From positions 62,001-126,000 of the forward strand of contig CAIUWA010000011.1 in the NCBI GenBank assembly GCA_903902745.1: 64,000 nucleotides of DNA, read 5' to 3'. Shown in pieces: positions 1-64,000 of this stretch. Under the pieces are notes generated by a model, which worked only from the letters and a program-made list of their open reading frames with translations, did not search any database and was not told where the DNA came from. Each line of letters begins with the position of its first letter. The stretch's first letter is position 1. The translations under genes and the position numbers were made by a program. The DNA is from an uncultured Opitutia bacterium (lineage in GTDB: Bacteria > Verrucomicrobiota > Verrucomicrobiia > Opitutales > Opitutaceae).

Positions 1-272
1 GTGTTGCAGCCGCAGAACCAGCAGCGCGTCTCGCAGAACGGCAGGTGAAAATAAAGCGAGAGCGGGCTGGTTCGACCGGGCTCACCTCCGGCGGCGCCGG
101 GGCGGTTGTCGTCGGCGATCGCTTCCTCCAGCCGGAGCGGGGCGAGGTCCGTGGTGAACTTGGTCGCAGGCGGATACGACGTGTAACGCGGGCCCGGAAT
201 CGAATATTTGCGGATGAGCTCGAGGTCGAGTGGCGGCGTGGTTTGCGCGGGAAGTGTTTCAGGGAGGATCAT
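1..272 (-). CDS. hemN: Oxygen-independent coproporphyrinogen III dehydrogenase HemN, N-terminal part (runs off left edge)
   Basis: Radical-SAM enzyme that oxidatively decarboxylates coproporphyrinogen III to protoporphyrinogen IX without oxygen, in the cytoplasm. Only the first 90 codons lie in the window, so there is no stop codon. Visible are the HemN N-terminal signature PGPRYTSYP (about residues 27-35) and the cluster loop SLYFHLPFCETRCWFCGCN, with C80, C84 and C87 in CX3CX2C spacing plus the extra C89 typical of HemN. The ATG at 272 fits the known N-terminus. It follows the cytochrome/NrfD operon on the same strand, which makes sense because those proteins need much heme under anoxia. 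Between it and the upstream gene lie about 700 bases of tandem repeats, so co-transcription is uncertain. Confidence 0.9.
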   Translation of the reverse strand, partial: MILPETLPAQTTPPLDLELIRKYSIPGPRYTSYPPATKFTTDLAPLRLEEAIADDNRPGAAGGEPGRTSPLSLYFHLPFCETRCWFCGCN

Positions 273-357
273 GTGCCGGCCCTGAGTATGGCTGGAGGGC
301 GCCGATCCCGCTGCGCTTCGCTTGCGGAGCACTGCGCAGATTTTGCCGCTGCCACCG

Positions 358-1060
358 GGTGGCGATGACTACCGATTTAGCCGCAAAGAGGCGCAGAATG
401 CGCAAAATAAATCCCTTACTTAAATCCTGTGATTTCTGAAGTTGGCTTTTCTTTTTTGCGCTTTTTGCGCCTTTTTTCGGCCAAAATCCGAATAGGGAAG
501 TATGAGCGGCCATCAATGCCCGCCGCAGCTACCACCAACACGGCAGCCGCCGCTGCCGCAACCACACCCGCCGGTTTCCGCCTCGGCCACTGGGTGGCGA
601 TGACAACCGATATAGCCGCAAAGAGGCGCAGAATGCGCAAAAATGATCCCCGACTTAAATCCGCGGATCTCAGAAGATGGCTTTTCCTTTTGCGATTTTT
701 GCGCCTTTTTGCGGCCAAAATCCGAATAGGGAAGTATGAGCGGCCATCAATGCCCGCCGCAGCCACCACCACGGCAGCCGCCGCTGCCGCAACCACACCC
801 GCCGATTTCCGCCTCTGTCACCGGGTGGCGATGAATACCGATTTAGCCGCAAAGAGGCGCAGAATGCGCAAAAAATGATTCCCGACTTAAATCCGCGGAT
901 CTCAGAAGATGGCTTTTCCTTTTGCGATTTTTGCGTCTTTTTGCGGCCAAAATCCGAATAGGAAAGTATGAGCGGTCATCAATGCCCGCCGCAGCCGCCA
1001 CCGCCACCACCACAGCCCCCGCCCCCGCAGCCACAACCGCCGGATTTCTCTTCTGCCACC
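358..1060. repeat. Three tandem units of 231-235 bp derived from the 3' end of the neighbouring Cys/Gly gene
   Basis: The word ggtggcgatga recurs at 358, 593 and 824, giving periods of 235 and 231 bp. Each unit holds (i) an A/T-richer hairpin segment with gccgcaaagaggcgcagaat at one side and gcctttttgcggccaaaatc at the other, and (ii) a GC-rich segment that, read on the minus strand, encodes a Cys/Gly tail ending CGGH followed by a stop. The third unit runs into the genuine 3' end of the gene at 979-1515. Units one and two are therefore tandem copies of the gene's last ~25 codons plus its downstream hairpin. Apart from these repeats, 273-357 shows nothing recognisable. Confidence 0.85.
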
Positions 1061-1515
1061 GGCTCCGCAGTCGCGACACCCTCGCTAACCAAGTCGGCCA
1101 GCTCGCATAGCTTGGCATAATACTCGTCCTCCGAAACCCCCAGCACCGCTGCGCCGAAGGTCTCGGCGTCCTCCGGCGAAGCGAAGTCGCCGTAGTTCAC
1201 CAGGACGAGCTGGTACAACACGAGCGCCGGCACGTGCTGCGGCTGGAGCGAGAAGAAGGGGTGGACGTTGATGGTGAATCCGTCCTCGGGGTTGTCGCTC
1301 TTGGCGACGGGGTGGGCGAACTCGCCGTCCCGGAGCGGCTGCTCGTCGAAGACGATCTCGCACGGATAGCGGACGCAGTCGCGGTCCGCCAGGATGAGCT
1401 GCAGCTCCGGCCAGCCGATCTGCGGGCCGTATTTCTCGCGAATGTCGGTGCCCTTGGCGGCAACATGCGCGGTCAGGGACTGCTGGGCGTCGGCGAGCGT
1501 AAGTTTTTCGGCCAT
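979..1515 (-). CDS. Small protein with Cys/Gly-rich C-terminal tail, in the NrfD operon
   Basis: A 178-residue protein of unknown function. Residues 1-150 form a soluble, acidic domain without signal peptide or membrane segment (MAEKLTLADAQQSL at the start). The last ~20 residues are almost only Gly and Cys and end CGGH, a possible metal- or cluster-binding tail. The ATG at 1515 lies 11 bases after the stop of the NrfD-like gene (1527), so the two are very likely co-transcribed and translationally close. It could be a maturation or redox accessory factor for the membrane complex; that is inference from position only. Longer upstream starts would run into the NrfD gene. The 3' end of the gene is tandemly duplicated downstream. 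Confidence 0.75.
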   Translation of the reverse strand: MAEKLTLADAQQSLTAHVAAKGTDIREKYGPQIGWPELQLILADRDCVRYPCEIVFDEQPLRDGEFAHPVAKSDNPEDGFTINVHPFFSLQPQHVPALVLYQLVLVNYGDFASPEDAETFGAAVLGVSEDEYYAKLCELADLVSEGVATAEPVAEEKSGGCGCGGGGCGGGGGGCGGH

Positions 1516-1526
1516 GGCGGGGATCC

Positions 1527-2789
1527 TCAGGATTTGACGGACACGATGCCGGCGGCGGGCGCGGCGGCGGACTCGTTGGATTTGTTCAGCGTGCCCTGCA
1601 GGATGGGAACGGCCATCCGCAGGAAGAAAGTGTAGCACAGGAAGCCGAACGCCCAGATGCCGAGGCAGACGGCCGTCTCGTTCCAGGTGGGCAGGTATTC
1701 GACGATCTCACCGAGGGGCGAGGGGATGAAGCCCGGCACGACCAGGCCCATGCCCTTCTCGATCCAGATGCCGATGATCGCGAGGACGCAGGCGACATCG
1801 AGCCACTTGAGGCTGCGGCTCAGTGGCAGGGCGAGCAGGATCATGGCAATGATGTTGAAGGTGACGGCGGTCCAGATCCACCGCACGAGTGCGTGGTGGC
1901 CGTCGAGGCCGAAGAAAAGATAGCGCGCGGAGGCGACGTGGAGGTTGTCGGTGTAGAACTCCTTGAAGACCTCGTTCGCGAGCAGGAACAGGTTGATGAG
2001 CATCGAGACCTGCACGATCGAGCGCAGGGTGAGCAGGGCCTTGTCGGGCACGCGGTAGGTGGTGAAGCGGCGGATGACCTGCAGGGCGAGGATGATGATC
2101 GCGGGGCCGGCGGTGAAGGCGGAGGCGATGAAGCGCGGGCCGACCACGGCGGAATTCCAGAAGGGCCGGCCGCCGAGGCCGACGTAAAGGAACGCGGTCA
2201 CGGTGTGGATGGACACGGCCCAGAAGATGCCGATGAACACGAAGGGAATGTAGAACCATTTCGCCGGCTTGGTGTTCTTGTACCGGCAATAGAGCAGGTA
2301 GCCGCAGATGTGGACGTTCAGCAGCAGGTAGCCGTTCAGGACGATCACATCCCAACTAAGCATCGAGCCGGGAAAGTTAAATTTCCCGAGGCCCGGGATG
2401 AGATGCCAGAAGCGGTCCGGCCGGCCCAGGTCCACGGTGACGAAGGCGAGGCACATCAGGATCGCGGCGACAGCGAGGAGTTCGCCGAAGATGACCAGGT
2501 CGTGCAGCTCCTCGTTGCGGTAGACGTAGACCGGGATGACGAGCATCACGGCGGCGGCGGCGACGCCGACGAGGAAGGTGAAGTTGGCGATGTAGACGCC
2601 CCAGGAAACCTGGTCGGTCATGCCGGTCACGACCAGGCCCTCGGACAGTTGCCGGGAGTAGGCGTTGAGCCCGAGGAGACAGATCGCAAACAGCACCCCG
2701 ATCCAGGTGAAGTAGCGCCAGTCGCCCTCGAACGCCACGCTGGCGGAGCGCGCGAGGAAGACGAAGTAGTTTCGGACGGCGGTTTTCAT
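1527..2789 (-). CDS. NrfD/PsrC/DsrP-like quinone-interacting membrane subunit
   Basis: A 420-residue polytopic inner-membrane protein of the NrfD/PsrC superfamily, which exchanges electrons between the quinone pool and periplasmic Fe-S or heme partners. About nine to ten hydrophobic segments are visible, starting near residues 24-40, with family-like stretches such as DQVSWGVYIANFTFLVGVA, LGRPDRFWH and SMLSWDVIVLNGY. The ATG at 2789 overlaps the stop of the Fe-S gene by four bases (ATGA), so the two are coupled. No molybdopterin catalytic subunit is present, which favours an Hmc/Dsr-type complex feeding cytochromes rather than a polysulfide or DMSO reductase. The direction of flow (quinol oxidation versus quinone reduction) cannot be told from sequence. 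Confidence 0.9.
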   Translation of the reverse strand: MKTAVRNYFVFLARSASVAFEGDWRYFTWIGVLFAICLLGLNAYSRQLSEGLVVTGMTDQVSWGVYIANFTFLVGVAAAAVMLVIPVYVYRNEELHDLVIFGELLAVAAILMCLAFVTVDLGRPDRFWHLIPGLGKFNFPGSMLSWDVIVLNGYLLLNVHICGYLLYCRYKNTKPAKWFYIPFVFIGIFWAVSIHTVTAFLYVGLGGRPFWNSAVVGPRFIASAFTAGPAIIILALQVIRRFTTYRVPDKALLTLRSIVQVSMLINLFLLANEVFKEFYTDNLHVASARYLFFGLDGHHALVRWIWTAVTFNIIAMILLALPLSRSLKWLDVACVLAIIGIWIEKGMGLVVPGFIPSPLGEIVEYLPTWNETAVCLGIWAFGFLCYTFFLRMAVPILQGTLNKSNESAAAPAAGIVSVKS

Positions 2790-3736
2790 ACGTCGAAGTA
2801 GTAGAAGAACCGCGGGAGGGTCCCGACCTCCTCCTTGAGCACGAAGACCCGCTTGTGCTTCAGGATGTAGGAGACCTCGCTGTCGGGATCGAGGATGTTG
2901 CCGAACTTGCGCGCGCCCGTCGGGCAGACCTCGAGGCACGCCGGGTAGCGGCCGGCGCGGGTGCGCTGGATGCAGAAGTGGCACTTCTCCATCACGCCCT
3001 TGTGCCGCGGCCGGTTGCCGAGATACGACATGTTGGGATTCAGCTTCTCCGACGGGATGGAGGGCTCGGTGAAATTGAAGCGGCGGGCAAAGTAGGGGCA
3101 GGCGGCCTCGCAATACCGGCAGCCGATGCACCAGTTATAGTCGATGACCGTGATGCCGTCGGGCTCCTGCCAGGTCGCCTTCACGGGGCAGACCTTCACG
3201 CAGGGCGGGTTTTTGCACTGGTGGCACTGCACCGGCATGTAGAAGAAGCCCGGCTCGGGCACGGACTCCGGCGCGTAGTTGTGGTCGCCCTTCTCCATGT
3301 CGAAGGTGCCGTTGGGCATCTTCAGGACGCGGATGTACTCGAGGCCCGGATCGCGCGACTGGTTGTTCTCGGCGACGCAGGCGTGGACGCATTTGCGGCA
3401 GCCGGTGCAGCGGGTGAGGTTGAGCGCGTAGACAAACTCGACGCCGTTCATCGGCTTGAAGTCGCGGACGTGCGGCCGCACGCCGTATTGCCGCTGCACC
3501 TCGCGCTCCATGCGCTCGAGAATTACCTTCATCTGCTCCGGCTTCAGCTCCGAGTAGTGCATCTGGAGGAATTCATCGACCGAGCCGTAGTCGCTCAGCT
3601 TCCGCAGCGGCGCGAGGCCGGCGGCCATGGCGGCGACGCCGGCGGCCATGACGGTCGAGCCGCGCAGAAAACTGCGGCGGCTCATCGAGCGGGGTTCGGA
3701 AGGCGGGGCGGCGCCGTCGGGCGGTGAGGTGGTCAT
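2786..3736 (-). CDS. Tat-exported 4x[4Fe-4S] ferredoxin-type subunit (NrfC/HmcB/DsrO-like)
   Basis: A 316-residue periplasmic electron-transfer subunit. The twin-arginine signal SRRSFLRG sits at about residues 19-26 and is followed by an Ala-rich hydrophobic stretch. Four cysteine groups for four [4Fe-4S] clusters are visible: CTGCRKCVHAC, CHQCKNPPCVKVCP, CIGCRYCEAACP and the split group CHFC...CLEVCP. This is the usual partner of the NrfD-like membrane subunit, whose start codon overlaps this gene's stop. The ATG at 3736 lies one base after the TGA of the pentaheme gene. The three genes thus form a tight operon for a quinone/Fe-S/heme complex on the periplasmic face. The Tat route is consistent with the tatA gene at 52811. 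Confidence 0.92.
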   Translation of the reverse strand: MTTSPPDGAAPPSEPRSMSRRSFLRGSTVMAAGVAAMAAGLAPLRKLSDYGSVDEFLQMHYSELKPEQMKVILERMEREVQRQYGVRPHVRDFKPMNGVEFVYALNLTRCTGCRKCVHACVAENNQSRDPGLEYIRVLKMPNGTFDMEKGDHNYAPESVPEPGFFYMPVQCHQCKNPPCVKVCPVKATWQEPDGITVIDYNWCIGCRYCEAACPYFARRFNFTEPSIPSEKLNPNMSYLGNRPRHKGVMEKCHFCIQRTRAGRYPACLEVCPTGARKFGNILDPDSEVSYILKHKRVFVLKEEVGTLPRFFYYFDV

Positions 3737-3737
3737 G

Positions 3738-4490
3738 TCAGTGGGCAGAGGGAGGAGGGAGCGTCGCGGGGGCGACCGGGTGCATGGGACGGGGGCCGGG
3801 CAAAGGAATGAGCTGGGGGAAGGCGGGCGCGTGCGGATCGTGGCACGAGGCGCATTCCTCGCGGGTGATGGGGCCCTTGCTGCGGTCCCAATAGCCGGAG
3901 GTCCGGCCGTGCACGCCGGCTTCCCAGTCGCGGAAGGTCGGACCGTGGCAGCTGGCGCAGAGGGCGGTCGCCTGGTCGAATTTCAAGTGCAGGCCCTCGC
4001 GGGTGACGAGCTCGTTGAGCTTCGCGGGATTGTGGCAGTTGAAACAATTGTCGTTCCGGTTGTTCCGGCCGTGCGCCATCACGAGCAAGTCCTGGTGGGC
4101 CTTGGGCATGATGACCGCGCCGTCGGCGGCGTATTCCAGCTTCACGGGCTGATCCGTGCCATGGCACGACTCGCAGTTGCGCATCGAGATGATAAGGTCG
4201 GCGTGCTCCTTGGGGAAAACCAGCCGGTGCGCGGCGTCGTACTTCAACTCGGGGGGCTTCTTCTCGTCATGGCAGGTGTAGCACTCGAGGCCGGAGGCGT
4301 CGCCCCCGCTCTTGACCAGCTGGGCGGCGGAGATGCGAATCGTGGTGGGCTTGGGCGCGGTGATGCCGGGGAAGGGGGTCTTCGCGGCGGTCGGCGGGCG
4401 CGAGCTGACATAGAAGACGACGGCCAAGGCGAGAAACCCGGCGGTGAGGCCGGCCAGCGCGCGGGTGGTTTTCTTCGATTCGTCGCTCAT
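3738..4490 (-). CDS. Membrane-anchored pentaheme c-type cytochrome
   Basis: A 250-residue cytochrome with one N-terminal membrane anchor (about residues 11-29) and a periplasmic domain with five CXXCH motifs: C70-H74, C106-H110, C149-H153, C178-H182 and C213-H217, followed by a Pro-rich tail. It is the first gene of the minus-strand operon, so it probably accepts electrons from the Fe-S/NrfD pair or passes them to it, and links them to periplasmic cytochromes. The ATG at 4490 (MSDESKK) was preferred because it gives a standard anchor; frames upstream of it are low in coding character and hold the putative operators. It is not a clear NapC/NrfH family member by motif layout. Confidence 0.88.
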   Translation of the reverse strand: MSDESKKTTRALAGLTAGFLALAVVFYVSSRPPTAAKTPFPGITAPKPTTIRISAAQLVKSGGDASGLECYTCHDEKKPPELKYDAAHRLVFPKEHADLIISMRNCESCHGTDQPVKLEYAADGAVIMPKAHQDLLVMAHGRNNRNDNCFNCHNPAKLNELVTREGLHLKFDQATALCASCHGPTFRDWEAGVHGRTSGYWDRSKGPITREECASCHDPHAPAFPQLIPLPGPRPMHPVAPATLPPPSAH

Positions 4491-4549
4491 GCAGTGGAGC
4501 AAGACTAGCAAGATCGGGAAAGCGGGGCGCTCCATCGCTTGGCCAACCC

Positions 4550-4616
4550 TGCGCATATCTTGCACAGGGGCTCCGGGACAAGAAATGCGCAGTAATGCGC
4601 AAGCGGCGCATTGCGG
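4550..4616. promoter_or_regulatory. Inverted operator-like sites in the divergent cytochrome promoter region
   Basis: TGCGCATATCTTG (4550-4562) and CAAGAAATGCGCA (4579-4591) are inverted copies matching at 12 of 13 positions, 16 bases apart. A second perfect small palindrome, AATGCGC/GCGCATT, follows at 4594-4612. The sites lie between the pentaheme start (4490) and the monoheme start (4672), where a regulator could act on both directions. The same 13-mer recurs twice at 5078-5111. The regulator is unknown. Confidence 0.55.
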
Positions 4617-4671
4617 AGTCGGGGGAGGTGTGGCACGCTGAGGCGAAACCTGCCACCTTAGCCTACACTCC

Positions 4672-5001
4672 ATGAAAAAACTCCTCCTCGCCGCCGTCTC
4701 GATCATCGCTCTCACCGCCTGGGCCCGCGCCGCGGACGCCCCGGAGAACTGGGACAAGAACTGCGCGGCCTGCCACGCCAAGGACGGCAAGGGCGCGACC
4801 AAGGCCGGGCGCATGGCCGGCGTGAAGGATTTCGCCGACGCGGCCTATCAGAAGACCTTCACGGACGACCAAGCCATCGCGAGCGTGAAAGACGGCAAGA
4901 AGGACGACAAGGGCAAGGAGAAGATGAAGCCCTTTGCCGAGAAGCTCACGGACGACGAAATCAAGGCGCTGGTCGCCTACGTCCGCACCCTCGCGAAATA
5001 A
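4672..5001 (+). CDS. Small periplasmic monoheme cytochrome c
   Basis: A 109-residue class I-like cytochrome c. A clear signal peptide (MKKLLLAAVSIIALTAWARA) is followed by one heme motif, CAACH, near residue 32, and a C-terminal helix of the type LTDDEIKALVAYVRTLAK that is standard in small mono-heme cytochromes. A single Met in the GRMAG or KMKP stretches could be the sixth ligand. It is likely a soluble periplasmic shuttle between the inner-membrane pentaheme/Fe-S/NrfD complex encoded divergently and the MtrA-like cytochrome encoded downstream. It is followed by a good intrinsic terminator, so it may form its own transcript. Confidence 0.9.
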   Translation: MKKLLLAAVSIIALTAWARAADAPENWDKNCAACHAKDGKGATKAGRMAGVKDFADAAYQKTFTDDQAIASVKDGKKDDKGKEKMKPFAEKLTDDEIKALVAYVRTLAK

Positions 5002-5025
5002 TCCCCATCCACGGTTGAAACTGCC

Positions 5026-5055
5026 GGCGCCGGGCGAAAGTCGCGGCGCCTTTTT
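5026..5055 (+). terminator. Intrinsic terminator after the monoheme cytochrome gene
   Basis: GGCGCCG (5026-5032) pairs with CGGCGCC (5044-5050) and is followed by five T residues, 25 bases after the stop codon. Confidence 0.75.
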
Positions 5056-5077
5056 ATTTGCCGCCAGCGGCCCGGCG

Positions 5078-5111
5078 CAAGGGATGCGCGCAACAGGCCA
5101 AGATATGCGGA
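5078..5111 (+). promoter_or_regulatory. Direct repeat of the operator-like motif before the MtrA-like gene
   Basis: CAAGGGATGCGCG (5078-5090) and CAAGATATGCGGA (5099-5111) are direct copies of the motif seen at 4550-4591. Their starts are 21 bases apart, two helical turns, a spacing common for regulators binding in tandem on one face of DNA. They lie 84-117 bases before the start of the multiheme gene. Confidence 0.5.
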
Positions 5112-5194
5112 GCCGGTTCCGGGGAATTTCGGCATACTCCGCCCGCAGCACCGCCCATTTGCCGATGATCAGTTCCAATTAATCCACTCCCGCC

Positions 5195-5968
5195 ATGCGC
5201 CTCTCCTCTCGCTGGACCAACCCCCTGATTTTCGGCGGCACGATCGGGTGGGGCATCCTGCTCATCTCGTGCGTCGTCGCCAACCGCGCCACGCTGGCGC
5301 CGCCGAAGATCGCCGGCGCGACCTTCGTCGGCACCAAGGAGTGCTCCCAGTGCCACTCCGACAAGACCGAGCACTTCGGCACCGCCACCCACAGCCGCCT
5401 GGCCCTCTCGGATCCCAAGGTGGGTGACACGGGCTGCGAGGCCTGCCACGGCCCGGGCAGCCTGCACGTCCAGTCGGGCGGCGCCCGCGGCACGATCGTC
5501 AACCCGCGCCGCTCGCCGGAAACCTGTTTCCAATGCCACGTCGACAAGCGCGGCCAGATGAGCCTGCCGCACTCGCACCCGGTGCTCTCCGGCCAGGCCT
5601 CCTGCGCCGACTGCCACGACCCGCACAAGGGCGAGGCCATCAAGGGCGGCGGCATCAATCTCGCGACCGCCAACGAGACCTGCACCGCCTGCCACACGCA
5701 GCAAAAGGGCCCGTTCGTCTTCGAGCACGCCGCAATGCGGGAGGGCTGCACCGCCTGCCACAACCCTCACGGCTCGGTGAACGACAAGATGCTCGTCGCC
5801 CGTGACGACAACCTCTGCCTGCGCTGCCACCTCGAGGTCGCCGGCGCCGGCCAGATCATCGCCGGCGGCGAGGACCATGCCTCCCGGCTGCAACGCGGCA
5901 CCTGCTGGAGCGCGGGCTGCCATGAGTCGCCCCACGGCTCCAACGCCAACAACCACTTCCGCTTCTAA
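5195..5968 (+). CDS. MtrA/DmsE-like multiheme cytochrome with eight heme motifs
   Basis: A 257-residue periplasmic multiheme cytochrome. Seven CXXCH motifs start at C50, C81, C111, C137, C163, C185 and C208, and an eighth candidate at C237 has the rarer CX4CH spacing (CWSAGCH). Motif context such as GCEACHGPGSLHV and CTACHNPHGS is typical of the MtrA/PioA/DmsE family, which usually has ten hemes, so this is a shorter form. The N-terminus is hydrophobic (residues 11-25) and reads LLISC, which fits a lipobox at C26, so it could be a lipoprotein or have a cleaved signal. It lies 20 bases before the outer-membrane barrel gene. MtrA-type proteins sit inside such a barrel and carry electrons across the outer membrane. 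Confidence 0.88.
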   Translation: MRLSSRWTNPLIFGGTIGWGILLISCVVANRATLAPPKIAGATFVGTKECSQCHSDKTEHFGTATHSRLALSDPKVGDTGCEACHGPGSLHVQSGGARGTIVNPRRSPETCFQCHVDKRGQMSLPHSHPVLSGQASCADCHDPHKGEAIKGGGINLATANETCTACHTQQKGPFVFEHAAMREGCTACHNPHGSVNDKMLVARDDNLCLRCHLEVAGAGQIIAGGEDHASRLQRGTCWSAGCHESPHGSNANNHFRF

Positions 5969-5988
5969 CCCTCGAAGGAGGATCCCCC

Positions 5989-8037
5989 ATGCCTGCGAAC
6001 CATTCCCGCGTCCTTTGCACCTCAACGCTCCTTGCCGCGGCTGGCCTGGCGCTCGTGGCGCCGGGCCGGGCGGCGGACGCCGATGCGTTTCCCGTCTTCG
6101 AGAGCTACATCAAGGTTACCGGCCAGGCCCCCTTCATCTCCGGCAACGGCGCCGCCTACCAGACCCGTGCCCGCCAGTCTGACGCGGGCGGAGGCGGGAT
6201 CGAGGATCTCCATATTGCGCGGGACCTGAACAAGACGACCAGTGTGGTTGTCGACGGCCGCGCCCTGGCCGGGGTCGAGGATTACCTGGGGCGGATCAAC
6301 CTCAGTAAAACGGAAGTCGGCTCGGTGGACGCCGGATACAAGCGCTTCCGCACGTTTTATGACGGCATCGGCGGATTTTTCCCGATCAACGGCTACTGGC
6401 GCCCGCTCGTGCAACAGGATCTGCACACCGACCGCGGCCGCTTCTGGGCCGAGGCGAAGATCAACCTGCCGGACCGGCCGGTGATCACGCTGCGCTACCA
6501 GAACGAGACCCGCAGCGGAACGAAGGACTCCACGAGCTGGGGCGACAGCAACTCGACGGGCCTCCCCCTGGTCCCGGCGAACAATGCGACGAGGAAAATC
6601 ATCCCGGCCTACCTGAAGCTCGGCGAGCGCCACGAAATCCTGCAGGGCCGGATTGAGCAAAACGTCGGCAAGACCGCGGTGAGCCTGACCGTGCTCGGCG
6701 ACTGGGTCAAAAACCTCGATACCCGTTATTTCACGCGCTATGCGGGCGAGGTTCTGCCGAATCCCGAGCGCGTCAACTATGAGAGCAACGGCGTCCGCTC
6801 GAACGAATTTGCGGCCATCGCCACGACCGAGACGCCCCTGTCGGAAAAAATCACCTTCAACACCGGTCTCAGCTACCAGCACATCACCACGGCGGTCAGC
6901 GGCGAGCGCCCCACGGCCATCGGGGTGCTGCCGACATTCGACTTCAGGGATCTCGTGGGCGGCTCGAAGGTCGACGATTTCACGGGCAACCTCTCCCTTG
7001 GGCTGCATCCGAAAAACTGGCTCGTGCAGCTGACCGTGCGCGGCGAGGAGAACTACACCAAGTCCGCCGGCACCTACAACAAGGTCACCGGGACCGTGGC
7101 GGTTCCGGTCACGACGGTGGTCAACGAGAACTCCCGCGTGAAGGACCACATCGTGACTCCGGATCTCAGTGCAAGGTACACCGGCTTCAATCATCTCGTC
7201 CTCTACACCTCGATCAGCGACCGCCTCGATCGCGGCGACCGGCGGCGGACGGATCCCTTCACCACGGCGTTGCCCGCCCTCAGCTCGCTGGAGAACGAAA
7301 ACGTCCGCCAGGACCAGGCGCACTATACTGTCGGCGCCAATTGGAACCAGTCCACGGCGATGGTTCTCCGCGGCGAACTCTTCTACAAGGACCACGAGAA
7401 CAAGTTCATCGGCTACGCCAATGAACTGGGCGGCCGCTATGTCGTCGGCTACCAGTTCACGGGCGTCAAGCTGACCGCCATCCTGAAGCCGGTGCCGGAG
7501 TGGTCGTTCACCACGCGCTATGTCCCGCAGACCGGCTACATGGAGGTCACGACGGAATCCACCAAGCGCTTCGACTCGATGACCGCGAAGAGCCACCTGA
7601 TCGGCGAGACGGTCGACTGGAATCCCAATCCGCGGATCTACGTCCAGGGCAACCTCAACGTCGCCTTCAACTACATCAGCACGGCCTATCCCGCCGCCCA
7701 GACGCCCCTGACGATCGCGCCGCAGCGGAACTCGGACAACAACTACGTCGTGGAGAGCCTGGTCTCCGGCTTCGTCGTCGACAAGTCGACGGACATCCAG
7801 CTCCTGTTCACGCACCAGCACGCGCACAACTTCCAGCCGGAGATCGCGACCGGCACGCAGCCCTACGGCGCGGGCTACACGGAAACCACGGGCACCGTGG
7901 GCGTGAAGCGCAAGCTGTCAGCCAAGTGGCTTGCGACCGCCAAGGTGGGCTACATCGACAGCCGCAACGAGACCACCGGCGGCCGCACGAACTTCCGCGG
8001 CCCGCTCGCCTACGTCTCGTTCGAGCACGAGCTGTAG
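5989..8037 (+). CDS. MtrB/PioB-like outer-membrane beta-barrel of the cytochrome conduit
   Basis: A 682-residue predicted outer-membrane barrel. It starts with a signal peptide (about residues 1-29, cut after PGRAADA) and continues as alternating hydrophobic/polar strands with many Tyr and Phe girdle residues to the end FEHEL. Length and layout match MtrB/PioB/PCC porins, which wrap an MtrA-type cytochrome. A strong ribosome site AAGGAGG at 5975-5981 sits 7 bases before the ATG. It directly follows the eight-heme cytochrome gene, the diagnostic arrangement of porin-cytochrome modules. No surface decaheme (MtrC/OmcA-like) gene follows. It could be another large porin family, but the neighbour makes the conduit reading strong. 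Confidence 0.82.
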   Translation: MPANHSRVLCTSTLLAAAGLALVAPGRAADADAFPVFESYIKVTGQAPFISGNGAAYQTRARQSDAGGGGIEDLHIARDLNKTTSVVVDGRALAGVEDYLGRINLSKTEVGSVDAGYKRFRTFYDGIGGFFPINGYWRPLVQQDLHTDRGRFWAEAKINLPDRPVITLRYQNETRSGTKDSTSWGDSNSTGLPLVPANNATRKIIPAYLKLGERHEILQGRIEQNVGKTAVSLTVLGDWVKNLDTRYFTRYAGEVLPNPERVNYESNGVRSNEFAAIATTETPLSEKITFNTGLSYQHITTAVSGERPTAIGVLPTFDFRDLVGGSKVDDFTGNLSLGLHPKNWLVQLTVRGEENYTKSAGTYNKVTGTVAVPVTTVVNENSRVKDHIVTPDLSARYTGFNHLVLYTSISDRLDRGDRRRTDPFTTALPALSSLENENVRQDQAHYTVGANWNQSTAMVLRGELFYKDHENKFIGYANELGGRYVVGYQFTGVKLTAILKPVPEWSFTTRYVPQTGYMEVTTESTKRFDSMTAKSHLIGETVDWNPNPRIYVQGNLNVAFNYISTAYPAAQTPLTIAPQRNSDNNYVVESLVSGFVVDKSTDIQLLFTHQHAHNFQPEIATGTQPYGAGYTETTGTVGVKRKLSAKWLATAKVGYIDSRNETTGGRTNFRGPLAYVSFEHEL

Positions 8038-8066
8038 GAGCAATCGCCCGGGGCGTTTGCCTCATG

Positions 8067-8140
8067 GTAGGGCTCGACCTTGGTCGATGCCTGTTCGACG
8101 TCGAAACGCGGCCGAGGCGCGGACCAAGGTCCGGCCCTAC
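8067..8140. repeat. REP-like palindrome, family with GACCTTGGTC arms
   Basis: GTAGGGCTCGACCTTGGTC (8067-8085) and GACCAAGGTCCGGCCCTAC (8122-8140) pair at 17 of 19 positions. Its GTAG start and CTAC end are the mark of REP elements mobilised by RAYT transposases. It lies in the 277-base gap after the barrel gene, which holds no gene. Confidence 0.8.
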
Positions 8141-8236
8141 GGATAAAAGCATCGGACAATTGGAATCTGGCGCGAGTTCGGATCGATCCGTTTTCACCGC
8201 GAGTGCACGAAGGCCGGATCCTCCGGCCGGTGACTC

Positions 8237-8298
8237 GTAGGGCGTGGTCTCTGACCCGCCGGCTTGGACCCAGAAGGCGGGTTAAAAACCCGCCCTAC
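8237..8298. repeat. REP-like palindrome, family with ACCCGCC arms
   Basis: It starts GTAGGGCGTGG and ends AACCCGCCCTAC, with the arms pairing imperfectly through ACCCGCC/GGCGGGT. It is a second GTAG...CTAC family in the same gap, just after the 3' end of the secreted-protein gene on the minus strand. Confidence 0.75.
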
Positions 8299-8314
8299 TT
8301 CCAAACGACGGCTG

Positions 8315-9268
8315 TCACTTGGACTGCGGGGCGTCGGGCTGAACCACGGTGGGCGTGCCGATTTCGATCTGCGGGGTTTTCATCTCCACGCTGTCGGTCT
8401 TGTGGCCGAACGAGGCGCGGCCGGCCGCGCTCATGAAGCTGACCCCCTTGCGGAAATCCGTGTCGAGCGCCCGCATGCTGAGGCGCATGCTCCAGACCAG
8501 CACGAGCTCCTTCGTCTTCAGGTATTTCTGGGCATCGTAGGCGTTCAGCGCGACGAAGTAGCGCTCCTCGGTCAGGAGACCGCGCAGCAGGCTGCCCTGG
8601 GGAGTACCGAACGCGCTTTGGTTGTCGGCCCGCAGGTCGTCGTCGAAGCCAACCAGGGAGGCATTCGCCTCCAGCCCCAGGCCCTGGGATTTCTGGTCGA
8701 GGTTCTGGGCGTTGGCGTCGCTGATCAGGCCGTTGATGCGGGTGGCTTCATAGGAGCGGTCCATCAATTGGACCGACGCCGAGGGTGAGTTGCTGGCGCG
8801 CTCGGTCACGGCCATCTGGTGGATGGATTCCCGGCGGGCGGAATCGGTGTCGGCGACGCCGACGGGATTGGTCTGGCCGGTCTGCTCGGCGGCGCTCTCC
8901 GCCACCGCGGTCACACCCCAGTCCACGGTGATCAGCAGGTTGGCCTTCTGGAGCGTATCGGCGGGATAATAGTGCTGGCCGACCAGGTCCCGGGCGAAGG
9001 ACTTGACGACATCGAGGAACGGGATCTTTTCGAGTCCCGCGTCGTGGGTCGCGCCCCCGTAGAAGTGGCCCTGGCTGAAGACATAGGATTCGTTTTTGAC
9101 CGTGCCGGAGCCGAACTTCCACGCCGCATACTCGGGGCTCGCCTTGGCCCGGACCGCGACCCGGTCATCCGCCCGCAGGGCGCCGGCGCTGATCGCGCCG
9201 ATGAGGCTGCCGAGGAGAAGGAGACGGAACGAGCGGCCCGCGGGCCGGCGCAAGAAGGGGTAATTCAT
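8315..9268 (-). CDS. Secreted protein of unknown function
   Basis: A 317-residue protein with an N-terminal signal peptide (about residues 1-33, basic start then LLLLGSLIGAISAGALRA). I do not recognise a domain. The mature part has a conserved-looking core (AAWKFGSGTVKNESYVFSQG, IPFLDVVKSFARDLVGQHY), then a region listing Ala/Gln-rich helices, and a late segment ELVLVWSMRLSMRALDTDF suggestive of a structured domain. No cysteines for heme are present, so it is not a cytochrome. It is transcribed convergently to the conduit operon and is followed by REP palindromes. Similar hypothetical proteins are, to my memory, common in Opitutaceae, but no function can be given. Confidence 0.75.
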   Translation of the reverse strand: MNYPFLRRPAGRSFRLLLLGSLIGAISAGALRADDRVAVRAKASPEYAAWKFGSGTVKNESYVFSQGHFYGGATHDAGLEKIPFLDVVKSFARDLVGQHYYPADTLQKANLLITVDWGVTAVAESAAEQTGQTNPVGVADTDSARRESIHQMAVTERASNSPSASVQLMDRSYEATRINGLISDANAQNLDQKSQGLGLEANASLVGFDDDLRADNQSAFGTPQGSLLRGLLTEERYFVALNAYDAQKYLKTKELVLVWSMRLSMRALDTDFRKGVSFMSAAGRASFGHKTDSVEMKTPQIEIGTPTVVQPDAPQSK

Positions 9269-9365
9269 GATGACGGAAAATGAATAAGCCGCCGGGCGCC
9301 CAAGGGCGATGCCTTATTACCCGGTTCCAACCCGGACCCGACCGATCCCGTGTCCCGGACGATTA

Positions 9366-11474
9366 CTAAAACGCACACGAGATGCCGCCGAAAATTCCGC
9401 GACGGGCGCCGAATTTGGGGGCGCCGACGCCGATGCCGGTGCCGTCGTTCAGGACATAGCTCTGGTCGAACACGTTCACGACATCCAGGCGGAGCGTGGC
9501 GAGGCCCGACCGGCCGAGGGGCACCCGGTGCGCGAGGCCGAGGTTGAAGGGATAATAGGCCGGAAGCTTTTCCCGGTTGTTATCACCGCTGCGCATGCCG
9601 TTGCCGTAGATGAAATCGGCGTGGAGGGTGGTCTGCTTCCAGGCGTAGGAGGCCCCGGCGGAGGCGGTATAGAGCTGCGTCTGGTCGAGCGGGACGTTGT
9701 GGTTCGCGATGTAGGCGAGTTCGTCACCCTCGAACTCGAACTGACTCGACACGATGTGGCGGGCCCAGCCGTCCGAGGCGGCAAAATTGGCATACGCGGC
9801 AAACGGACCGCGGGTATAGCCGAGCGCCAGCTCGACGCCGTAGATCGTCGCGGTTTCGTAATTGTAGGGCGAGTTGATGTTCGCCGCCCCGAACTGGCCG
9901 TCGTCGATCTGGTTGCGGGCGCGCTTGTAGTAGGCGTCGACCCCGAGTTCCCAGGCCGGCGAGAAGTTGTGCGTGAAGCCGGCGTCGAAGTAATTCGAGC
10001 GCTCGCAGCGGACCGGGTCGTCGGTGGCCACCTCCGCCGCGTTGGTGGTGTCGGTGAACTTCGCGACGCTGGTCGGGGAGACGTTTTCGAGCGGGGGAGG
10101 GATGAAGTAACGGGCGAAACCGGCGTGCCATCTGGTTTCGGAGTCCGCGGCGTAGACGACATTGATCCGGGGGCTGAGCTGGCTCTCGTGCACGTAGGCA
10201 TCCACCCGGTCGAAGCGGCCGCCGAAATTCACGGTCAGCCGCTGCGCCGCCTGCCACTCGTCCTGCAGGTAGAGCGTCGAGTCATAGCCGCGCTTGAAAT
10301 GATGGTCGGTGATGGTGAAGGGTGCGTTTTTCGCGATCAGCTTCCCGGTGACCGGATTCACGTCGTCGTCCTCCGCGGCGAAGACGCTCACGCGGTTGTG
10401 ATCGCGGGCGCCGGCAATGTCGAAGAGCAGTCCGCCCCGGACGGTATGGAGGTCGGACGCCCGGTAGGTGAAGTCCGCCTGCAGGCCGCTGGTCTGGATG
10501 TCGCGAAACACGCGGCTGGCGACGCCGTTGAAGTAGAGGTCGCCGTTTACATCGGGCCGGAAGAGGACGCCGCTGTAGCGGTTGACCTGGGCGACCTGGA
10601 AGGAGAGGTCGCCCCGGGTCTGCCGGTAGGTGGCGATCGCATAATAGGACTGCTCGGTCTGGTTGTCGTCGAGCCGGCTGGACTGGGCGACGGGGAAGTT
10701 CGCGGCGCGGCGGGCAAATTCAATCGTGCTGACCTGATTGGGGTTGTTGGGAATCTGGAAGTCGGCGTGGGAGGCGCTGAGGATGAGGCTCAAGCTGCTG
10801 GTGTCGGACAACGCGTGCGAAAGATAACCCAGCGCGTGAAACTGGCGGGTGCGGTCGTGGATCGCCTCGGCCGCCGGCGTGGGGTTCTCGATGCCGAGGC
10901 TGTTGTAGACATATCCCCCGGTGAAATAGAAATCGGTCTGGCCCCGGGTGCCACCGACCGCGGCGCTCGCGTGGGCCGTGTCGTGGCTGCCGCCATAAAA
11001 CGAAAGCTCACTGCCCGCGAGGCCGGCACCGGTCTTCGACTGGACGGAAACGATGCCGTAGTTGCCCCAGGCGAATTGCGCCGGCAAGGCGCCGACCTTG
11101 AGCGAGATGGCGTCGACGAAGCGGGTGTTGATTTCCTGGGCCTAGCCGTTGATCGCGCGGGGCAGCAGGACTCCGTTGATGTAATACTGGAAGTAGGGAT
11201 CCTCCTGCCGGAAATGAACTTCGCCGGCGCTGTCCTGCGAGACTCCCGGGGCCCGGAAGAGCACTTGGTTGAAGGTCGACTCCGGACCCTGGGCGATGGT
11301 CTGAATCTGCCCGAGATCGAGGTTGTAGGTGCCGGTCCCGAGGCTGGTGTCGGTTTGGACCGTCGATCCCACCCGCACCTCGGGGAGGAGGGTGGGCGCC
11401 GGCCCGGCGGCTTTCAGCGACAGGGCGGCGAGAGGAAAAAAAACCAGAACGCGAAACGCGGCGTGAAAGGACAT
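9366..11474 (-). pseudogene. TonB-dependent receptor interrupted by one in-frame TAG
   Basis: Outer-membrane receptor for uptake of large nutrients or metal chelates with TonB energy. The frame begins at ATG 11474 with a signal peptide (MSFHAAFRVLVFFPLAALSL), runs through a plug domain (QTIAQGPESTFNQVLFRAPG), then meets a TAG at 11142-11144 directly after the plug stretch VLLPRAING. The same reading frame continues without any shift for 591 codons of clear beta-barrel sequence to a terminal Phe (GISCAF), as in true TonB receptors. Thus a single nonsense change, or a sequencing error, separates the plug start from the rest. Frame and base composition are otherwise intact, so decay would be recent. 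Substrate unknown. Confidence 0.82.
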
Positions 11475-11550
11475 GGCGTCAGGCAAGCGGGATCGGGCCG
11501 AACGAAAAAGAGCCTTTCAGTCTGCGGCGGAAAAATGAAGTTCCCGCAAC

Positions 11551-12336
11551 TCAGGCGCGGTAGGCGGCGCCGTTGATGTCCAGGGTGGCTCCGCTGATGA
11601 AGCCGTCGAACTCGGCGGCAAGGAAGACGGTGGCGCGGGCGACATCCTCGGTGGTGCCCGGCCGGCCGAGCGGAATCCCGGAGACGATGCCGGGGATGGC
11701 CTCGGGCTTGGTGTGGGTGACGTGAAACTGGGAGCCGAGGATGAGGCCGGGGGCGATGGCGTTCACGCGGATGCCCTGGGGGCCGAGTTCCTCGGCCAGT
11801 GCGCGGGTGAACGCGAGCGTGGCGCCCTTGGCGGTCGAGTAGGCGAGGGTGCCCGGGGCGCCACCCTTCCGGCCGGCGACCGAGGAGAGGTTGATGATGC
11901 TGGCGCCTCCGCCGGTCTTGGCCGCAGCGGCGAGGTGAGGCACGGCGGCGCGCGTCACTTTGCGCATGGTTCCCATGTTGAGCGACATGGTCTCGGCCCA
12001 GAAATCATCGTCGGAGTCCGCGATGAGCCGCTTGGCGACCATCGTGCCGGCGTTGTTCACGAGGATGTCGAGCCCGCCGAGAAACGCCACGGCGGAGGCG
12101 ACGAGGCGGTTGCTCTCCTCCGTGGCCGTCAGGTCGGCACCGGCGTTGCCGCAGCGGCGGCCGAGCTTCGCGGCCTCGCCTCCGAGGGCGCGGGCGGCGT
12201 CAGCACTCTTGTGGTAATGGACAAAAACGTCGCAACCGGCGGCGAGCAGCTCGCGGCTGATCGCCAGTCCGATACCTTGGGCGCCGGCGGTCACCAGGGC
12301 GCGTTTGCCAGTCAGCTTCGAGGAAAAAAGGGGCAT
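11551..12336 (-). CDS. Short-chain dehydrogenase/reductase
   Basis: A 261-residue NAD(P)-dependent oxidoreductase of the classical SDR family. The nucleotide site TAGAQGIG is near residue 16, NNAG near residue 93, the catalytic Ser in LSSVAG and the YxxxK pair in AYSTAKG. Length is standard. The C-terminal AAEFDGFISGATLDINGA is typical of FabG-like and sugar dehydrogenases. It lies near a LarA-like isomerase and an ACS-family transporter, so oxidation or reduction of a sugar or sugar acid is a reasonable guess; true fatty-acid FabG is less likely in this context. It follows the broken TonB receptor's 5' region on the same strand. Confidence 0.9.
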   Translation of the reverse strand: MPLFSSKLTGKRALVTAGAQGIGLAISRELLAAGCDVFVHYHKSADAARALGGEAAKLGRRCGNAGADLTATEESNRLVASAVAFLGGLDILVNNAGTMVAKRLIADSDDDFWAETMSLNMGTMRKVTRAAVPHLAAAAKTGGGASIINLSSVAGRKGGAPGTLAYSTAKGATLAFTRALAEELGPQGIRVNAIAPGLILGSQFHVTHTKPEAIPGIVSGIPLGRPGTTEDVARATVFLAAEFDGFISGATLDINGAAYRA

Positions 12337-12390
12337 GGGGATGGCCTACCTTTTGGACTTTCGCTTGGCAAGCACGGGGGCCGCAAGGCC

Positions 12391-12612
12391 TCGGATTTTT
12401 TGGCCACAAAAAGGCACGAAATGACACGAAAAAAGACTCGGAAGGGTGATTTCACACGGAGGCACGGAGAACACAGAGCGCAGAAGCCGGATGCCTTGGA
12501 TTTAAAATCAATCCGGGATTTCTGATGATTAAAATTCTCCGTGCCCTCTGTGGCTCTGTGTGAGCCGGATCGGTTTCGCGTCATTGGTGCCTCTTCGTGG
12601 CCAAAAAATCCG
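12391..12612. repeat. Large imperfect inverted repeat between SDR and LarA-like genes
   Basis: The stretch from ggattttttggccacaaa (12393 on) and its near reverse complement ending ttcgtggccaaaaaatccgg (about 12594-12613) form arms of about 80-90 bases with mismatches, around a centre near 12510. This fills most of the 317-base gap between the divergent genes; I see no gene in it. A fragment with the same word occurs at 17712-17750. Confidence 0.7.
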
Positions 12613-12653
12613 GGATTGGACTGCGGCCTCAATCGGATCAACGTCATCACCTC

Positions 12654-13910
12654 ATGACCTTGCCCAAAATGTATCGCGTCCGGCAGAAGTTAGCCGACCA
12701 GCGGGTCGCCGACATTCCGGCCGCGGTGCACGCGGCCATGGCCAAGGCCCGGTTGCCGATCAAACCCGGTGACACGGTGGCCGTCGGTGCGGGCAGCCGC
12801 GGCATCGCGAACATCGCGGTGGTGGTCGGGGCGGCGGTCAGCTACCTCAAAAAAATGGGCGCAAAGCCCTTCGTCTTTCCGGCGATGGGCAGCCATGGCG
12901 GGGCCACGCCCGAGGGACAGCTTGAGGTGCTGGAGCACTATGGCATCACCGAGGCGACGATGGGTTGCCCCCTGCGCGCCACGATGGAAGTGGTGCAGGT
13001 CGGCGAGGCCCTGGGATTGCCGGTCTGGTGCGACAAGATCGCCAACGGGGCCGACTGGATCGGCGTGGTCAACCGGATCAAGCCGCACACGGATTTCAAG
13101 GGTGAGATCGAATCGGGCCTCTTCAAGATGATGGCGATCGGCTTGGGCAAGCACCAGGGCGCGAAGCAGTATCATGCCGCGATGGTGAAGCACACCTACG
13201 AGAAGGTCATCACGACGGTCGGCCGCGAGATGCTGGCGAAGGCGCGCATCGGCTTCGGCCTCGGCATCGTCGAGAACGGCTACGACGAGACGGCGTGCAT
13301 CGAGGCGTTCAACGCCGCCGATCTTGAGGCGGGCGAGCGGCGGCTGCTGAAGGATGCGCGCAAGTGGATGGCGCGCCTGCCCTTCTCCGATCTCGACGTG
13401 CTGGTGGTGGAGGAAGTGGGCAAGAACATCTCCGGCGCCGGCATGGATCCGAATGTCATCGGCCGCACGCTGCACACCTTTGAGAATTTCCCCCGGGATC
13501 CGCGCATCCTCCGGATCGTGGCGCTGGACCTGACCGAAGTGACGATGGGCAACGCGACCGGCATCGGCAACGCCGACTTCACCACCAAGCTGCTGGCGGG
13601 AAAAATCGACTGGCGGAAGACCTCGATCAACGTCCTCACCTCGTCCGCGCCGAATGCTGCGATGCTGCCGCTGACCTTTGAGACGGACCAGGTGGCCGTG
13701 GAGAGCGCGCTCGGCTGCATCGGATTGACGCCACCCGAGCAGGCGCGCCTCGTCCACGTCAAGAACACGCTCATGCTCGGGGAAATGGAGTGCTCGGAAT
13801 CCCTGCTGTCCGAGATCAGGCAGTCGCCGAACCTGGAAATCATCGGCGAGGCGCACCCGCTGGCGTTCGACGCCGCGGGCCGGATCATTCCGATGGCCCT
13901 GGCTCACTGA
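12654..13910 (+). CDS. LarA-like (DUF2088) nickel-pincer isomerase-type protein
   Basis: A 418-residue cytoplasmic protein of the lactate-racemase-like superfamily. LarA proteins use a nickel pincer nucleotide to racemise or epimerise 2-hydroxy acids. Visible are the N-terminal stretch VAVGAGSRGIANIAVVVG, the FPAMGSHGGATPEGQ loop, and conserved KPHTDFKG and GLGKHQGA segments that in LarA relatives place active-site Lys/His. The ATG at 12654 was chosen over an in-frame ATG at 12597 that lies inside the inverted repeat. The nearby SDR and ACS-type transporter suggest a sugar-acid substrate. The lar genes for making the cofactor are not in the window. Some databases call such proteins DUF362-like; the exact subfamily is uncertain. 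Confidence 0.75.
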   Translation: MTLPKMYRVRQKLADQRVADIPAAVHAAMAKARLPIKPGDTVAVGAGSRGIANIAVVVGAAVSYLKKMGAKPFVFPAMGSHGGATPEGQLEVLEHYGITEATMGCPLRATMEVVQVGEALGLPVWCDKIANGADWIGVVNRIKPHTDFKGEIESGLFKMMAIGLGKHQGAKQYHAAMVKHTYEKVITTVGREMLAKARIGFGLGIVENGYDETACIEAFNAADLEAGERRLLKDARKWMARLPFSDLDVLVVEEVGKNISGAGMDPNVIGRTLHTFENFPRDPRILRIVALDLTEVTMGNATGIGNADFTTKLLAGKIDWRKTSINVLTSSAPNAAMLPLTFETDQVAVESALGCIGLTPPEQARLVHVKNTLMLGEMECSESLLSEIRQSPNLEIIGEAHPLAFDAAGRIIPMALAH

Positions 13911-13931
13911 ACCGTCTCAGGCCGGTTGGTC

Positions 13932-14118
13932 GTAGCAGCCAAGGTAACGAGGCTGGATTGGAAAGTTGTAGCGGCGGTCTACTTGTCCGCCATAGCCTTG
14001 GTCGCCTCTGGTGCCGCCAAAGGCGGGTAAACTTCAGCGAAGGCGGATGACCGCCGGCTTGAAAGATCGGCGCTCATAGAGCGCCGCTACAACGCAGCCT
14101 CGTTATCTCGGCTGCTAG
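13932..14118. repeat. Nested REP palindromes (composite element inside a second family)
   Basis: Inner element 13968-14090 starts GTAGCGGCGGTCTACTTGTC and ends ATAGAGCGCCGCTAC. Outer arms GTAGCAGCCAAGGTAACGAG (13932-13951) and the matching CTCGTTATCTCGGCTGCTAG (14099-14118) surround it, so one palindrome seems to have landed within another. A diverged, inverted copy of the inner element lies at 52608-52751. The gap holds no gene. Confidence 0.75.
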
Positions 14119-14133
14119 ATTGCTCCCGCCAAA

Positions 14134-15408
14134 CTACGCCGCGCCCACGACCACGGGCTTGCGGACGAGGACGAGGTGGATGATCGCGCCCGTCAGCACG
14201 AGAGCGGCGCCGACCAGCAGGGCGTTTCGGAATGAACCGGTCTCCTGCGCGATCCAGCCGGTGGCAATGGGTGCGAGTGCGGCCCCGAGATAACCGAAGA
14301 AATTCTGGATGGTGCTGAGGGAGGCCGTGTAGCGGGAGGGCGCCACCACCGTGGCCATCGTCCAGGCCGCACAGGCGATACTATAAAGCAGGAAGAGCGT
14401 GCCCGAGATGTAGGTGATCGCGAGCGTGACGTTGGAAGTGTTGGCGGTCAGCAGGGTAAGGAGCGCCACCCCAAACATGGCGATGACCAGGGGAATCTTG
14501 CGGCTGGCAATGGGCGAGAAACCGCTGCGGAGGAGCAAGTCGCAGATGCGGCCGGTGACGAGGCTGCCGACCACTCCGCAAATGTAGGGAATGGAGGCGA
14601 TCCAACCGGTCTTGGCGACGGTGACATGCAATTCCAGTTCCAGATATTGCGGCAGCCAGGCCGTGTAGATCCACAGTACATACATGGCGCCGAAATAACC
14701 GCCGATCATGCCCCAGGTGGTGGGGAAGCAGAAGAGCCGGCCCCAGTCACCCCAGGTGACCTTGGAGGCCTTGGGGAGGCCGTCGGCGAGGTATTCGCGC
14801 TCCGGCGGTGTCAGCTCCACCTCGGCAGGGTTGCGGTGCAGCCAATAAATGGCGATGGCGACGACGAGGCCGGCAATGCCCATGATGGCAAACATCCAGC
14901 GCCAGCCAAAATTGAGCATGAGGAAAGTGAGCAGCGGCAGGGCGATCGCTGATCCCAGGGAGCTGGAGCTGTTCCAGAAGCCGGTGGCGAGACCCCGCTC
15001 CCGCGGATGAAACCAATCCGCCACGACGCGGGCGCAACTGGGAAATTGCGCGGACTCTCCCATGCCGAGCAGGACGCGGGCGCCGATGAACTGCGTGAAA
15101 TTATGCACCAGTCCGCCCAGGACCTGGGCCAGCGACCAGAGGCCGAGACCGACGGAGAGCATGATGCGTGCGCCCCAGCGGTCGATCATGACGCCCGCGG
15201 GAAGCTGGGAGACGGCATAAGTCCAAAGGAAGGCGGAGAGGAGGACGCCGCTTTGCGTCAGCGACAGGCCAAGCTCCGGCCGGATCAACGGCATGCCGAC
15301 CGCGAGGGTGGCACGGTCCACGTAATTGATCGCGCCGCTGATCATGAGCAAGGCGAGCGCGGTGACCTGGACTCGTTTGATGCGGTTGGAAGCAATGAGA
15401 TCAGCCAT
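14134..15408 (-). CDS. MFS transporter, anion:cation symporter (sugar acid) type
   Basis: A 424-residue inner-membrane transporter with twelve predicted helices. NYVDRATLAVGMP in helix 1 and MIDRWGARIMLSVGL in the loop 2/3 region match the ACS family (ExuT, GudP, DgoT), which imports hexuronates, glucarate or galactonate with protons. Two halves are separated by a cytoplasmic loop around ELTPPEREYLADGLPKAS. The ATG at 15408 (MADLIASNRIK) is chosen because the 46 codons upstream are Pro/Ser-rich and lack coding character. It is convergent with the LarA-like gene. Substrate cannot be fixed from sequence; an organic or sugar acid is most likely. Confidence 0.87.
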   Translation of the reverse strand: MADLIASNRIKRVQVTALALLMISGAINYVDRATLAVGMPLIRPELGLSLTQSGVLLSAFLWTYAVSQLPAGVMIDRWGARIMLSVGLGLWSLAQVLGGLVHNFTQFIGARVLLGMGESAQFPSCARVVADWFHPRERGLATGFWNSSSSLGSAIALPLLTFLMLNFGWRWMFAIMGIAGLVVAIAIYWLHRNPAEVELTPPEREYLADGLPKASKVTWGDWGRLFCFPTTWGMIGGYFGAMYVLWIYTAWLPQYLELELHVTVAKTGWIASIPYICGVVGSLVTGRICDLLLRSGFSPIASRKIPLVIAMFGVALLTLLTANTSNVTLAITYISGTLFLLYSIACAAWTMATVVAPSRYTASLSTIQNFFGYLGAALAPIATGWIAQETGSFRNALLVGAALVLTGAIIHLVLVRKPVVVGAA

Positions 15409-15591
15409 GGGGTAGAGGGGGGCCTGCAAAGCGTTCCGGCGGGAGGACAGCGGATCGGAGGGCGGGGGTTTTAGGAGGGGAGGAGCGAACCAACTGAAGC
15501 ACTGAAAATCGCGCCTAGGTGTTTCTGATTTCGACGCCCAGATCAACCAACTTGTCTGGGTGGTGGTGTATCAATTCGTTCAAGATCGGCT

Positions 15592-15660
15592 GTAGGAGCG
15601 GCTTTACGCCGCGATGGTTGGTCAGGATGACAGATGATCGCGGCATAAAGCCGCTCCTAC
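15592..15660. repeat. REP palindrome, GTAGGAGCGGC family
   Basis: GTAGGAGCGGCTTTACGCCG (from 15592) pairs with CGGCATAAAGCCGCTCCTAC (to 15660); 22 of 23 arm positions match. It lies 24 bases beyond the stop of the truncated DUF1587 gene. A diverged member is at 18304-18370. Confidence 0.85.
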
Positions 15661-15684
15661 AGTTTCGAACCGATAGACCCGGCG

Positions 15685-17574
15685 CTATCTGGAATTCGAC
15701 GCGATGACCGCGGGCGGCGCCTCGCCGCGGAAGAGGAAGTAGGGCGAGACGAGCACGGCCTGCAGCGCGAATTTCACGCTCGCGTCGAACGACGCGCCCT
15801 CGGCAGCGGCCGAGGTGTAGAGCTGCATCAGCGCGTCGACCTCGGCGGGGGCGACCGGCCGCCGCCACGCGCGGTGGGTGAATTCCGCAAGGATGGTGCG
15901 CGCTTGCTCCGCGGGGGCCGGCGGCGAGGATTTCCTTCCGCCCAGGCGGGCGAACAGCCCGGAGAGGCCGGACGGGGCCGGCGGGGTGGCGGCCTTGGTG
16001 AACAGCCGCTGGAGTGGCTCCGCCCGGGGCGGGAGTTGCGCGGGATCGGCCAGGCTCGCGATCTCGAGGTAATCAATGATCAGGTTCCGGTCGCGCAGGT
16101 TCGGGTTCTTGTTCTCGGGATCGGCGAAATCGTTGATGAACGCTGCGGCCAGGCGATGATCGCCGGCCGGAAGTTTCACGCGGTATTCGTAGACGTACGG
16201 CACGGCGTTGAGCAGCACGAGGGAGAAGATCCGCTCGCCCGGTGGCGGCTCCAGCTTGGCGGGAGCGAGCACGTCGAAGGTGTGGACCGGTTTGCCATCG
16301 ACGCGGAGTTCCATTCGCACCGGCTCGGAGCCGGCCTGCTGCGCGCTGGCCTGGACGCGCACAATGTATTCCCCCTCGGCGGGCACGTGGTGGGTGAGCG
16401 CCACTTCGCCTTCGTGCTTGAGGATCCGCTGGTCGCCGGAGACGACCACGCCGCTCCCGGTGGCCTCGAGCTTGCTTGCGGGCACGCGCCGGGTGGCGGT
16501 TGGCAAGGGGCCCTCGATATCGACCGTCTTCACATAGACCGTGCCGCCCTGCGTCGGACCGGGACGGCCGTTGCGCAGGACCAACTCGTTTTCGCCGCCG
16601 CGCAAGTGGCGGTTGGCAAAGCCGAGGCGGTGCCGGCCCGCCGGCAGGCCGATGCGCATCTCATAGAGGCGCGGCTGGTCCTTGGGCACATCGACTTTCC
16701 ACGTGCCATGAACCGTGTCGTCCAGCATGCAGGTCAGCACGATGGGGACTTCGGACAGCGGCTTCTCGGACGAGACGTGTTTGCCCTCCGGCGTGGCGTA
16801 GGCCAGCACGCGCACGATGTAATCGCCCGGCATAAAATTCGTGATGGTGGAGACCGCGTCCTCCTCCAGTCCGCCGATGGGCATCCAGCCGTCACCACTG
16901 TCAAAATTGGCGTTGAAGCCAACGAGCATGAGATTGGCGCGCAGGTGGGCGGTCTTGGTTTTGGGCAGCTCGGTGGGGAGGGCCTCGTCAAGGATGCGGC
17001 GGGCGGCCGAGAGGTATTTCTCCAGCAGCACGGGGGAGAGCGAGAGCACGTCGCTGATGTTGTCGAAGCCGTAGCCGGAATTGTCGGCGGGGAAGTCGTC
17101 GGCCGGCTTGAAGTCGACGCCGACGAGGTCGCGGATGGTGTTGTTGTACTCCGTGCGGTTCAGCCGGTGGATGGTGACACGGCCGGGATCCGGATTCGTT
17201 GGGTCGACGTGAAAGAGCTCCTGCTCGATCCAGCCGCTGATGACCTCGCGCTCGGCATTCGAGGGCAGGGCGTCGGCATCCTCCGGCGGCATCTCATGGG
17301 AGTGGACGCGCTCCATCACGGTCTCCCATTTTTTCGCGTTCACGTGGATGGCCGCGACGGACAGATCGGAATCGAGCGTGACATCGCCCTTGTGCCGGCC
17401 GTTGCCGTGGCATTCATAGCAATACTTCTCGAGCAGCGGCTTCACCGAGGACTGGAACGTGGCCGCTGAGCCCGGCAACTCGGCGCCGGTGGCGCGATCA
17501 AATCCAGCGAGACCAAGAGCGAGGGCCAGGAAAGCCAAGGGTCGGAGGGGGGCGGAAGTAGCGCAGGGGGTCAT
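15685..17574 (-). CDS. PSCyt/DUF1587 secreted protein, truncated before its C-terminal domains
   Basis: A 629-residue exported protein of the planctomycete/verrucomicrobial PSCyt-DUF1587-DUF1592 family. It has a signal peptide, a cytochrome-like motif CYECH in SSVKPLLEKYCYECHGNGRH, a DUF1587 region (RVTIHRLNRTEYNNTIRDL), carbohydrate-binding-like beta domains in the middle and the first part of DUF1592 (FALQAVLVSPYFLFRGE). Family members normally go on for another 250-400 residues through DUF1592, DUF1588 and DUF1585. Here the frame stops right after the FLFRGE segment, and a REP palindrome follows. The gene is therefore probably a 3'-truncated remnant, though the remaining protein could still be made. 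ATG 17574 is used; the longer frame would start at GTG 17580. Confidence 0.8.
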   Translation of the reverse strand: MTPCATSAPLRPLAFLALALGLAGFDRATGAELPGSAATFQSSVKPLLEKYCYECHGNGRHKGDVTLDSDLSVAAIHVNAKKWETVMERVHSHEMPPEDADALPSNAEREVISGWIEQELFHVDPTNPDPGRVTIHRLNRTEYNNTIRDLVGVDFKPADDFPADNSGYGFDNISDVLSLSPVLLEKYLSAARRILDEALPTELPKTKTAHLRANLMLVGFNANFDSGDGWMPIGGLEEDAVSTITNFMPGDYIVRVLAYATPEGKHVSSEKPLSEVPIVLTCMLDDTVHGTWKVDVPKDQPRLYEMRIGLPAGRHRLGFANRHLRGGENELVLRNGRPGPTQGGTVYVKTVDIEGPLPTATRRVPASKLEATGSGVVVSGDQRILKHEGEVALTHHVPAEGEYIVRVQASAQQAGSEPVRMELRVDGKPVHTFDVLAPAKLEPPPGERIFSLVLLNAVPYVYEYRVKLPAGDHRLAAAFINDFADPENKNPNLRDRNLIIDYLEIASLADPAQLPPRAEPLQRLFTKAATPPAPSGLSGLFARLGGRKSSPPAPAEQARTILAEFTHRAWRRPVAPAEVDALMQLYTSAAAEGASFDASVKFALQAVLVSPYFLFRGEAPPAVIASNSR

Positions 17575-17866
17575 GGCCACGTTCTTAAGGGGAAGTTGAT
17601 GCCGGCAAGGGGGAAGCCCAACGGAGCCGAGGTTGGACCCGTGAAGTCAGGGGCGACAAGCCTCGATCCAGAGATGAGTAACGCATTTCGGGATGAAAAG
17701 TTGCCCGGATAGGCCCGGATTTTTTGGCCACAAAAGACACAAACCGGGCCCGGCGGCAGCAGTGCGTGGGTATACTTACTTCAACCCATAGCGGCGGCTC
17801 ACGGTCGTCCCTATAGTCCACGGGTCTAGTTGCGTTCATCATACATCATCACAACCCACGAATAAA
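17575..17866. other. Gene-free stretch before the pseudopilin gene
   Basis: 292 bases with no gene seen. It holds a small hairpin at 17712-17750 (GGCCCGG pairs with CCGGGCC) whose loop carries the ttttttggccacaaaa word also found at 12391. The promoter of the pilin gene should lie in the last 100 bases, which are richer in A/T, but no clear -35/-10 pair was identified. Confidence 0.5.
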
Positions 17867-18220
17867 ATGAATACCCAGTCCAAATCCACCAAGGGCTTCA
17901 CCCTTGTCGAAATCATGATCGTTGTCGTCATCATCGGCCTGCTGGCCGCGATGGCGATTCCCGCCTTCCAGAAGGTTCGTTCCAGCTCCCAGGACAAGGC
18001 CGTGTTGAACAACATGCGCCAGCTGGGTGCCGCCGCCGACCAGTACTTTCTCGAGAACGGCACCTCGACGGCCGCCTTGGGGTCGCTCATCGGGTCCTCG
18101 GCCTATGTGAAGGCCCTGAACACGGTGGCGAACGAGGCGTATCCGCTGAACTTCACCCAGGGCAACCCGGTCATCGTCTCGGGCATCGCCGGGGCCCGCA
18201 CGCTCACGTACCTGCAGTAA
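17867..18220 (+). CDS. Type IV pilin / type II pseudopilin-like protein
   Basis: A 117-residue exported filament subunit. The class III signal KGFTLVEIMIVVVIIGLLAA begins near residue 10; a prepilin peptidase would cut after Gly and methylate the Phe, and Glu+5 is present. The hydrophobic helix continues to AIPAFQKVRSSSQ, then a short globular domain with a Gly/Asn-rich end. It is short for a major pilin and lacks the calcium-site motif of GspG. No assembly genes lie nearby, so it works with a machine encoded elsewhere or is one of the many orphan pseudopilins of Verrucomicrobia. It is followed by a strong terminator. Confidence 0.88.
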   Translation: MNTQSKSTKGFTLVEIMIVVVIIGLLAAMAIPAFQKVRSSSQDKAVLNNMRQLGAAADQYFLENGTSTAALGSLIGSSAYVKALNTVANEAYPLNFTQGNPVIVSGIAGARTLTYLQ

Positions 18221-18246
18221 GCGCAGGTTGCCTGTCTTTCACTCCA

Positions 18247-18274
18247 GCCGCCCCGCGAAAGGGGCGGCTTTTTT
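18247..18274 (+). terminator. Intrinsic terminator after the pseudopilin gene
   Basis: GCCGCCCC (18247-18254) pairs with GGGGCGGC (18261-18268) around a 6-base loop and runs into six T residues. Confidence 0.9.
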
Positions 18275-18303
18275 GTCGGCATATTGTCCATCGCCTCGAC
18301 TGG

Positions 18304-18370
18304 GGGATGGGCTTTTGCCGCGATGAATCGCTCTGCGGACCCAAGCAGCGCGGCATAAAGCCGCTCCTAC
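18304..18370. repeat. Diverged REP palindrome, GTAGGAGCGGC family
   Basis: The right arm CGGCATAAAGCCGCTCCTAC (ends 18370) is identical to the one at 15641-15660, but the left arm (gggatgggcttttgccgcga) is degenerate and has lost GTAG. Confidence 0.7.
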
Positions 18371-18558
18371 ATTCGGACATCAGCAACGGAACCACTACCC
18401 CAAGGCCTGACCCTGATATCCTTCGGCCGTGTCCGGACAGACGCAGGCAGTCACCAGCCCGCGTCCCGGGAAATATGGTCGGCCGGGCCGGCTCCAATTT
18501 GACGGTCGCTGCGATTTTGCGAATTGCCGGTGCGCCGGCAATGCGCTGGCATGCGGGC

Positions 18559-19290
18559 ATGAAGACGCCGAGATGGTTTTGGGTGATCGGCCTGATTGCG
18601 ACCGCGCTTTGGCTGCGGGCGGCCGACGAGGAGCCTGCCGGGCCGCCGCCGCCCGTGCCCAGCGAGGTGCAGTTGAAAAGCGGTGCCGTCCTGCACCGTG
18701 TCACCGTGGTGCGCTGGGAAAAGGACCGCGTGGTCCTCAAGCATGCGGGGGGCGCGGATCCGGTACGGTATGCGGACATCGCGCCCAGCCAGAAGGCTGC
18801 GATCATGGCCCGCGGCGAATACGAACTCTTGCATCCCGCGGCGCCGCGCAATGCGGCGGCTACCCCCCCGGCGGCGGATCCGGCCGCGGCCAATGCCATC
18901 ACTTACACGGGGAAGATTTTTGTGCAGACGGTCAGGCATGACATCAAGCCCGCGCCCGGGGCGCAGCCGGAGACCGGCATCTACAAGTTCAGCGGCGTCA
19001 CGGTGTATGCCTTCGCGCTCCCGGCGCTGAGCGCGTTCGACGGCGAGCGCGACCCGGTCGACCTGCCGAAACCGCTGGCCACCGCCACCTCGGACGCGGA
19101 AGGGGCGTTCACACTCTTGGTCCCGGCCGGCACGCCGCATTTCCTCTTTTGCCAGGCCCAGCGGGTGGTCCCGGGCGGACATGAAAGCTGCGCGTGGCGC
19201 GTGCAGGCGAAGGACATCAAGAATCCGACGGGCCTGGAGTTCAGCACCCGCTACCGTGTGACCTACCGGCAACTTCGCATCGCGGAGTAA
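18559..19290 (+). CDS. Secreted protein of unknown function with small N-terminal beta domain
   Basis: A 243-residue protein with a signal peptide (MKTPRWFWVIGLIATALWLRA). Residues about 35-85 (QLKSGAVLHRVTVVRWEKDR, DPVRYADIAPSQKAAI) resemble a small beta-barrel segment seen in many verrucomicrobial secreted proteins. After an Ala/Pro linker comes a beta-sandwich-like region (TGIYKFSGVTVYAFALP ... ATATSDAEGAFTLLVPAG) reminiscent of carboxypeptidase-regulatory or SpaA-type domains. The ATG at 18559 is chosen as the one that gives a proper signal peptide; further upstream the frame crosses the REP. Function unknown. Confidence 0.72.
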   Translation: MKTPRWFWVIGLIATALWLRAADEEPAGPPPPVPSEVQLKSGAVLHRVTVVRWEKDRVVLKHAGGADPVRYADIAPSQKAAIMARGEYELLHPAAPRNAAATPPAADPAAANAITYTGKIFVQTVRHDIKPAPGAQPETGIYKFSGVTVYAFALPALSAFDGERDPVDLPKPLATATSDAEGAFTLLVPAGTPHFLFCQAQRVVPGGHESCAWRVQAKDIKNPTGLEFSTRYRVTYRQLRIAE

Positions 19291-19320
19291 GCGGCCCTTG
19301 GGGCGAACCGGCCGATCTGG

Positions 19321-21006
19321 TCATTCCGGGTTGCCCGATGACGTCGAAGTGGGTGGGTTCATCTTCAGGCCGGTGATCTTGAGCACAACCGGGTACTTAC
19401 CCGGAGGGGTGGCGGGCATCTGCACTTTCAGTCCGTGCTCATCCCGGGTGAACGTCAGACGATCGCTGCCACCCAACAGGCTGATGGACTCGATCCGACC
19501 CTCCATGGCTTGATCGGTCCCCAATGAACGGATGAGGAATTCGGGTCCCTGGACGAGGCTCTGGGCAGGTTCTGCCACCTTGTTCAGAGCCGGCCATGAG
19601 TTGAGAATGATGGCATAAAGGCTGGCGCCTTTGACGGTGAAGCGGACGGGGGCGAACCCCTTTTCGGAGAGGTCTCCTTCGCCGAACTTGGTCCAGTTGT
19701 GCGTGCCATAAATCGCCTCACCATTCACCTCGAGCCAGCGGCCGATTTCCAGCAGGGTGTCCTGTTGCTCCTGGGGGAATGTGCCGTCGGCCTTGGGCGA
19801 GAGGTTGAGGAGGAGCGTGCCGTTCTTGCTCACGGTGTCGGCCAGTTTCACGATGATGGAGCGCGCGTCCGAAACCTTCATGTCGCTGGTGTAGCCCCAG
19901 GTGCTGCCGATCGGCTCGTCCACCTGCCACGCGCCGGGCCGGATGCCGGCCGGCGAACGGGCGCCGATTTTCTCGAAATCGATGATGGACCCAATGGTAT
20001 GGAGGTTCTCGTTGTCCGGCGCGTACGCCCCTTTCTTCGTGCTGAGCGAGACCTCCTTGCCCCAGGCCAGGGCGCGATTGTAGTAATAGGCGGCGATCCG
20101 GAGCTTGAGCGGATCGAGGTAGCGCTGGTCCACCCCGTTGTCGAACCACAGCATGTCCGGCTGGTATTTGTCGATCAGCTCCACGTTCCGTGCGAACCAG
20201 TTGACCAGGAATTTCTCGCACGCGGCGTCGCTGCGGTCGGCGACGTGGTAGAAATCCGCCCATTGGGGGTCATAGAGATCAGCCTGCTTGGCCTTGAGTT
20301 CGGCGGCGAGGTCGGCGGGCGGGTTGATGAACTGGAAGTTCTCGATGCCATGGTTGGACACGCCGAACTTCAGGCCCTGCGCCCTTACGGCCTTGGCCAG
20401 GTCGCCGATCAGGTCGCGCTTCGGCCCCATTTGCTTCGCGTTGAAGGGCGTGACGGCGCTGTCCCAGAGCGCAAAATTGTCGTGATGCTGCGCGGTCGGG
20501 ATGACAAAGCGCGCGCCCGATTTCTTGAACAGGGCCGCCCAGGCGCCGGGATCGAATTTCTCCGCCGTGAACAACGGGATGAAGTCCTTGTAGCCGAACT
20601 TGTCCTGCGGTCCGAAATGCTCGCGGTGCCACTGGATGTAGGTGCCATACATGTGCTTTTCGTACCACTCGTTGTGATATGCGGGCACTGTGTAGAGGCC
20701 CCAGTGCATGAAGAGTCCGAATTTCGCCTCCACGAACCACTGGGGGACACGGTAGTTTTGCTTGAGCGACTCCCAGGTCGGCTGGAACGGGCCCGCCGGC
20801 ATTTTTGTCGGCAGAGCGGCGACGGCGGCCTCGACGACCTCAAGGCGCGTCTCCGGCGCCATGTCATACCCGGTGGGGGCGTTGCCGCCCCCGGCCATGG
20901 TGCTGGCGGCGGTTTGGGCCCGGGCCATCGTGGGCCCGAGTGCGGCACTGGCGATGAGGACCAGGCCGAGGAGCGGGGCACAAAAAGGGGAGATGATCCG
21001 GCTCAT
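19321..21006 (-). CDS. Alpha-L-fucosidase, glycoside hydrolase family 29
   Basis: A 561-residue secreted or periplasmic retaining fucosidase that removes alpha-linked L-fucose from glycans. A signal peptide precedes the catalytic barrel, which starts near residue 70 with VPQWFVEAKFGLFMHWGLYT. Other family marks are EWYEKHMYG, FIPTAQHHDNFALWDS-like barrel strands and the nucleophile Asp in DMLWFDNG (near residue 288). LLLNLSPKADG is the usual end of the barrel, followed by a C-terminal beta domain. ATG 21006 is chosen because upstream codons are not coding-like. No sugar transporter sits next to it; the broken TonB receptor and the MFS transporter are the nearest uptake genes. Confidence 0.92.
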   Translation of the reverse strand: MSRIISPFCAPLLGLVLIASAALGPTMARAQTAASTMAGGGNAPTGYDMAPETRLEVVEAAVAALPTKMPAGPFQPTWESLKQNYRVPQWFVEAKFGLFMHWGLYTVPAYHNEWYEKHMYGTYIQWHREHFGPQDKFGYKDFIPLFTAEKFDPGAWAALFKKSGARFVIPTAQHHDNFALWDSAVTPFNAKQMGPKRDLIGDLAKAVRAQGLKFGVSNHGIENFQFINPPADLAAELKAKQADLYDPQWADFYHVADRSDAACEKFLVNWFARNVELIDKYQPDMLWFDNGVDQRYLDPLKLRIAAYYYNRALAWGKEVSLSTKKGAYAPDNENLHTIGSIIDFEKIGARSPAGIRPGAWQVDEPIGSTWGYTSDMKVSDARSIIVKLADTVSKNGTLLLNLSPKADGTFPQEQQDTLLEIGRWLEVNGEAIYGTHNWTKFGEGDLSEKGFAPVRFTVKGASLYAIILNSWPALNKVAEPAQSLVQGPEFLIRSLGTDQAMEGRIESISLLGGSDRLTFTRDEHGLKVQMPATPPGKYPVVLKITGLKMNPPTSTSSGNPE

Positions 21007-21100
21007 GGGGAAAGAGAGTGGAGGAATTTCGGTACTGAGGAAACGGACATGAGTTCCAATCCGTTCCGGCAGCATGCGCAACGAAAAGGTCCGGGCAATG

Positions 21101-21240
21101 CGGCATGCCGCTTTGTGACCCTTCTTCTGTTCGGGCTGTAGCGCGCCCGCCAGAGGCGGGCAAGCTTGCATGGGGTGCAAGAGGTCGTGAGCTTGTGCGC
21201 CCCTGGCGCATTCGAACCGCCGCAGGCGTGCAAGCTTGCC
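21101..21240 (+). pseudogene. Decayed tRNA-Pro copy broken by small palindromes
   Basis: The leader CGGCATGCCGCTTTGTGACC (21101-21120), the 5' arm CGGGCTGTAGCG (21132-21143), the whole anticodon arm CTTGCATGGGGTGCAAG (21165-21181) and the GTGAG and TTCGAA pieces are shared with the intact tRNA at 21615. In place of the D-arm is cgcccgccagaggcgggcaa, and the T-arm is split by tgcgcccctggcgca (21196-21210) and a further GC palindrome. It cannot fold as a tRNA. Confidence 0.8.
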
Positions 21241-21275
21241 TGCCTTTGGCCGGTCTCATCACCGTCCATTTTTCC

Positions 21276-21524
21276 ATGATAACAGTCTATGTGCTACGCA
21301 GCCTCGGCAACCGGAAGCGCTATGTCGGGATCACCGATAATCCTGATCGCAGGCTGCAGGAACACCGCCGGCCCAGCTCCACGGTCGGAAAATTACTGGG
21401 TGCATTTGAAGTGCTCCAGACCGAAGAATTTAAGGATTATGTTCAGGCCAGAGAGCGGGAAAAGTTCTTAAAGTCGGGACAGGGCCGCAAAGAGCTGGAT
21501 CATAAGTATCCCGGTTACGTTTGA
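21276..21524 (+). CDS. Stand-alone GIY-YIG domain protein
   Basis: An 82-residue single-domain GIY-YIG nuclease-like protein. The VYVLRS strand (residues 4-9), the RYVGIT strand and the helix with NPDRRLQEHRR give the conserved GIY/YIG Tyr, Arg and His positions, and the end KSGQGRKELDHKYPGYV is typical of the UPF0213/YhbQ-like group. Such small proteins may act on DNA, but the role of most is unknown. It lies between a decayed and an intact tRNA-Pro copy that share the same leader, so it may have arrived with, or caused, the local duplication. ATG 21276 is chosen; the frame upstream is the tRNA remnant. Confidence 0.82.
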   Translation: MITVYVLRSLGNRKRYVGITDNPDRRLQEHRRPSSTVGKLLGAFEVLQTEEFKDYVQAREREKFLKSGQGRKELDHKYPGYV

Positions 21525-21614
21525 GGCGGTGCAGGAAAGAGCAGCGGTTTCACCCGGTGACGAAAAAGCACTTGCCTCGGTCAACGGCATGCCGCTTTGT
21601 GACCCTTCCTTTTT

Positions 21615-21691
<77 letters not shown>

Positions 21692-21700
21692 TTTCCCCGG

Positions 21701-21734
21701 GACGCAGACTGGCGACGGTCTGCGTCTTTTTGTG
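21701..21734 (+). terminator. Intrinsic terminator of the tRNA-Pro transcript
   Basis: GACGCAGAC (21701-21709) pairs with GTCTGCGTC (21718-21726) and is followed by five T residues. Confidence 0.88.
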
Positions 21735-21748
21735 ACTATTTGCGAGCG

Positions 21749-21793
21749 CCGAGCCGAAAGGGTGGACCCCTTCGGCTTGGCCTTTCGGCTCGG
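21749..21793. repeat. Perfect 13-bp inverted repeat
   Basis: CCGAGCCGAAAGG (21749-21761) and CCTTTCGGCTCGG (21781-21793) are exact inverted copies around 19 bases that include ccccttcggcttgg. It lies between the intact tRNA and the third tRNA fragment. Confidence 0.8.
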
Positions 21794-21821
21794 CTTCCTT
21801 CAGCGTGGCTATCGGGAAGGC

Positions 21822-21887
21822 GTGAGCTCGTGCGCCTGTGGCGCATTCGAACCCGCCGGAGGCGGGCAAGTCTCACCAGCCCGACCA
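21822..21887 (+). pseudogene. 3' fragment of a third tRNA-Pro copy with palindromic inserts
   Basis: GTGAG (21822-21826), TTCGAA (21846-21851) and TCTCACCAGCCCGACCA (21871-21887) are the T-arm and 3' end of tRNA-Pro. They are split by the palindrome TGCGCCTGTGGCGCA and by CCCGCCGGAGGCGGGCAAG. The sequence after ACCA also matches that after the intact gene. The remaining bases to 22023 show no gene, only the promoter space of the next one. Confidence 0.78.
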
Positions 21888-22023
21888 TTTTCCCCGGAGC
21901 TTACCGCGGCGGCCTGACAGGTTGCCCGTGGCGGATTTTTTCAGGTCCGATCTAAGTAGTACTACGCAATTCGGGGCATTTGATTTGCGACCTAGGTGAT
22001 TCACCCTAGATTGGCCTTCTCAG

Positions 22024-22908
22024 ATGAAACGCCACGACTCCCTTCTCCGGACCATGATGGTCGCCGCCTTTGCCCTCGGGCTGGCGGGCGTGGCCCATGC
22101 CAGTGGTTTGGCGACGGATGTGACCGGGCTTTACTATACCGGAGTCAACAGTGGGTATGGGCTTTTGACCGGCGGGGCCACGGACACCCATTGGACCGTT
22201 ACCTATGCTTCCATCAACGGAGGCGGCTCGCAAAATTCCACCTACCAGGGCTCGGCCTACGTGGTGAACAACAGCAACGTGGTCGGCTCCGGATGGACGC
22301 AGAACAGCGCCACCTCCCAATGGATTGTCGCCCCGGGGGCCGCGGATCCGAACAACGGCAACTCGGTCAACACCGGTGGTGATTTCCTGCCCGGCAACGG
22401 CAACACGGGCACCAAGGAAGGCATCTACATTTACACGCTGGCGTTCAACATCTCCGGTACGGGCAGCGGAACGGTGACCAATGCCGTCTCGATCGGCCTG
22501 ACCATCTCGGCGGACGACCAATATTCGGTCTATGTCAATCCCACGGGGAACGGCGCCTCCGTCCCCACGGGAACGGCGGCGGCGACCGGCACCAGCGCAT
22601 GGAATAACACGTCGTCTGCGACGCTCCAAAACGGCACCAACGGCTTCAACGGCAATTCGCAGTTCAAGGTTGGCACGAACTACCTGGTGATTGTGGTGAA
22701 CAACACCAACAGCGTCGTTGGCAGCAGCACCAGCACGGCCACCAACGCGAGCGGACTGCTCGTCTACCAGGTCGGTTCGGCGATCACGATCAACGGCTCA
22801 CCCATCCCGGAGGAGGGGACTTGGCTGCCTGTGTTCGCCGCGGTGGGGCTTTGCGGCGTGTTTGCCTGGCGGCGCCGCGTTGGGCGGAACGCCGCGGCTT
22901 CAGTTTGA
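22024..22908 (+). CDS. PEP-CTERM-like surface protein
   Basis: A 294-residue exported protein. A signal peptide (residues 1-27, ending AHA) is followed by a long Asn/Thr/Gly/Ser-rich beta region with no cysteine, suited to glycosylation. At the C-terminus a sorting signal is visible: the motif PIPEEGTW, a hydrophobic helix LPVFAAVGLCGVFAW and the basic end RRRVGR. This is the layout read by exosortases, which cut and anchor such proteins. No exosortase gene lies in the window. The VanZ-family and TPR genes that follow are frequent companions of this system. The exact role on the cell surface is unknown. Confidence 0.8.
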   Translation: MKRHDSLLRTMMVAAFALGLAGVAHASGLATDVTGLYYTGVNSGYGLLTGGATDTHWTVTYASINGGGSQNSTYQGSAYVVNNSNVVGSGWTQNSATSQWIVAPGAADPNNGNSVNTGGDFLPGNGNTGTKEGIYIYTLAFNISGTGSGTVTNAVSIGLTISADDQYSVYVNPTGNGASVPTGTAAATGTSAWNNTSSATLQNGTNGFNGNSQFKVGTNYLVIVVNNTNSVVGSSTSTATNASGLLVYQVGSAITINGSPIPEEGTWLPVFAAVGLCGVFAWRRRVGRNAAASV

Positions 22909-24717
22909 CGCCGCCCTGATCAGTTCTTCCTCGCGGAGGCTGAGCGTGGCCGGGTCGAGCGAGCCGAGGATGGGCCGGGCTTCGTCCTTCCGGCCGGCGC
23001 CGGCGAGCGCCAATCCATAGGCAAAGGCCACCCCGGAGGATTTTTTCCATTCGCCGGCCACCGGCTTGAGCAACGCCAGGGCCTCATCGACCCGGCCTTG
23101 CATGCCAATGACAAACGCATAGGTCGAAAGGTAATCCAGGCTGGCCGGCGCCCGCGCCTTGTTTTCGCGCGCGATCTGTTCGGCCGTGCCATAATCGTTG
23201 CCGGTCAGCGCCGCGAAGAAGGCGTAATTGTTGGCGACGGCTGCGTCTTGGGAGCGCAACGCATGCAGGCGGCGGAATATCCGGTACTGCCCCTCCGCGT
23301 CGCGGTGCGTCTGGTAATGTCGCGCCAAGGTTCCGAGCGCTTCCACGGCCACGCCGGATTGGTTCGCGGCCATTTCCAGCAGCGTCACCGCCTCACTCTG
23401 CCAGCCCCAGGTATAAAGGGTGTCGGCGGCAAAGAGGGCATGCAGACCGGTGGTCTGCGCATCGCTTTGCAACGTGCGCCAGAGTTCATCGGCCCGGGAG
23501 GTGTCTCCGAGCTGCCGGGCGGCCAACATGCTGTAGGCCAGATGGAGGAATTCCACGTCGCGGCCCCAGTCGCTTCCCGCCACCCAGGTGTTGAGTCCGG
23601 GCCAGTCGGATATCTGGCGGAAGGCTTCGGCGATCGTGATGACGGCCGGAGCCCGGCCGGTCAGCTCCGTTGGCAGGCCTTGCACCCATTGCACGGCCTC
23701 GTGGCTGCGGCCAATCTGGTTCAACCACCCGACCAGTTGGGCGATCTGGGTGGAATTGACGGCCGACTTTTTTTCCAAGAGCACCAGCACCTCCGCAAAA
23801 TGGGCGTTGTCGGCCTTGGAGAGGCCGAGCAGGCAGTTGGGGATGTCGGTCAGCGTGCACCGGGGATGGGCGCGCAGGGCCTCGGCCCACTTCAGCATCG
23901 CGGGCCGGTCGTCGTGATCCAGGGCATCGCCCAGCAGCGTGCGCAACGCGGCCGCGCCCCATTCCGGGTCGGCGGCCCATTTCGCGAGTAGGGCAAGGCC
24001 ATTCTGGCGCTCGGCGGCATCGCGGGAATAGATCAGGATGCCGCCCAGCGGTACTTCATCGATGGCCACGGGCCCGTCGAGGCGGAGGGCCGCCTCAAAA
24101 TGACCGCGGGCGGCAGTGAGCTGCACGCGCCGCCGGGCGATTTCGCCGGCGATCCGCTGGGCGGTTGCAGAGCCGGCCACGAACGAGTCCGGCAAGCCGG
24201 CCAGTGCCCGCTCCGCGACCTCCGGTTGCTCGGCCAGCAAAGCGTCTGCGGCCCAGCCGAGCATAAGCGCGGGGTTGTCCGGGGCGAGGGTCGTGGCGTA
24301 GTGCGAGTAATACGCGGCCTCCGCCGGTTTTTTGGCCTTCCGCGCCAGCTCCGCCGCGAGCTGCCACACCTCGGGACGCTCCGGCGAGTTGGCGAGCGCC
24401 TGCTTCACCACCTCGGCGGCGTAGTCCAGGTGGCCGGTGGCCATCCACTGCCGCGTGATCCGGATGGCATTGCGCCTCGTCCACCATGGGTAAAGCCACG
24501 CCCAGCAAGCCCCGCCCGCCACCAGCAATGCCAGCGTGACATAAAACGTTCGCCGCAGGGTGCGGTGAGCCTCCAGCGCATCCAGCAGCCGCCACCAGAG
24601 ATTGCGCGGCGCGAAGGTTTCGCTCGCCCGAGCTCTCCGCCGCCGCCACTTTTTTTGGAAGGGCGAGCTGGTCTGGTCCTCTGGGGGTCCGCCGGGTTCG
24701 TGATTGGGATGATCCAT
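22900..24717 (-). CDS. Membrane-anchored TPR-repeat protein
   Basis: A 605-residue protein with a basic N-terminus (KKWRRRRARAS), one membrane helix near residues 60-78 (FYVTLALLVAGGACWAWLYPWW) and then a long periplasmic or cytoplasmic array of helical TPR-like repeats to the end. Repeats such as GHLDYAAEVVKQALANSPERP and AYYSHYATTLAPDNPALMLG are typical. It probably acts as a scaffold in polysaccharide or surface-protein export; TPR proteins of this kind accompany PEP-CTERM/exosortase loci. The start is ATG 24717; a TTG at 24729 is the alternative. Its 3' end overlaps that of the PEP-CTERM gene by 9 bases, tail to tail. Confidence 0.78.
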   Translation of the reverse strand: MDHPNHEPGGPPEDQTSSPFQKKWRRRRARASETFAPRNLWWRLLDALEAHRTLRRTFYVTLALLVAGGACWAWLYPWWTRRNAIRITRQWMATGHLDYAAEVVKQALANSPERPEVWQLAAELARKAKKPAEAAYYSHYATTLAPDNPALMLGWAADALLAEQPEVAERALAGLPDSFVAGSATAQRIAGEIARRRVQLTAARGHFEAALRLDGPVAIDEVPLGGILIYSRDAAERQNGLALLAKWAADPEWGAAALRTLLGDALDHDDRPAMLKWAEALRAHPRCTLTDIPNCLLGLSKADNAHFAEVLVLLEKKSAVNSTQIAQLVGWLNQIGRSHEAVQWVQGLPTELTGRAPAVITIAEAFRQISDWPGLNTWVAGSDWGRDVEFLHLAYSMLAARQLGDTSRADELWRTLQSDAQTTGLHALFAADTLYTWGWQSEAVTLLEMAANQSGVAVEALGTLARHYQTHRDAEGQYRIFRRLHALRSQDAAVANNYAFFAALTGNDYGTAEQIARENKARAPASLDYLSTYAFVIGMQGRVDEALALLKPVAGEWKKSSGVAFAYGLALAGAGRKDEARPILGSLDPATLSLREEELIRAASN

Positions 24718-24875
24718 GGGACGGGGCAAATGCGGGATGAAACTTGCGCGATGTCACTGGAATCACAAGCCGAACGCGCCCTTGAATTCCGGAAACAATC
24801 CGGAGTCCGGCTTCAAACTGACGGCCTTGCCATTTCCCCGTTGCGGCAGGCGGATTTCCGGGTGCGGATGGGCGG

Positions 24876-27574
<2,699 letters not shown>

Positions 27575-27630
27575 AATTGGGAATTGGGAATTGGGAATTG
27601 GGAATTGGGAATTGGGAATTGGGAATTGGG
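27575..27630 (+). repeat. Eight perfect copies of heptamer AATTGGG
   Basis: The array begins at the base after the ligA stop codon (27572-27574) and has 8 x 7 bases with no mismatch. The rest of the gap to 27710 is A/T-rich with repeated aattcg/gtaatt words and holds the promoter space of the next gene. Confidence 0.95.
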
Positions 27631-27710
27631 AATGCGTGTTAGGCAGATTTCGCCATGAAGGCGGTTTTAATTCGTAATTTGTTCTTCGAATTTTGTAATT
27701 CGTTCCTGTC

Positions 27711-29699
27711 ATGAAGCTACCCCGCTGTCTGCTGCCCCTGCTAATTGTGTCCGTATCAATCCGCCTGGTGGCCGCAGAGCGCCTGCCGATCGAGGATTTT
27801 GCGAAGGAGCCCGAGGCGTCGCGGGTGCGGCTCTCGCCCGACGGACTCTCCATTGCGTTTTTGCGCAACTACTCCGGGCTGCCCGTGCTGCACGTCAGCG
27901 AGATCGGCAAGAAGTCGTGGCGGCTCGACCTCGGTGAGGCGAACCTCGTGAATGGCGCATCCAAGAGCGTCGCGTCCTTCGAATGGATCAGCAACCAACG
28001 TCTGGTCGTCACCACCGCGGTGTGGGACATGCTCAATGGCGTACTCGCGTTGGACCGCAACGGCGACCACGCCGTTCCCATCAGCGGCTACGAGGACGAC
28101 AAGATCGCCGTCAGTGGCCCAAAATTCTTCGGCCGTGAGATCATCCATCGTTTCTACGACAAGGAGCAGAGCATCCTCATGCTCGACCGCCATGAGGATG
28201 CCTCGGGCGCCCCGAACCGCCCGGACATCGTGACGATCCACACGGAGGACGGCAGGATGGGTGACCGGGTGAAAAATCCAGGCGAGGTTGGATCCTGGGG
28301 TGTGGACGGCAACGGCGTGGCGCGGCTGGGCATCCTGTCCCACGGTGAACTCTCCGGGGTGATTTACCGCGAGAATGAGAAGGCGCCCTGGCGGACCATT
28401 CTCCCGTTGGAAAACCGGAAGGGGCAGCTGCGCACCGTCGGTTTTGACTCGGCGCACGACAAGATTTTCGTCGCGGCACTCACGAAGGAGCAGCGCTGGA
28501 CCGTGTTCCCGCTGGATCCCGCCACCGGCGTGATGGGCGAGCCGCTGCTGAGCAACGCGGAGTATGACATCGTCCCGGACCATTTCACCCCGTCGCTCGA
28601 CGGCCTCGCGCTGGCCGCGCCGATCTTTTCGCCCAAGCGCGATGCACTGCTGGGCATCCGCTTTGTGACGGACGCGCCGCGGGTGCAGTGGTTTGACCCG
28701 GCCTTTGCCAACCGCCAGCGGGCGGTGGACCGCATCCTGCCGGACACGGTCAACATCCTCGTGGATATTTCACTGGATGGAAAAAAGATGCTCTGGTTTG
28801 CCTTCTCGGACCAGGATCCCGGGGTCTATTACCTGGCGGACGAGGAAGGGAAGACCTTCAAGGCGCTGGCGGCGCGGATGCCGTGGATCAAGCCGGCGAA
28901 AATGGCGCCGATGCTGGCGATCAATTACAAGGCGCGGGACGGCCTGGTCGTCCACGGTTTCCTGACGGTGCCGGCCGGACACCAGCCGAAGGATCTGCCG
29001 CTGGTGGTGATGCCCCACGGCGGACCCTGGGTGCGGGACGTCTGGGGTTTCGACCCGCTGGTGGAACTGATCGCGAACCGCGGATACGCCGTGCTGCAGA
29101 TGAACTACCGCGGCTCACCCGGTTACGGGGAGGAACTTTACCAGAATGCGCGGCGGCAGATCGGCGGGAAGATCCAGGATGACATCGAGGATGCGACCCG
29201 CTGGGCCATCGCCGCGGGCGTGGCCGACCCGAAGCGGATCGCGATCTTCGGCAACAGTTATGGCGGCTATTCCGCGCTGTTTGCGCTGGGGCACAACCCG
29301 GAGCTGTATCGCTGCGGCATATCCCTGGCGGGTGTGACCGACTGGTCGGCGTTCCTCGAGAAGAGCGATGTGGCGGAATACAAGCAGGCCAGCAGCTACT
29401 GGCGCGAGCAGCTCGGCGATCCCGAGAAGGACAAGGAGCTGCTCCGCTCGGCGTCCCCGGTCAATTTCGCGGACAAGATCACCGCGCCGGTGTTGATCGT
29501 GCAGGGGAAGGAAGACCGCCGGGTGCCGCCGGACCAGGCGCGGCGCATGATCAGCGCGCTGGAAAAGGCCGGGCACAAGCCGGAGAGCCTCTTCATCGCC
29601 GGGCTGGGGCACACCTTTGGCCGCGAGAAGAACCGGATCGAGATCTACAAGACGGTCGTGACCTTCCTCGAGAAACAGCTCGGGCCCGGTGTGGAGTGA
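27711..29699 (+). CDS. S9-family serine peptidase (prolyl oligopeptidase type)
   Basis: A 662-residue exported peptidase. A signal peptide (residues 1-22, ending VAA) precedes a beta-propeller region of about 380 residues, then an alpha/beta-hydrolase domain. Catalytic Ser516 is in FGNSYGGYSA, the Asp in VQGKEDRRVPPDQA and the His in AGLGHTFG. An oxyanion-type HGGP appears in VMPHGGPWVRDV, and NYRGSPGYGEE is a strong S9C/acylaminoacyl-peptidase mark. It likely degrades oligopeptides in the periplasm. It stands alone between ligA and a REP palindrome. Confidence 0.93.
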   Translation: MKLPRCLLPLLIVSVSIRLVAAERLPIEDFAKEPEASRVRLSPDGLSIAFLRNYSGLPVLHVSEIGKKSWRLDLGEANLVNGASKSVASFEWISNQRLVVTTAVWDMLNGVLALDRNGDHAVPISGYEDDKIAVSGPKFFGREIIHRFYDKEQSILMLDRHEDASGAPNRPDIVTIHTEDGRMGDRVKNPGEVGSWGVDGNGVARLGILSHGELSGVIYRENEKAPWRTILPLENRKGQLRTVGFDSAHDKIFVAALTKEQRWTVFPLDPATGVMGEPLLSNAEYDIVPDHFTPSLDGLALAAPIFSPKRDALLGIRFVTDAPRVQWFDPAFANRQRAVDRILPDTVNILVDISLDGKKMLWFAFSDQDPGVYYLADEEGKTFKALAARMPWIKPAKMAPMLAINYKARDGLVVHGFLTVPAGHQPKDLPLVVMPHGGPWVRDVWGFDPLVELIANRGYAVLQMNYRGSPGYGEELYQNARRQIGGKIQDDIEDATRWAIAAGVADPKRIAIFGNSYGGYSALFALGHNPELYRCGISLAGVTDWSAFLEKSDVAEYKQASSYWREQLGDPEKDKELLRSASPVNFADKITAPVLIVQGKEDRRVPPDQARRMISALEKAGHKPESLFIAGLGHTFGREKNRIEIYKTVVTFLEKQLGPGVE

Positions 29700-29712
29700 G
29701 TCGGGCCGAAAT

Positions 29713-29786
29713 GTAGGGGCGTCCCTTGTGGACGCCCGATTTTTGGCCAGACAGGTGGGCAGGGCGTCCACAAGGGACGCCCCTAC
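29713..29786. repeat. REP palindrome, GTAGGGGCGTCC family
   Basis: GTAGGGGCGTCCCTTGTGGA (from 29713) pairs without mismatch with TCCACAAGGGACGCCCCTAC (to 29786) around a 24-base spacer. A second member lies at 60491-60559. Confidence 0.9.
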
Positions 29787-29796
29787 GTTGGACCGC

Positions 29797-30351
29797 TTAG
29801 AACCCGCGTTGCTGGAGCTGGCGGCTGAGTTCCTGCATGAAGGCCTGGCCGTCGGCCGGGGTGGGGCGATAGTTCGGCTGGCTGACCTCGGTGAAACCGG
29901 GCCGGCCCTGCTGGTCGACGATCCACTTGCCAGTCACTCCATCGCTGAATTTCACCGTGCCGCTGGCGAGCGCACCGGGAATGAGCGTGACCTTGTCCAC
30001 GGTGACGCCGACGCCGCCCATGCCCATCGGCGGGGCGGTCAGATTTTCATCCGTCGGTTCGGTTTCCTCCTCATCCTTGCCGAGGCCGAGCTTTTCCTTG
30101 GCCTTGTCGAGGAAGCCCTTTTTCTCGGCAGCGGCGGGCTTGGCGGGCTGAGTCTTGGAGACGTCGCTTGTGTCGACCTTGGGCGCGGGGTCCTTGAGCT
30201 CGAGATTAAGGTCGTCGACGAGGAAGCGGACATCCCGGTAGGTCATCGAGAGCTTGAACTGCTCGGCGAGTTTTTTCTGGACGGCGGAAAGATTGTCGCC
30301 GGCGGCGATCCAGCCGGTGACGGCCTGTTTCTGCTCGGGAGTGAGGGTCAT
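29797..30351 (-). CDS. Conserved hypothetical protein with coiled linker
   Basis: A 184-residue soluble protein of unknown function. An N-terminal helical domain (residues 1-53) reads like a small helix-turn-helix (TPEQKQAVTGWIAAGDNLSA, TYRDVRFLVDDLNLEL). A charged Ala/Lys/Glu linker follows, with KGFLDKAKEKLGLGKDEEE. The C-terminal part is a beta domain ending with a Gln/Arg-rich helix (FMQELSRQLQQRGF). No signal peptide is seen. It is next to dnaA on the same strand but separated by a hairpin-rich gap, so a link with replication is not implied. Confidence 0.78.
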   Translation of the reverse strand: MTLTPEQKQAVTGWIAAGDNLSAVQKKLAEQFKLSMTYRDVRFLVDDLNLELKDPAPKVDTSDVSKTQPAKPAAAEKKGFLDKAKEKLGLGKDEEETEPTDENLTAPPMGMGGVGVTVDKVTLIPGALASGTVKFSDGVTGKWIVDQQGRPGFTEVSQPNYRPTPADGQAFMQELSRQLQQRGF

Positions 30352-30361
30352 GGGAGAGGGT

Positions 30362-30453
30362 TCACGGTGATCGGGTTAACGGTTCACCGTTGAAGGTGAG
30401 GCAACCGTGAACCGTAAACTGTGAACAGTGAACGCGCCCGCGCAAGCGCGCGT
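30362..30453. repeat. Hairpin-rich gap after dnaA
   Basis: Words gttcaccgt and accgtgaac, ctgtgaacagtgaac repeat in opposite orientations over 30362-30431. They are followed by a compact hairpin AACGCGC...GCGCGTT (30431-30454) that touches the dnaA stop codon and could end its transcript, although there is no T run. Confidence 0.55.
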
Positions 30454-31851
30454 TCAGCGGGAGAGCTGGGCGCGCAGGAACTCCACGCTGCCGCGCATGG
30501 AGGCGTCCTGATCCATCATGTTGTCCACGGCCTTGCAGGCGTGGATGACGGTGCCGTGGTCGCGGCCGCCGAAAGCGTCGCCGATTTCCTGCAGGGAGTG
30601 CTTCGTCAGCGTGCGGGCGAGGTACATGGCGATCTGGCGCGGGATGGCGATGTTGTTGGGACGCCGCTTGCTCGTCATGTCGCTGTGGCGGATCTGGAAG
30701 TGGTCGGCGACGCGCTTCTGGATCGACTCGATGGTGAGGATGTTCTGCGCCTGCTCCATGAGGACGTCCTGGAGGAGCATCTCGGCGGTCGCGAGGTCGA
30801 GGGGCTTGCCGGTCAGGGCGCCGTAGCTGGCGACCTTGATGAGCGCGCCCTCGAGGCGGCGGATGTTCTTCGAGATGTTCTGCGCGATGAAATTGAGGAC
30901 CGGGGCGGGGATGTCGAACTTCAGGCTGGCCGCCTTCGTGCGCAGGATGGCGACGCGGGTCTCGAAGTCGGGCGCCTGGATGTCGGCCGGGAGGCCCCAC
31001 TCGAAGCGGGAGACGAGGCGCGACTCGAGCTTCTGGATCTCGCTGGCGCGGCGGTCGCTGGAGAGGACGATCTGCTTCCCCGACTCAAAGAGGTCGTTGA
31101 AGGTGTGGAAGAACTCCTCCTGGATACGCTCCTTGCCGGCGAGGAACTGGACATCGTCGATCAGGAGCACGTCGACGTGGCGGTAGCGCTGGCGGAACTT
31201 GGTGAGGGCGTTTTCCTGGAGGGCCTGGATGAACTCGTTGGTAAACTTCTCGGTGGAGAGGTAGGCGACGCGGGAGTCGGGGTTGTTGCGCAGGATGGCA
31301 TGGCCGATGGCATGCATCAGGTGCGTCTTGCCCAGGCCGGTGTCGCCGTAGATGAACAGGGGGTTGTAGGCCTGCGCGGGAGACTGGGCGACTGCGAGCG
31401 ACGCAGCGTGCGCCATCTGGTTGTTGTTGCCGACGACGAAGGTCTCGAAGGTGTTGCGGGGGTTGAGCGAGCCGGTGGCCGAGTGACCGCGCTCATCGTA
31501 ACGCAGTGTGCGACGCGGGGTGCCGGCCTTGGCCCGGGCGGCGGCCTGTTCGCCGGCCGCCGGCCGGCTGGCCGCGCCTGTGCGGCCGGCGCCGGAATCG
31601 ATCTTTTTGAGGGTGACGGTCACCATGCGCCCGGCGGTCAGCCGCAAACGCTGGGTGATGAGGTCGAGGTAGTTGTCGTTGATCCAGATTGCGGCGAAAT
31701 CGTTGGGCACGCCGAGCGTCATGACGTCCTCCGCGGTATCCAGGCAAACAAGCGGCTCAAACCACATCTGGAAGACGTCCTCGGGGAACAGGCCCTTGAA
31801 GTCGCACTTCACGGTTTCCCAAAGACTGGGAGACAAGGTTGAGGCAGGCAT
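30454..31851 (-). CDS. dnaA: Chromosomal replication initiator DnaA
   Basis: A 465-residue AAA+ initiator that binds DnaA boxes and opens the origin. Domain I (residues 1-85) and a short Ala-rich domain II precede the ATPase domain with Walker A GDTGLGKT (169-176) and Walker B VLLIDDVQFL. The DNA-binding domain IV carries the signature GDAFGGRDHGTVIHACK near the C-terminus. The ATG at 31851 fits domain I; a GTG nine codons upstream is an alternative. A perfect TTATNCACA box at 31871-31879 lies 20 bases before the start, which suggests self-regulation or proximity of the origin. Confidence 0.98.
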   Translation of the reverse strand: MPASTLSPSLWETVKCDFKGLFPEDVFQMWFEPLVCLDTAEDVMTLGVPNDFAAIWINDNYLDLITQRLRLTAGRMVTVTLKKIDSGAGRTGAASRPAAGEQAAARAKAGTPRRTLRYDERGHSATGSLNPRNTFETFVVGNNNQMAHAASLAVAQSPAQAYNPLFIYGDTGLGKTHLMHAIGHAILRNNPDSRVAYLSTEKFTNEFIQALQENALTKFRQRYRHVDVLLIDDVQFLAGKERIQEEFFHTFNDLFESGKQIVLSSDRRASEIQKLESRLVSRFEWGLPADIQAPDFETRVAILRTKAASLKFDIPAPVLNFIAQNISKNIRRLEGALIKVASYGALTGKPLDLATAEMLLQDVLMEQAQNILTIESIQKRVADHFQIRHSDMTSKRRPNNIAIPRQIAMYLARTLTKHSLQEIGDAFGGRDHGTVIHACKAVDNMMDQDASMRGSVEFLRAQLSR

Positions 31852-31870
31852 GGGCGGGCGGGGAGCTGGT

Positions 31871-32381
31871 TTATTCACACGGTGCCGCCGGCAGTCGATT
31901 CAACACGTCCCGAGGGCGGCACTCAGAAGCCACAAGCCGCAAAGAAAATCGGGTCCGGCCACCGCAGGAAGGGTAATTGCGGATGAGAATGATAAGACAT
32001 TGATGGCCAAGGAATATTGGTGAGCTTTGCTGCTCGGCTGAAAAGTGATCCCAACAGACGTGTGAAAGAACGAACTGGACGACGAAAACGTATTGGACGA
32101 ATGCGGAGTTACGGGGAACCAAAAAAGCATTTCAAGAGCAACTTTCCAACAAGTTATTCACACATCTTCTGGGCATAACTTTCGATGGATTTTGTTTGCA
32201 TGCGCGGGGCGATTTTCGGACGCCGACTGCTCGTATCGAAATACAATTACGATCTCGGCCGGCCGTTCGCCCTCGGGGCAGGACCGGTGTCAATCGCGTG
32301 ACGGACGGGTGACAACCGGATTTTTCACTGCGGATTACGCGGAGGAGCCGACGAAAGGGAAAAATTTTCTGTCCGATCCGG
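31871..32381. other. Candidate replication origin or dnaA control region with DnaA boxes
   Basis: This 511-base gene-free stretch is clearly A/T-richer than its surroundings. Two perfect TTATTCACA boxes (TTATNCACA) are seen at 31871-31879 and 32154-32162, in the same orientation. Runs such as gaaaaacgta, aaaagtgat and acttttgatgg-like A/T clusters lie between them. Only two perfect boxes is few for an origin, so it may be just the dnaA promoter region. Confidence 0.45.
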
Positions 32382-34427
32382 TCAGGCCGGCACCGGCGCG
32401 GGCTCGACCCATTTGCCATGCTCCTTGATGAGCGCGATGAGGCGGCCATCCGCCTCGGCCTGGGGGAGGTTGTACTGGACGCACTGTTTGCCGACGTAGA
32501 GGTTGATCTTGCCGGGCGCGCCGCCGACGTAGCCGAAGTCGGCGTCGGCCATTTCGCCGGGACCGTTCACGATGCAGCCCATGATGGCGATCTTCACGCC
32601 CCGGAGGTGGCCGGTCTGTGCACGGATGCGCTGCGTCGTGGTCTGCAGGTCGAAGAGCGTGCGGCCGCAGCTCGGGCAGGCGACGAACTCGGTCTTGGAG
32701 ATGCGCGCGCCGGCGCCCTGCAGCACATTGTAGGCGAGCCGGGTCGCGCGGGTGAGATCGGCCTCGGTCTCGATGCTGACGAGATCGCCGGTGCCGTCGC
32801 AGAGCAGCGCGCCGGTGAGAAAGCTCGCCTCAATCAGCTTGGAGAGAAATGAATTTTCGTTTTTCACTGCGGTCTGGGCCGTGTTGCGGATCCAGACCGG
32901 CGCGCAGGAGCCGAGCCGGCGGAGTTCCTCCGCCAACTGGCGGTAGCGGCCCACGGGGTGGGCCGGGTGGCTCGTCGCGGTGGCGGGTGGCGAGTGCAGG
33001 GTGAACAGCAGATGCCTGTCACCCAGAGAGCGAAAGGTTTCAGCGAGTGCGGCGATATCATCAGGCATGACGGCGCAGGCGAGGAAGTGTCCATGCCGGC
33101 GCACGAGCTCGGTATAGTTGCGGAGTGCTCCCTCGTCACCGGCGCCGAATTTCCGGACGAGCATGATGCGTCCAGTACCGCGGGAGAGCAGGCTTTCCAA
33201 GTCGGCGGGCTGGAGCGAGGGCGCGAGTTCGAGCGCGAGAAAATTCACCGCCAGGGCAGCCGCACCCAGCGCGGTGGGGAGTGCGGTTAGATCCTCGGCC
33301 GAGGCCACCGGCACCAGCAATCCCTCGGCCGGCGTTTCCTTCAGTTTGGGCGACGCGAGTTCCTGCATGGCCGCCGCCACGGCTGCGACCGACGGCACCC
33401 GGACGATCACCCGTGGGGGTTGTTCCGGTCCGACGATGCAATGTTCGGAAAGCTCCAGGGCAGCCGTCTCCCGTTTCGCGAAGTGATAGGGATCAATGCC
33501 ATCCTCCGGCTGATCCGGCTTCCGGACGGCGGCGTCCGGTTTCCACAGGGCCATCGCCTTGTCCGCGATGGCCCGGGCGACGGGGATCTCGTAGACGCTG
33601 TCCTCGGTCAGGGAAACGCGGATGGTGTCGCCGAGGCCGTCGAGCAGCAGCGACCCGATGCCGATCGCGCTCTTGATGCGGCCGTCCTCGCCGTCCCCCG
33701 CTTCGGTGACGCCGAGGTGCAGCGGATAATGCATGTCCTCCTGCTGCATGCGTTCCACGAGCAGACGGTAGGCCTGGATCATCACCTTGGGGTTCGACGC
33801 CTTCATCGACAGGATCATCTGCTTGAAGCCGTGCGCTTCCCCGATGCGGAGGAACTCCAGTGCACTCTCGACCATGCCGAGTGGCGTGTCGCCGTAGCGG
33901 TTCATGATGCGATCGCTCAGCGAGCCGTGGTTGGTGCCGATGCGCAGCGAGCGGCCAAGCTGTTTGGCGCGCAGAACAAGAGGTGAAAACGCCTCGTGCA
34001 GCCGCTCCAGCTCGCGGCCGTAGTCAGCGTCGGAGTATTCGCGGACGGCAAATTTTTTCTTGTCGGCGTAGTTGCCCGGGTTGACGCGCACCTTCTCGAC
34101 ATGCTCCACGGCCTCCATGGCGGCCGACGGGAGGAAATGGATGTCGGCCACCAGCGGGACATGGCCAAAGCCCGCGGCGGTGAACTGGGCGCGGATGTCC
34201 CGGAGGCATTGCGCGGCCGCTACATTGGGCGCGGTGATGCGGACGATTTCGCAGCCGACCTCGGCGAGGGCGATGGACTGCTGCACGGTGGCCGCGACAT
34301 CCTGGGTATCGCTGGTCGTCATCGACTGCAGCCGGAGGGGATTCGCGCCGCCGACACCCACGGTCCCGATTTTTACCTCAATCGTCGGGCGGCGGACGGT
34401 GTGGAAACGGGAGACGCAGTATGACAT
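32382..34427 (-). CDS. ispG: 4-hydroxy-3-methylbut-2-enyl diphosphate synthase, three-domain form
   Basis: A 681-residue [4Fe-4S] enzyme of the MEP pathway that turns 2-C-methyl-erythritol 2,4-cyclodiphosphate into HMBPP. The TIM-barrel part begins with KIGTVGVGGANPLRLQSMT. The cluster-binding C-terminal part has ACPSCGRTLFDLQ and IMGCIVNGPGEMADADFGYVGG, giving the three Cys ligands. Between them lies an inserted domain of about 270 residues, as in plant, chlamydial and Bacteroidetes IspG; the common form is ~370-400 residues. The ATG at 34427 is chosen at the conserved N-terminus. It is the last gene of an envelope/isoprenoid operon with rseP, dxr, cdsA and uppS. Confidence 0.95.
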   Translation of the reverse strand: MSYCVSRFHTVRRPTIEVKIGTVGVGGANPLRLQSMTTSDTQDVAATVQQSIALAEVGCEIVRITAPNVAAAQCLRDIRAQFTAAGFGHVPLVADIHFLPSAAMEAVEHVEKVRVNPGNYADKKKFAVREYSDADYGRELERLHEAFSPLVLRAKQLGRSLRIGTNHGSLSDRIMNRYGDTPLGMVESALEFLRIGEAHGFKQMILSMKASNPKVMIQAYRLLVERMQQEDMHYPLHLGVTEAGDGEDGRIKSAIGIGSLLLDGLGDTIRVSLTEDSVYEIPVARAIADKAMALWKPDAAVRKPDQPEDGIDPYHFAKRETAALELSEHCIVGPEQPPRVIVRVPSVAAVAAAMQELASPKLKETPAEGLLVPVASAEDLTALPTALGAAALAVNFLALELAPSLQPADLESLLSRGTGRIMLVRKFGAGDEGALRNYTELVRRHGHFLACAVMPDDIAALAETFRSLGDRHLLFTLHSPPATATSHPAHPVGRYRQLAEELRRLGSCAPVWIRNTAQTAVKNENSFLSKLIEASFLTGALLCDGTGDLVSIETEADLTRATRLAYNVLQGAGARISKTEFVACPSCGRTLFDLQTTTQRIRAQTGHLRGVKIAIMGCIVNGPGEMADADFGYVGGAPGKINLYVGKQCVQYNLPQAEADGRLIALIKEHGKWVEPAPVPA

Positions 34428-34509
34428 GGGAGGAGCGCCCAATGACGAACGTCGAACGACGAATGGCAAACCCAGTTTGGCCGGCGGCCCTCCGCGCGGG
34501 CGTCGCGGG

Positions 34510-35982
34510 TTACTTGCCGGCGGGCGCGGGGGTCACGGGAGCCACCGGCGCAGGCACGGCAATGGGTGCAGGATGATCCGCGCTGCCCTCATGGACCCAG
34601 CGCCGCACATCGTAAAAATTCACGTAGAGCATCAGCGAGGCGATGAGCACGAAGAAGGCGCTCTGCGTCGCGATGATGAGCCGGGCGGGCAACTCGCGGC
34701 GCCGGATGCGGCCAATGGTCGCGAAGAGGATGTGGCCGCCATCGAGCACCGGGATGGGCAGGAGGTTCAGGATCGCGAGGTTAACATTCAGGATGATGGT
34801 GAGCCAGATCGCGCGGCGGATATCCCACTGCGCCTGCTGGTGCAGGGAACGGGCGATGCCGATGACCCCTTGCATCTTCGAGGGACCGACATCGGAGGTC
34901 GAGCTCACGAGGGCCGAGAGGGTCTGGACCATCGCGCCCGCCGCGTCGGAAATCTGCGCCCACGGCGTGGGGTGAATGATGATGACGGGATCACGGTAGC
35001 GCAGGCCGATGCGGGCGACCGGTTTGCCGCCGGCGACATCGGCGTCCATGCGGGGTTGGACGCTCAGCGTGATTTGTTCCAGACCCCGTTGAACGAGAAA
35101 GTCACTCGGACGGCCCGGATATTTGGCCAGGTGCTCGCTGATGGCGGAGCGCTGGATCACCGGTTTGCCGTCGATGGCCAGGATGCGGTCGCCGCACTTG
35201 AAACCCGCCGCCTCGGCAGGCGAGCCGGGCAGGGTGGACTCTGCAGTCAGGAAATTGTCGGGAGGCTCGACACCTGCGACGCGCATTTTGTCCTCGGAGA
35301 GGAGCAGGGGATAGACCGTGACGTGCATCAGTTTGCCGTCCCGCTCGATCTCAAACACCGAGCGCCGGCGGCCATCGCTTTCGCGTCCGTCGCCGAGGGC
35401 CACGTCCTTCCAAATGTCCTCGAAATTTGAGACCGAATGCCCGTCGACGGAGCGGACAATGTCACCGGCCATCAAGCCGGCTTGGGCGGCGGGATTCGGA
35501 ACGGTGACGCCCTCGGAGAGCCGGATCGTGGCGGAGACGGGGCCGAGCTTGGTCGTCGCCAGATCGGCGAAGACCGGCTGACCCACGAACCAGACGATGC
35601 AGGCGAGTGTGAAGGCGAAGAGGATGTTGAAAGTCGCACCGGCAACCAGGATCAGCATCTTGGAGACGTAATCGATGGGAGGCAGTTTTTTGACATCGGC
35701 CATGCTTTCCCCCTCGATGGGGCCGAGGTCGGCGAGCTGCGGGAGGAGCACATAGCCGCCGAGCGGAATCCACGAAAGGCGGTAGTCGACCCCGTCCTTG
35801 CCCCGGCGAGACCAGATGGCCGGCCCGAAGCCGATGGAGAAGCGCTCCACCTTCGCCCCGCGCCGCCGGGCGGCGAGGAAATGGCCGAGCTCATGCACAA
35901 AGATCGACCCGCCGAAGAACAGGACGACCAGAAAGATCGACCAGATGCTCGAAAAAAAGGCGGAAAGGATGTCGGTGGACAC
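34510..35982 (-). CDS. rseP: Site-2 membrane metalloprotease RseP
   Basis: A 490-residue inner-membrane zinc protease that cuts membrane regulators and signal peptide remnants inside the bilayer. The zinc motif HELGH (H30, E31, H34) sits in the first helix and the third ligand in NLLPIPVLDGGHI near residue 410. Two PDZ-like modules lie between (around AGLMAGDIVRSVDGHSV and EAAGFKCGDRILAIDGKPV). The start codon is GTG at 35982, 12 bases after the dxr stop. The C-terminus has an Ala/Pro-rich tail. The position between dxr and ispG matches the common uppS-cdsA-dxr-rseP order. No anti-sigma factor is nearby. Confidence 0.96.
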   Translation of the reverse strand: MSTDILSAFFSSIWSIFLVVLFFGGSIFVHELGHFLAARRRGAKVERFSIGFGPAIWSRRGKDGVDYRLSWIPLGGYVLLPQLADLGPIEGESMADVKKLPPIDYVSKMLILVAGATFNILFAFTLACIVWFVGQPVFADLATTKLGPVSATIRLSEGVTVPNPAAQAGLMAGDIVRSVDGHSVSNFEDIWKDVALGDGRESDGRRRSVFEIERDGKLMHVTVYPLLLSEDKMRVAGVEPPDNFLTAESTLPGSPAEAAGFKCGDRILAIDGKPVIQRSAISEHLAKYPGRPSDFLVQRGLEQITLSVQPRMDADVAGGKPVARIGLRYRDPVIIIHPTPWAQISDAAGAMVQTLSALVSSTSDVGPSKMQGVIGIARSLHQQAQWDIRRAIWLTIILNVNLAILNLLPIPVLDGGHILFATIGRIRRRELPARLIIATQSAFFVLIASLMLYVNFYDVRRWVHEGSADHPAPIAVPAPVAPVTPAPAGK

Positions 35983-35994
35983 GAGGGGAGGGAG

Positions 35995-37203
35995 CTAGGC
36001 TTTGGCCTTCACAGCGGCGACTTGGAGAGCGGCGATGCGGCGGGCTTCGGCGTCAAGGGCGAGTACGGCGGGCAGGTCTGGGGGTTCGACGTTAACGAGG
36101 CAGGAGAGAGTTTGCTCAACAATGCGGGAAATCGCAAGAAAGGGAATTTGGCCCTCCAGGAAGGCGGCGACCGCCAATTCATTGGCCGCATTATAGATCG
36201 CTGGGGCCCCGCCGCCGGCGACCATCGCCTCTCGGGCCAGCCGCAGCATCGGGAAGCGTCCTTCGTCGACCGGGCGGAACTCCAGGGTGAGCAATTGCGT
36301 GAGGTCGATCGGCCGGTCCGTGCCCGGCGCCCGGTGCGGATGCAGCAGGGCATGCTGGATGGGGAAGGTCATCGATGGCGGGCAGAGTTGGGCGAGCATC
36401 GCGCCGTCGGTGAACTCCACGAGGCAGTGCACGATGCTTTGCGGGTGCAGCACGGCCTGGCACTGCTCCGGCCGCAGGCCGAAGAGCCACTGGGCCTCCA
36501 TGAGCTCGAGGCCCTTGTTGGCGAGTGTGGCGGAGTCCACGGTGATTTTCGGACCCATGGCCCAATTGGGATGCTTGAGCGCATCGGCCGGGGTGGCGTG
36601 GGCGAGGTGTTCGGCCGGCCAGTCGCGGAAAGCTCCGCCACTGGCGGTGAGCACAATGCGCCGCACGCCGGTTCGACCGGGCTCACCGCTGCCGGGTGCG
36701 GGATGGCCTTCCAAGCACTGGAAGACGGCGTTGTGCTCGCTGTCCACGGGCAGAAGTTTCGCCCCGTGCCGGCGGGCGGCGGCCATGACGAACTTGCCGG
36801 CGAGGACGAGGATTTCCTTGGAAGCGAGGGCGAGGTCCTTGCCGGCGGCGAGAGCCGCGAGGGCGGGCTCAAGGCCAGTGGTGCCGACGACCGCGACGAG
36901 GACGATGTCCGCCGCGGGCAATTGTGCGAGTTCGACCAGCCCGGCGAGGCCGCCATAAAGCCGCGTGCCGGAAGGGAAAGCTCCCGAGTCGCGGGCCTCG
37001 CGGCAGGCGGCATCATCGAACACGGCGACGTGGGGCACCTTGAAGTCCGCCGCCACGGTCGCAAGCTTCCGCCAGTTCGAGCGGGCGGCCACGCCGACGA
37101 GCTCGAGCCGGTCGGAATGCGCGGCGATCACGCGCAGCGTGCTTTCGCCGATGGAGCCGGTGGCGCCGAGCAGGACGACGCGTTTTTTGGGAGAGAGGGA
37201 CAT
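35995..37203 (-). CDS. dxr: 1-deoxy-D-xylulose 5-phosphate reductoisomerase
   Basis: A 402-residue NADPH enzyme that makes 2-C-methyl-D-erythritol 4-phosphate, the first committed step of the MEP isoprenoid route. The nucleotide site LGATGSIGESTLRVI is at residues 12-26. The metal and substrate region shows LLPVDSEHNAVFQCLEG, TASGGAFRDW and the MGPKITVDSATLANKGLE stretch. The C-terminal helical domain is complete. It is 12 bases before rseP and 98 bases after cdsA, so it belongs to the operon that also supplies the polyprenyl carrier enzyme UppS. Confidence 0.97.
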   Translation of the reverse strand: MSLSPKKRVVLLGATGSIGESTLRVIAAHSDRLELVGVAARSNWRKLATVAADFKVPHVAVFDDAACREARDSGAFPSGTRLYGGLAGLVELAQLPAADIVLVAVVGTTGLEPALAALAAGKDLALASKEILVLAGKFVMAAARRHGAKLLPVDSEHNAVFQCLEGHPAPGSGEPGRTGVRRIVLTASGGAFRDWPAEHLAHATPADALKHPNWAMGPKITVDSATLANKGLELMEAQWLFGLRPEQCQAVLHPQSIVHCLVEFTDGAMLAQLCPPSMTFPIQHALLHPHRAPGTDRPIDLTQLLTLEFRPVDEGRFPMLRLAREAMVAGGGAPAIYNAANELAVAAFLEGQIPFLAISRIVEQTLSCLVNVEPPDLPAVLALDAEARRIAALQVAAVKAKA

Positions 37204-37208
37204 GCGGG

Positions 37209-37298
37209 AAATCTTTCTCCTTCCTCTTTATCTTTCTCTTTCGTCAGGGGAAGCCAGCGAAGCAGAGAAAGATTAAGATAAGGAGGAAAGAGAAAGAT
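37209..37298. repeat. Word-type imperfect hairpin between cdsA and dxr
   Basis: AATCTTTCTCCTTCCTCTTT (37209 on) and its near reverse complement, which ends gaggaaagagaaagatt near 37298, form arms of about 30 bases made of ctttctc words, around a centre near 37253. It fills the whole gap inside the operon. Confidence 0.75.
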
Positions 37299-37301
37299 TC
37301 G

Positions 37302-38120
37302 CTACAGCAGGCTGAACAGCGCGTAGCCCACCGGGGCGGTGAGGATCAGGCTGTCGGAAAGATCGAAGAACCCGCCGATGCCGGGGATCGCCTGGCCGGC
37401 ATCCTTGGTGTCGGCGCGGCGCTTGATGACCGACTCGATGAGGTCGGAAACGATGGCGAGAACGGCGATGGGCAGCGCCATCACGGCGCCGAGCGCCGGG
37501 GTGAAGGCCGCGGGCAGGTAGGCACGGCAATACCAGGCCAGCGCGGCGCCCACGCCGGCGGAAACCACCAGGCCGCCGGCGGCTCCCTCCCAGGTTTTCT
37601 TCGGGCTGATGTGGGGGGTCATCTTATGCCGGCCGATGGCAAGGCCGGTGAGCAGGGCCCCCACGTCGCAGAACTTTGAGACCGCGATGAGCCAGATGGT
37701 CAGCACGAGGCCGGTCTGGGCCGCCGGCGCCGCGATCAGCAGGATGCGCACGATGAATTGCAGCATGAACGGCACGTAAATCACGCCGAAGAGGGACCAG
37801 GCGAGGGTTTCCACCCGGTTGTGCGGCTCGCGCTCGCCGAGGATGCGCACGGAAAAAACGATGACGGCGAGGGCGAGCAGTTCATCCGGCCGCGCATAGG
37901 CCGGGAGGTAGCACGGGGCGAGCATGAGGGCCGCGCCGAGGCAGAGCCCGAACCGGTCGAACGGATCGGGCCCCATGCGCTTCACCATGGCGTAAAATTC
38001 GCGCAGGGTGAGCACGCTGATGAGCGTCACGAGCCAGACGCCGCCTGTCGGACCAAAGAAGCGCACGCAGAGCAACACGATGGTCCAGAGGCCGACGGTG
38101 CTGAGGATGCGTTTCGTCAC
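37302..38120 (-). CDS. cdsA: Phosphatidate cytidylyltransferase
   Basis: A 272-residue polytopic membrane enzyme that makes CDP-diacylglycerol from phosphatidic acid and CTP. About eight hydrophobic helices are visible, as is the SPKKTWEGAAGG motif. The C-terminal family signature is present but altered: the usual PGHGG...DRxDS reads PGIGGFFDLSDS, so the His and the Arg are replaced. Similar variants, to my memory, occur in Planctomycetes and relatives. The start is GTG at 38120, 15 bases after the uppS stop. Function is well supported by the operon context. Confidence 0.92.
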   Translation of the reverse strand: MTKRILSTVGLWTIVLLCVRFFGPTGGVWLVTLISVLTLREFYAMVKRMGPDPFDRFGLCLGAALMLAPCYLPAYARPDELLALAVIVFSVRILGEREPHNRVETLAWSLFGVIYVPFMLQFIVRILLIAAPAAQTGLVLTIWLIAVSKFCDVGALLTGLAIGRHKMTPHISPKKTWEGAAGGLVVSAGVGAALAWYCRAYLPAAFTPALGAVMALPIAVLAIVSDLIESVIKRRADTKDAGQAIPGIGGFFDLSDSLILTAPVGYALFSLL

Positions 38121-38135
38121 GGTGGGGCGGGGCGC

Positions 38136-38912
38136 CTATTTCGAGGCGGCGGGAATGGGCTTCAGCTGTTCGCTGGTCAGGCCGTAGCGGCGCTCGCGCC
38201 GGGCAAACTCGGCGCAGGCGGCGGCGAGGTCGGCCTTCGTGAAATCCGGCCAGAGCACGGGCGAGAAGACGAACTCCGCATACGCGCCCTGCAGGAGCAG
38301 GAAGTTGCTCACGCGTGTCTCGCCCGAGGTACGGATAACGAGGTCGGGGTCGGGGATGTCCGCCGTATAGAGATAGCGGCGGAACGTGGCCCACGAGCCG
38401 TCGTTGAGCTTTTCGCGGCCCGCTGCCAGGGCGGCGGCATAGGCCCGCGCGGCATCGACCACCTCGGTGCGTGCGCCGTAGTTCAGCGCGAGGACCAGGG
38501 TGTGGTCGGTGAACTTGGCGGTGGCCTGGATGGCGGCCTCGAGCTGCGTGCGCACGACCGCCGGCAGCTCGTGCGTGCGGCCGATGGTGAGCAGGCGCAC
38601 CCGGTTCTTCACGAGGGTTTTGGTCTCCCGCTTGAGAAAATACTCGAGGAGGCCCATGAGCGCCCCGACCTCCTCCTGGGGGCGGTTCCAGTTCTCGACG
38701 GAAAAGGCGTAAAGGGTGAGGTAACGGATCCCGAGTTCGCGAGTGGCGTCGATGATGGCCCGCACGGTTTCCACGCCGCGGCGATGGCCCTCGATCCGGG
38801 GCAGCTTGCGCTGCCGGGCCCACCGGCCGTTGCCGTCCATGATGATGGCTACATGCCCGGGAAGGGCGGACCCGTTCGACAGGCTCGGGGCAGGCGTGGA
38901 GGCGGCGGACAT
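38136..38912 (-). CDS. uppS: Undecaprenyl diphosphate synthase
   Basis: A 258-residue cis-prenyltransferase that extends farnesyl diphosphate to the C55 lipid carrier for cell wall synthesis. The catalytic loop AIIMDGNGRWARQR is near residue 22, and other family blocks are seen (GHRRGVETVRAIID, LTLYAFSVENWNRP, DLVIRTSGETRVSNFLLLQ, LWPDFTKADL). The ATG at 38912 leaves a short Ser/Pro N-terminal extension; more upstream codons are not coding-like. It is the first gene of the operon, with the PCD gene diverging 151 bases away. Confidence 0.97.
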   Translation of the reverse strand: MSAASTPAPSLSNGSALPGHVAIIMDGNGRWARQRKLPRIEGHRRGVETVRAIIDATRELGIRYLTLYAFSVENWNRPQEEVGALMGLLEYFLKRETKTLVKNRVRLLTIGRTHELPAVVRTQLEAAIQATAKFTDHTLVLALNYGARTEVVDAARAYAAALAAGREKLNDGSWATFRRYLYTADIPDPDLVIRTSGETRVSNFLLLQGAYAEFVFSPVLWPDFTKADLAAACAEFARRERRYGLTSEQLKPIPAASK

Positions 38913-39063
38913 GCGGTGACGGGGGGAGTTAGGGTGTGGGGGCAGAGTTTGACAAGCCAGGTTCCAACCGGAGGTGGGCGGCCATCCGTTGAAGATTGGC
39001 GGTAGCATATCACCCCATCGTCCCGCGTTTGACGCGGCGAGGGTGGCGGGACAAAAAAGGCCC

Positions 39064-39357
39064 ATGAGCAAACCCCTGACTCCGGCCAAGGTTCAAGCTG
39101 CCCTGGGCTCGCTGCCCGGCTGGAGCTTCAAGCGCAACGCGCTGGTGAAGACTTTCACCTTTGGCACCTTTCGCGAGGCCTTTTCCTTCATGGGGCGCGT
39201 GAGTTTCGACGCCGAGGCCCTCGACCACCATCCGGACTGGACCAACGTCTACAACCGCGTGGCCATCCGCTTGAACACCCACGACGCCGGCGGCAAGGTG
39301 ACCGCGAAGGACGTGGCGCTGGCGCAGCGCATTCAGAAAATATCCTGGGTGGGGTAA
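39064..39357 (+). CDS. 4a-hydroxytetrahydrobiopterin (pterin-4a-carbinolamine) dehydratase
   Basis: A 97-residue small enzyme that recycles the pterin cofactor after aromatic hydroxylation. The signature is clear: DHHPDWTNVYNRVAIRLNTH with the conserved His residues, followed by DAGGKVTAKDVALAQRI. Length is standard for the family. The ATG at 39064 is preceded by a short spacer; upstream codons in frame belong to the promoter region. No aromatic amino-acid hydroxylase is seen nearby, so it may serve another pterin function, such as molybdopterin or tetrahydrofolate repair. Confidence 0.93.
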   Translation: MSKPLTPAKVQAALGSLPGWSFKRNALVKTFTFGTFREAFSFMGRVSFDAEALDHHPDWTNVYNRVAIRLNTHDAGGKVTAKDVALAQRIQKISWVG

Positions 39358-39367
39358 GGGCTGGTTT

Positions 39368-39453
39368 CCGAAGAATTTTGCGCAGAGGCGCCGTGACGCG
39401 GAGCACCAAGGCAGCTCGTCCTCTGCGTCACAGCGCCACTGCGCGAAACTATT
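39368..39453. repeat. Word-type imperfect hairpin after the PCD gene
   Basis: AGAATTTTGCGCAGAGGCGC and, in reverse complement, AGAATAGTTTCGCGCAGTGG form pairing arms of about 33 bases with gcgcagaggcgc words, centred near 39410. Confidence 0.7.
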
Positions 39454-39508
39454 CTGGGGGCTGAAAAATGGTTGCCCGACTGGCCGGTGGGCCGGACGAT
39501 GGATTTTC

Positions 39509-40207
39509 ATGAAAGTCGCGTTCATCAGTGGCACGAGCATCGTCAACTCCGACCTGTTTGCGGCCTGGGCGGTGAAGACCATCGAGACGGCCTACGGCCA
39601 GGTGACCTACAAGACGCGGGGAGAGCACGTCCTCATCAACCGCCATGGCTACGGGTTTCCGCTGCCGCCGCACTCGATCAACTACCGCGCCAACATCCGC
39701 GCGCTCGCCGACCTGGGGTACCAGGACATCGTGTCGCTCAACTCCGTCGGCTCGCTGAAGGCCGCGCTGCCCCCGGGCACAATCGTTTCCTGCAGCGACT
39801 ACGTGGGCCTGCAGCAGGGGCCGGCGACGTTCTTCGACCAGGAGCTCAAGGGCGGGTCGCCCCGCATCGCCAACAACCTGATCCCGGACCTCGTCATGAG
39901 GCTCTCGCCCGAGTTCATGATCCATCCCGGCAAGATTTATGTGCAGATGCGCGGGCCGCGCTTCGAGACGCAGGCGGAAATCCAGATCGTGAAGGACTGG
40001 GGTGATGTCATCGGCATGACCGCCGCGCACGAGGCGGACCTCTGCGCCGAGCTCGGCCTGAACTACAACAGCCTCGCGATCATCGACAATTACGGCAACG
40101 GCCTGATGAAGGAGGACATCGACTTCGACAAGTTCAAGGAGCTGGTGAAGGCCAACCAGCAGAAGGTGAACCGGCTCTTCGCGCGGATGTTGGAAATCCT
40201 GGGTTGA
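39509..40207 (+). CDS. Purine-nucleoside / methylthioadenosine phosphorylase family enzyme
   Basis: A 232-residue member of the PNP/MTAP fold. The N-terminal phosphate loop is altered (FISGTSIVNSDLF) from the usual GSG. RANIRALADLGYQDIVSLNSVGSL, YVQMRGPRFETQAEI and DVIGMTAAHEADLCAELGL are the conserved substrate and ribose segments; the last is the block that carries Met and Glu in the active site. The likely role is phosphorolysis of 5'-methylthioadenosine or a related nucleoside (purine salvage). It is short compared with MTAP (about 280), lacking part of the N-terminus. It stands alone between two hairpin-type gaps. Confidence 0.85.
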   Translation: MKVAFISGTSIVNSDLFAAWAVKTIETAYGQVTYKTRGEHVLINRHGYGFPLPPHSINYRANIRALADLGYQDIVSLNSVGSLKAALPPGTIVSCSDYVGLQQGPATFFDQELKGGSPRIANNLIPDLVMRLSPEFMIHPGKIYVQMRGPRFETQAEIQIVKDWGDVIGMTAAHEADLCAELGLNYNSLAIIDNYGNGLMKEDIDFDKFKELVKANQQKVNRLFARMLEILG

Positions 40208-40208
40208 A

Positions 40209-40295
40209 TTATCGCGGAAACGCGGAAGAGCGGAAACGCGAAAGTGATTTGGATTGGTTTCCGTGTTTCCGCCTTTTCGCGCTTTCGCGATGGGC
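40209..40295. repeat. Word-type imperfect hairpin before the MoxR gene
   Basis: TCGCGGAAACGCGGAAGAGC and, in reverse complement, TCGCGAAAGCGCGAAAAGGC form arms of about 33 bases with roughly 80% pairing and ggaaacgcg words. Confidence 0.75.
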
Positions 40296-40338
40296 CTGGG
40301 TTTGACGACGGCTCTGCTCCCTGACAGTTTCCACATCC

Positions 40339-41310
40339 ATGAGCGACTTCGTGCAGGGCGGACAAATCACCGAGGCGAAACAGGCGCTGGACCGGCTCCG
40401 CACCAACATGCGGGTCACGATCAAGGGCAAGGACAACGTCATCGAGCAGGTGCTCACCTGCCTGGTCGCCGGCGGCCACCTGCTCATCGAGGATCTGCCG
40501 GGAGTCGGCAAGACCACGCTGGCCTATTCGCTCGCCCGCTCGATGGACTGCGCTTTCTCCCGCATCCAGTTCACCAGCGACCTGCTGCCGGGCGATGTGA
40601 CGGGCGTCGCGATTTACGACGAGACGATCAAGGAGTTCATTTTCAAGAAGGGCCCGGTGTTCGCCAACGTGGTCCTGGCCGACGAGATCAACCGCGCGAC
40701 GCCGAAGACCCAGTCCGCGCTGCTCGAAGTGATGGATCGCGCGCGGGTCACGGTGGATGGCGAGGCGCATGCGGTGGGTACGCCCTTCATGGTCTTTGCC
40801 ACGCAGAATCCGGTCGACTACGAGGGCACCTTTCCACTGCCCGAGAGCCAGATGGACCGGTTTCTTATGCGCCTCCAGATGGGCTACCCGCTGGCGGCGG
40901 ACGAACTGGACATCCTCCGCACCGCCCGGTTGGCCTACGACTCCATCGCGCTTAACCCGGTCATCACCCGCGGCGACGTCCTGAAGCTCCAGGCGCTGGC
41001 GCAGCAGGTCTTCGTGGAGGAGAGCGTGCTCGATTACATCCTGAAGATTGTCGCCGCCACACGCACCGAGGCGGAATTCAAGGCCGGCGCCAGCGTGCGC
41101 GGCGGCCTGGCCCTCAAGGTCGCCGCCCAGGCGCGTGCCCTGGTCAATGGCCGCGACTTCGTGGTGCCCGAGGATGTGACGGAGCTGGTCGGCCCTGTCC
41201 TGGCCCACCGCCTGGGACTGGCGCGCCAGACGAGCGACGCGCTGGAGGAACGGCGCGCGGTCACCGCGACGCTGCGGCGGATTGTGACGTCACTGCCGAC
41301 GCCGGTGTGA
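40339..41310 (+). CDS. MoxR-type AAA+ ATPase
   Basis: A 323-residue chaperone-like AAA+ ATPase of the MoxR family. Walker [13 protein letters not shown] is near residue 55, Walker [21 protein letters not shown] and sensor 1 [21 protein letters not shown] are textbook, and the C-terminal lid runs from about residue 230. MoxR proteins with DUF58 and transglutaminase partners form a conserved three-gene module, present here in order. They are thought to help insert cofactors or assemble envelope complexes. A hairpin-type gap lies on each side. The ATG at 40339 is in good context. Confidence 0.95.
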
Positions 41311-41315
41311 CCGGC

Positions 41316-41432
41316 GAAAGCTCCAAACTCCAACCTCCAAGCTCCAGAGAAACTTCAATGACCAAGCTGAACCATTGCTGTTTGGAGGTTGGAGCTTCTC
41401 TGGAGCTTGGAGTTTGGAATTTGGAGCTTACT
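41316..41432. repeat. Word-type imperfect hairpin between moxR and DUF58 genes
   Basis: Arms built from ctccaaactccaacctcc words (41322-41355) face their inverse ttggagcttggagtttgga words (41385-41428). The repeated unit length is about 7-8 bases. It fills the gap inside the module. Confidence 0.8.
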
Positions 41433-41437
41433 CGCGC

Positions 41438-42697
41438 ATGAGCACGGCGACCGCTGCAGACTGGCACGGTCCCGGCCAGCGCGCCGGAGCCCGCTGGGGT
41501 TTCAAATGGAGCGAGTTGCTCTGGGCGCTGGTTTTTCCGCGGACCGGGCAGCGCATCATGCCGACGGCGTCGGGCGTGATCCTCATCTCGCTCGCGATGG
41601 GCATCGGCACGGCGGCCTACAACACGGCGAACAACATCCTGTTCATTACGCTGTCATTGCTGCTGGCCTGCCTGATCCTGAGCGGCGTGCTCGCGTGGTT
41701 CAATTCCAAGGGCGTGGCGTGGCGCCTGCAGCCGCCGCCGTCGCTCCGGGCCGGCCAGGAAGCCATGGTCACACTCGAGCTGCGCAACGGAAAGAAATAC
41801 CTGCCGACCTACGGCCTGTGGTTCGGGGTCGTGGCCAATCCGGTGGAACCCCCTTCCGTCCCGGCGCCCCGCGGAAAAAAAGGCAAGGAGCGGCCGGTGC
41901 GGGAAATCCTCGCCGCTGCCGAGAGGAACCGCCTCCGCGCGCGGCTGTTCCTGCGTGGGCGGCTGGATCCGGGGGCCACGGCGCGGCTGGAGTGGATCTT
42001 CAGGCCGGTCCGGCGCGGCGCGCAAAAGCTGGCGCTGGAAAGCGTGGGTTCGCTTTTTCCCTTTGGGTTTTTGCACAAGCACATCGGCGGCGGCCTGCGT
42101 CACGAGGTCGTGGTCTGGCCCGCGCCCGTCGAGTACCGCCGCTGGGGCGCGACCGCGGCGCGGCCGCTGGCGGCGGGCCTGCGGATGGCGCGCGCCGGCA
42201 GCGGGGGCGACCTGCTCGCGTTGCGCCGGTACGAGCCGGGCGACTCCCACCGCCTGATCCATTGGAAGGCCAGCGCGCGCAGCCGGCAGCTCCTCGTGCG
42301 GCAGTTTTCCGCGGAGAGCCAGGAAATCTTTGCGCTGTGGCTGCAAACCGCCGCTGATGTCTGGACCCGGCCCGAGCAGTTTGAACTGCTCGTGGGCCTC
42401 GCCGCGACAATGGCGGAGGACCTCTTCCGCGCGGGCAAGCTGGGCAGTGTGGCGGTCAACGACCGGCCGCCCCAACCCATCCGCCGGGTGCGGGACTTCG
42501 AATCGTTCCTCGACGAGCTCGCCGTCGTGCAGCCCGTGGCGGAGGACAATCCCGGATCCGCAACCGCCCATTCCAGGCCGTTGGGCGAGGGCCTCCGGCC
42601 TGCCCTGGGCGGCCGGAAAAACGTCATCACCTTCGCGCCCGACGGGATGCGCGGGGTCGCCGCCTATGTCGATGGAGAGAAAACGGCCTCAGCTTAA
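41438..42697 (+). CDS. DUF58 protein of the MoxR module
   Basis: A 419-residue membrane-linked protein. Two hydrophobic helices (about residues 45-85, PTASGVILISLAMGIGTAAY and ILFITLSLLLACLILSGVLA) precede a beta domain and the DUF58 core, which shows LALRRYEPGDSHRLIHWKAS and RSRQLLVRQFSAES, a von Willebrand A-like fold. It is co-transcribed with moxR and the transglutaminase gene; its end overlaps the latter's start by about 32 bases. Its role in this module is unproven; envelope stress or complex assembly are the usual ideas. Confidence 0.92.
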   Translation: MSTATAADWHGPGQRAGARWGFKWSELLWALVFPRTGQRIMPTASGVILISLAMGIGTAAYNTANNILFITLSLLLACLILSGVLAWFNSKGVAWRLQPPPSLRAGQEAMVTLELRNGKKYLPTYGLWFGVVANPVEPPSVPAPRGKKGKERPVREILAAAERNRLRARLFLRGRLDPGATARLEWIFRPVRRGAQKLALESVGSLFPFGFLHKHIGGGLRHEVVVWPAPVEYRRWGATAARPLAAGLRMARAGSGGDLLALRRYEPGDSHRLIHWKASARSRQLLVRQFSAESQEIFALWLQTAADVWTRPEQFELLVGLAATMAEDLFRAGKLGSVAVNDRPPQPIRRVRDFESFLDELAVVQPVAEDNPGSATAHSRPLGEGLRPALGGRKNVITFAPDGMRGVAAYVDGEKTASA

Positions 42698-44930
42698 CCT
42701 CGACGAGCTGCACCAGCTCAAATGGCTGCTGGGCGGCGTACTCGCGCTGTTCTCGGTCTGGACCGTGTTCTATCTCGACGTGGACGCGTGGACGCTGCTG
42801 ATCCTCAACACCGTCGCCATCTTGTCGGCACTGATCTGGCCGGGCTGGCTGGCACTCGTGCCAGTGGCGGTGCATGTGGCGGCGTTTCCGGTGATCGTCA
42901 CCTGCTTTGCCGCGGATCTCTGGGCCAATGCGCAGATCCTGCCCGCGATGATTCGGCTCGACCTGATGCTGATCCTCTACCGCAGCCTGAGCTACCGGCA
43001 GCGGCGCGACGACCTTCAGCTCATCGTGCTCGGGCTTTTCCTCGTCGTGGTGGCTGGCGTGCTTACGGTTTCGCTCGCGTTCGCGGGACAGATCCTGGCC
43101 TTCACGGGCTGCGCGCTGGCCTTCCTGTTCGTGATCACGCTGGTCGACGCGGCCGAGGCCAAGGATCCGCCGGTGCACACGCCCCTGTTCAGCTGGCGGC
43201 TGTCCGTCGCGACCCCGGCGTGGACCGCGCACGCCGACTGGCCGCGGCTGTTCTCGCGGCTGCGGGCGGTGGCCGACTGGCGCAGCCTCACGTTTGGCGG
43301 CGTGCTCTTCACGGGCGTCGTGGTTCTGTCTGGGCTGCTCTTCCTTGCGATTCCCCGCTTCCAGCTCGAGAACAGCCTGTTTCTCGACCGCTTCATCTCG
43401 AAGAAGGCCCGCACGGGATTCACGGACAACATCAAGTTCGGCGATGTGACCGACATCATTTCCGACACGGGGCTGGCGGTCAGCGTCGATATTTCCGATC
43501 CGACCCAGATGCCTGCCACGCTCTACCTGCGTATGGTGGTGATGGACGAGTACCGGGACGGCTCCTTCCGGCTGTCGGCCCCGCTGCGGCGGGCGGCCTT
43601 CGAGCGCGAACAGAATGTGGTCGAGGTGAATGGGACGGAACGCCCGCGACCCGGCGCGCCGGTTTACTGGACATTCTACCTCGAGTCGGGGGTGAGCCGT
43701 TATCTGCCGCTGCCCGGCGCGTTTGACCGGCTGAATTTTCGCGAGCTGCAAAACGCGCAGTTCAGCCACAGCCTGCGCGTCCTGACGCTGCGCAACGAGC
43801 CGGTGACGATGACGGCCTACCGGGTTGAGGGGGTGAACACCTCGCCGTTGCTGCCGGACGCTGCTTTTGCCCAAACCCTGCGCACCACGCCGCGCGACGC
43901 CAATGGTGAGCCCCTGCGCAGCACGCGCCGGGAGCTGGCCCTGCCGGCCGGAGCCGCGGACCAGGCCGCGCTGCGCGCCGCGGTCGCCACGATCACGGGC
44001 GGGGCGACGCTGACCCCCGAGGAGTTTGCCCGCCGGGCCTGCGAGTGGCTCGATCAGCAGCACAGTTATTCACTACAATCGGCGCTGGCGCCGGGCCCCG
44101 GCGATCCGCTGGTGCGCTGGATCGGCGGGAAGGAGCCTGGACATTGCGAACTGTATGCGGGCTCGTTTATCGTGTTGGCGCGGGCGGCGGGATTTCCCGC
44201 GCGGCTCATCAGCGGCTTCAAGGGCGGTACCTGGAACGGGTTCAGCAACAGCCTCACCATCCGCAACAGCAACGCGCATGCCTGGTGCGAGATCTGGGAC
44301 GGGACAGGGGCGTGGCTACGCGTCGACCCGACCCCGGGATCGGCTCCGGTCACGCGCACCATTGATCCGCAGGGCGAGGCGGCGTTGGCCGCCCGGCTCG
44401 ACCGCAGCTGGTCGGCGCGCTTCGACAGCCTGCGCATCTTCTGGTACCGGCGCATCGTCAACTTCGACCGCGGCAACCAGCTCGACACCTTGCGGGCGGT
44501 CAAAACCGCGACCCAGGAGACAGGCCTGCGGGTGAGGGCGTCACTCGAGCGCGTCGTGCAGTCCCTGAAGTCCTGGCTGGTCTCGACGTGGGATGCCCGG
44601 CGGATTGCCACGGCGGCTATCGTGCTGCTGGCGCTGGCGGGGGCGGGCTGGACGGTGAGTGCCTTGTTTCGCGGCTGGCGGTGGCGGCGCAGACGCGGCG
44701 GGGACGGGCGGCGGGCCGACCCGGCCCGCCGGGAGGCGGGGCGCTGGCTGGCGCGGTTGCGCGAAAAACGGACGGACGCGGAGCCGGCGGCCACGGCGGT
44801 GTGGCCGGAACTCGAGCGCATCCGCTACGGCGCGCGTGCGACCTGGCCCGAGCTCGACCAAGTGTTCCGCCGGGCGCAGAAGGCCTGGCGGACACGGCGG
44901 AGCGCGAAAACGGTGGCGCCATCCCGGTAG
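42666..44930 (+). CDS. Transglutaminase-like membrane protein of the MoxR module
   Basis: A 754-residue protein with about seven N-terminal helices (DUF3488-type, residues 20-250), a periplasmic beta region and a transglutaminase/protease core. The catalytic triad is visible: C494 in GHCELYAGS, His in NSNAHAWCEIWD and Asp in RVDPTPGS. A C-terminal helix (residues ~640-665) and a basic cytoplasmic tail follow. The start is ATG 42666 (or 42672), inside the DUF58 gene. The stop codon TAG at 44928-44930 belongs to the REP that begins the RAYT element, so the natural end of the protein may have been longer. Function in protein cross-linking or proteolysis is inferred from the fold. Confidence 0.92.
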   Translation: MSMERKRPQLNLDELHQLKWLLGGVLALFSVWTVFYLDVDAWTLLILNTVAILSALIWPGWLALVPVAVHVAAFPVIVTCFAADLWANAQILPAMIRLDLMLILYRSLSYRQRRDDLQLIVLGLFLVVVAGVLTVSLAFAGQILAFTGCALAFLFVITLVDAAEAKDPPVHTPLFSWRLSVATPAWTAHADWPRLFSRLRAVADWRSLTFGGVLFTGVVVLSGLLFLAIPRFQLENSLFLDRFISKKARTGFTDNIKFGDVTDIISDTGLAVSVDISDPTQMPATLYLRMVVMDEYRDGSFRLSAPLRRAAFEREQNVVEVNGTERPRPGAPVYWTFYLESGVSRYLPLPGAFDRLNFRELQNAQFSHSLRVLTLRNEPVTMTAYRVEGVNTSPLLPDAAFAQTLRTTPRDANGEPLRSTRRELALPAGAADQAALRAAVATITGGATLTPEEFARRACEWLDQQHSYSLQSALAPGPGDPLVRWIGGKEPGHCELYAGSFIVLARAAGFPARLISGFKGGTWNGFSNSLTIRNSNAHAWCEIWDGTGAWLRVDPTPGSAPVTRTIDPQGEAALAARLDRSWSARFDSLRIFWYRRIVNFDRGNQLDTLRAVKTATQETGLRVRASLERVVQSLKSWLVSTWDARRIATAAIVLLALAGAGWTVSALFRGWRWRRRRGGDGRRADPARREAGRWLARLREKRTDAEPAATAVWPELERIRYGARATWPELDQVFRRAQKAWRTRRSAKTVAPSR

Positions 44931-44956
44931 GGCGCGGACTCCGCTCCGCGCCGGGC
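44924..44956 (+). repeat. REP palindrome, GTAGGGCGCGG family, left of RAYT
   Basis: GCGCGGA and TCCGCGC pair around ctccgc-type centre. It contains GTAG at 44927-44930, of which TAG also serves as stop of the transglutaminase gene. Confidence 0.85.
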
Positions 44957-44962
44957 ATACCC

Positions 44963-45409
44963 ATGATTTTGCCGCAGCGAAAAACCCTCGGTCATACACC
45001 GCCTTGGGGCATCCCGGATATACCGGTCTTTTTTGTGACGGTCTGTGGAAAAATGCGGGGAGAAAATCAGTTCTGCCAACCCCATGTCGCGGAGAAAATT
45101 CTTGAGAGCGCGGCCTTTTATCACGAGCAGAGGCGATGGTGGATGCATCTCCTGCTCCTGATGCCAGATCATGTTCACTGTCTTGTCTCGTTTCCCGCGA
45201 CGGAATCGATGTCCGTGGTGATAACGGCCTGGAAACATTATCTTGCCAGGCAATATGCCCTCCAATGGCAGCGCGATTTTTTCGATCATCGGCTGCGCGG
45301 TGATGAGAGCTACGATGAAAAGGCGAATTATATCAGACAGAATCCTGTTCGGGCCGGGTTGGTGAAGACATCGGCTGAATGGCCGCATGTGTGGGAGCCG
45401 CGTCGCTAG
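44963..45409 (+). CDS. REP-associated tyrosine transposase (RAYT)
   Basis: A 148-residue single-domain Y1 transposase of the IS200/IS605-related RAYT group. The metal-binding HUH motif is H70-V-H72 in MPDHVHCLV, and the catalytic Tyr123 lies in the classic block NYIRQNPVRAGLV. WQRDFFDHRLRGDE before it is also typical. RAYTs recognise the GTAG of REP hairpins and are held to have spread these repeats through genomes. The gene is bordered by inverted REPs of the GTAGGGCGCGG family. The ATG at 44963 starts just after the left REP. The reading frame is complete, so it may be active. Confidence 0.93.
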   Translation: MILPQRKTLGHTPPWGIPDIPVFFVTVCGKMRGENQFCQPHVAEKILESAAFYHEQRRWWMHLLLLMPDHVHCLVSFPATESMSVVITAWKHYLARQYALQWQRDFFDHRLRGDESYDEKANYIRQNPVRAGLVKTSAEWPHVWEPRR

Positions 45410-45412
45410 CGT

Positions 45413-45445
45413 GCCCGGCGCGGAACGGAGTCCGCGCCCTACCGG
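45413..45445 (-). repeat. REP palindrome, GTAGGGCGCGG family, right of RAYT
   Basis: It is an inverted copy of the left REP, differing by one base in the centre (ggaacgg versus ggagcgg in reverse). It ends with CTAC followed by CGG. Confidence 0.85.
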
Positions 45446-45496
45446 GGTACCGGCGGACCTGCATCGCGGACGATGCAGTGAGCAAGACCGACGATC

Positions 45497-47485
45497 CTAT
45501 TTCACGGCCTTGACCGAAACGCCCGGGCCGGCCGGACGGGATTTCTTATCCCACCATTCCTTCAGGACGGCTTGGGCGACCGGAGCGGCATAACGGCCGC
45601 CACCGACGGTCTCGCCGGGGGTGTCTCCTTCGATGGCCACGGCGACGGCAATTTCCGGGTTTTCCAAGGGGGCAAAACAAATGAACCAGGCGATGGTTTT
45701 TTTCTCACCAATCTGGGCCGTGCCGGTTTTGCCCGCGATGCGAAGACCGGGAATGCGCAGTTCCTTCAATTTGGTGAGCACATCGGCCGTGCCGTAGATC
45801 GTGCAGTCTTCCATGCCGCCCAGCAGGACGGCGCGCTGGGCGGGCGTCAGTCCGATCGACTCGGTGTGCTGCGGGGCGGCGCTCGGGTCGTGGAGCAGCG
45901 TGGGCTTGGTATAAACCTCGCCGCGCGCCACCGATGCCGCAAAGCAGGCCATTTCGAGCGGAGTCACGAGCACGTCGCCCTGGCCGATGGACATGTTGGC
46001 CGTGTCGCCCGGGAACCACTTTTCATGGCGCACGCGTTCCCTCCATGCCGGGTCGGGAATGATCATTCCCTTGGTTTCGGTCAGCTGGATCCCGGTGCGT
46101 TGATCGAGATGGAAACGCCGTGCCTCCGCGGCAATGGTTTCGGGCGAGATCTTCAGGCCTTGGGTGTAGAAGTAGTAATCGCAGCTCCTGGCGATGGCTT
46201 CGCGCAGGGCAATGTGGCCGTGTTGGGCGAAACCCGCCGCGGTCCGGTCGCAGTAAAAGGGCCGGTTGCCGATCTGCATCACGCCGGTGCAATTGATCGA
46301 GTCGTCCGCCGGATCAATCATCCCCGCCCGCAGGCCCGCGATGGTGACCAGGATTTTAAACGTGGAGCCGGGGGGGTAGAGGCCGTGGGTGGTGCGATCG
46401 AGCCAACCCCCCTGGGCCTCGATCTCGGCATATTTTTCCGTGGAGATCCGCGGCGAGGTTTCGTTGAGATTGTAGTTGGGCAGGCTGGCGAGCGCGAGTA
46501 CCTCGCCGGTGTTGACCTGGATTGCCACCACGGCGCCGGATTTGCCGTCGGTCATCTCGGCAAATTTCTTCTCGGCGGCGAGTTGCAGGTCGATGTCGAT
46601 CGAAGTGGTGATGGTTTTCCCCTGCCGGGGCATCTGTTGCTTGATGCTCGACTTGACCTTGTAGCCGAGGCGATCGACCTGGAAAATGGAACCGCCGGCC
46701 TCGCCCTCCAGCGTGGATTCAAACTGCTTCTCCAGTCCGTCGCGGCCGACCGTGCCCTTCATCTTGAAGGTGGTGAGATCCTGTTCCTGGAAATCCTTCG
46801 CCGCGATATCCGGATCGGGCATGACCATGCCGAGGACATGCGCCGCCGAGACGCCATAGGGGTACTCGCGCCGGCTCGAGGTATAGACTTGCAGCGGCGA
46901 ATTCACCGGCAGCCGCTCGATCAGGCGGGCGAACTCCTCGGGCTCGAGGTCATCGATCAGCAGGTAGGGCAGCTGGAGCATGCTGTTCGTGAAGTGGCGC
47001 GAATCAAAGTCCTGGCGGTTGATCTTTTCCTCGCGGTTGATGATGGCATTGACCCGGTCGAGGTAACGCTGGACGACCGAGACGCGGGCGATCTGTTCGA
47101 TTTCACCCGCGTTGGGCAGTCCCTTGTCCCCGCTGTCCCGGTAGTTTTTCCGGATCTGGAGGTACTCGCGGCGCAACTCCCCCTGCAGCTCATCGAGATA
47201 AAGCACGACGGAGAGCCGCTGGCCGTTGCCCGCGAGGACCCGCCCTTCGCGGTCGAGCAGGTCACCGCGTGGCCCCGGGACGAGCGTGCGGCGCCAGCTT
47301 TGCATGCGCTGGCGGTCCTGGTGGACGTCGTTCCGGAACAGCTGCTGGTAGGCCAGACCGCCGGCGAGGACGAGCAGCAGCAGGACGATGACAAAGTGGA
47401 AAAAAACCACCCGCGGCTGGAAGCTCCGGTGGGATTCGACCAGGCTGCCGGAGCGATCGGCAAGATTGATATCGGACGTGGCCAT
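45497..47485 (-). CDS. mrdA: Penicillin-binding protein 2 (elongasome transpeptidase)
   Basis: A 662-residue class B PBP that cross-links peptidoglycan during rod elongation. One N-terminal helix (residues 27-50) anchors it. A dimerisation/pedestal domain precedes the transpeptidase domain with active Ser near residue 374 in PPGSTFKIL, SCDYYFYTQG as SxN-type motif and GKTGTAQIG as KTG motif. It lies 6 bases after mreD and completes mreB-mreC-mreD-mrdA. The partner glycosyltransferase gene rodA is not within the window; a REP-flanked RAYT sits where it might be expected downstream. Confidence 0.96.
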   Translation of the reverse strand: MATSDINLADRSGSLVESHRSFQPRVVFFHFVIVLLLLVLAGGLAYQQLFRNDVHQDRQRMQSWRRTLVPGPRGDLLDREGRVLAGNGQRLSVVLYLDELQGELRREYLQIRKNYRDSGDKGLPNAGEIEQIARVSVVQRYLDRVNAIINREEKINRQDFDSRHFTNSMLQLPYLLIDDLEPEEFARLIERLPVNSPLQVYTSSRREYPYGVSAAHVLGMVMPDPDIAAKDFQEQDLTTFKMKGTVGRDGLEKQFESTLEGEAGGSIFQVDRLGYKVKSSIKQQMPRQGKTITTSIDIDLQLAAEKKFAEMTDGKSGAVVAIQVNTGEVLALASLPNYNLNETSPRISTEKYAEIEAQGGWLDRTTHGLYPPGSTFKILVTIAGLRAGMIDPADDSINCTGVMQIGNRPFYCDRTAAGFAQHGHIALREAIARSCDYYFYTQGLKISPETIAAEARRFHLDQRTGIQLTETKGMIIPDPAWRERVRHEKWFPGDTANMSIGQGDVLVTPLEMACFAASVARGEVYTKPTLLHDPSAAPQHTESIGLTPAQRAVLLGGMEDCTIYGTADVLTKLKELRIPGLRIAGKTGTAQIGEKKTIAWFICFAPLENPEIAVAVAIEGDTPGETVGGGRYAAPVAQAVLKEWWDKKSRPAGPGVSVKAVK

Positions 47486-47491
47486 GGATTC

Positions 47492-48001
47492 TCAGTCGAG
47501 AGTGAGCGGCTCGGTGCGGGCCAGATCGAGAGCGCGGCCCTGCAGCGCAAAAAACCAAGGCCCGATGAGGGCGATCACGACCTGCGAGCAGAGCAGGTCG
47601 AAAAAGAGCCGGCCCCACGCGGCTGCCGGCGACGGCGCGTCGCCAATCAGGATGAACGACAGCACGAGGAACAGGCCGAGATTCGCCAGGAGCGCCACCA
47701 GCACGCGGACGATGGTCTCCTCGCGCGGCAGGCGGTCGCGCAGGTTGAAGATCACCGCATGGGCGACGAGGAACAGGAGGGCAAACGTGCCGAATCGGAC
47801 AGGAGCGGTCGCATCGCAGAGCATCCCGCCAAGCAGCACCGCGCCAAGGCCCGCCCGGTGTGGGAGACGCAACGCGACGAAAGCCACGAACAATCCGCCG
47901 ACAAAGAGATGGACGTGCAGCTGGGCGAGATAGTGGTTCGCCTGCGCGACAATCACCCAGAGAAGCAGCAAGGTGAGAAAAGTGACAAGGCCGCGGCGCA
48001 T
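47492..48001 (-). CDS. mreD: Rod shape-determining protein MreD
   Basis: A 169-residue inner-membrane protein with about five helices (VTFLTLLLLWVIVAQA, VGGLFVAFVALRLP, ALLFLVAHAVIFNL, ALLANLGLFLVLSFILIG, and one near the end). It has low sequence conservation but the right size, topology and place between mreC and mrdA. It helps position the elongasome. The ATG at 48001 is 84 bases after the mreC stop; its stop is 6 bases before mrdA. Confidence 0.88.
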   Translation of the reverse strand: MRRGLVTFLTLLLLWVIVAQANHYLAQLHVHLFVGGLFVAFVALRLPHRAGLGAVLLGGMLCDATAPVRFGTFALLFLVAHAVIFNLRDRLPREETIVRVLVALLANLGLFLVLSFILIGDAPSPAAAWGRLFFDLLCSQVVIALIGPWFFALQGRALDLARTEPLTLD

Positions 48002-48085
48002 GTGAGAGGCGAGAGAGGCTGGAGAATATCGGGGGCGGAGATTATTTCAACAAGTGCAGTCCATAAGTCCCATTTGTCCCCGGTT

Positions 48086-48916
48086 TCACTCCGGATTCAC
48101 CGGCACGAGCACCGTGACCTCGGTCAACGACGAGAGTCGCGGGTCGAGCCGCACCTCGCCGGTCTTGAAGAGGCCATCGGCACCCGGTTCGACGCTGGTG
48201 ATCTGCCCGATGACCAGACCTGGCGGGAAGACGCCACCGAGGCCGGAGGTGATCAGGGTTTTCGGGATGGTGGAGCTGGCGTAAACATTGAGTGGCACAA
48301 ACTCGATGATCCCCTGCGCGGGGCCAAACGTCGGGTTGTTGCCCCCCTGGAAACTGACCGGGCGGTCGTCGCCCTCGATGACGGCGGCGAGACGGACGCC
48401 CGGATCACTGACGAGTTCGACCACCGCGGTGTAGGCATGCACTTCCTTCACCCGGCCGACGACACCGCCCGCGAAAATCACCGGTGCGCCGACCGGAATG
48501 CCGAAATTGCGGCCCTTGCGGATGACCAGCTGCTGCCACCAGCCCGAGAAGTCGCGCTGCACCACCCGGGCATGCTCGAGGCGAAAATCAGCGAAAGACG
48601 GCAGGTGCAGCAGCGCCTCCAGGCGGGTGATCTCATCGTGGAGCGCGGCGTTTTCCTGCACGTTGTCCTCATAGGAGGCAGTGAGGCGCCCGAGGTCGCG
48701 GCCGGCCTGGATCAGCTCGTCGTTCGAATGCAGGCGGAGCGACCAGTACTCCTGCAGGTCGCGGACATGGGAAGCGGCGAGCGCCAGCGGCGCCTGGAAT
48801 TCAAAAAAACTCGCCCGGAGAAACGATTTCACCGCCACCGGGACGGCGAGCCATCCCAGGAATAGGAGGCCGAGGGTGAGAAAGGGTCGGGCCTGGTCGA
48901 AGCGTTTGGGCTGCAC
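48086..48916 (-). CDS. mreC: Rod shape-determining protein MreC
   Basis: A 276-residue periplasmic scaffold of the elongasome with one N-terminal helix (LTLGLLFLGWLAVPVAVKSF), a coiled coil (around EYWSLRLHSNDELIQ to DEITRLEALL) and two beta-barrel-like domains; NFGIPVGAPVIFAGGVVGRV and LITSGLGGVFPPGLVIGQI are typical MreC blocks. The start codon is GTG at 48916. It links cytoplasmic MreB to PBP2. A hairpin-type gap of 134 bases separates it from mreB. Confidence 0.93.
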   Translation of the reverse strand: MQPKRFDQARPFLTLGLLFLGWLAVPVAVKSFLRASFFEFQAPLALAASHVRDLQEYWSLRLHSNDELIQAGRDLGRLTASYEDNVQENAALHDEITRLEALLHLPSFADFRLEHARVVQRDFSGWWQQLVIRKGRNFGIPVGAPVIFAGGVVGRVKEVHAYTAVVELVSDPGVRLAAVIEGDDRPVSFQGGNNPTFGPAQGIIEFVPLNVYASSTIPKTLITSGLGGVFPPGLVIGQITSVEPGADGLFKTGEVRLDPRLSSLTEVTVLVPVNPE

Positions 48917-48934
48917 GGGAGCGCGCGTTGCGCG

Positions 48935-49028
48935 AGTGATAGTGAGAGTGAAAGTGACGGGTGCGGCAAAACTTCAAACAGAAAGCGGTCGGGTTGCCAC
49001 CCTACACTCTCATTTTCACTTACACCCC
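48935..49028. repeat. Word-type imperfect hairpin between mreB and mreC
   Basis: gagtgatagtgagagtgaaagtgac words (48938 on, under 20-base blocks) face the inverse cactctcattttcacttacac near 49002-49023. Arms are about 25 bases, centre near 48982. Confidence 0.65.
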
Positions 49029-49050
49029 TCACCCGGCCGCATCGCGGCCG

Positions 49051-50064
49051 TCAGACGTTCTGCAGCACCCAATTCAAGTCGTTGAGGACGGCGCCGGTGC
49101 CGTTGGCCACGGCGGAGAGGGGGTCGGGCGAGACGGTGACGGGCAGGCCGGTCTTCTCGCTGAGGAGGCGGTCGATGCCGCGGATCAGCGCGCCGCCGCC
49201 GGCGAGCACGAAGCCGCGGTCAACGAGGTCGGCGGAAAGCTCGGGCGGGCAGCGCTCCAGCGTCGCACGCACGGCGTCGACAATCGCGGCCACGGTGTCG
49301 CTCAACGCCTCGCGAATTTCCTGCGAGGTCACATGGATGGTCTTGGGCAGGCCGGCCACGGAGTCGCGGCCCTTGACCTCCATCGTCAGCTCCTCGTCGA
49401 GCGGGTAGGCCGACCCGATGCGCATCTTGATCTCCTCGGCCGTGCGCTCGCCGATCAGGAGGTTGTAGGCGCGCTTCATATAGTTGATGATGGCGCTGTC
49501 GAGCTCGTCGCCGGCGACGCGGATGGACTTCGAGAACACGATGCCGGAGAGCGAGATGATGGCGATCTCCGTGGTGCCGCCGCCGATGTCGACGATCATG
49601 TTGGCGGCCGGCTCCTCGATGGGCAGGCCGACGCCAATGGCCGCGGCCATCGGCTCGGGGATGGTGATGACGTCGCGGGCGCCGGCGTGCAGGGCGGATT
49701 CCTTCACGGCGCGTTTTTCGACCTCGGTGATGCCGGAGGGGATGGCGATGACCACGCGCGGGTTCACACGGAAGGCCTGACCGGTGACCTTGCGGATGAA
49801 GTAGCGCAGCATGGCCTCGGTGACGTCGAAGTCGGCGATCACGCCGTCCTTCATCGGGCGGATGGCGGTGATGTTTCCCGGGGTGCGGCCCAGCATACGC
49901 TTGGCCTCGTCGCCGACGGCGCGGACCTTGCGGGTGACGGTGTCGAGGGCGACCACGGAGGGCTCGCGCAGGACAATGCCCTTGTCTTTCACATAAACCA
50001 GCGTGTTGGCGGTGCCGAGGTCGATGCCAATGTCGTTGGAGAAATAACCGAGGAAGTTGGCCAT
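49051..50064 (-). CDS. mreB: Actin-like cell shape protein MreB
   Basis: A 337-residue actin-fold filament protein that organises the rod elongation machinery under the membrane. Phosphate-1 loop [19 protein letters not shown] lies at residues 11-29, phosphate-2 in [18 protein letters not shown], and the adenosine motif in [13 protein letters not shown]. Length is standard. The ATG at 50064 ([13 protein letters not shown]) matches MreB starts in relatives. It heads the mreBCD-mrdA cluster. The CPA2 antiporter gene diverges from it, with a hairpin-type gap between. Confidence 0.98.
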
Positions 50065-50149
50065 GATGACTTAGGGAGGGGCGGCGTTTCCGCCGACGGA
50101 AACGAATCGGCGGTCGGCGGGGGTGTCAACGAGGGAAAATGGGTGGAAT

Positions 50150-50228
50150 TTGATCGTGCTCGTACTTCGTACTCATTCCTCGTTCTCGACTGACCGGTTT
50201 CGAGTAGGAGAACGAAGAACGATTGGGT
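50150..50228. repeat. Word-type imperfect hairpin upstream of the antiporter gene
   Basis: Words tactcattcctcgttctcga (50169-50189) and, inverted, tcgagtaggagaacgaagaa (50199-50218) pair with few mismatches around gaccgg. Confidence 0.75.
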
Positions 50229-50270
50229 TGACGACCTGCTGGCTTCATCGCGTCCTTCAATCTTCTCGGC

Positions 50271-52571
50271 ATGCACGGCATCGACTTCATCCAGGATCTG
50301 GCGGTGATTCTCACCGTGGCCGCGGCGGTGGGCTGGGCGTGCCAGCGCATCGGCCTGTCGGTGGTGGTGGGCTTTCTCGTGGCGGGCATCGTGGTGGGCC
50401 CGCACACGCCGCCGTTTTCGCTGGTGACGGATCCCGACCGCATCGACACGGCGGCACAGGTGGGCCTCGTTTTCCTGATGTTCGGCATCGGCCTGCGCCT
50501 GAGCGTGCGGAAGTTGCGCCGGCTCGGGCCCGCGCTGCTCGCGGCGGTCTTCGCCTCGGCCCTCGTGATGTATTTTCTTTCCCGCCTGCTCGGGCTGGCC
50601 CTCGGCTGGAGCAACCCGGAAAGTCTCTTTCTCGCGGGCATGCTGATGATTTCGTCGTCGGCCATCATCAGCAAGATCCTCCATGAAACCGGCGCGACGC
50701 ACGAGCGCTCGGGCCAGCTGGCCATGGGGGTGTCGGTGCTGGAGGACGTCGTGGCCGTCGTGATGCTGACGCTGCTCAACTCGATCGTGCAGTTCGGCGG
50801 CGCGGCCCACGGCGTGCCGGTGATGGAGACACTGGGAAAGCTGGGGGCCTTCATCGTGCTGGCGGGCGTGGCGGGGCTGCTGGTGGTGCCCTGGCTGCTC
50901 AAGCGGATGAGCATCTCGGCCGACGGGGAATTGCAGACGCTCGGGCTGGCGGGCCTGCTCTTCGCGCTGGCGCTGGTGGCGCAGCGCGCGGGGTATTCGC
51001 TGGCGCTGGGCGCATTCCTCCTCGGCACGATCGTGGCGGAAACACCGCACCGGACGCAGGTCGAGCGGACCTTCGAGGGCATGCGCGACGTGTTCAGCGC
51101 GGTGTTTTTCGTGGCGATCGGCATGCAGATCGACCTGCACCTCCTGTGGGAGGCGGGCTGGCTGATCATCGGGGTGGCGGCATTCACCTTTCTCGCGCGC
51201 ACGCTGGCGGCCACGACCGGTCTCACCCTCATCGGCACGCCCACGAAGGATGCGTTGCGCGCCGGGATGGCGGTGACACCCATCGGCGAGTTCTCCTTCA
51301 TCATCGCGCAGCTTGGCGTGACACACGAAGTGGTGCCGCCGAAATTTTATCCCCTGGCGGTCGGGGTGTCGCTGCTGACGACTCTCGGCGCCCCCGCGTT
51401 GACGCGGCGTTCGGAACAGATCGCCGACGCCGTGCTCGTCCGCCAGCCGCGCTGGCTCGAAACGTGTCTGCAGTATTATCAGAACTGGCTCGAGCGCATC
51501 CAGCGCCGGCAGTCGCGCAACCTCCTCTGGCAGCTCAGCCGCAAGCGCATCGTGCAGGTGGGCGTGGGCGTGCTGTTCGTGACCGGGCTGGTGGTGTTTT
51601 CCAAGCAGCTCTTCGCCCTCGTCGAGGGCTGGCTGGGCCGGGACTGGCTTTTCCCCCACGGGATCGAGGTGATTTTCTGGGCGGCACTGGTCCTGATGAC
51701 GCTGGCGCCGCTGGTCGCCATCTGGCGCAACCTCTCGGCGATGGCGCTGCTCTACGCCGAGGTTTCCACCAAGGGCCATGCGCGGCAAAAAACCCTGCGC
51801 CCGATCGTGGAAACGAGCCTCAAGCTCGCGGCCGGCGTGGCCTTGTTCATGTGGCTCCTGACCATCCTGCCCGATGAAAGCACCGCGAAATGGCTGCTGC
51901 TGTTGAGCGGGCTGTTTGCGGCGGTCGCGCTGTTCGTTTTGCGCCGCAAGCTCATCTACTGGCACAGTGAGCTCGAGGTGGAGTTGCAGGAAATGCTGGC
52001 GACGGAGACCAAGATGACTGCGACGACCGCACCCTGGCTGCGCCCGCATGAGGACTGGAACCTGCACATCGCCGACTGTCTGCTGCCCGACCTGGCCGAT
52101 TGCCAGGGCCGGAAAATTTCCGAGCTCGGTCTCCGCACCAAGTTCGGCTGCTCCGTGGTGGGCATCGAGCGTCAGGGATTCATGATCTCTCTGCCCACGC
52201 CGGAAACGGTGCTCTACCCGCGCGACAAGGTGCTGCTCATGGGCACTATTGAACAAGTCCAGGGAGGGAAGAAATTCCTCGGGGCGGTCTCGGGCACGCC
52301 GGCGGCGATCTCAGTGTTCGAGGAGGTGAGCATGGAGGCCCTGATGGTGCCGCTCTGGAGCCGGGCCGTCCGCCGGACCCTGGGCGAGATTGCGCCCATG
52401 AAGGCGCATGGCGTGCTGGTAGCGGGGATCAACCGCAGTGGCGTGCGCATCCTCAATCCGCGGGCGGAGGAAGTGCTGCAGGCGGGCGATGAAGTGCTGG
52501 CGCTGGGCACCCCCGCGCAGATCCGTGACTTCAAGGCCTGGTTGCGCGAGGAACCGGCGGCGGAGGGGTAG
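50271..52571 (+). CDS. CPA2 cation:proton antiporter with RCK-C domains (KefB/RosB type)
   Basis: A 766-residue inner-membrane transporter. The N-terminal ~380 residues form the Na+/H+ exchanger fold with about twelve helices; family marks are VVGFLVAGIVVGPHTPP, QVGLVFLMFGIGLRLS and SSSAIISKILHE. A second set of hydrophobic helices (about residues 425-560) is followed by two RCK-C-like domains: GCSVVGIERQGFMISLPTPE and SGVRILNPRAEEVLQAGDEV. There is no Rossmann RCK-N domain, so NAD gating as in Kef is not expected. It probably exports K+ or Na+ under nucleotide or ligand control; in the c-di-AMP context RCK-C domains are known ligand sites, and a cyclase fusion is encoded at 58722. That link is inference. 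Confidence 0.9.
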   Translation: MHGIDFIQDLAVILTVAAAVGWACQRIGLSVVVGFLVAGIVVGPHTPPFSLVTDPDRIDTAAQVGLVFLMFGIGLRLSVRKLRRLGPALLAAVFASALVMYFLSRLLGLALGWSNPESLFLAGMLMISSSAIISKILHETGATHERSGQLAMGVSVLEDVVAVVMLTLLNSIVQFGGAAHGVPVMETLGKLGAFIVLAGVAGLLVVPWLLKRMSISADGELQTLGLAGLLFALALVAQRAGYSLALGAFLLGTIVAETPHRTQVERTFEGMRDVFSAVFFVAIGMQIDLHLLWEAGWLIIGVAAFTFLARTLAATTGLTLIGTPTKDALRAGMAVTPIGEFSFIIAQLGVTHEVVPPKFYPLAVGVSLLTTLGAPALTRRSEQIADAVLVRQPRWLETCLQYYQNWLERIQRRQSRNLLWQLSRKRIVQVGVGVLFVTGLVVFSKQLFALVEGWLGRDWLFPHGIEVIFWAALVLMTLAPLVAIWRNLSAMALLYAEVSTKGHARQKTLRPIVETSLKLAAGVALFMWLLTILPDESTAKWLLLLSGLFAAVALFVLRRKLIYWHSELEVELQEMLATETKMTATTAPWLRPHEDWNLHIADCLLPDLADCQGRKISELGLRTKFGCSVVGIERQGFMISLPTPETVLYPRDKVLLMGTIEQVQGGKKFLGAVSGTPAAISVFEEVSMEALMVPLWSRAVRRTLGEIAPMKAHGVLVAGINRSGVRILNPRAEEVLQAGDEVLALGTPAQIRDFKAWLREEPAAEG

Positions 52572-52607
52572 TTTTCTCGGTTAGGCTCCCGGCAGTTCGC
52601 AGTTGTT

Positions 52608-52751
52608 GTAGCGGCGCTCTATGAGCGCCGATCTTTTCGAGCCGGCGGGTCATCCGCCGTCGCTGAACTTTATCCGCCCGCCATAGGCGGATAAACCTTT
52701 GGCGGCGCCAGGGGCGATTAGGGCTATGGCGGACAAGTAGACCGCCGCTAC
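52608..52751. repeat. Composite REP element, GTAGCGGCG family
   Basis: A 144-base element starting GTAGCGGCGCTCTATGAGCG and ending ACAAGTAGACCGCCGCTAC. It is an inverted, longer copy of the element at 13968-14090 and contains extra inner palindromes such as ATCCGCCcgccataGGCGGAT. Confidence 0.8.
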
Positions 52752-52760
52752 AACGGGCAA

Positions 52761-52790
52761 TAAAAAAGCGCGCCGAATAGCGCGCTTGAA
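52761..52790 (-). terminator. Intrinsic terminator after tatA
   Basis: Read on the minus strand, AAGCGCG pairs with CGCGCTT around an 8-base loop (52766-52787) and is followed by five to six T residues. Confidence 0.85.
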
Positions 52791-52810
52791 AGGGAAGGTT
52801 GAACCAAGGC

Positions 52811-53047
52811 TCAGTTTGAGCCGTGGGTCTTGCCGGCCTCGATGGGCTTTTTCGCCTCATCCGACTTCGGTTCGTCGTCACCTTCCTTGGCGGCCTTCTT
52901 GAACTCCTTGATGGACTGGCCGAGGCCCTTGGCGAGCTGGGGCAGCTTGGCCCCGCCGAAAAGGACGAGCATGATCACCAAAATAACCATCAACTCCGGT
53001 GCACCAAGGCCCAGAATTCCCGCGAGGGGTGTATGTAAAATATCCAT
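52811..53047 (-). CDS. tatA: Sec-independent translocase subunit TatA/TatE
   Basis: A 78-residue membrane protein of the twin-arginine export pore. One N-terminal helix (residues 14-32, [21 protein letters not shown]), then the amphipathic helix [20 protein letters not shown] and a charged tail. The [14 protein letters not shown] hinge block is the family signature. It is followed by an intrinsic terminator and preceded by rpoD on the same strand with 68 bases between. It would serve export of the Tat-dependent Fe-S subunit at 2786-3736, among others. tatC is not in the window. Confidence 0.95.
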
Positions 53048-53115
53048 GGATTTAAGCTATGACGCAAAATGACAGTGTAAAGTGACAAAGCTGCTTTGCC
53101 GGCGTTCCAACAATC

Positions 53116-54951
<1,836 letters not shown>

Positions 54952-54969
54952 GGATAAAAATAATTGGGT

Positions 54970-55010
54970 CTCTATATATACGCCAAAAACAGCGAGGGTT
55001 TTACATTCAG
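54970..55010 (-). promoter_or_regulatory. Possible internal promoter for rpoD
   Basis: In the dnaG-rpoD gap the minus strand reads TATATATAGA (54980 down to 54971), a fair -10 box 20-30 bases before the start codon. The expected -35 area reads TGTAAAAC, a weak match. It would allow rpoD expression independent of dnaG. Confidence 0.35.
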
Positions 55011-55022
55011 CGCCAAAACGGC

Positions 55023-56918
55023 TCACGCCGCCAAATTCAGGACGATCGGCTGGCGGAGCATTCGTTGTAGTTCAGAACGTTCTTTCAGCAGTGAAATTGG
55101 GTCAATTTCACTGTCCGCACGAGGGTTGGACAATGCAAGTTCTATTTGCCGCAGCCGGGGTTCGAGGGCGCGGGCGCGAAGGTGGCGGATGCCTTCGGCG
55201 GCGATTTTGGCCGGATCGTCAATGACGGGGGTCTCGAAGAGCAGGGAGGCGACGAGGGTGCGCTCCTCGGCGGTTTCGAGCAGCGGGTCGAGGTGGTCGC
55301 GGCCCGGCCATGCGTTGGTTTCGAACTCACTGAGGAAGCGGTTGAGCAGCACGCCGGCCGGATGCATCGAGTCGATCCAATCGTGGGGAAAGGCGGACGC
55401 CATGGGCGGTCCCAGCGCCTCGAAATGCAGGCAGAGCCGGAGGAGATGGTGCTCGGGCGTGTTGACGGCGCTGGCTGAGGGGGCACTGGCGACGGGCTGG
55501 ACGCCGCCCTCGGGCAGGCGCGCTCGCGCGGCGGCCGCGTTGCGGGCATTGTCCTGTTGCTGCTGCCGGTGTTGCTGTGTGAGGAAGTCCTTCTGGAGCG
55601 CGGCGACGGGCAGTTTCAGATAGGTGGCGATTTCACCGATAAACCCGGCGCGGGCGACCTCGGATTCCGCGGCAGAGACAATCTCGTGGAGCTGCCGGGC
55701 GGCCCCGGCCTTTTGCTCGGGCGTGGCGGCATCCGGCGACGGCAGGACTGCCCGGCAGGCAAACGCCATTGCACCCAAGGCGCCGCGGCGCACTTCGTCA
55801 TAGGCGGCGAGCCCGCGCTCGAGGAAAAGCAGGTCGGGATCGACCTTGTCCGTCCCGGCGAGGGTGAGAAATCGCACTTCCAGCCCGGCCTTGAGCGCCA
55901 TGGGCAGGAAGCGGAGCGAGGCTTTCTGCCCGGCGCTGTCGCTGTCGAAAAAACATTCCACCTGCGTCTGGTAACGCCTCAGCAGCACGAGCTGGGACTC
56001 GGTGATGGCGGTGCCCTGGGGGGCGATCGCGGTCTTGAGTCCGACCGACCAGCAGCGCAGCGCGTCGAGCTGGCCCTCGACGAGGACGAAGGGCCGGCCC
56101 TCGCCGACGGCGGTGCGGGCGCGGTCGAGGTTGAAGAGCAGGTTGCCCTTGGTGAAAATCGGCGTCTCGGGCGAGTTGACGTATTTCGCCTCGCGCGCCG
56201 GGTCGTCCGCTGGGGTGAGGTCGGTCTGGCGTGCCGTGAACGCCACGACGCGTCCCTGGTGGTCGCGGATCGGGATCATCAGCCGGCCACGAAAACGCGG
56301 CTTGAGCGCGCCGATTGTCAGTACGGCATCATCGCGCGTGAAAAACAGCCCGCAGCGCCGCAGCGCCTCATCGGAGAACTTCCGTTTCAACAACGTGGCG
56401 CCCAGGCCGCTGCCATGCTCATCCGCCACGCCGATCTTGAACTCGTCGGCCAACTCAAGCGTGAAGCGGCGCTTTTCCACCCAGTAGGCGCGCATGAAGT
56501 CGCCCGCGGCGTCCTTGGCCTTGAACGCCTGGTGGAAGTGTTCGGCCGCGACGTCGTGCAGGTCGAAGATTTCCTGCCGTAGCGACCGCTCCTCGCGGCT
56601 CGGGCCGCCGGAGCCCTCCTCGTACTCGATGACGACGCCGAAGCGCTTGCCGAGCGCCTCGATCGCCTCGGTGAAATTGAACTGCTCCGTCTCGCGCACG
56701 AAGGAGATGATGTCGCCCGACTTGTTGCAGCCGAAGCAGTGGTACAGCCCCTTGTCGGGATCGACGTGGAAGGACGGGGTCTTTTCGTTGTGAAAGGGAC
56801 ACAGGCCCTTCATCCGCGTGCCGCCGGCTTTCCGCAGGGTCACGACCCGGCCGACCACGTCCGCGATGTTCACGCGCAGCTTCAGGTCGCGGACGCTGGT
56901 GGACTTTATGGAAGGCAT
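55023..56918 (-). CDS. dnaG: DNA primase DnaG
   Basis: A 631-residue primase that lays RNA primers at the fork. The zinc-binding CHC2 domain is complete (C40, H43, C61, C64 in GLCPFH and HCFGCN). The RNA polymerase core shows [20 protein letters not shown] and the TOPRIM motifs [11 protein letters not shown] and [13 protein letters not shown]. The C-terminal helicase-binding domain is divergent, as usual. The ATG at 56918 ([12 protein letters not shown]) is chosen since the upstream frame is not coding-like. It lies upstream of rpoD. Confidence 0.97.
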
Positions 56919-57079
56919 GGGAAGGGAGGGCGGGGCGGAACGACACCTCTCTACCCAAGGGCGGGGAAATGGCACCACAGCGCGCGCGACGAAGAATGCA
57001 CTTTCCCCCCGGACTGCGCCCTGTCAAGTTTCGTGGCTCCCCGGCGAAACATTCGCCCGTTTTGGGCGACTCACCTACC

Positions 57080-58147
57080 ATGCGTTTTTTCCCGATCCCG
57101 GTTCTATCCCTCTTCCTGCTTGCCGCCGCCAGCCCCGGCCGGGCGGAGCTGCCCCCGCTGCTGAAGGCCGGCGTTACTTCCGCGCCAGCCGCCCCCGCGA
57201 AGGAGATCGTCTGGGAGGCGTCGCTGCAGAATTTCGACACCCCCATCTACGAGCGCGAGGTGGAAAAACTCATCACCCAGTTCGAGGCCACCACTGGCCG
57301 CCACCTCGTGCCCGGCCCCAAGAAAAAGGTCGGGCTCAAGATCTACACCGACTCGGGCCCGGGCGTGGCCACCCCCAAGGCGCTGGTCAAGGCCGTGATC
57401 GCCTCGCTCGAGCGGCGTGGTTTTGAACCCGGGGGCATCTTTCTCGTCGGCCTCAACCAGCTGCGCCTGCGCATGACTGGCTATCTGCCCTCGCTCGTGA
57501 AGGGCGAGTCCGACTTCAAGGGCCATCCGATCTACGTGCTGGAGTCGGGCCGGTACTACGATCCGGTGTGGTTTTATGACAGCCCGCTGCCGCAGCGCTT
57601 CGACCCGATTTTTGCCGAGACGCAGGTCCGCGACGTGCCCAACACCTCGACGAAAGACGAGGACCGCAACAGCTACCTCGCCACGCCGCTCTTCCTGGAC
57701 GCTGATTTCTGGATCAACCTGCCGGTTTACACCGATCACCCGATCCTCGGCGTGAACGGTTCGCTCGTGAATGCCACGCTCTGGAATGCCTCGAACACCT
57801 CGCGCTTTTTCCGCAGCCCCGCCAGCGCCCCTGCCGCAGTCGCCGAGATGAGCGCCATCCCCGAGCTGCGCGCGACCTGGGTCTTCACCATTGTCAGCCT
57901 CGAGCGCTACCAGTTCATCGGCGGGCCGTACTTCAATTCACTCTATACCGTCTCGGAGCCCCTCGTCTGGCTCAGCACCGATCCCGTGATGCTCGACTCG
58001 CTCATGCTCGAGCGCATGAACAAATGGCGGCAGCGAACCGGTTTCCAGCCTGTATCCGATGAGATCCAGACGCTCCAGTTTGCCGAGCAGCTCGGTGTGG
58101 GTTCGACGAAAACCGGTTCCGTGAAGATGATCCACCTCGGCGACTGA
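57080..58147 (+). CDS. Secreted protein of unknown function (possible DUF362-like)
   Basis: A 355-residue exported protein with a signal peptide (MRFFPIPVLSLFLLAAASPG). The region KIYTDSGPGVATPKALVKAV and RRGFEPGGIFLVG recalls DUF362-type proteins, which pick up a conserved 'prepare and bind' pattern, but their Fe-S Cys residues are missing. The second half (LFLDADFWINLPVYTDHPIL, LGVNGSLVNATLWN, GGPYFNSLYTVSEP) fits the same family. The ATG at 57080 provides the signal peptide. It is divergent from dnaG. I cannot give a biochemical role. Confidence 0.75.
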   Translation: MRFFPIPVLSLFLLAAASPGRAELPPLLKAGVTSAPAAPAKEIVWEASLQNFDTPIYEREVEKLITQFEATTGRHLVPGPKKKVGLKIYTDSGPGVATPKALVKAVIASLERRGFEPGGIFLVGLNQLRLRMTGYLPSLVKGESDFKGHPIYVLESGRYYDPVWFYDSPLPQRFDPIFAETQVRDVPNTSTKDEDRNSYLATPLFLDADFWINLPVYTDHPILGVNGSLVNATLWNASNTSRFFRSPASAPAAVAEMSAIPELRATWVFTIVSLERYQFIGGPYFNSLYTVSEPLVWLSTDPVMLDSLMLERMNKWRQRTGFQPVSDEIQTLQFAEQLGVGSTKTGSVKMIHLGD

Positions 58148-58208
58148 GTGCGCCCGGCAAAATTCCCTCTTGTCACCGGCGCGCTGCTGCGCCCATTTCT
58201 AACGCGTC

Positions 58209-58583
58209 ATGACGTCCGCCGCGTATCTTCCCTTCCTAATCCAGGCCCTGCTCGCCGCCGGCGTCGGCGCGCTCATCGTCGGCGTGAGCCATCTGCTGGG
58301 GCAGCGCGCGAAGCATACGAAGATCAAGGACAGCGCCTACGAGTGCGGCGTGCCGGTGGAGGGCGTGATCCACACGCGCTTCTCCGTGAAGTTCTACCTC
58401 ACGGCGCTGCTTTTCATGCTCTTCGACCTTGAGGTCGTCATCCTCATCCCGTGGAGCTTCGTCTACCGCGACTTTCTCGCCCACCACATCGCAATCCTCG
58501 GCCCCATCATGTTCTTCATCGGCGTGCTCGTGCTCGGGCTGTTCTACGAGGTGAAGAAGGGCGCGCTGGAGTGGGAAAAATAA
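58209..58583 (+). CDS. nuoA: NADH-quinone oxidoreductase subunit A
   Basis: A 124-residue membrane subunit of respiratory complex I with three helices. The conserved segment KDSAYECGVPV carries the family Cys, and FSVKFYLTALLFMLFDLEVVILIPW is the typical second helix with its acidic residue. Start and length are standard. Unusually, no nuoB or other nuo gene follows; the next gene, after a hairpin-type gap, encodes the cyclase fusion. It could be a second nuoA copy or a nuo operon split by rearrangement. Confidence 0.95.
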   Translation: MTSAAYLPFLIQALLAAGVGALIVGVSHLLGQRAKHTKIKDSAYECGVPVEGVIHTRFSVKFYLTALLFMLFDLEVVILIPWSFVYRDFLAHHIAILGPIMFFIGVLVLGLFYEVKKGALEWEK

Positions 58584-58604
58584 CGGCCGCGCCCTGGCGC
58601 GGCA

Positions 58605-58718
58605 AATCACAAACGCCAAACCTCCAAATTCCAAAGCAGTCCAACCAACTGGAACCACGCGGGTGATTGGCCCCGGGTATTTTTTGGCGTTTGGGTTTTT
58701 GGGATTTGGGATTTTCAA
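58605..58718. repeat. Word-type imperfect hairpin between nuoA and the cyclase-fusion gene
   Basis: Words caaacgccaaacctccaaat (58610 on) face their inverse tttggcgtttgggtttttggg (58683-58703). Arms are about 30 bases with mismatches; the middle contains gaaccacgcgggtgattgg. Confidence 0.75.
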
Positions 58719-58721
58719 TTC

Positions 58722-60077
58722 ATGCGTCTCGACAAAATCATCGCCCGGAGCCGCATCATTGATTTGCGCAGCTCCGACCTGAAGGGCGCGCTCGAGGAAT
58801 TGCTGGAGGTGTCCGCGGCCAAGTTTCCCGACCTGAAGCAGGATGTCCTCCTGCGCGGCCTGCTCGCGCGCGAGAGCACGATGACCACCTATCTCGGCTT
58901 CGGCGTCGCGCTGCCGCACGTGCGGGTGAAGATGAGCCGCCGTTACATCCTCGCCATCGGGCGCACGCGCGTCGGCATCCGGCACGACGGGGCGAAGGAT
59001 GACGAGCCGGTCCGCCTCATCTTCATGCTCATCGCGGATGAGAAGGCGCGCGACTACCTTCAGGTGCTCGCCTCCATCGCCCGGCTGGTGAACGAGCCCG
59101 CCTTCGTGGACGACCTCGTCCATGCCCCCGGCCTCGACTCGATTTATGAGCGCCTCATCGGCGGCTTCACCGGCATCCGTCCGGTCCAGGCGCAGCAGAA
59201 CCGCGTCAACCGCCTCATGTTCCGCGAGGCGGAGCGCGTGGCCGGCGGCGCGAGCTGCGCCGCGATCATGGTATTCGGCGACACTTTTGTCGGCGGGATC
59301 GAGCCCGGGGTCATCCAGACCCGGACGAAGACGATCCTGGTCACGCGCAACCCGATTGAGGCGGGCGAGGGCCAGAAGGAGGAATTCACCGAGACGATCC
59401 AGGTGCGCTCGTTTTCCAACCAGCGCATGGCGCAACTGCGCAGCGCGATCCTCGTCGCGCTGACCCGCGGGATCGTGGCGTTCACCGATCGGGTCTGCTG
59501 CCTGGGCGGGCAGACGGGCAGCAACCAGTTCGACACCCTCGTGGTCGTCGACATCGAGCGCGAGTTCCAGACGTTGCTGACCGGCCACGCCGACCTCGTG
59601 CCGGAGGACGTGAAGCCCGAGGTGATCGAACGTGTGATCGCCGTCGCCACTGAGCTGGCTGTCGAGGGCCGGGAAGGCCGGCCCGTCGGCTGCCTTTTCG
59701 TCGTGGGTGACACCGAGAAGGTCGAGAAGCTCTCGAAGCCGCTCGTGCTCAATCCATTTTATGGCTACAAGGAGGAGGACCGGAACATCCTCAATCCCTT
59801 CATGGACGAGACGGTGAAGGAATTTTCTTCGATCGATGGGGCCTTCATCATCCGGGGTGACGGGGTGGTGGTTTCTGCCGGCAGCCTGATCCAGGCGACC
59901 GATTACGACCACGCGCTACCGAGCGGGTTGGGCAGCCGTCACGCCGCGGCCGCCGCGATCAGCGTGGCGACGCAGTGCATCTCGATCGTCGTTTCCTCCA
60001 GCACGGGCCAGGTGATGCTTTTCCGCCGGGGCGTCATGCTCCCATTGACGGACAAGAAGATGAGCATGAGTGGGTAG
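58722..60077 (+). CDS. PTS EIIA / PK_C-like / diadenylate cyclase fusion protein
   Basis: A 451-residue cytoplasmic protein. Residues 1-150 form a type-2 PTS EIIA-like domain with the phospho-acceptor candidate H66 in GVALPHVRV. Residues about 160-330 look like the pyruvate-kinase C-terminal-like domain found in archaeal DacZ (SCAAIMVFGDTFVGGIEPG). Residues 360-451 are a DisA_N-type diadenylate cyclase domain with D372-G-A and R406-H407-A408; the usual RHR motif is RHA here. Such cyclases make c-di-AMP from ATP. The EIIA domain suggests control by sugar supply or by nitrogen-PTS phosphorylation. Activity with RHA is uncertain. A stand-alone gene, preceded by a hairpin gap. Confidence 0.8.
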   Translation: MRLDKIIARSRIIDLRSSDLKGALEELLEVSAAKFPDLKQDVLLRGLLARESTMTTYLGFGVALPHVRVKMSRRYILAIGRTRVGIRHDGAKDDEPVRLIFMLIADEKARDYLQVLASIARLVNEPAFVDDLVHAPGLDSIYERLIGGFTGIRPVQAQQNRVNRLMFREAERVAGGASCAAIMVFGDTFVGGIEPGVIQTRTKTILVTRNPIEAGEGQKEEFTETIQVRSFSNQRMAQLRSAILVALTRGIVAFTDRVCCLGGQTGSNQFDTLVVVDIEREFQTLLTGHADLVPEDVKPEVIERVIAVATELAVEGREGRPVGCLFVVGDTEKVEKLSKPLVLNPFYGYKEEDRNILNPFMDETVKEFSSIDGAFIIRGDGVVVSAGSLIQATDYDHALPSGLGSRHAAAAAISVATQCISIVVSSSTGQVMLFRRGVMLPLTDKKMSMSG

Positions 60078-60087
60078 GGTGGCCGCG

Positions 60088-60148
60088 TAACGTTCTCGTT
60101 CTCGAATGGACCGACGCGAGAATGAGGATCGAGAACGATTCAGGACAC
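60088..60148. repeat. Word-type imperfect hairpin before rpmG
   Basis: aacgttctcgttctcga (60089-60105) and inverted tcgagaacgatt with gagaatgaggatc words (60116-60140) pair imperfectly. The remaining bases to 60221 should hold the rpmG promoter. Confidence 0.65.
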
Positions 60149-60221
60149 CACGACCCAAATTTGGGATTGCACCCACCCCGGGCGGCCCTTTCCTACTGAC
60201 CCTTCAACCCATTTAAACACC

Positions 60222-60386
60222 ATGCAAGAAGTCGTCACCCTGGAATGCACCGAAGCCAAGAAGGAGGGGAAGCCCGTCTCCCGCTACCTCACCACGCGCA
60301 ACAAGAAGACCGTGACCGAGCGCATCGAGAAGAAGAAGTACAACCCCTTCCTCAAGCGCCACACGCTCCACAAGGAGATCAAGTAA
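60222..60386 (+). CDS. rpmG: 50S ribosomal protein L33 (bL33)
   Basis: A 54-residue basic ribosomal protein of the large subunit. [18 protein letters not shown] and [19 protein letters not shown] match the bL33 family, with [16 protein letters not shown] as the conserved C-terminus. Only one Cys (C9) is present, so it is the zinc-free form. Codon use is strongly biased to GC-ending Lys and Arg codons, as in highly expressed genes. An intrinsic terminator follows at 60412. No other ribosomal gene lies next to it. Confidence 0.96.
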
Positions 60387-60411
60387 GTCTCCCTTCCGTC
60401 GGTCTTTTCCC

Positions 60412-60437
60412 AGCCGGGCTTTCCGCCCGGCTTTTTT
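60412..60437 (+). terminator. Intrinsic terminator after rpmG
   Basis: AGCCGGGC (60412-60419) pairs with GCCCGGCT (60425-60432) around a 5-base loop and is followed by five T residues. Confidence 0.9.
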
Positions 60438-60456
60438 ATTGGGTAAACGTCTCGAA

Positions 60457-60559
60457 GTAGCAGTCGAGGAGACGAGGCTGGTTTGGCCATGTAGGGGCTT
60501 TCCTTGCGGACGCCCGGTTTGTGGTCGTAAAAAAGGGCGTCCGCAAGGAACGCCCCTAC
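60457..60559. repeat. Half REP of one family followed by a full REP of another
   Basis: GTAGCAGTCGAGGAGACGAG (60457-60476) is a half element of the family seen as outer arms at 13932/14118. It is followed by a complete GTAGGGGCTTTCCTTGCGGA ... TCCGCAAGGAACGCCCCTAC palindrome (60491-60559) of the family also at 29713-29786. Confidence 0.85.
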
Positions 60560-60581
60560 ATTCATCTGCAAGTGTTCCGAC

Positions 60582-60854
60582 TTAGCGGGCGGCGCGGCTG
60601 TTGAAGGGGCCCTGCTGCTGGGCGACCTGTTGCTGCACTTGGAGCTGGGAGCGGCGCGCCGAGCGCCAGCTTTCGCGATGCTTGCGGATCCAGTCGAGCA
60701 GCGCCCGCTCAAACCCGATGTCGTAGCCGAGCCGCTCCGACTCGATCCACTTGTGCTTCAAAATTTCTTCCCTCTCGGCCAGGAACTCTTGGTAGAGGCT
60801 GGACTGCTTCACAAAATCACGTGAAGCCTCGGGTTCTTTGACGGGTGGTGTCAT
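60582..60854 (-). CDS. Small conserved hypothetical protein
   Basis: A 90-residue soluble protein, mostly helical. The core FLAEREEILKHKWIESERLG and DIGFERALLDWIRKHRESWR is a compact conserved block; to my memory such proteins are labelled DUF4032-like in related genomes, but I cannot confirm. The C-terminus is Gln/Ala-rich (QLQVQQQVAQQQG). There is no signal peptide and there are no cysteines. It is next to mrp on the same strand but 71 bases away. Confidence 0.75.
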   Translation of the reverse strand: MTPPVKEPEASRDFVKQSSLYQEFLAEREEILKHKWIESERLGYDIGFERALLDWIRKHRESWRSARRSQLQVQQQVAQQQGPFNSRAAR

Positions 60855-60925
60855 GCGGCGATCAACAGGGCGCTAGATGAGAGGGAGCCGGGGCGGTCTG
60901 TCAATGCCGCCATGGGGTGAATACA

Positions 60926-62026
60926 CTAAGTGCTTGACGGGACGGTGGCAGGCTTCGCGAGCCGGGCGAGCAGGGTTTCGGCGATGTCGCGGAAGACGAG
61001 CGCCGCCGGGCTTTGCGGCGCGCTCACGACGACGGGCAGGCCACTGTCGCCGCCTTGGCGAACTTCAGGGAGCAGCGGCACCTGCCCGATCAGCGAGGTG
61101 CCGAGCCTTTCGGCGGTGATGATGCCGCCGCCCTCGCCGAACAGGGCATGCTTGATGCCCGCCGGGTCCGTGAAATAGCTCATGTTCTCGGCCACGCCCA
61201 GCAGCGGCACGTTGACCTTCTGGAACATCAGCCCGCCCTTGATCGCGACGTTAGTCGCGGCGGGCTGCGGGGTCGTGACGATGACCGCGCCATCCAGCGG
61301 GAGCGTTTGCACGAGCGAGAGTTGCGCGTCGCCGGTGCCGGGCGGCAGGTCGACGATCAGGATGTCGAGCTCGCCCCATTTCACGTTTTGGACGAACTGC
61401 TGGATCGTCTTCATGATCATCGGGCCGCGCCAGACGACGGGGGTGTTGTCGTCCACGAGGAAGCCCATGCTCATCACCTTCACGCCGTGCCGCTCGATGG
61501 GCACGAGGGTGGCGGTGGCGCCATCGCCCTCGGTGTTGGGCCGGCTGCCGTGCAGGCCGATCATCAGCGGCACGCTCGGGCCGTAGATGTCGCAATCCAT
61601 CAGGCCGGTGCGGCCGGGGCGGCCCTGCTCCGTCAGTACTTGCGCGAGCGCGCAGGCGAGATTGACGGCAAAAGTGCTCTTGCCCACGCCGCCCTTGCCG
61701 GAGGCGATGGCGACGGCGTACTTGATGGTCTTGGGGGCGGCTTGGTTGCCGCCGAGATTGCCGCCGCCGGTCAAGGGCGCCTTGGCGGCCGAGACGGCCA
61801 CGTCGATGACCGTCTCCTTCACACCGGGCAGGGCGCGCAGGCACTGGTCGATCTCGCGCTTGAGCTGCAGGGGAACCTTCGGGTCGCTGGTCGTGATGCC
61901 GATGGCGACCCGGGCCGTGCCGTCGGCGAAGGACGCCGAGCGGACGAGGCCGAACGACACGATGTCCCGGCTGAAGCCGGGATACTTCACCTGTTTGAGC
62001 TGCGCCTTGAGGTCGTCGGGAGTCAC
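60926..62026 (-). CDS. mrp: Mrp/ApbC-family Fe-S carrier ATPase, lacking the CXXC motif
   Basis: A 366-residue P-loop protein that in relatives binds and delivers [4Fe-4S] clusters. An N-terminal MIP18/DUF59 domain (residues 1-85) precedes the deviant Walker A SGKGGVGKST (109-118), and VDLPPGTGDAQLSL is the Walker B region. In most Mrp proteins a CPxC pair follows NMSYF; here the text is NMSYFTDPAGIKHALFG with no Cys, so the usual bridging cluster cannot form there. Bacteroidetes Mrp proteins lack it too, to my memory. The start codon is GTG at 62026. It is divergent from tolB. Confidence 0.92.
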   Translation of the reverse strand: MTPDDLKAQLKQVKYPGFSRDIVSFGLVRSASFADGTARVAIGITTSDPKVPLQLKREIDQCLRALPGVKETVIDVAVSAAKAPLTGGGNLGGNQAAPKTIKYAVAIASGKGGVGKSTFAVNLACALAQVLTEQGRPGRTGLMDCDIYGPSVPLMIGLHGSRPNTEGDGATATLVPIERHGVKVMSMGFLVDDNTPVVWRGPMIMKTIQQFVQNVKWGELDILIVDLPPGTGDAQLSLVQTLPLDGAVIVTTPQPAATNVAIKGGLMFQKVNVPLLGVAENMSYFTDPAGIKHALFGEGGGIITAERLGTSLIGQVPLLPEVRQGGDSGLPVVVSAPQSPAALVFRDIAETLLARLAKPATVPSST

Positions 62027-62133
62027 GGGGAGGAAAATCGAGTTAGCGGGAAATAAGAGTTGTTATGCGGCGGTGGCGGGCAAATAGAAAGGCCGCACTC
62101 TTCACCTTCTCATTTAAGGCCGTTCTTCCGCAC

Positions 62134-63333
62134 ATGCAAAAATTTCTGCGCCTATTCCTGCTGTTGGGCTGCGCCGCCCAACTGACGCTGGCCGTCCAGG
62201 GCGCGACCGACATCGGCGTGGTCAATGTCAACGCCGACAGCAAAACGATTCCCGTGCGCGTGACCGGCAACACGCCCGAGCTCAATGCGCTCGCCTACCA
62301 GGCGTTCAAGGCCCACGGCCGCTACCGGCTGCCCGCGTCCGGGCCCTACACCTACGAGATCAATTTCACCGCCGTCGGCGCCACGCAGGTGCGGGTGGAT
62401 GTCACCAAGGGCATGGCGGCCAGCGCGGTGTTTTCCGAGACGGTCAGCGGCGCGAGTGCGCGTAACGCCCTGCTGCGCGCGGCGGACCTGGCCGTGGAAA
62501 AAACCAACGGGCTGGGCCTGAAGGGCTTTTTCACCGCGAAGCTGGCCTTCATCAGCGAGCGCACGGGAAAGCCCGAGGTCTACACATCCGATCTTTTCTG
62601 CGGCGAGGTGAAGCAAATCACGCGCGACAACGCCTTCGCGCTCATGCCTCGCTGGTCGCCCGACGGGACGAAGATCATCTACACGAGTTATTTCAAATCC
62701 GGCTTCCCCGACATCTACCTGATCGACCTGGCCGCCACGCACCGAGACACGTTTATGAGCGTCAAGGGCACCAATCTCGGGGCGCGTTACAGTCCCAATG
62801 GTCGCCAGGTCGCGATGGTGCTGAGCGGCACGGGCACCTCGGAAATTTGGGTGAGTGATGCGCAGGGGCGCGGGCTGGTGCGCAAGACACATTCCGAATT
62901 GGTAAAATCCTCGCCCTGCTTTTCCCCGGACGGCACGCGCCTCGTCTTTTCTTCCGAGCCGGGCCCGCAGCTCTATGTGATGCCGGTCAACGGCGGCGAC
63001 ATGCGGCGGGTGACGACGGGCCTCAGCAGCTTTTGCGCGGAGCCCGACTGGAGCCGGGCGGATCCCAACAAGATTGCGTACACCGCCAAGGTGAATGGCA
63101 GTTATCAGATCGCCGTGCTCGACCTCGCGAGCGGCAAGAACGAGCAGGTGTCGCATGCGGGTTTCGACGGTCAGGAACCTACCTGGCTGCCGGACGGACG
63201 GCATCTCGTCTACACGGCGCGTGACCGCCGCTCGAGTGTGCTGTGCATCCTCGACACCGAGACCGGAGTGAGCGCACCAATCAGCAAGGGTCTGGGGGCT
63301 AGCGCGCTGCAGGCCAGCGTGTGGGCGCCGTGA
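62134..63333 (+). CDS. tolB: TolB-like periplasmic beta-propeller protein
   Basis: A 399-residue periplasmic protein with a signal peptide (residues 1-23), an N-terminal alpha/beta domain (about 25-135) and a six-bladed propeller of PD40-type repeats such as LMPRWSPDGTKIIYTSYFK, CFSPDGTRLVFSSEPG and PTWLPDGRHLVYTARD. In Tol-Pal systems TolB links Pal to TolA for outer-membrane constriction. No other tol or pal gene is next to it in the window. The ATG at 62134 yields the proper signal peptide. The DPNKIAYTAKVNGSYQIAVL blade is typical of TolB rather than of S9 peptidases. Confidence 0.9.
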   Translation: MQKFLRLFLLLGCAAQLTLAVQGATDIGVVNVNADSKTIPVRVTGNTPELNALAYQAFKAHGRYRLPASGPYTYEINFTAVGATQVRVDVTKGMAASAVFSETVSGASARNALLRAADLAVEKTNGLGLKGFFTAKLAFISERTGKPEVYTSDLFCGEVKQITRDNAFALMPRWSPDGTKIIYTSYFKSGFPDIYLIDLAATHRDTFMSVKGTNLGARYSPNGRQVAMVLSGTGTSEIWVSDAQGRGLVRKTHSELVKSSPCFSPDGTRLVFSSEPGPQLYVMPVNGGDMRRVTTGLSSFCAEPDWSRADPNKIAYTAKVNGSYQIAVLDLASGKNEQVSHAGFDGQEPTWLPDGRHLVYTARDRRSSVLCILDTETGVSAPISKGLGASALQASVWAP

Positions 63334-63358
63334 GCGCTGGTGGATGACTTTCTTTCCG

Positions 63359-63477
63359 CCGGTAGGGCGCGGACTCCGCTCCGCGCCGGGCAAAAGGACA
63401 GAGTCACTTCGCAGCCAGCGGCTTCGAATCGGGTCAGGAGACATACCCGGCGCGGAGCGGAGTCCGCGCCCTACCGG
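63359..63477. repeat. BIME: inverted pair of GTAGGGCGCGG-family REPs
   Basis: REP 63359-63391 is identical to the left REP of the RAYT unit (CCGGTAGGGCGCGGACTCCG at its start). The inverted partner is at 63446-63477 with a 54-base spacer. The pair lies between tolB and the sodB terminator. Confidence 0.88.
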
Positions 63478-63482
63478 AAAAC

Positions 63483-63514
63483 AAAAAGCCGCACCCTTCG
63501 GTGCGGCTTTTGTT
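63483..63514. terminator. Bidirectional intrinsic terminator between tolB and sodB
   Basis: AAAAGCCGCACC and GGTGCGGCTTTT form a perfect 12-bp stem around a 4-base loop, with A residues on one side and T residues on the other, serving both converging genes. Confidence 0.92.
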
Positions 63515-63534
63515 TTGAGATTTCTCCCGCTGCC

Positions 63535-64000
<466 letters not shown>

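Follow-up and report, generated by a model that had tools for sequence, protein, structure and literature searches.

A PTS EIIA domain fused to a DacZ-type diadenylate cyclase in Opitutales: predicted activity and possible control of c-di-AMP synthesis by the phosphorelay

Locus and domain architecture

The window, i.e., the whole stretch of 64,000 nucleotides analyzed here, carries a gene for a 451-residue protein in which a PTS EIIA domain, a DacZ-like middle domain, and a diadenylate cyclase (DAC) domain follow one another (Table 1). This three-domain reading, proposed by the initial annotation, is borne out by both Pfam and structure matches, with scores of 75.7 bits for PTS_EIIA_2 (E 4.7e-21; cut-off, 27), 97.5 bits for DacZ_P (E 5.7e-28; cut-off, 27.4), and 75.8 bits for the DAC domain (PF02457; E 2.7e-21; curated cut-off, 27). 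The residues it had singled out, namely, H66, D372-G-A, and R406-H-A, lie exactly at these positions in the translation and in the alignments.

Table 1. Features of the cyclase locus and of the nearby antiporter gene, in window coordinates
Feature	Position	Strand	Basis
CPA2-type cation:proton antiporter, two TrkA_C (RCK_C) domains	50271..52571	+	Pfam
nuoA, NADH-quinone oxidoreductase chain 3	58209..58583	+	Pfam; conserved gene directly upstream of the cyclase
EIIA-PK_C-DAC fusion, predicted diadenylate cyclase of DacD/DacZ type, 451 aa	58722..60077	+	Exact ORF, ATG start
PTS_EIIA_2 domain, aa 14-145, EIIA-Ntr fold	58761..59156	+	Pfam; Foldseek/VIA match to PtsN
H66, predicted EIIA phospho-acceptor His, ALPH motif	58917..58919	+	Alignments
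DacZ_P domain, aa 160-284, described in Pfam as "probable sensor"; pyruvate-kinase-C fold	59199..59573	+	Pfam; AF2 model and PDB search
DAC domain, aa 313-438	59658..60035	+	Pfam; structural matches to CdaA/DisA
DGA motif, D372-G373-A374	59835..59843	+	D and G invariant in aligned members
RHA motif, R406-H407-A408, DacZ-type form of RHR	59937..59945	+	R and H invariant

An AF2 model of the fusion built from 47 sequences reached a mean pLDDT of 88 and a pTM of 0.61, values at which the single predicted domains are reliable and the arrangement of EIIA relative to DAC is uncertain. Searching this model with Foldseek/VIA matched residues 1 to 152 to EIIA-Ntr structures (best Z, 21.9) and residues 291 to 446 to DisA and CdaA (Z of about 14 to 16), the latter being the superposition that the initial annotation had suggested as a check. 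Modeled by itself with AF2, the DacZ_P domain matched the C-terminal domain of pyruvate kinase in a PDB search, with a Z of 13 to 14 in all the matches listed, in agreement with the pyruvate-kinase-C fold predicted for archaeal DacZ (PMC6741144). A chance open reading frame, a frameshifted fusion, or a pseudogene was ruled out, since the fusion is present in 25/25 genomes of the family and in 16/18 others of the order, in nearly all cases at full length.

In 65 of 76 named loci, the gene directly upstream of the cyclase and on its strand is nuoA, the distance being almost always below 180 nt; the same arrangement holds in 20/20 genome stretches. Further upstream, a conserved 392-aa open reading frame without a Pfam match (positions 56969 to 58147; 45 to 76% identical in relatives) is likewise kept upstream of nuoA. 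A T/G-rich inverted repeat (TTTGGGATTTGGGATTT, 58698 to 58714) lies in the gap between nuoA and the cyclase (58600 to 58720), just 5' of the start codon; its chance expectation in the window is none.

The RHA motif and the class of the cyclase

The initial annotation had taken RHR as needed for a working DAC domain and RHA as an anomaly. Two alignments were read, the first with the fetched relatives and three CdaA references and the second with 47 sequences. In the 47-member alignment, D372, G373, R406, H407, and S425 are invariant, while A374 gives way now and then to G, C, or S. At position 408, the alignments show mostly Ala, with T, S, V, E, L, or N elsewhere and H in the haloarchaeal proteins. 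Among the 79 readable of 80 named DacZ-type loci, the motif reads RHA in 69, RHS in 5, RHV in 2, RHT in 2, RHE in 1, and RHR in 0, whereas the CdaA-type comparison set from the same phylum (the 30 best-scoring loci, 29 of them readable) has RHR in 29/29. Moreover, RHH occurs in two Haladaptatus (haloarchaeal) proteins that score above the NCBIfam DacZ equivalog cut-off. Haloferax volcanii DacZ makes c-di-AMP in vitro (PMC6741144), and we infer from the two Haladaptatus proteins standing in for it that its third residue is also non-Arg. Since the DacZ-type subfamily holds D, G, R, and H constant and leaves the third position free, RHA is, as judged from these alignments, the normal subfamily form and no sign of decay. 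The view of RHA as anomalous is thus not borne out by a subfamily that, in the sequences read, never has Arg at this position and keeps D, G, R, and H at 100%, and RHR should not be demanded before a DAC domain is called active. On this conservation, the fusion protein is very probably a catalytically active diadenylate cyclase.

None of the equivalog models reached its cut-off with the fusion, which scored 126.1 bits against DacZ (NF041371; cut-off, 430), 32.4 bits against CdaA (TIGR00159; cut-off, 188.8), and 21.3 bits against DisA (PRK13482; cut-off, 201). In a tree of DAC domains, the fusion falls in the DacZ-type group, apart from the CdaA group, with a support of 100/100; within the DacZ-type group, the branching is resolved only in part, and a single clade of EIIA fusions is not demonstrated. 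From these sequence comparisons, the fusion is of the DacZ/CdaZ type, related to but distinct from haloarchaeal DacZ. With this type (Haloferax volcanii DacZ and Methanocaldococcus jannaschii CdaZ), it has in common the PK_C-like and DAC domains, the retained DGA, an RHx whose third residue is other than Arg (RHH in the two Haladaptatus DacZ), and the grouping of the DAC domains in the tree; the haloarchaeal DacZ proteins read, however, have 268 aa without EIIA, compared to 451 aa with EIIA for the fusion. CdaA (DacA) and DisA share with it the DAC fold (the Z of about 14 to 16 given above), DGA, and the RH of RHR but carry RHR where the fusion has RHA. Their additional domains are an N-terminal membrane domain in CdaA and an HhH DNA-binding domain in DisA. 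As for EIIA-Ntr (PtsN), the 152 N-terminal residues of the fusion match it with the acceptor His kept, but PtsN is free-standing and has a second His, whereas the fusion has a Tyr there and a cyclase attached.

PMC6741144, which uses the classes of Corrigan and Gruendling (2013), gives Lacunisphaera limnophila, Puniceicoccaceae, Coraliomargarita, and Opitutae as members of class DacD, i.e., the same taxa as those in which the fusion is usually the only DAC. We take the fusion to be a probable member of DacD, an assignment made by matching taxa. The earlier statement that few cyclases with an EIIA domain are known is therefore right in part only, since Opitutales have the fusion as their standard DAC and the taxa match those of a named class. 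A literature search did not find experiments on an EIIA-DAC protein (activity, phosphorylation, or c-di-AMP level). The protein class DacD is known, and control of c-di-AMP synthesis by the PTS is a hypothesis open to test.

Genome content and distribution

A profile search of the 3.29-Mb, 98%-complete genome assembly found one DAC gene, the fusion, and no second DAC elsewhere; the fusion is very probably the only c-di-AMP synthase of this bacterium. The other components that the initial annotation had proposed to look for, namely, EI, HPr, and a c-di-AMP phosphodiesterase, are all encoded. EI has its three domains (Pfam), HPr carries H15- and S46-type motifs, HPrK/P is also present (Pfam), and there are three PTS_EIIA_2 proteins, including the fusion, while PTS_EIIC (PF02378) has no match in the genome. 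With this combination of EI, HPr, HPrK/P, and three EIIA proteins without a PTS_EIIC match, the PTS of this genome appears to be regulatory. Profile searches also identified a 7TM-7TMR_HD/HDIG protein as a PgpH-type HD phosphodiesterase. An NrnA/DhhP-like DHH-DHHA1 protein is encoded as well, and a GdpP-type phosphodiesterase was rejected, the three DHHA1 matches being RecJ, this NrnA/DhhP-like protein, and a frame resembling alanyl-tRNA synthetase by eye.

Concerning possible targets, the c-di-AMP riboswitch RF00379 was found neither in the genome nor in the 64-kb window. The only TrkA_C (RCK_C) matches in the genome are the two in the CPA2-type antiporter, and, in the K+/H+ antiporter CpaA, RCK_C is a c-di-AMP-binding domain (PMC10243994). 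By this analogy, the best candidate for a target is the CPA2 antiporter, a role that it may or may not turn out to have with about equal chances. Its gene lies about 7.5 to 9.6 kb upstream of the cyclase in 8/15 family stretches, a proximity that we set aside as general synteny and do not count as functional evidence.

Among 288 sampled Verrucomicrobiota genomes, 280 have a DAC and 46 have DacZ_P, the latter comprising 25/25 genomes of the window's family, 16/18 others of the order, and 5 elsewhere. Carriers of the fusion within the order have exactly one DAC in 39/41 cases, and the DacZ_P carriers outside the order have two in 5/5. The remaining sampled Verrucomicrobiota have, as a rule, one DAC, with RHR like CdaA wherever the 30 best-scoring fetched loci could be read. 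As far as these sequences go, this amounts to a swap within one phylum, in which Opitutales carry the fusion and most other sampled Verrucomicrobiota carry one other DAC, of CdaA type where read.

Named relatives are between 94% and about 35% identical to the fusion, the nearest being that of the uncultured Opitutae KR3_bin-0468 (94% identical), and belong to Opitutaceae, Opitutales, and Puniceicoccales, with the addition of one Chitinispirillaceae. The latter (Fibrobacterota; locus L136, 5001 to 6326) is an EIIA-DacZ-DAC fusion 36% identical to ours, with a Gln for the acceptor His. A second, EIIA-less DacZ-type cyclase occurs in one member of the order (genome G172; locus L048, 1932 to 2819) and weakly matches the anti-phage family DS2_3 (NF053872). 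Viral contigs yielded one weak relative only.

Possible control by the PTS

H66 lies in an ALPH motif. Every close member of the alignments has His there, as do most of the distant ones, and nearly all members retain E51 and the ALPH pocket together with H66 despite a wide divergence of the EIIA domain. In several divergent relatives, Ser, Tyr, Gln, or Thr stands in for the acceptor His, and EIIA phosphorylation is therefore not essential everywhere. Divergent EIIA-DAC proteins with Ser, Tyr, or Gln at this position were read at loci L046, L049, L120, L122, and L136. A second active-site His is found in mannitol and Ntr EIIA and is not strictly defining for the superfamily; in the alignment, Y112 stands where PtsN and mannitol EIIA have it, and both of the free EIIAs that the genome encodes have a Tyr there, too. 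HPr passes phosphate to PTS EIIA domains, and H66 is probably phosphorylated by the PTS, as its conservation suggests. That this phosphorylation controls the output of the cyclase is somewhat less assured but still favored. The hypothesis of PTS control of c-di-AMP, put forward by the initial annotation, is thus retained, given that EI, HPr, and HPrK are present and that nearly all members keep H66.

The main alternative is an active and sole cyclase that its EIIA domain has ceased to regulate by phosphorylation, the domain serving instead for structure or for protein binding, or working on other partners (e.g., K+ transporters) in the manner of EIIA-Ntr. The replacement of H66 in several divergent members, Y112 in place of the second active-site His, and the low inter-domain confidence of the AF2 model would all fit such a role. 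Nevertheless, the retention of H66, E51, and the ALPH pocket in nearly all members of a domain that has otherwise diverged widely argues against it, as does the presence of EI, HPr, and HPrK without a PTS_EIIC permease, which makes the EIIAs likely regulatory end points; we consider this alternative unlikely, at roughly one chance in several. Less probable still, at a level we would call doubtful, is that the main input is a ligand on the PK_C-like DacZ_P domain, with a minor part for EIIA. The modeled pyruvate kinase C-terminal fold of DacZ_P, the binding of allosteric effectors by that domain in pyruvate kinase (PMC6741144), and the occurrence of DacZ_P in the EIIA-less L048 protein speak for it, but the EIIA domain is kept in essentially all Opitutales members. 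As for a catalytically dead DAC domain turned c-di-AMP or ATP sensor, a possibility also raised by the initial annotation, RHA does depart from the textbook RHR and the RHR-to-AAA triple mutant of Mtb DisA is dead (PMC3328451), but that mutant has all three residues changed and does not probe the third alone, and with D, G, R, and H invariant across the family (the ground on which a dead cyclase, as drawn from RHA, was rejected), a non-Arg third residue as the subfamily norm up to haloarchaeal DacZ above the equivalog cut-off, no other DAC found in this genome or in 39/41 order carriers, and a PgpH-type phosphodiesterase encoded in this genome, this reading is highly improbable.

Altogether, the reading that we find the likelier is an active, sole DacZ/CdaZ-type cyclase (class DacD) whose output would be set by PTS phosphorylation and perhaps by a PK_C ligand. 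DAC domains work as head-to-head pairs. We propose a model in which two DAC domains of the fusion would pair head to head, with D372 (DGA) and R406-H407 acting with ATP, and in which phosphate would pass from PEP to EI, HPr, and H66 of EIIA through the regulatory PTS, the state of EIIA tracking the PEP:pyruvate ratio. Phosphorylation of H66 would then alter the pairing of the DAC domains or the access to them, and an effector bound by the PK_C-like middle domain may be a second input to c-di-AMP output. PgpH would break down c-di-AMP, and K+ transport would be what the messenger acts on, the RCK_C antiporter being the best candidate; the unit could in this way couple carbon and energy status to K+ and osmotic control. 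By a slight preference only, we favor the strong form of this model, in which the PEP-EI-HPr phosphorelay directly switches the cyclase, H66 gates c-di-AMP, and an order-wide K+/osmotic messenger would be a read-out of the PEP:pyruvate ratio.

c-di-AMP controls K+ in Firmicutes. In Proteobacteria, unphosphorylated EIIA-Ntr controls K+ systems, including KdpD (PMC9239096), and we regard the parallel with the fusion as no more than suggestive. If the model is true, the EIIA-Ntr logic of Proteobacteria and the c-di-AMP logic of Firmicutes, elsewhere two separate ways of controlling K+, would be joined in one polypeptide. For most cyclases, it is unclear which signal prompts c-di-AMP synthesis. 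In the fusion, the input would be visible in the protein itself, the sole cyclase carrying both a PTS domain predicted to be phosphorylatable and a PK_C domain of allosteric type. With the partner proteins identified (EI, HPr, HPrK, and the PgpH-type enzyme), PTS-controlled c-di-AMP synthesis becomes directly testable in vitro.

Beside the fusions, a free EIIA gene was observed at locus L142 (4793 to 5287; motif ALPHAR), adjoining a gene (2976 to 4793) that by eye resembles one for a ClC-type chloride channel.
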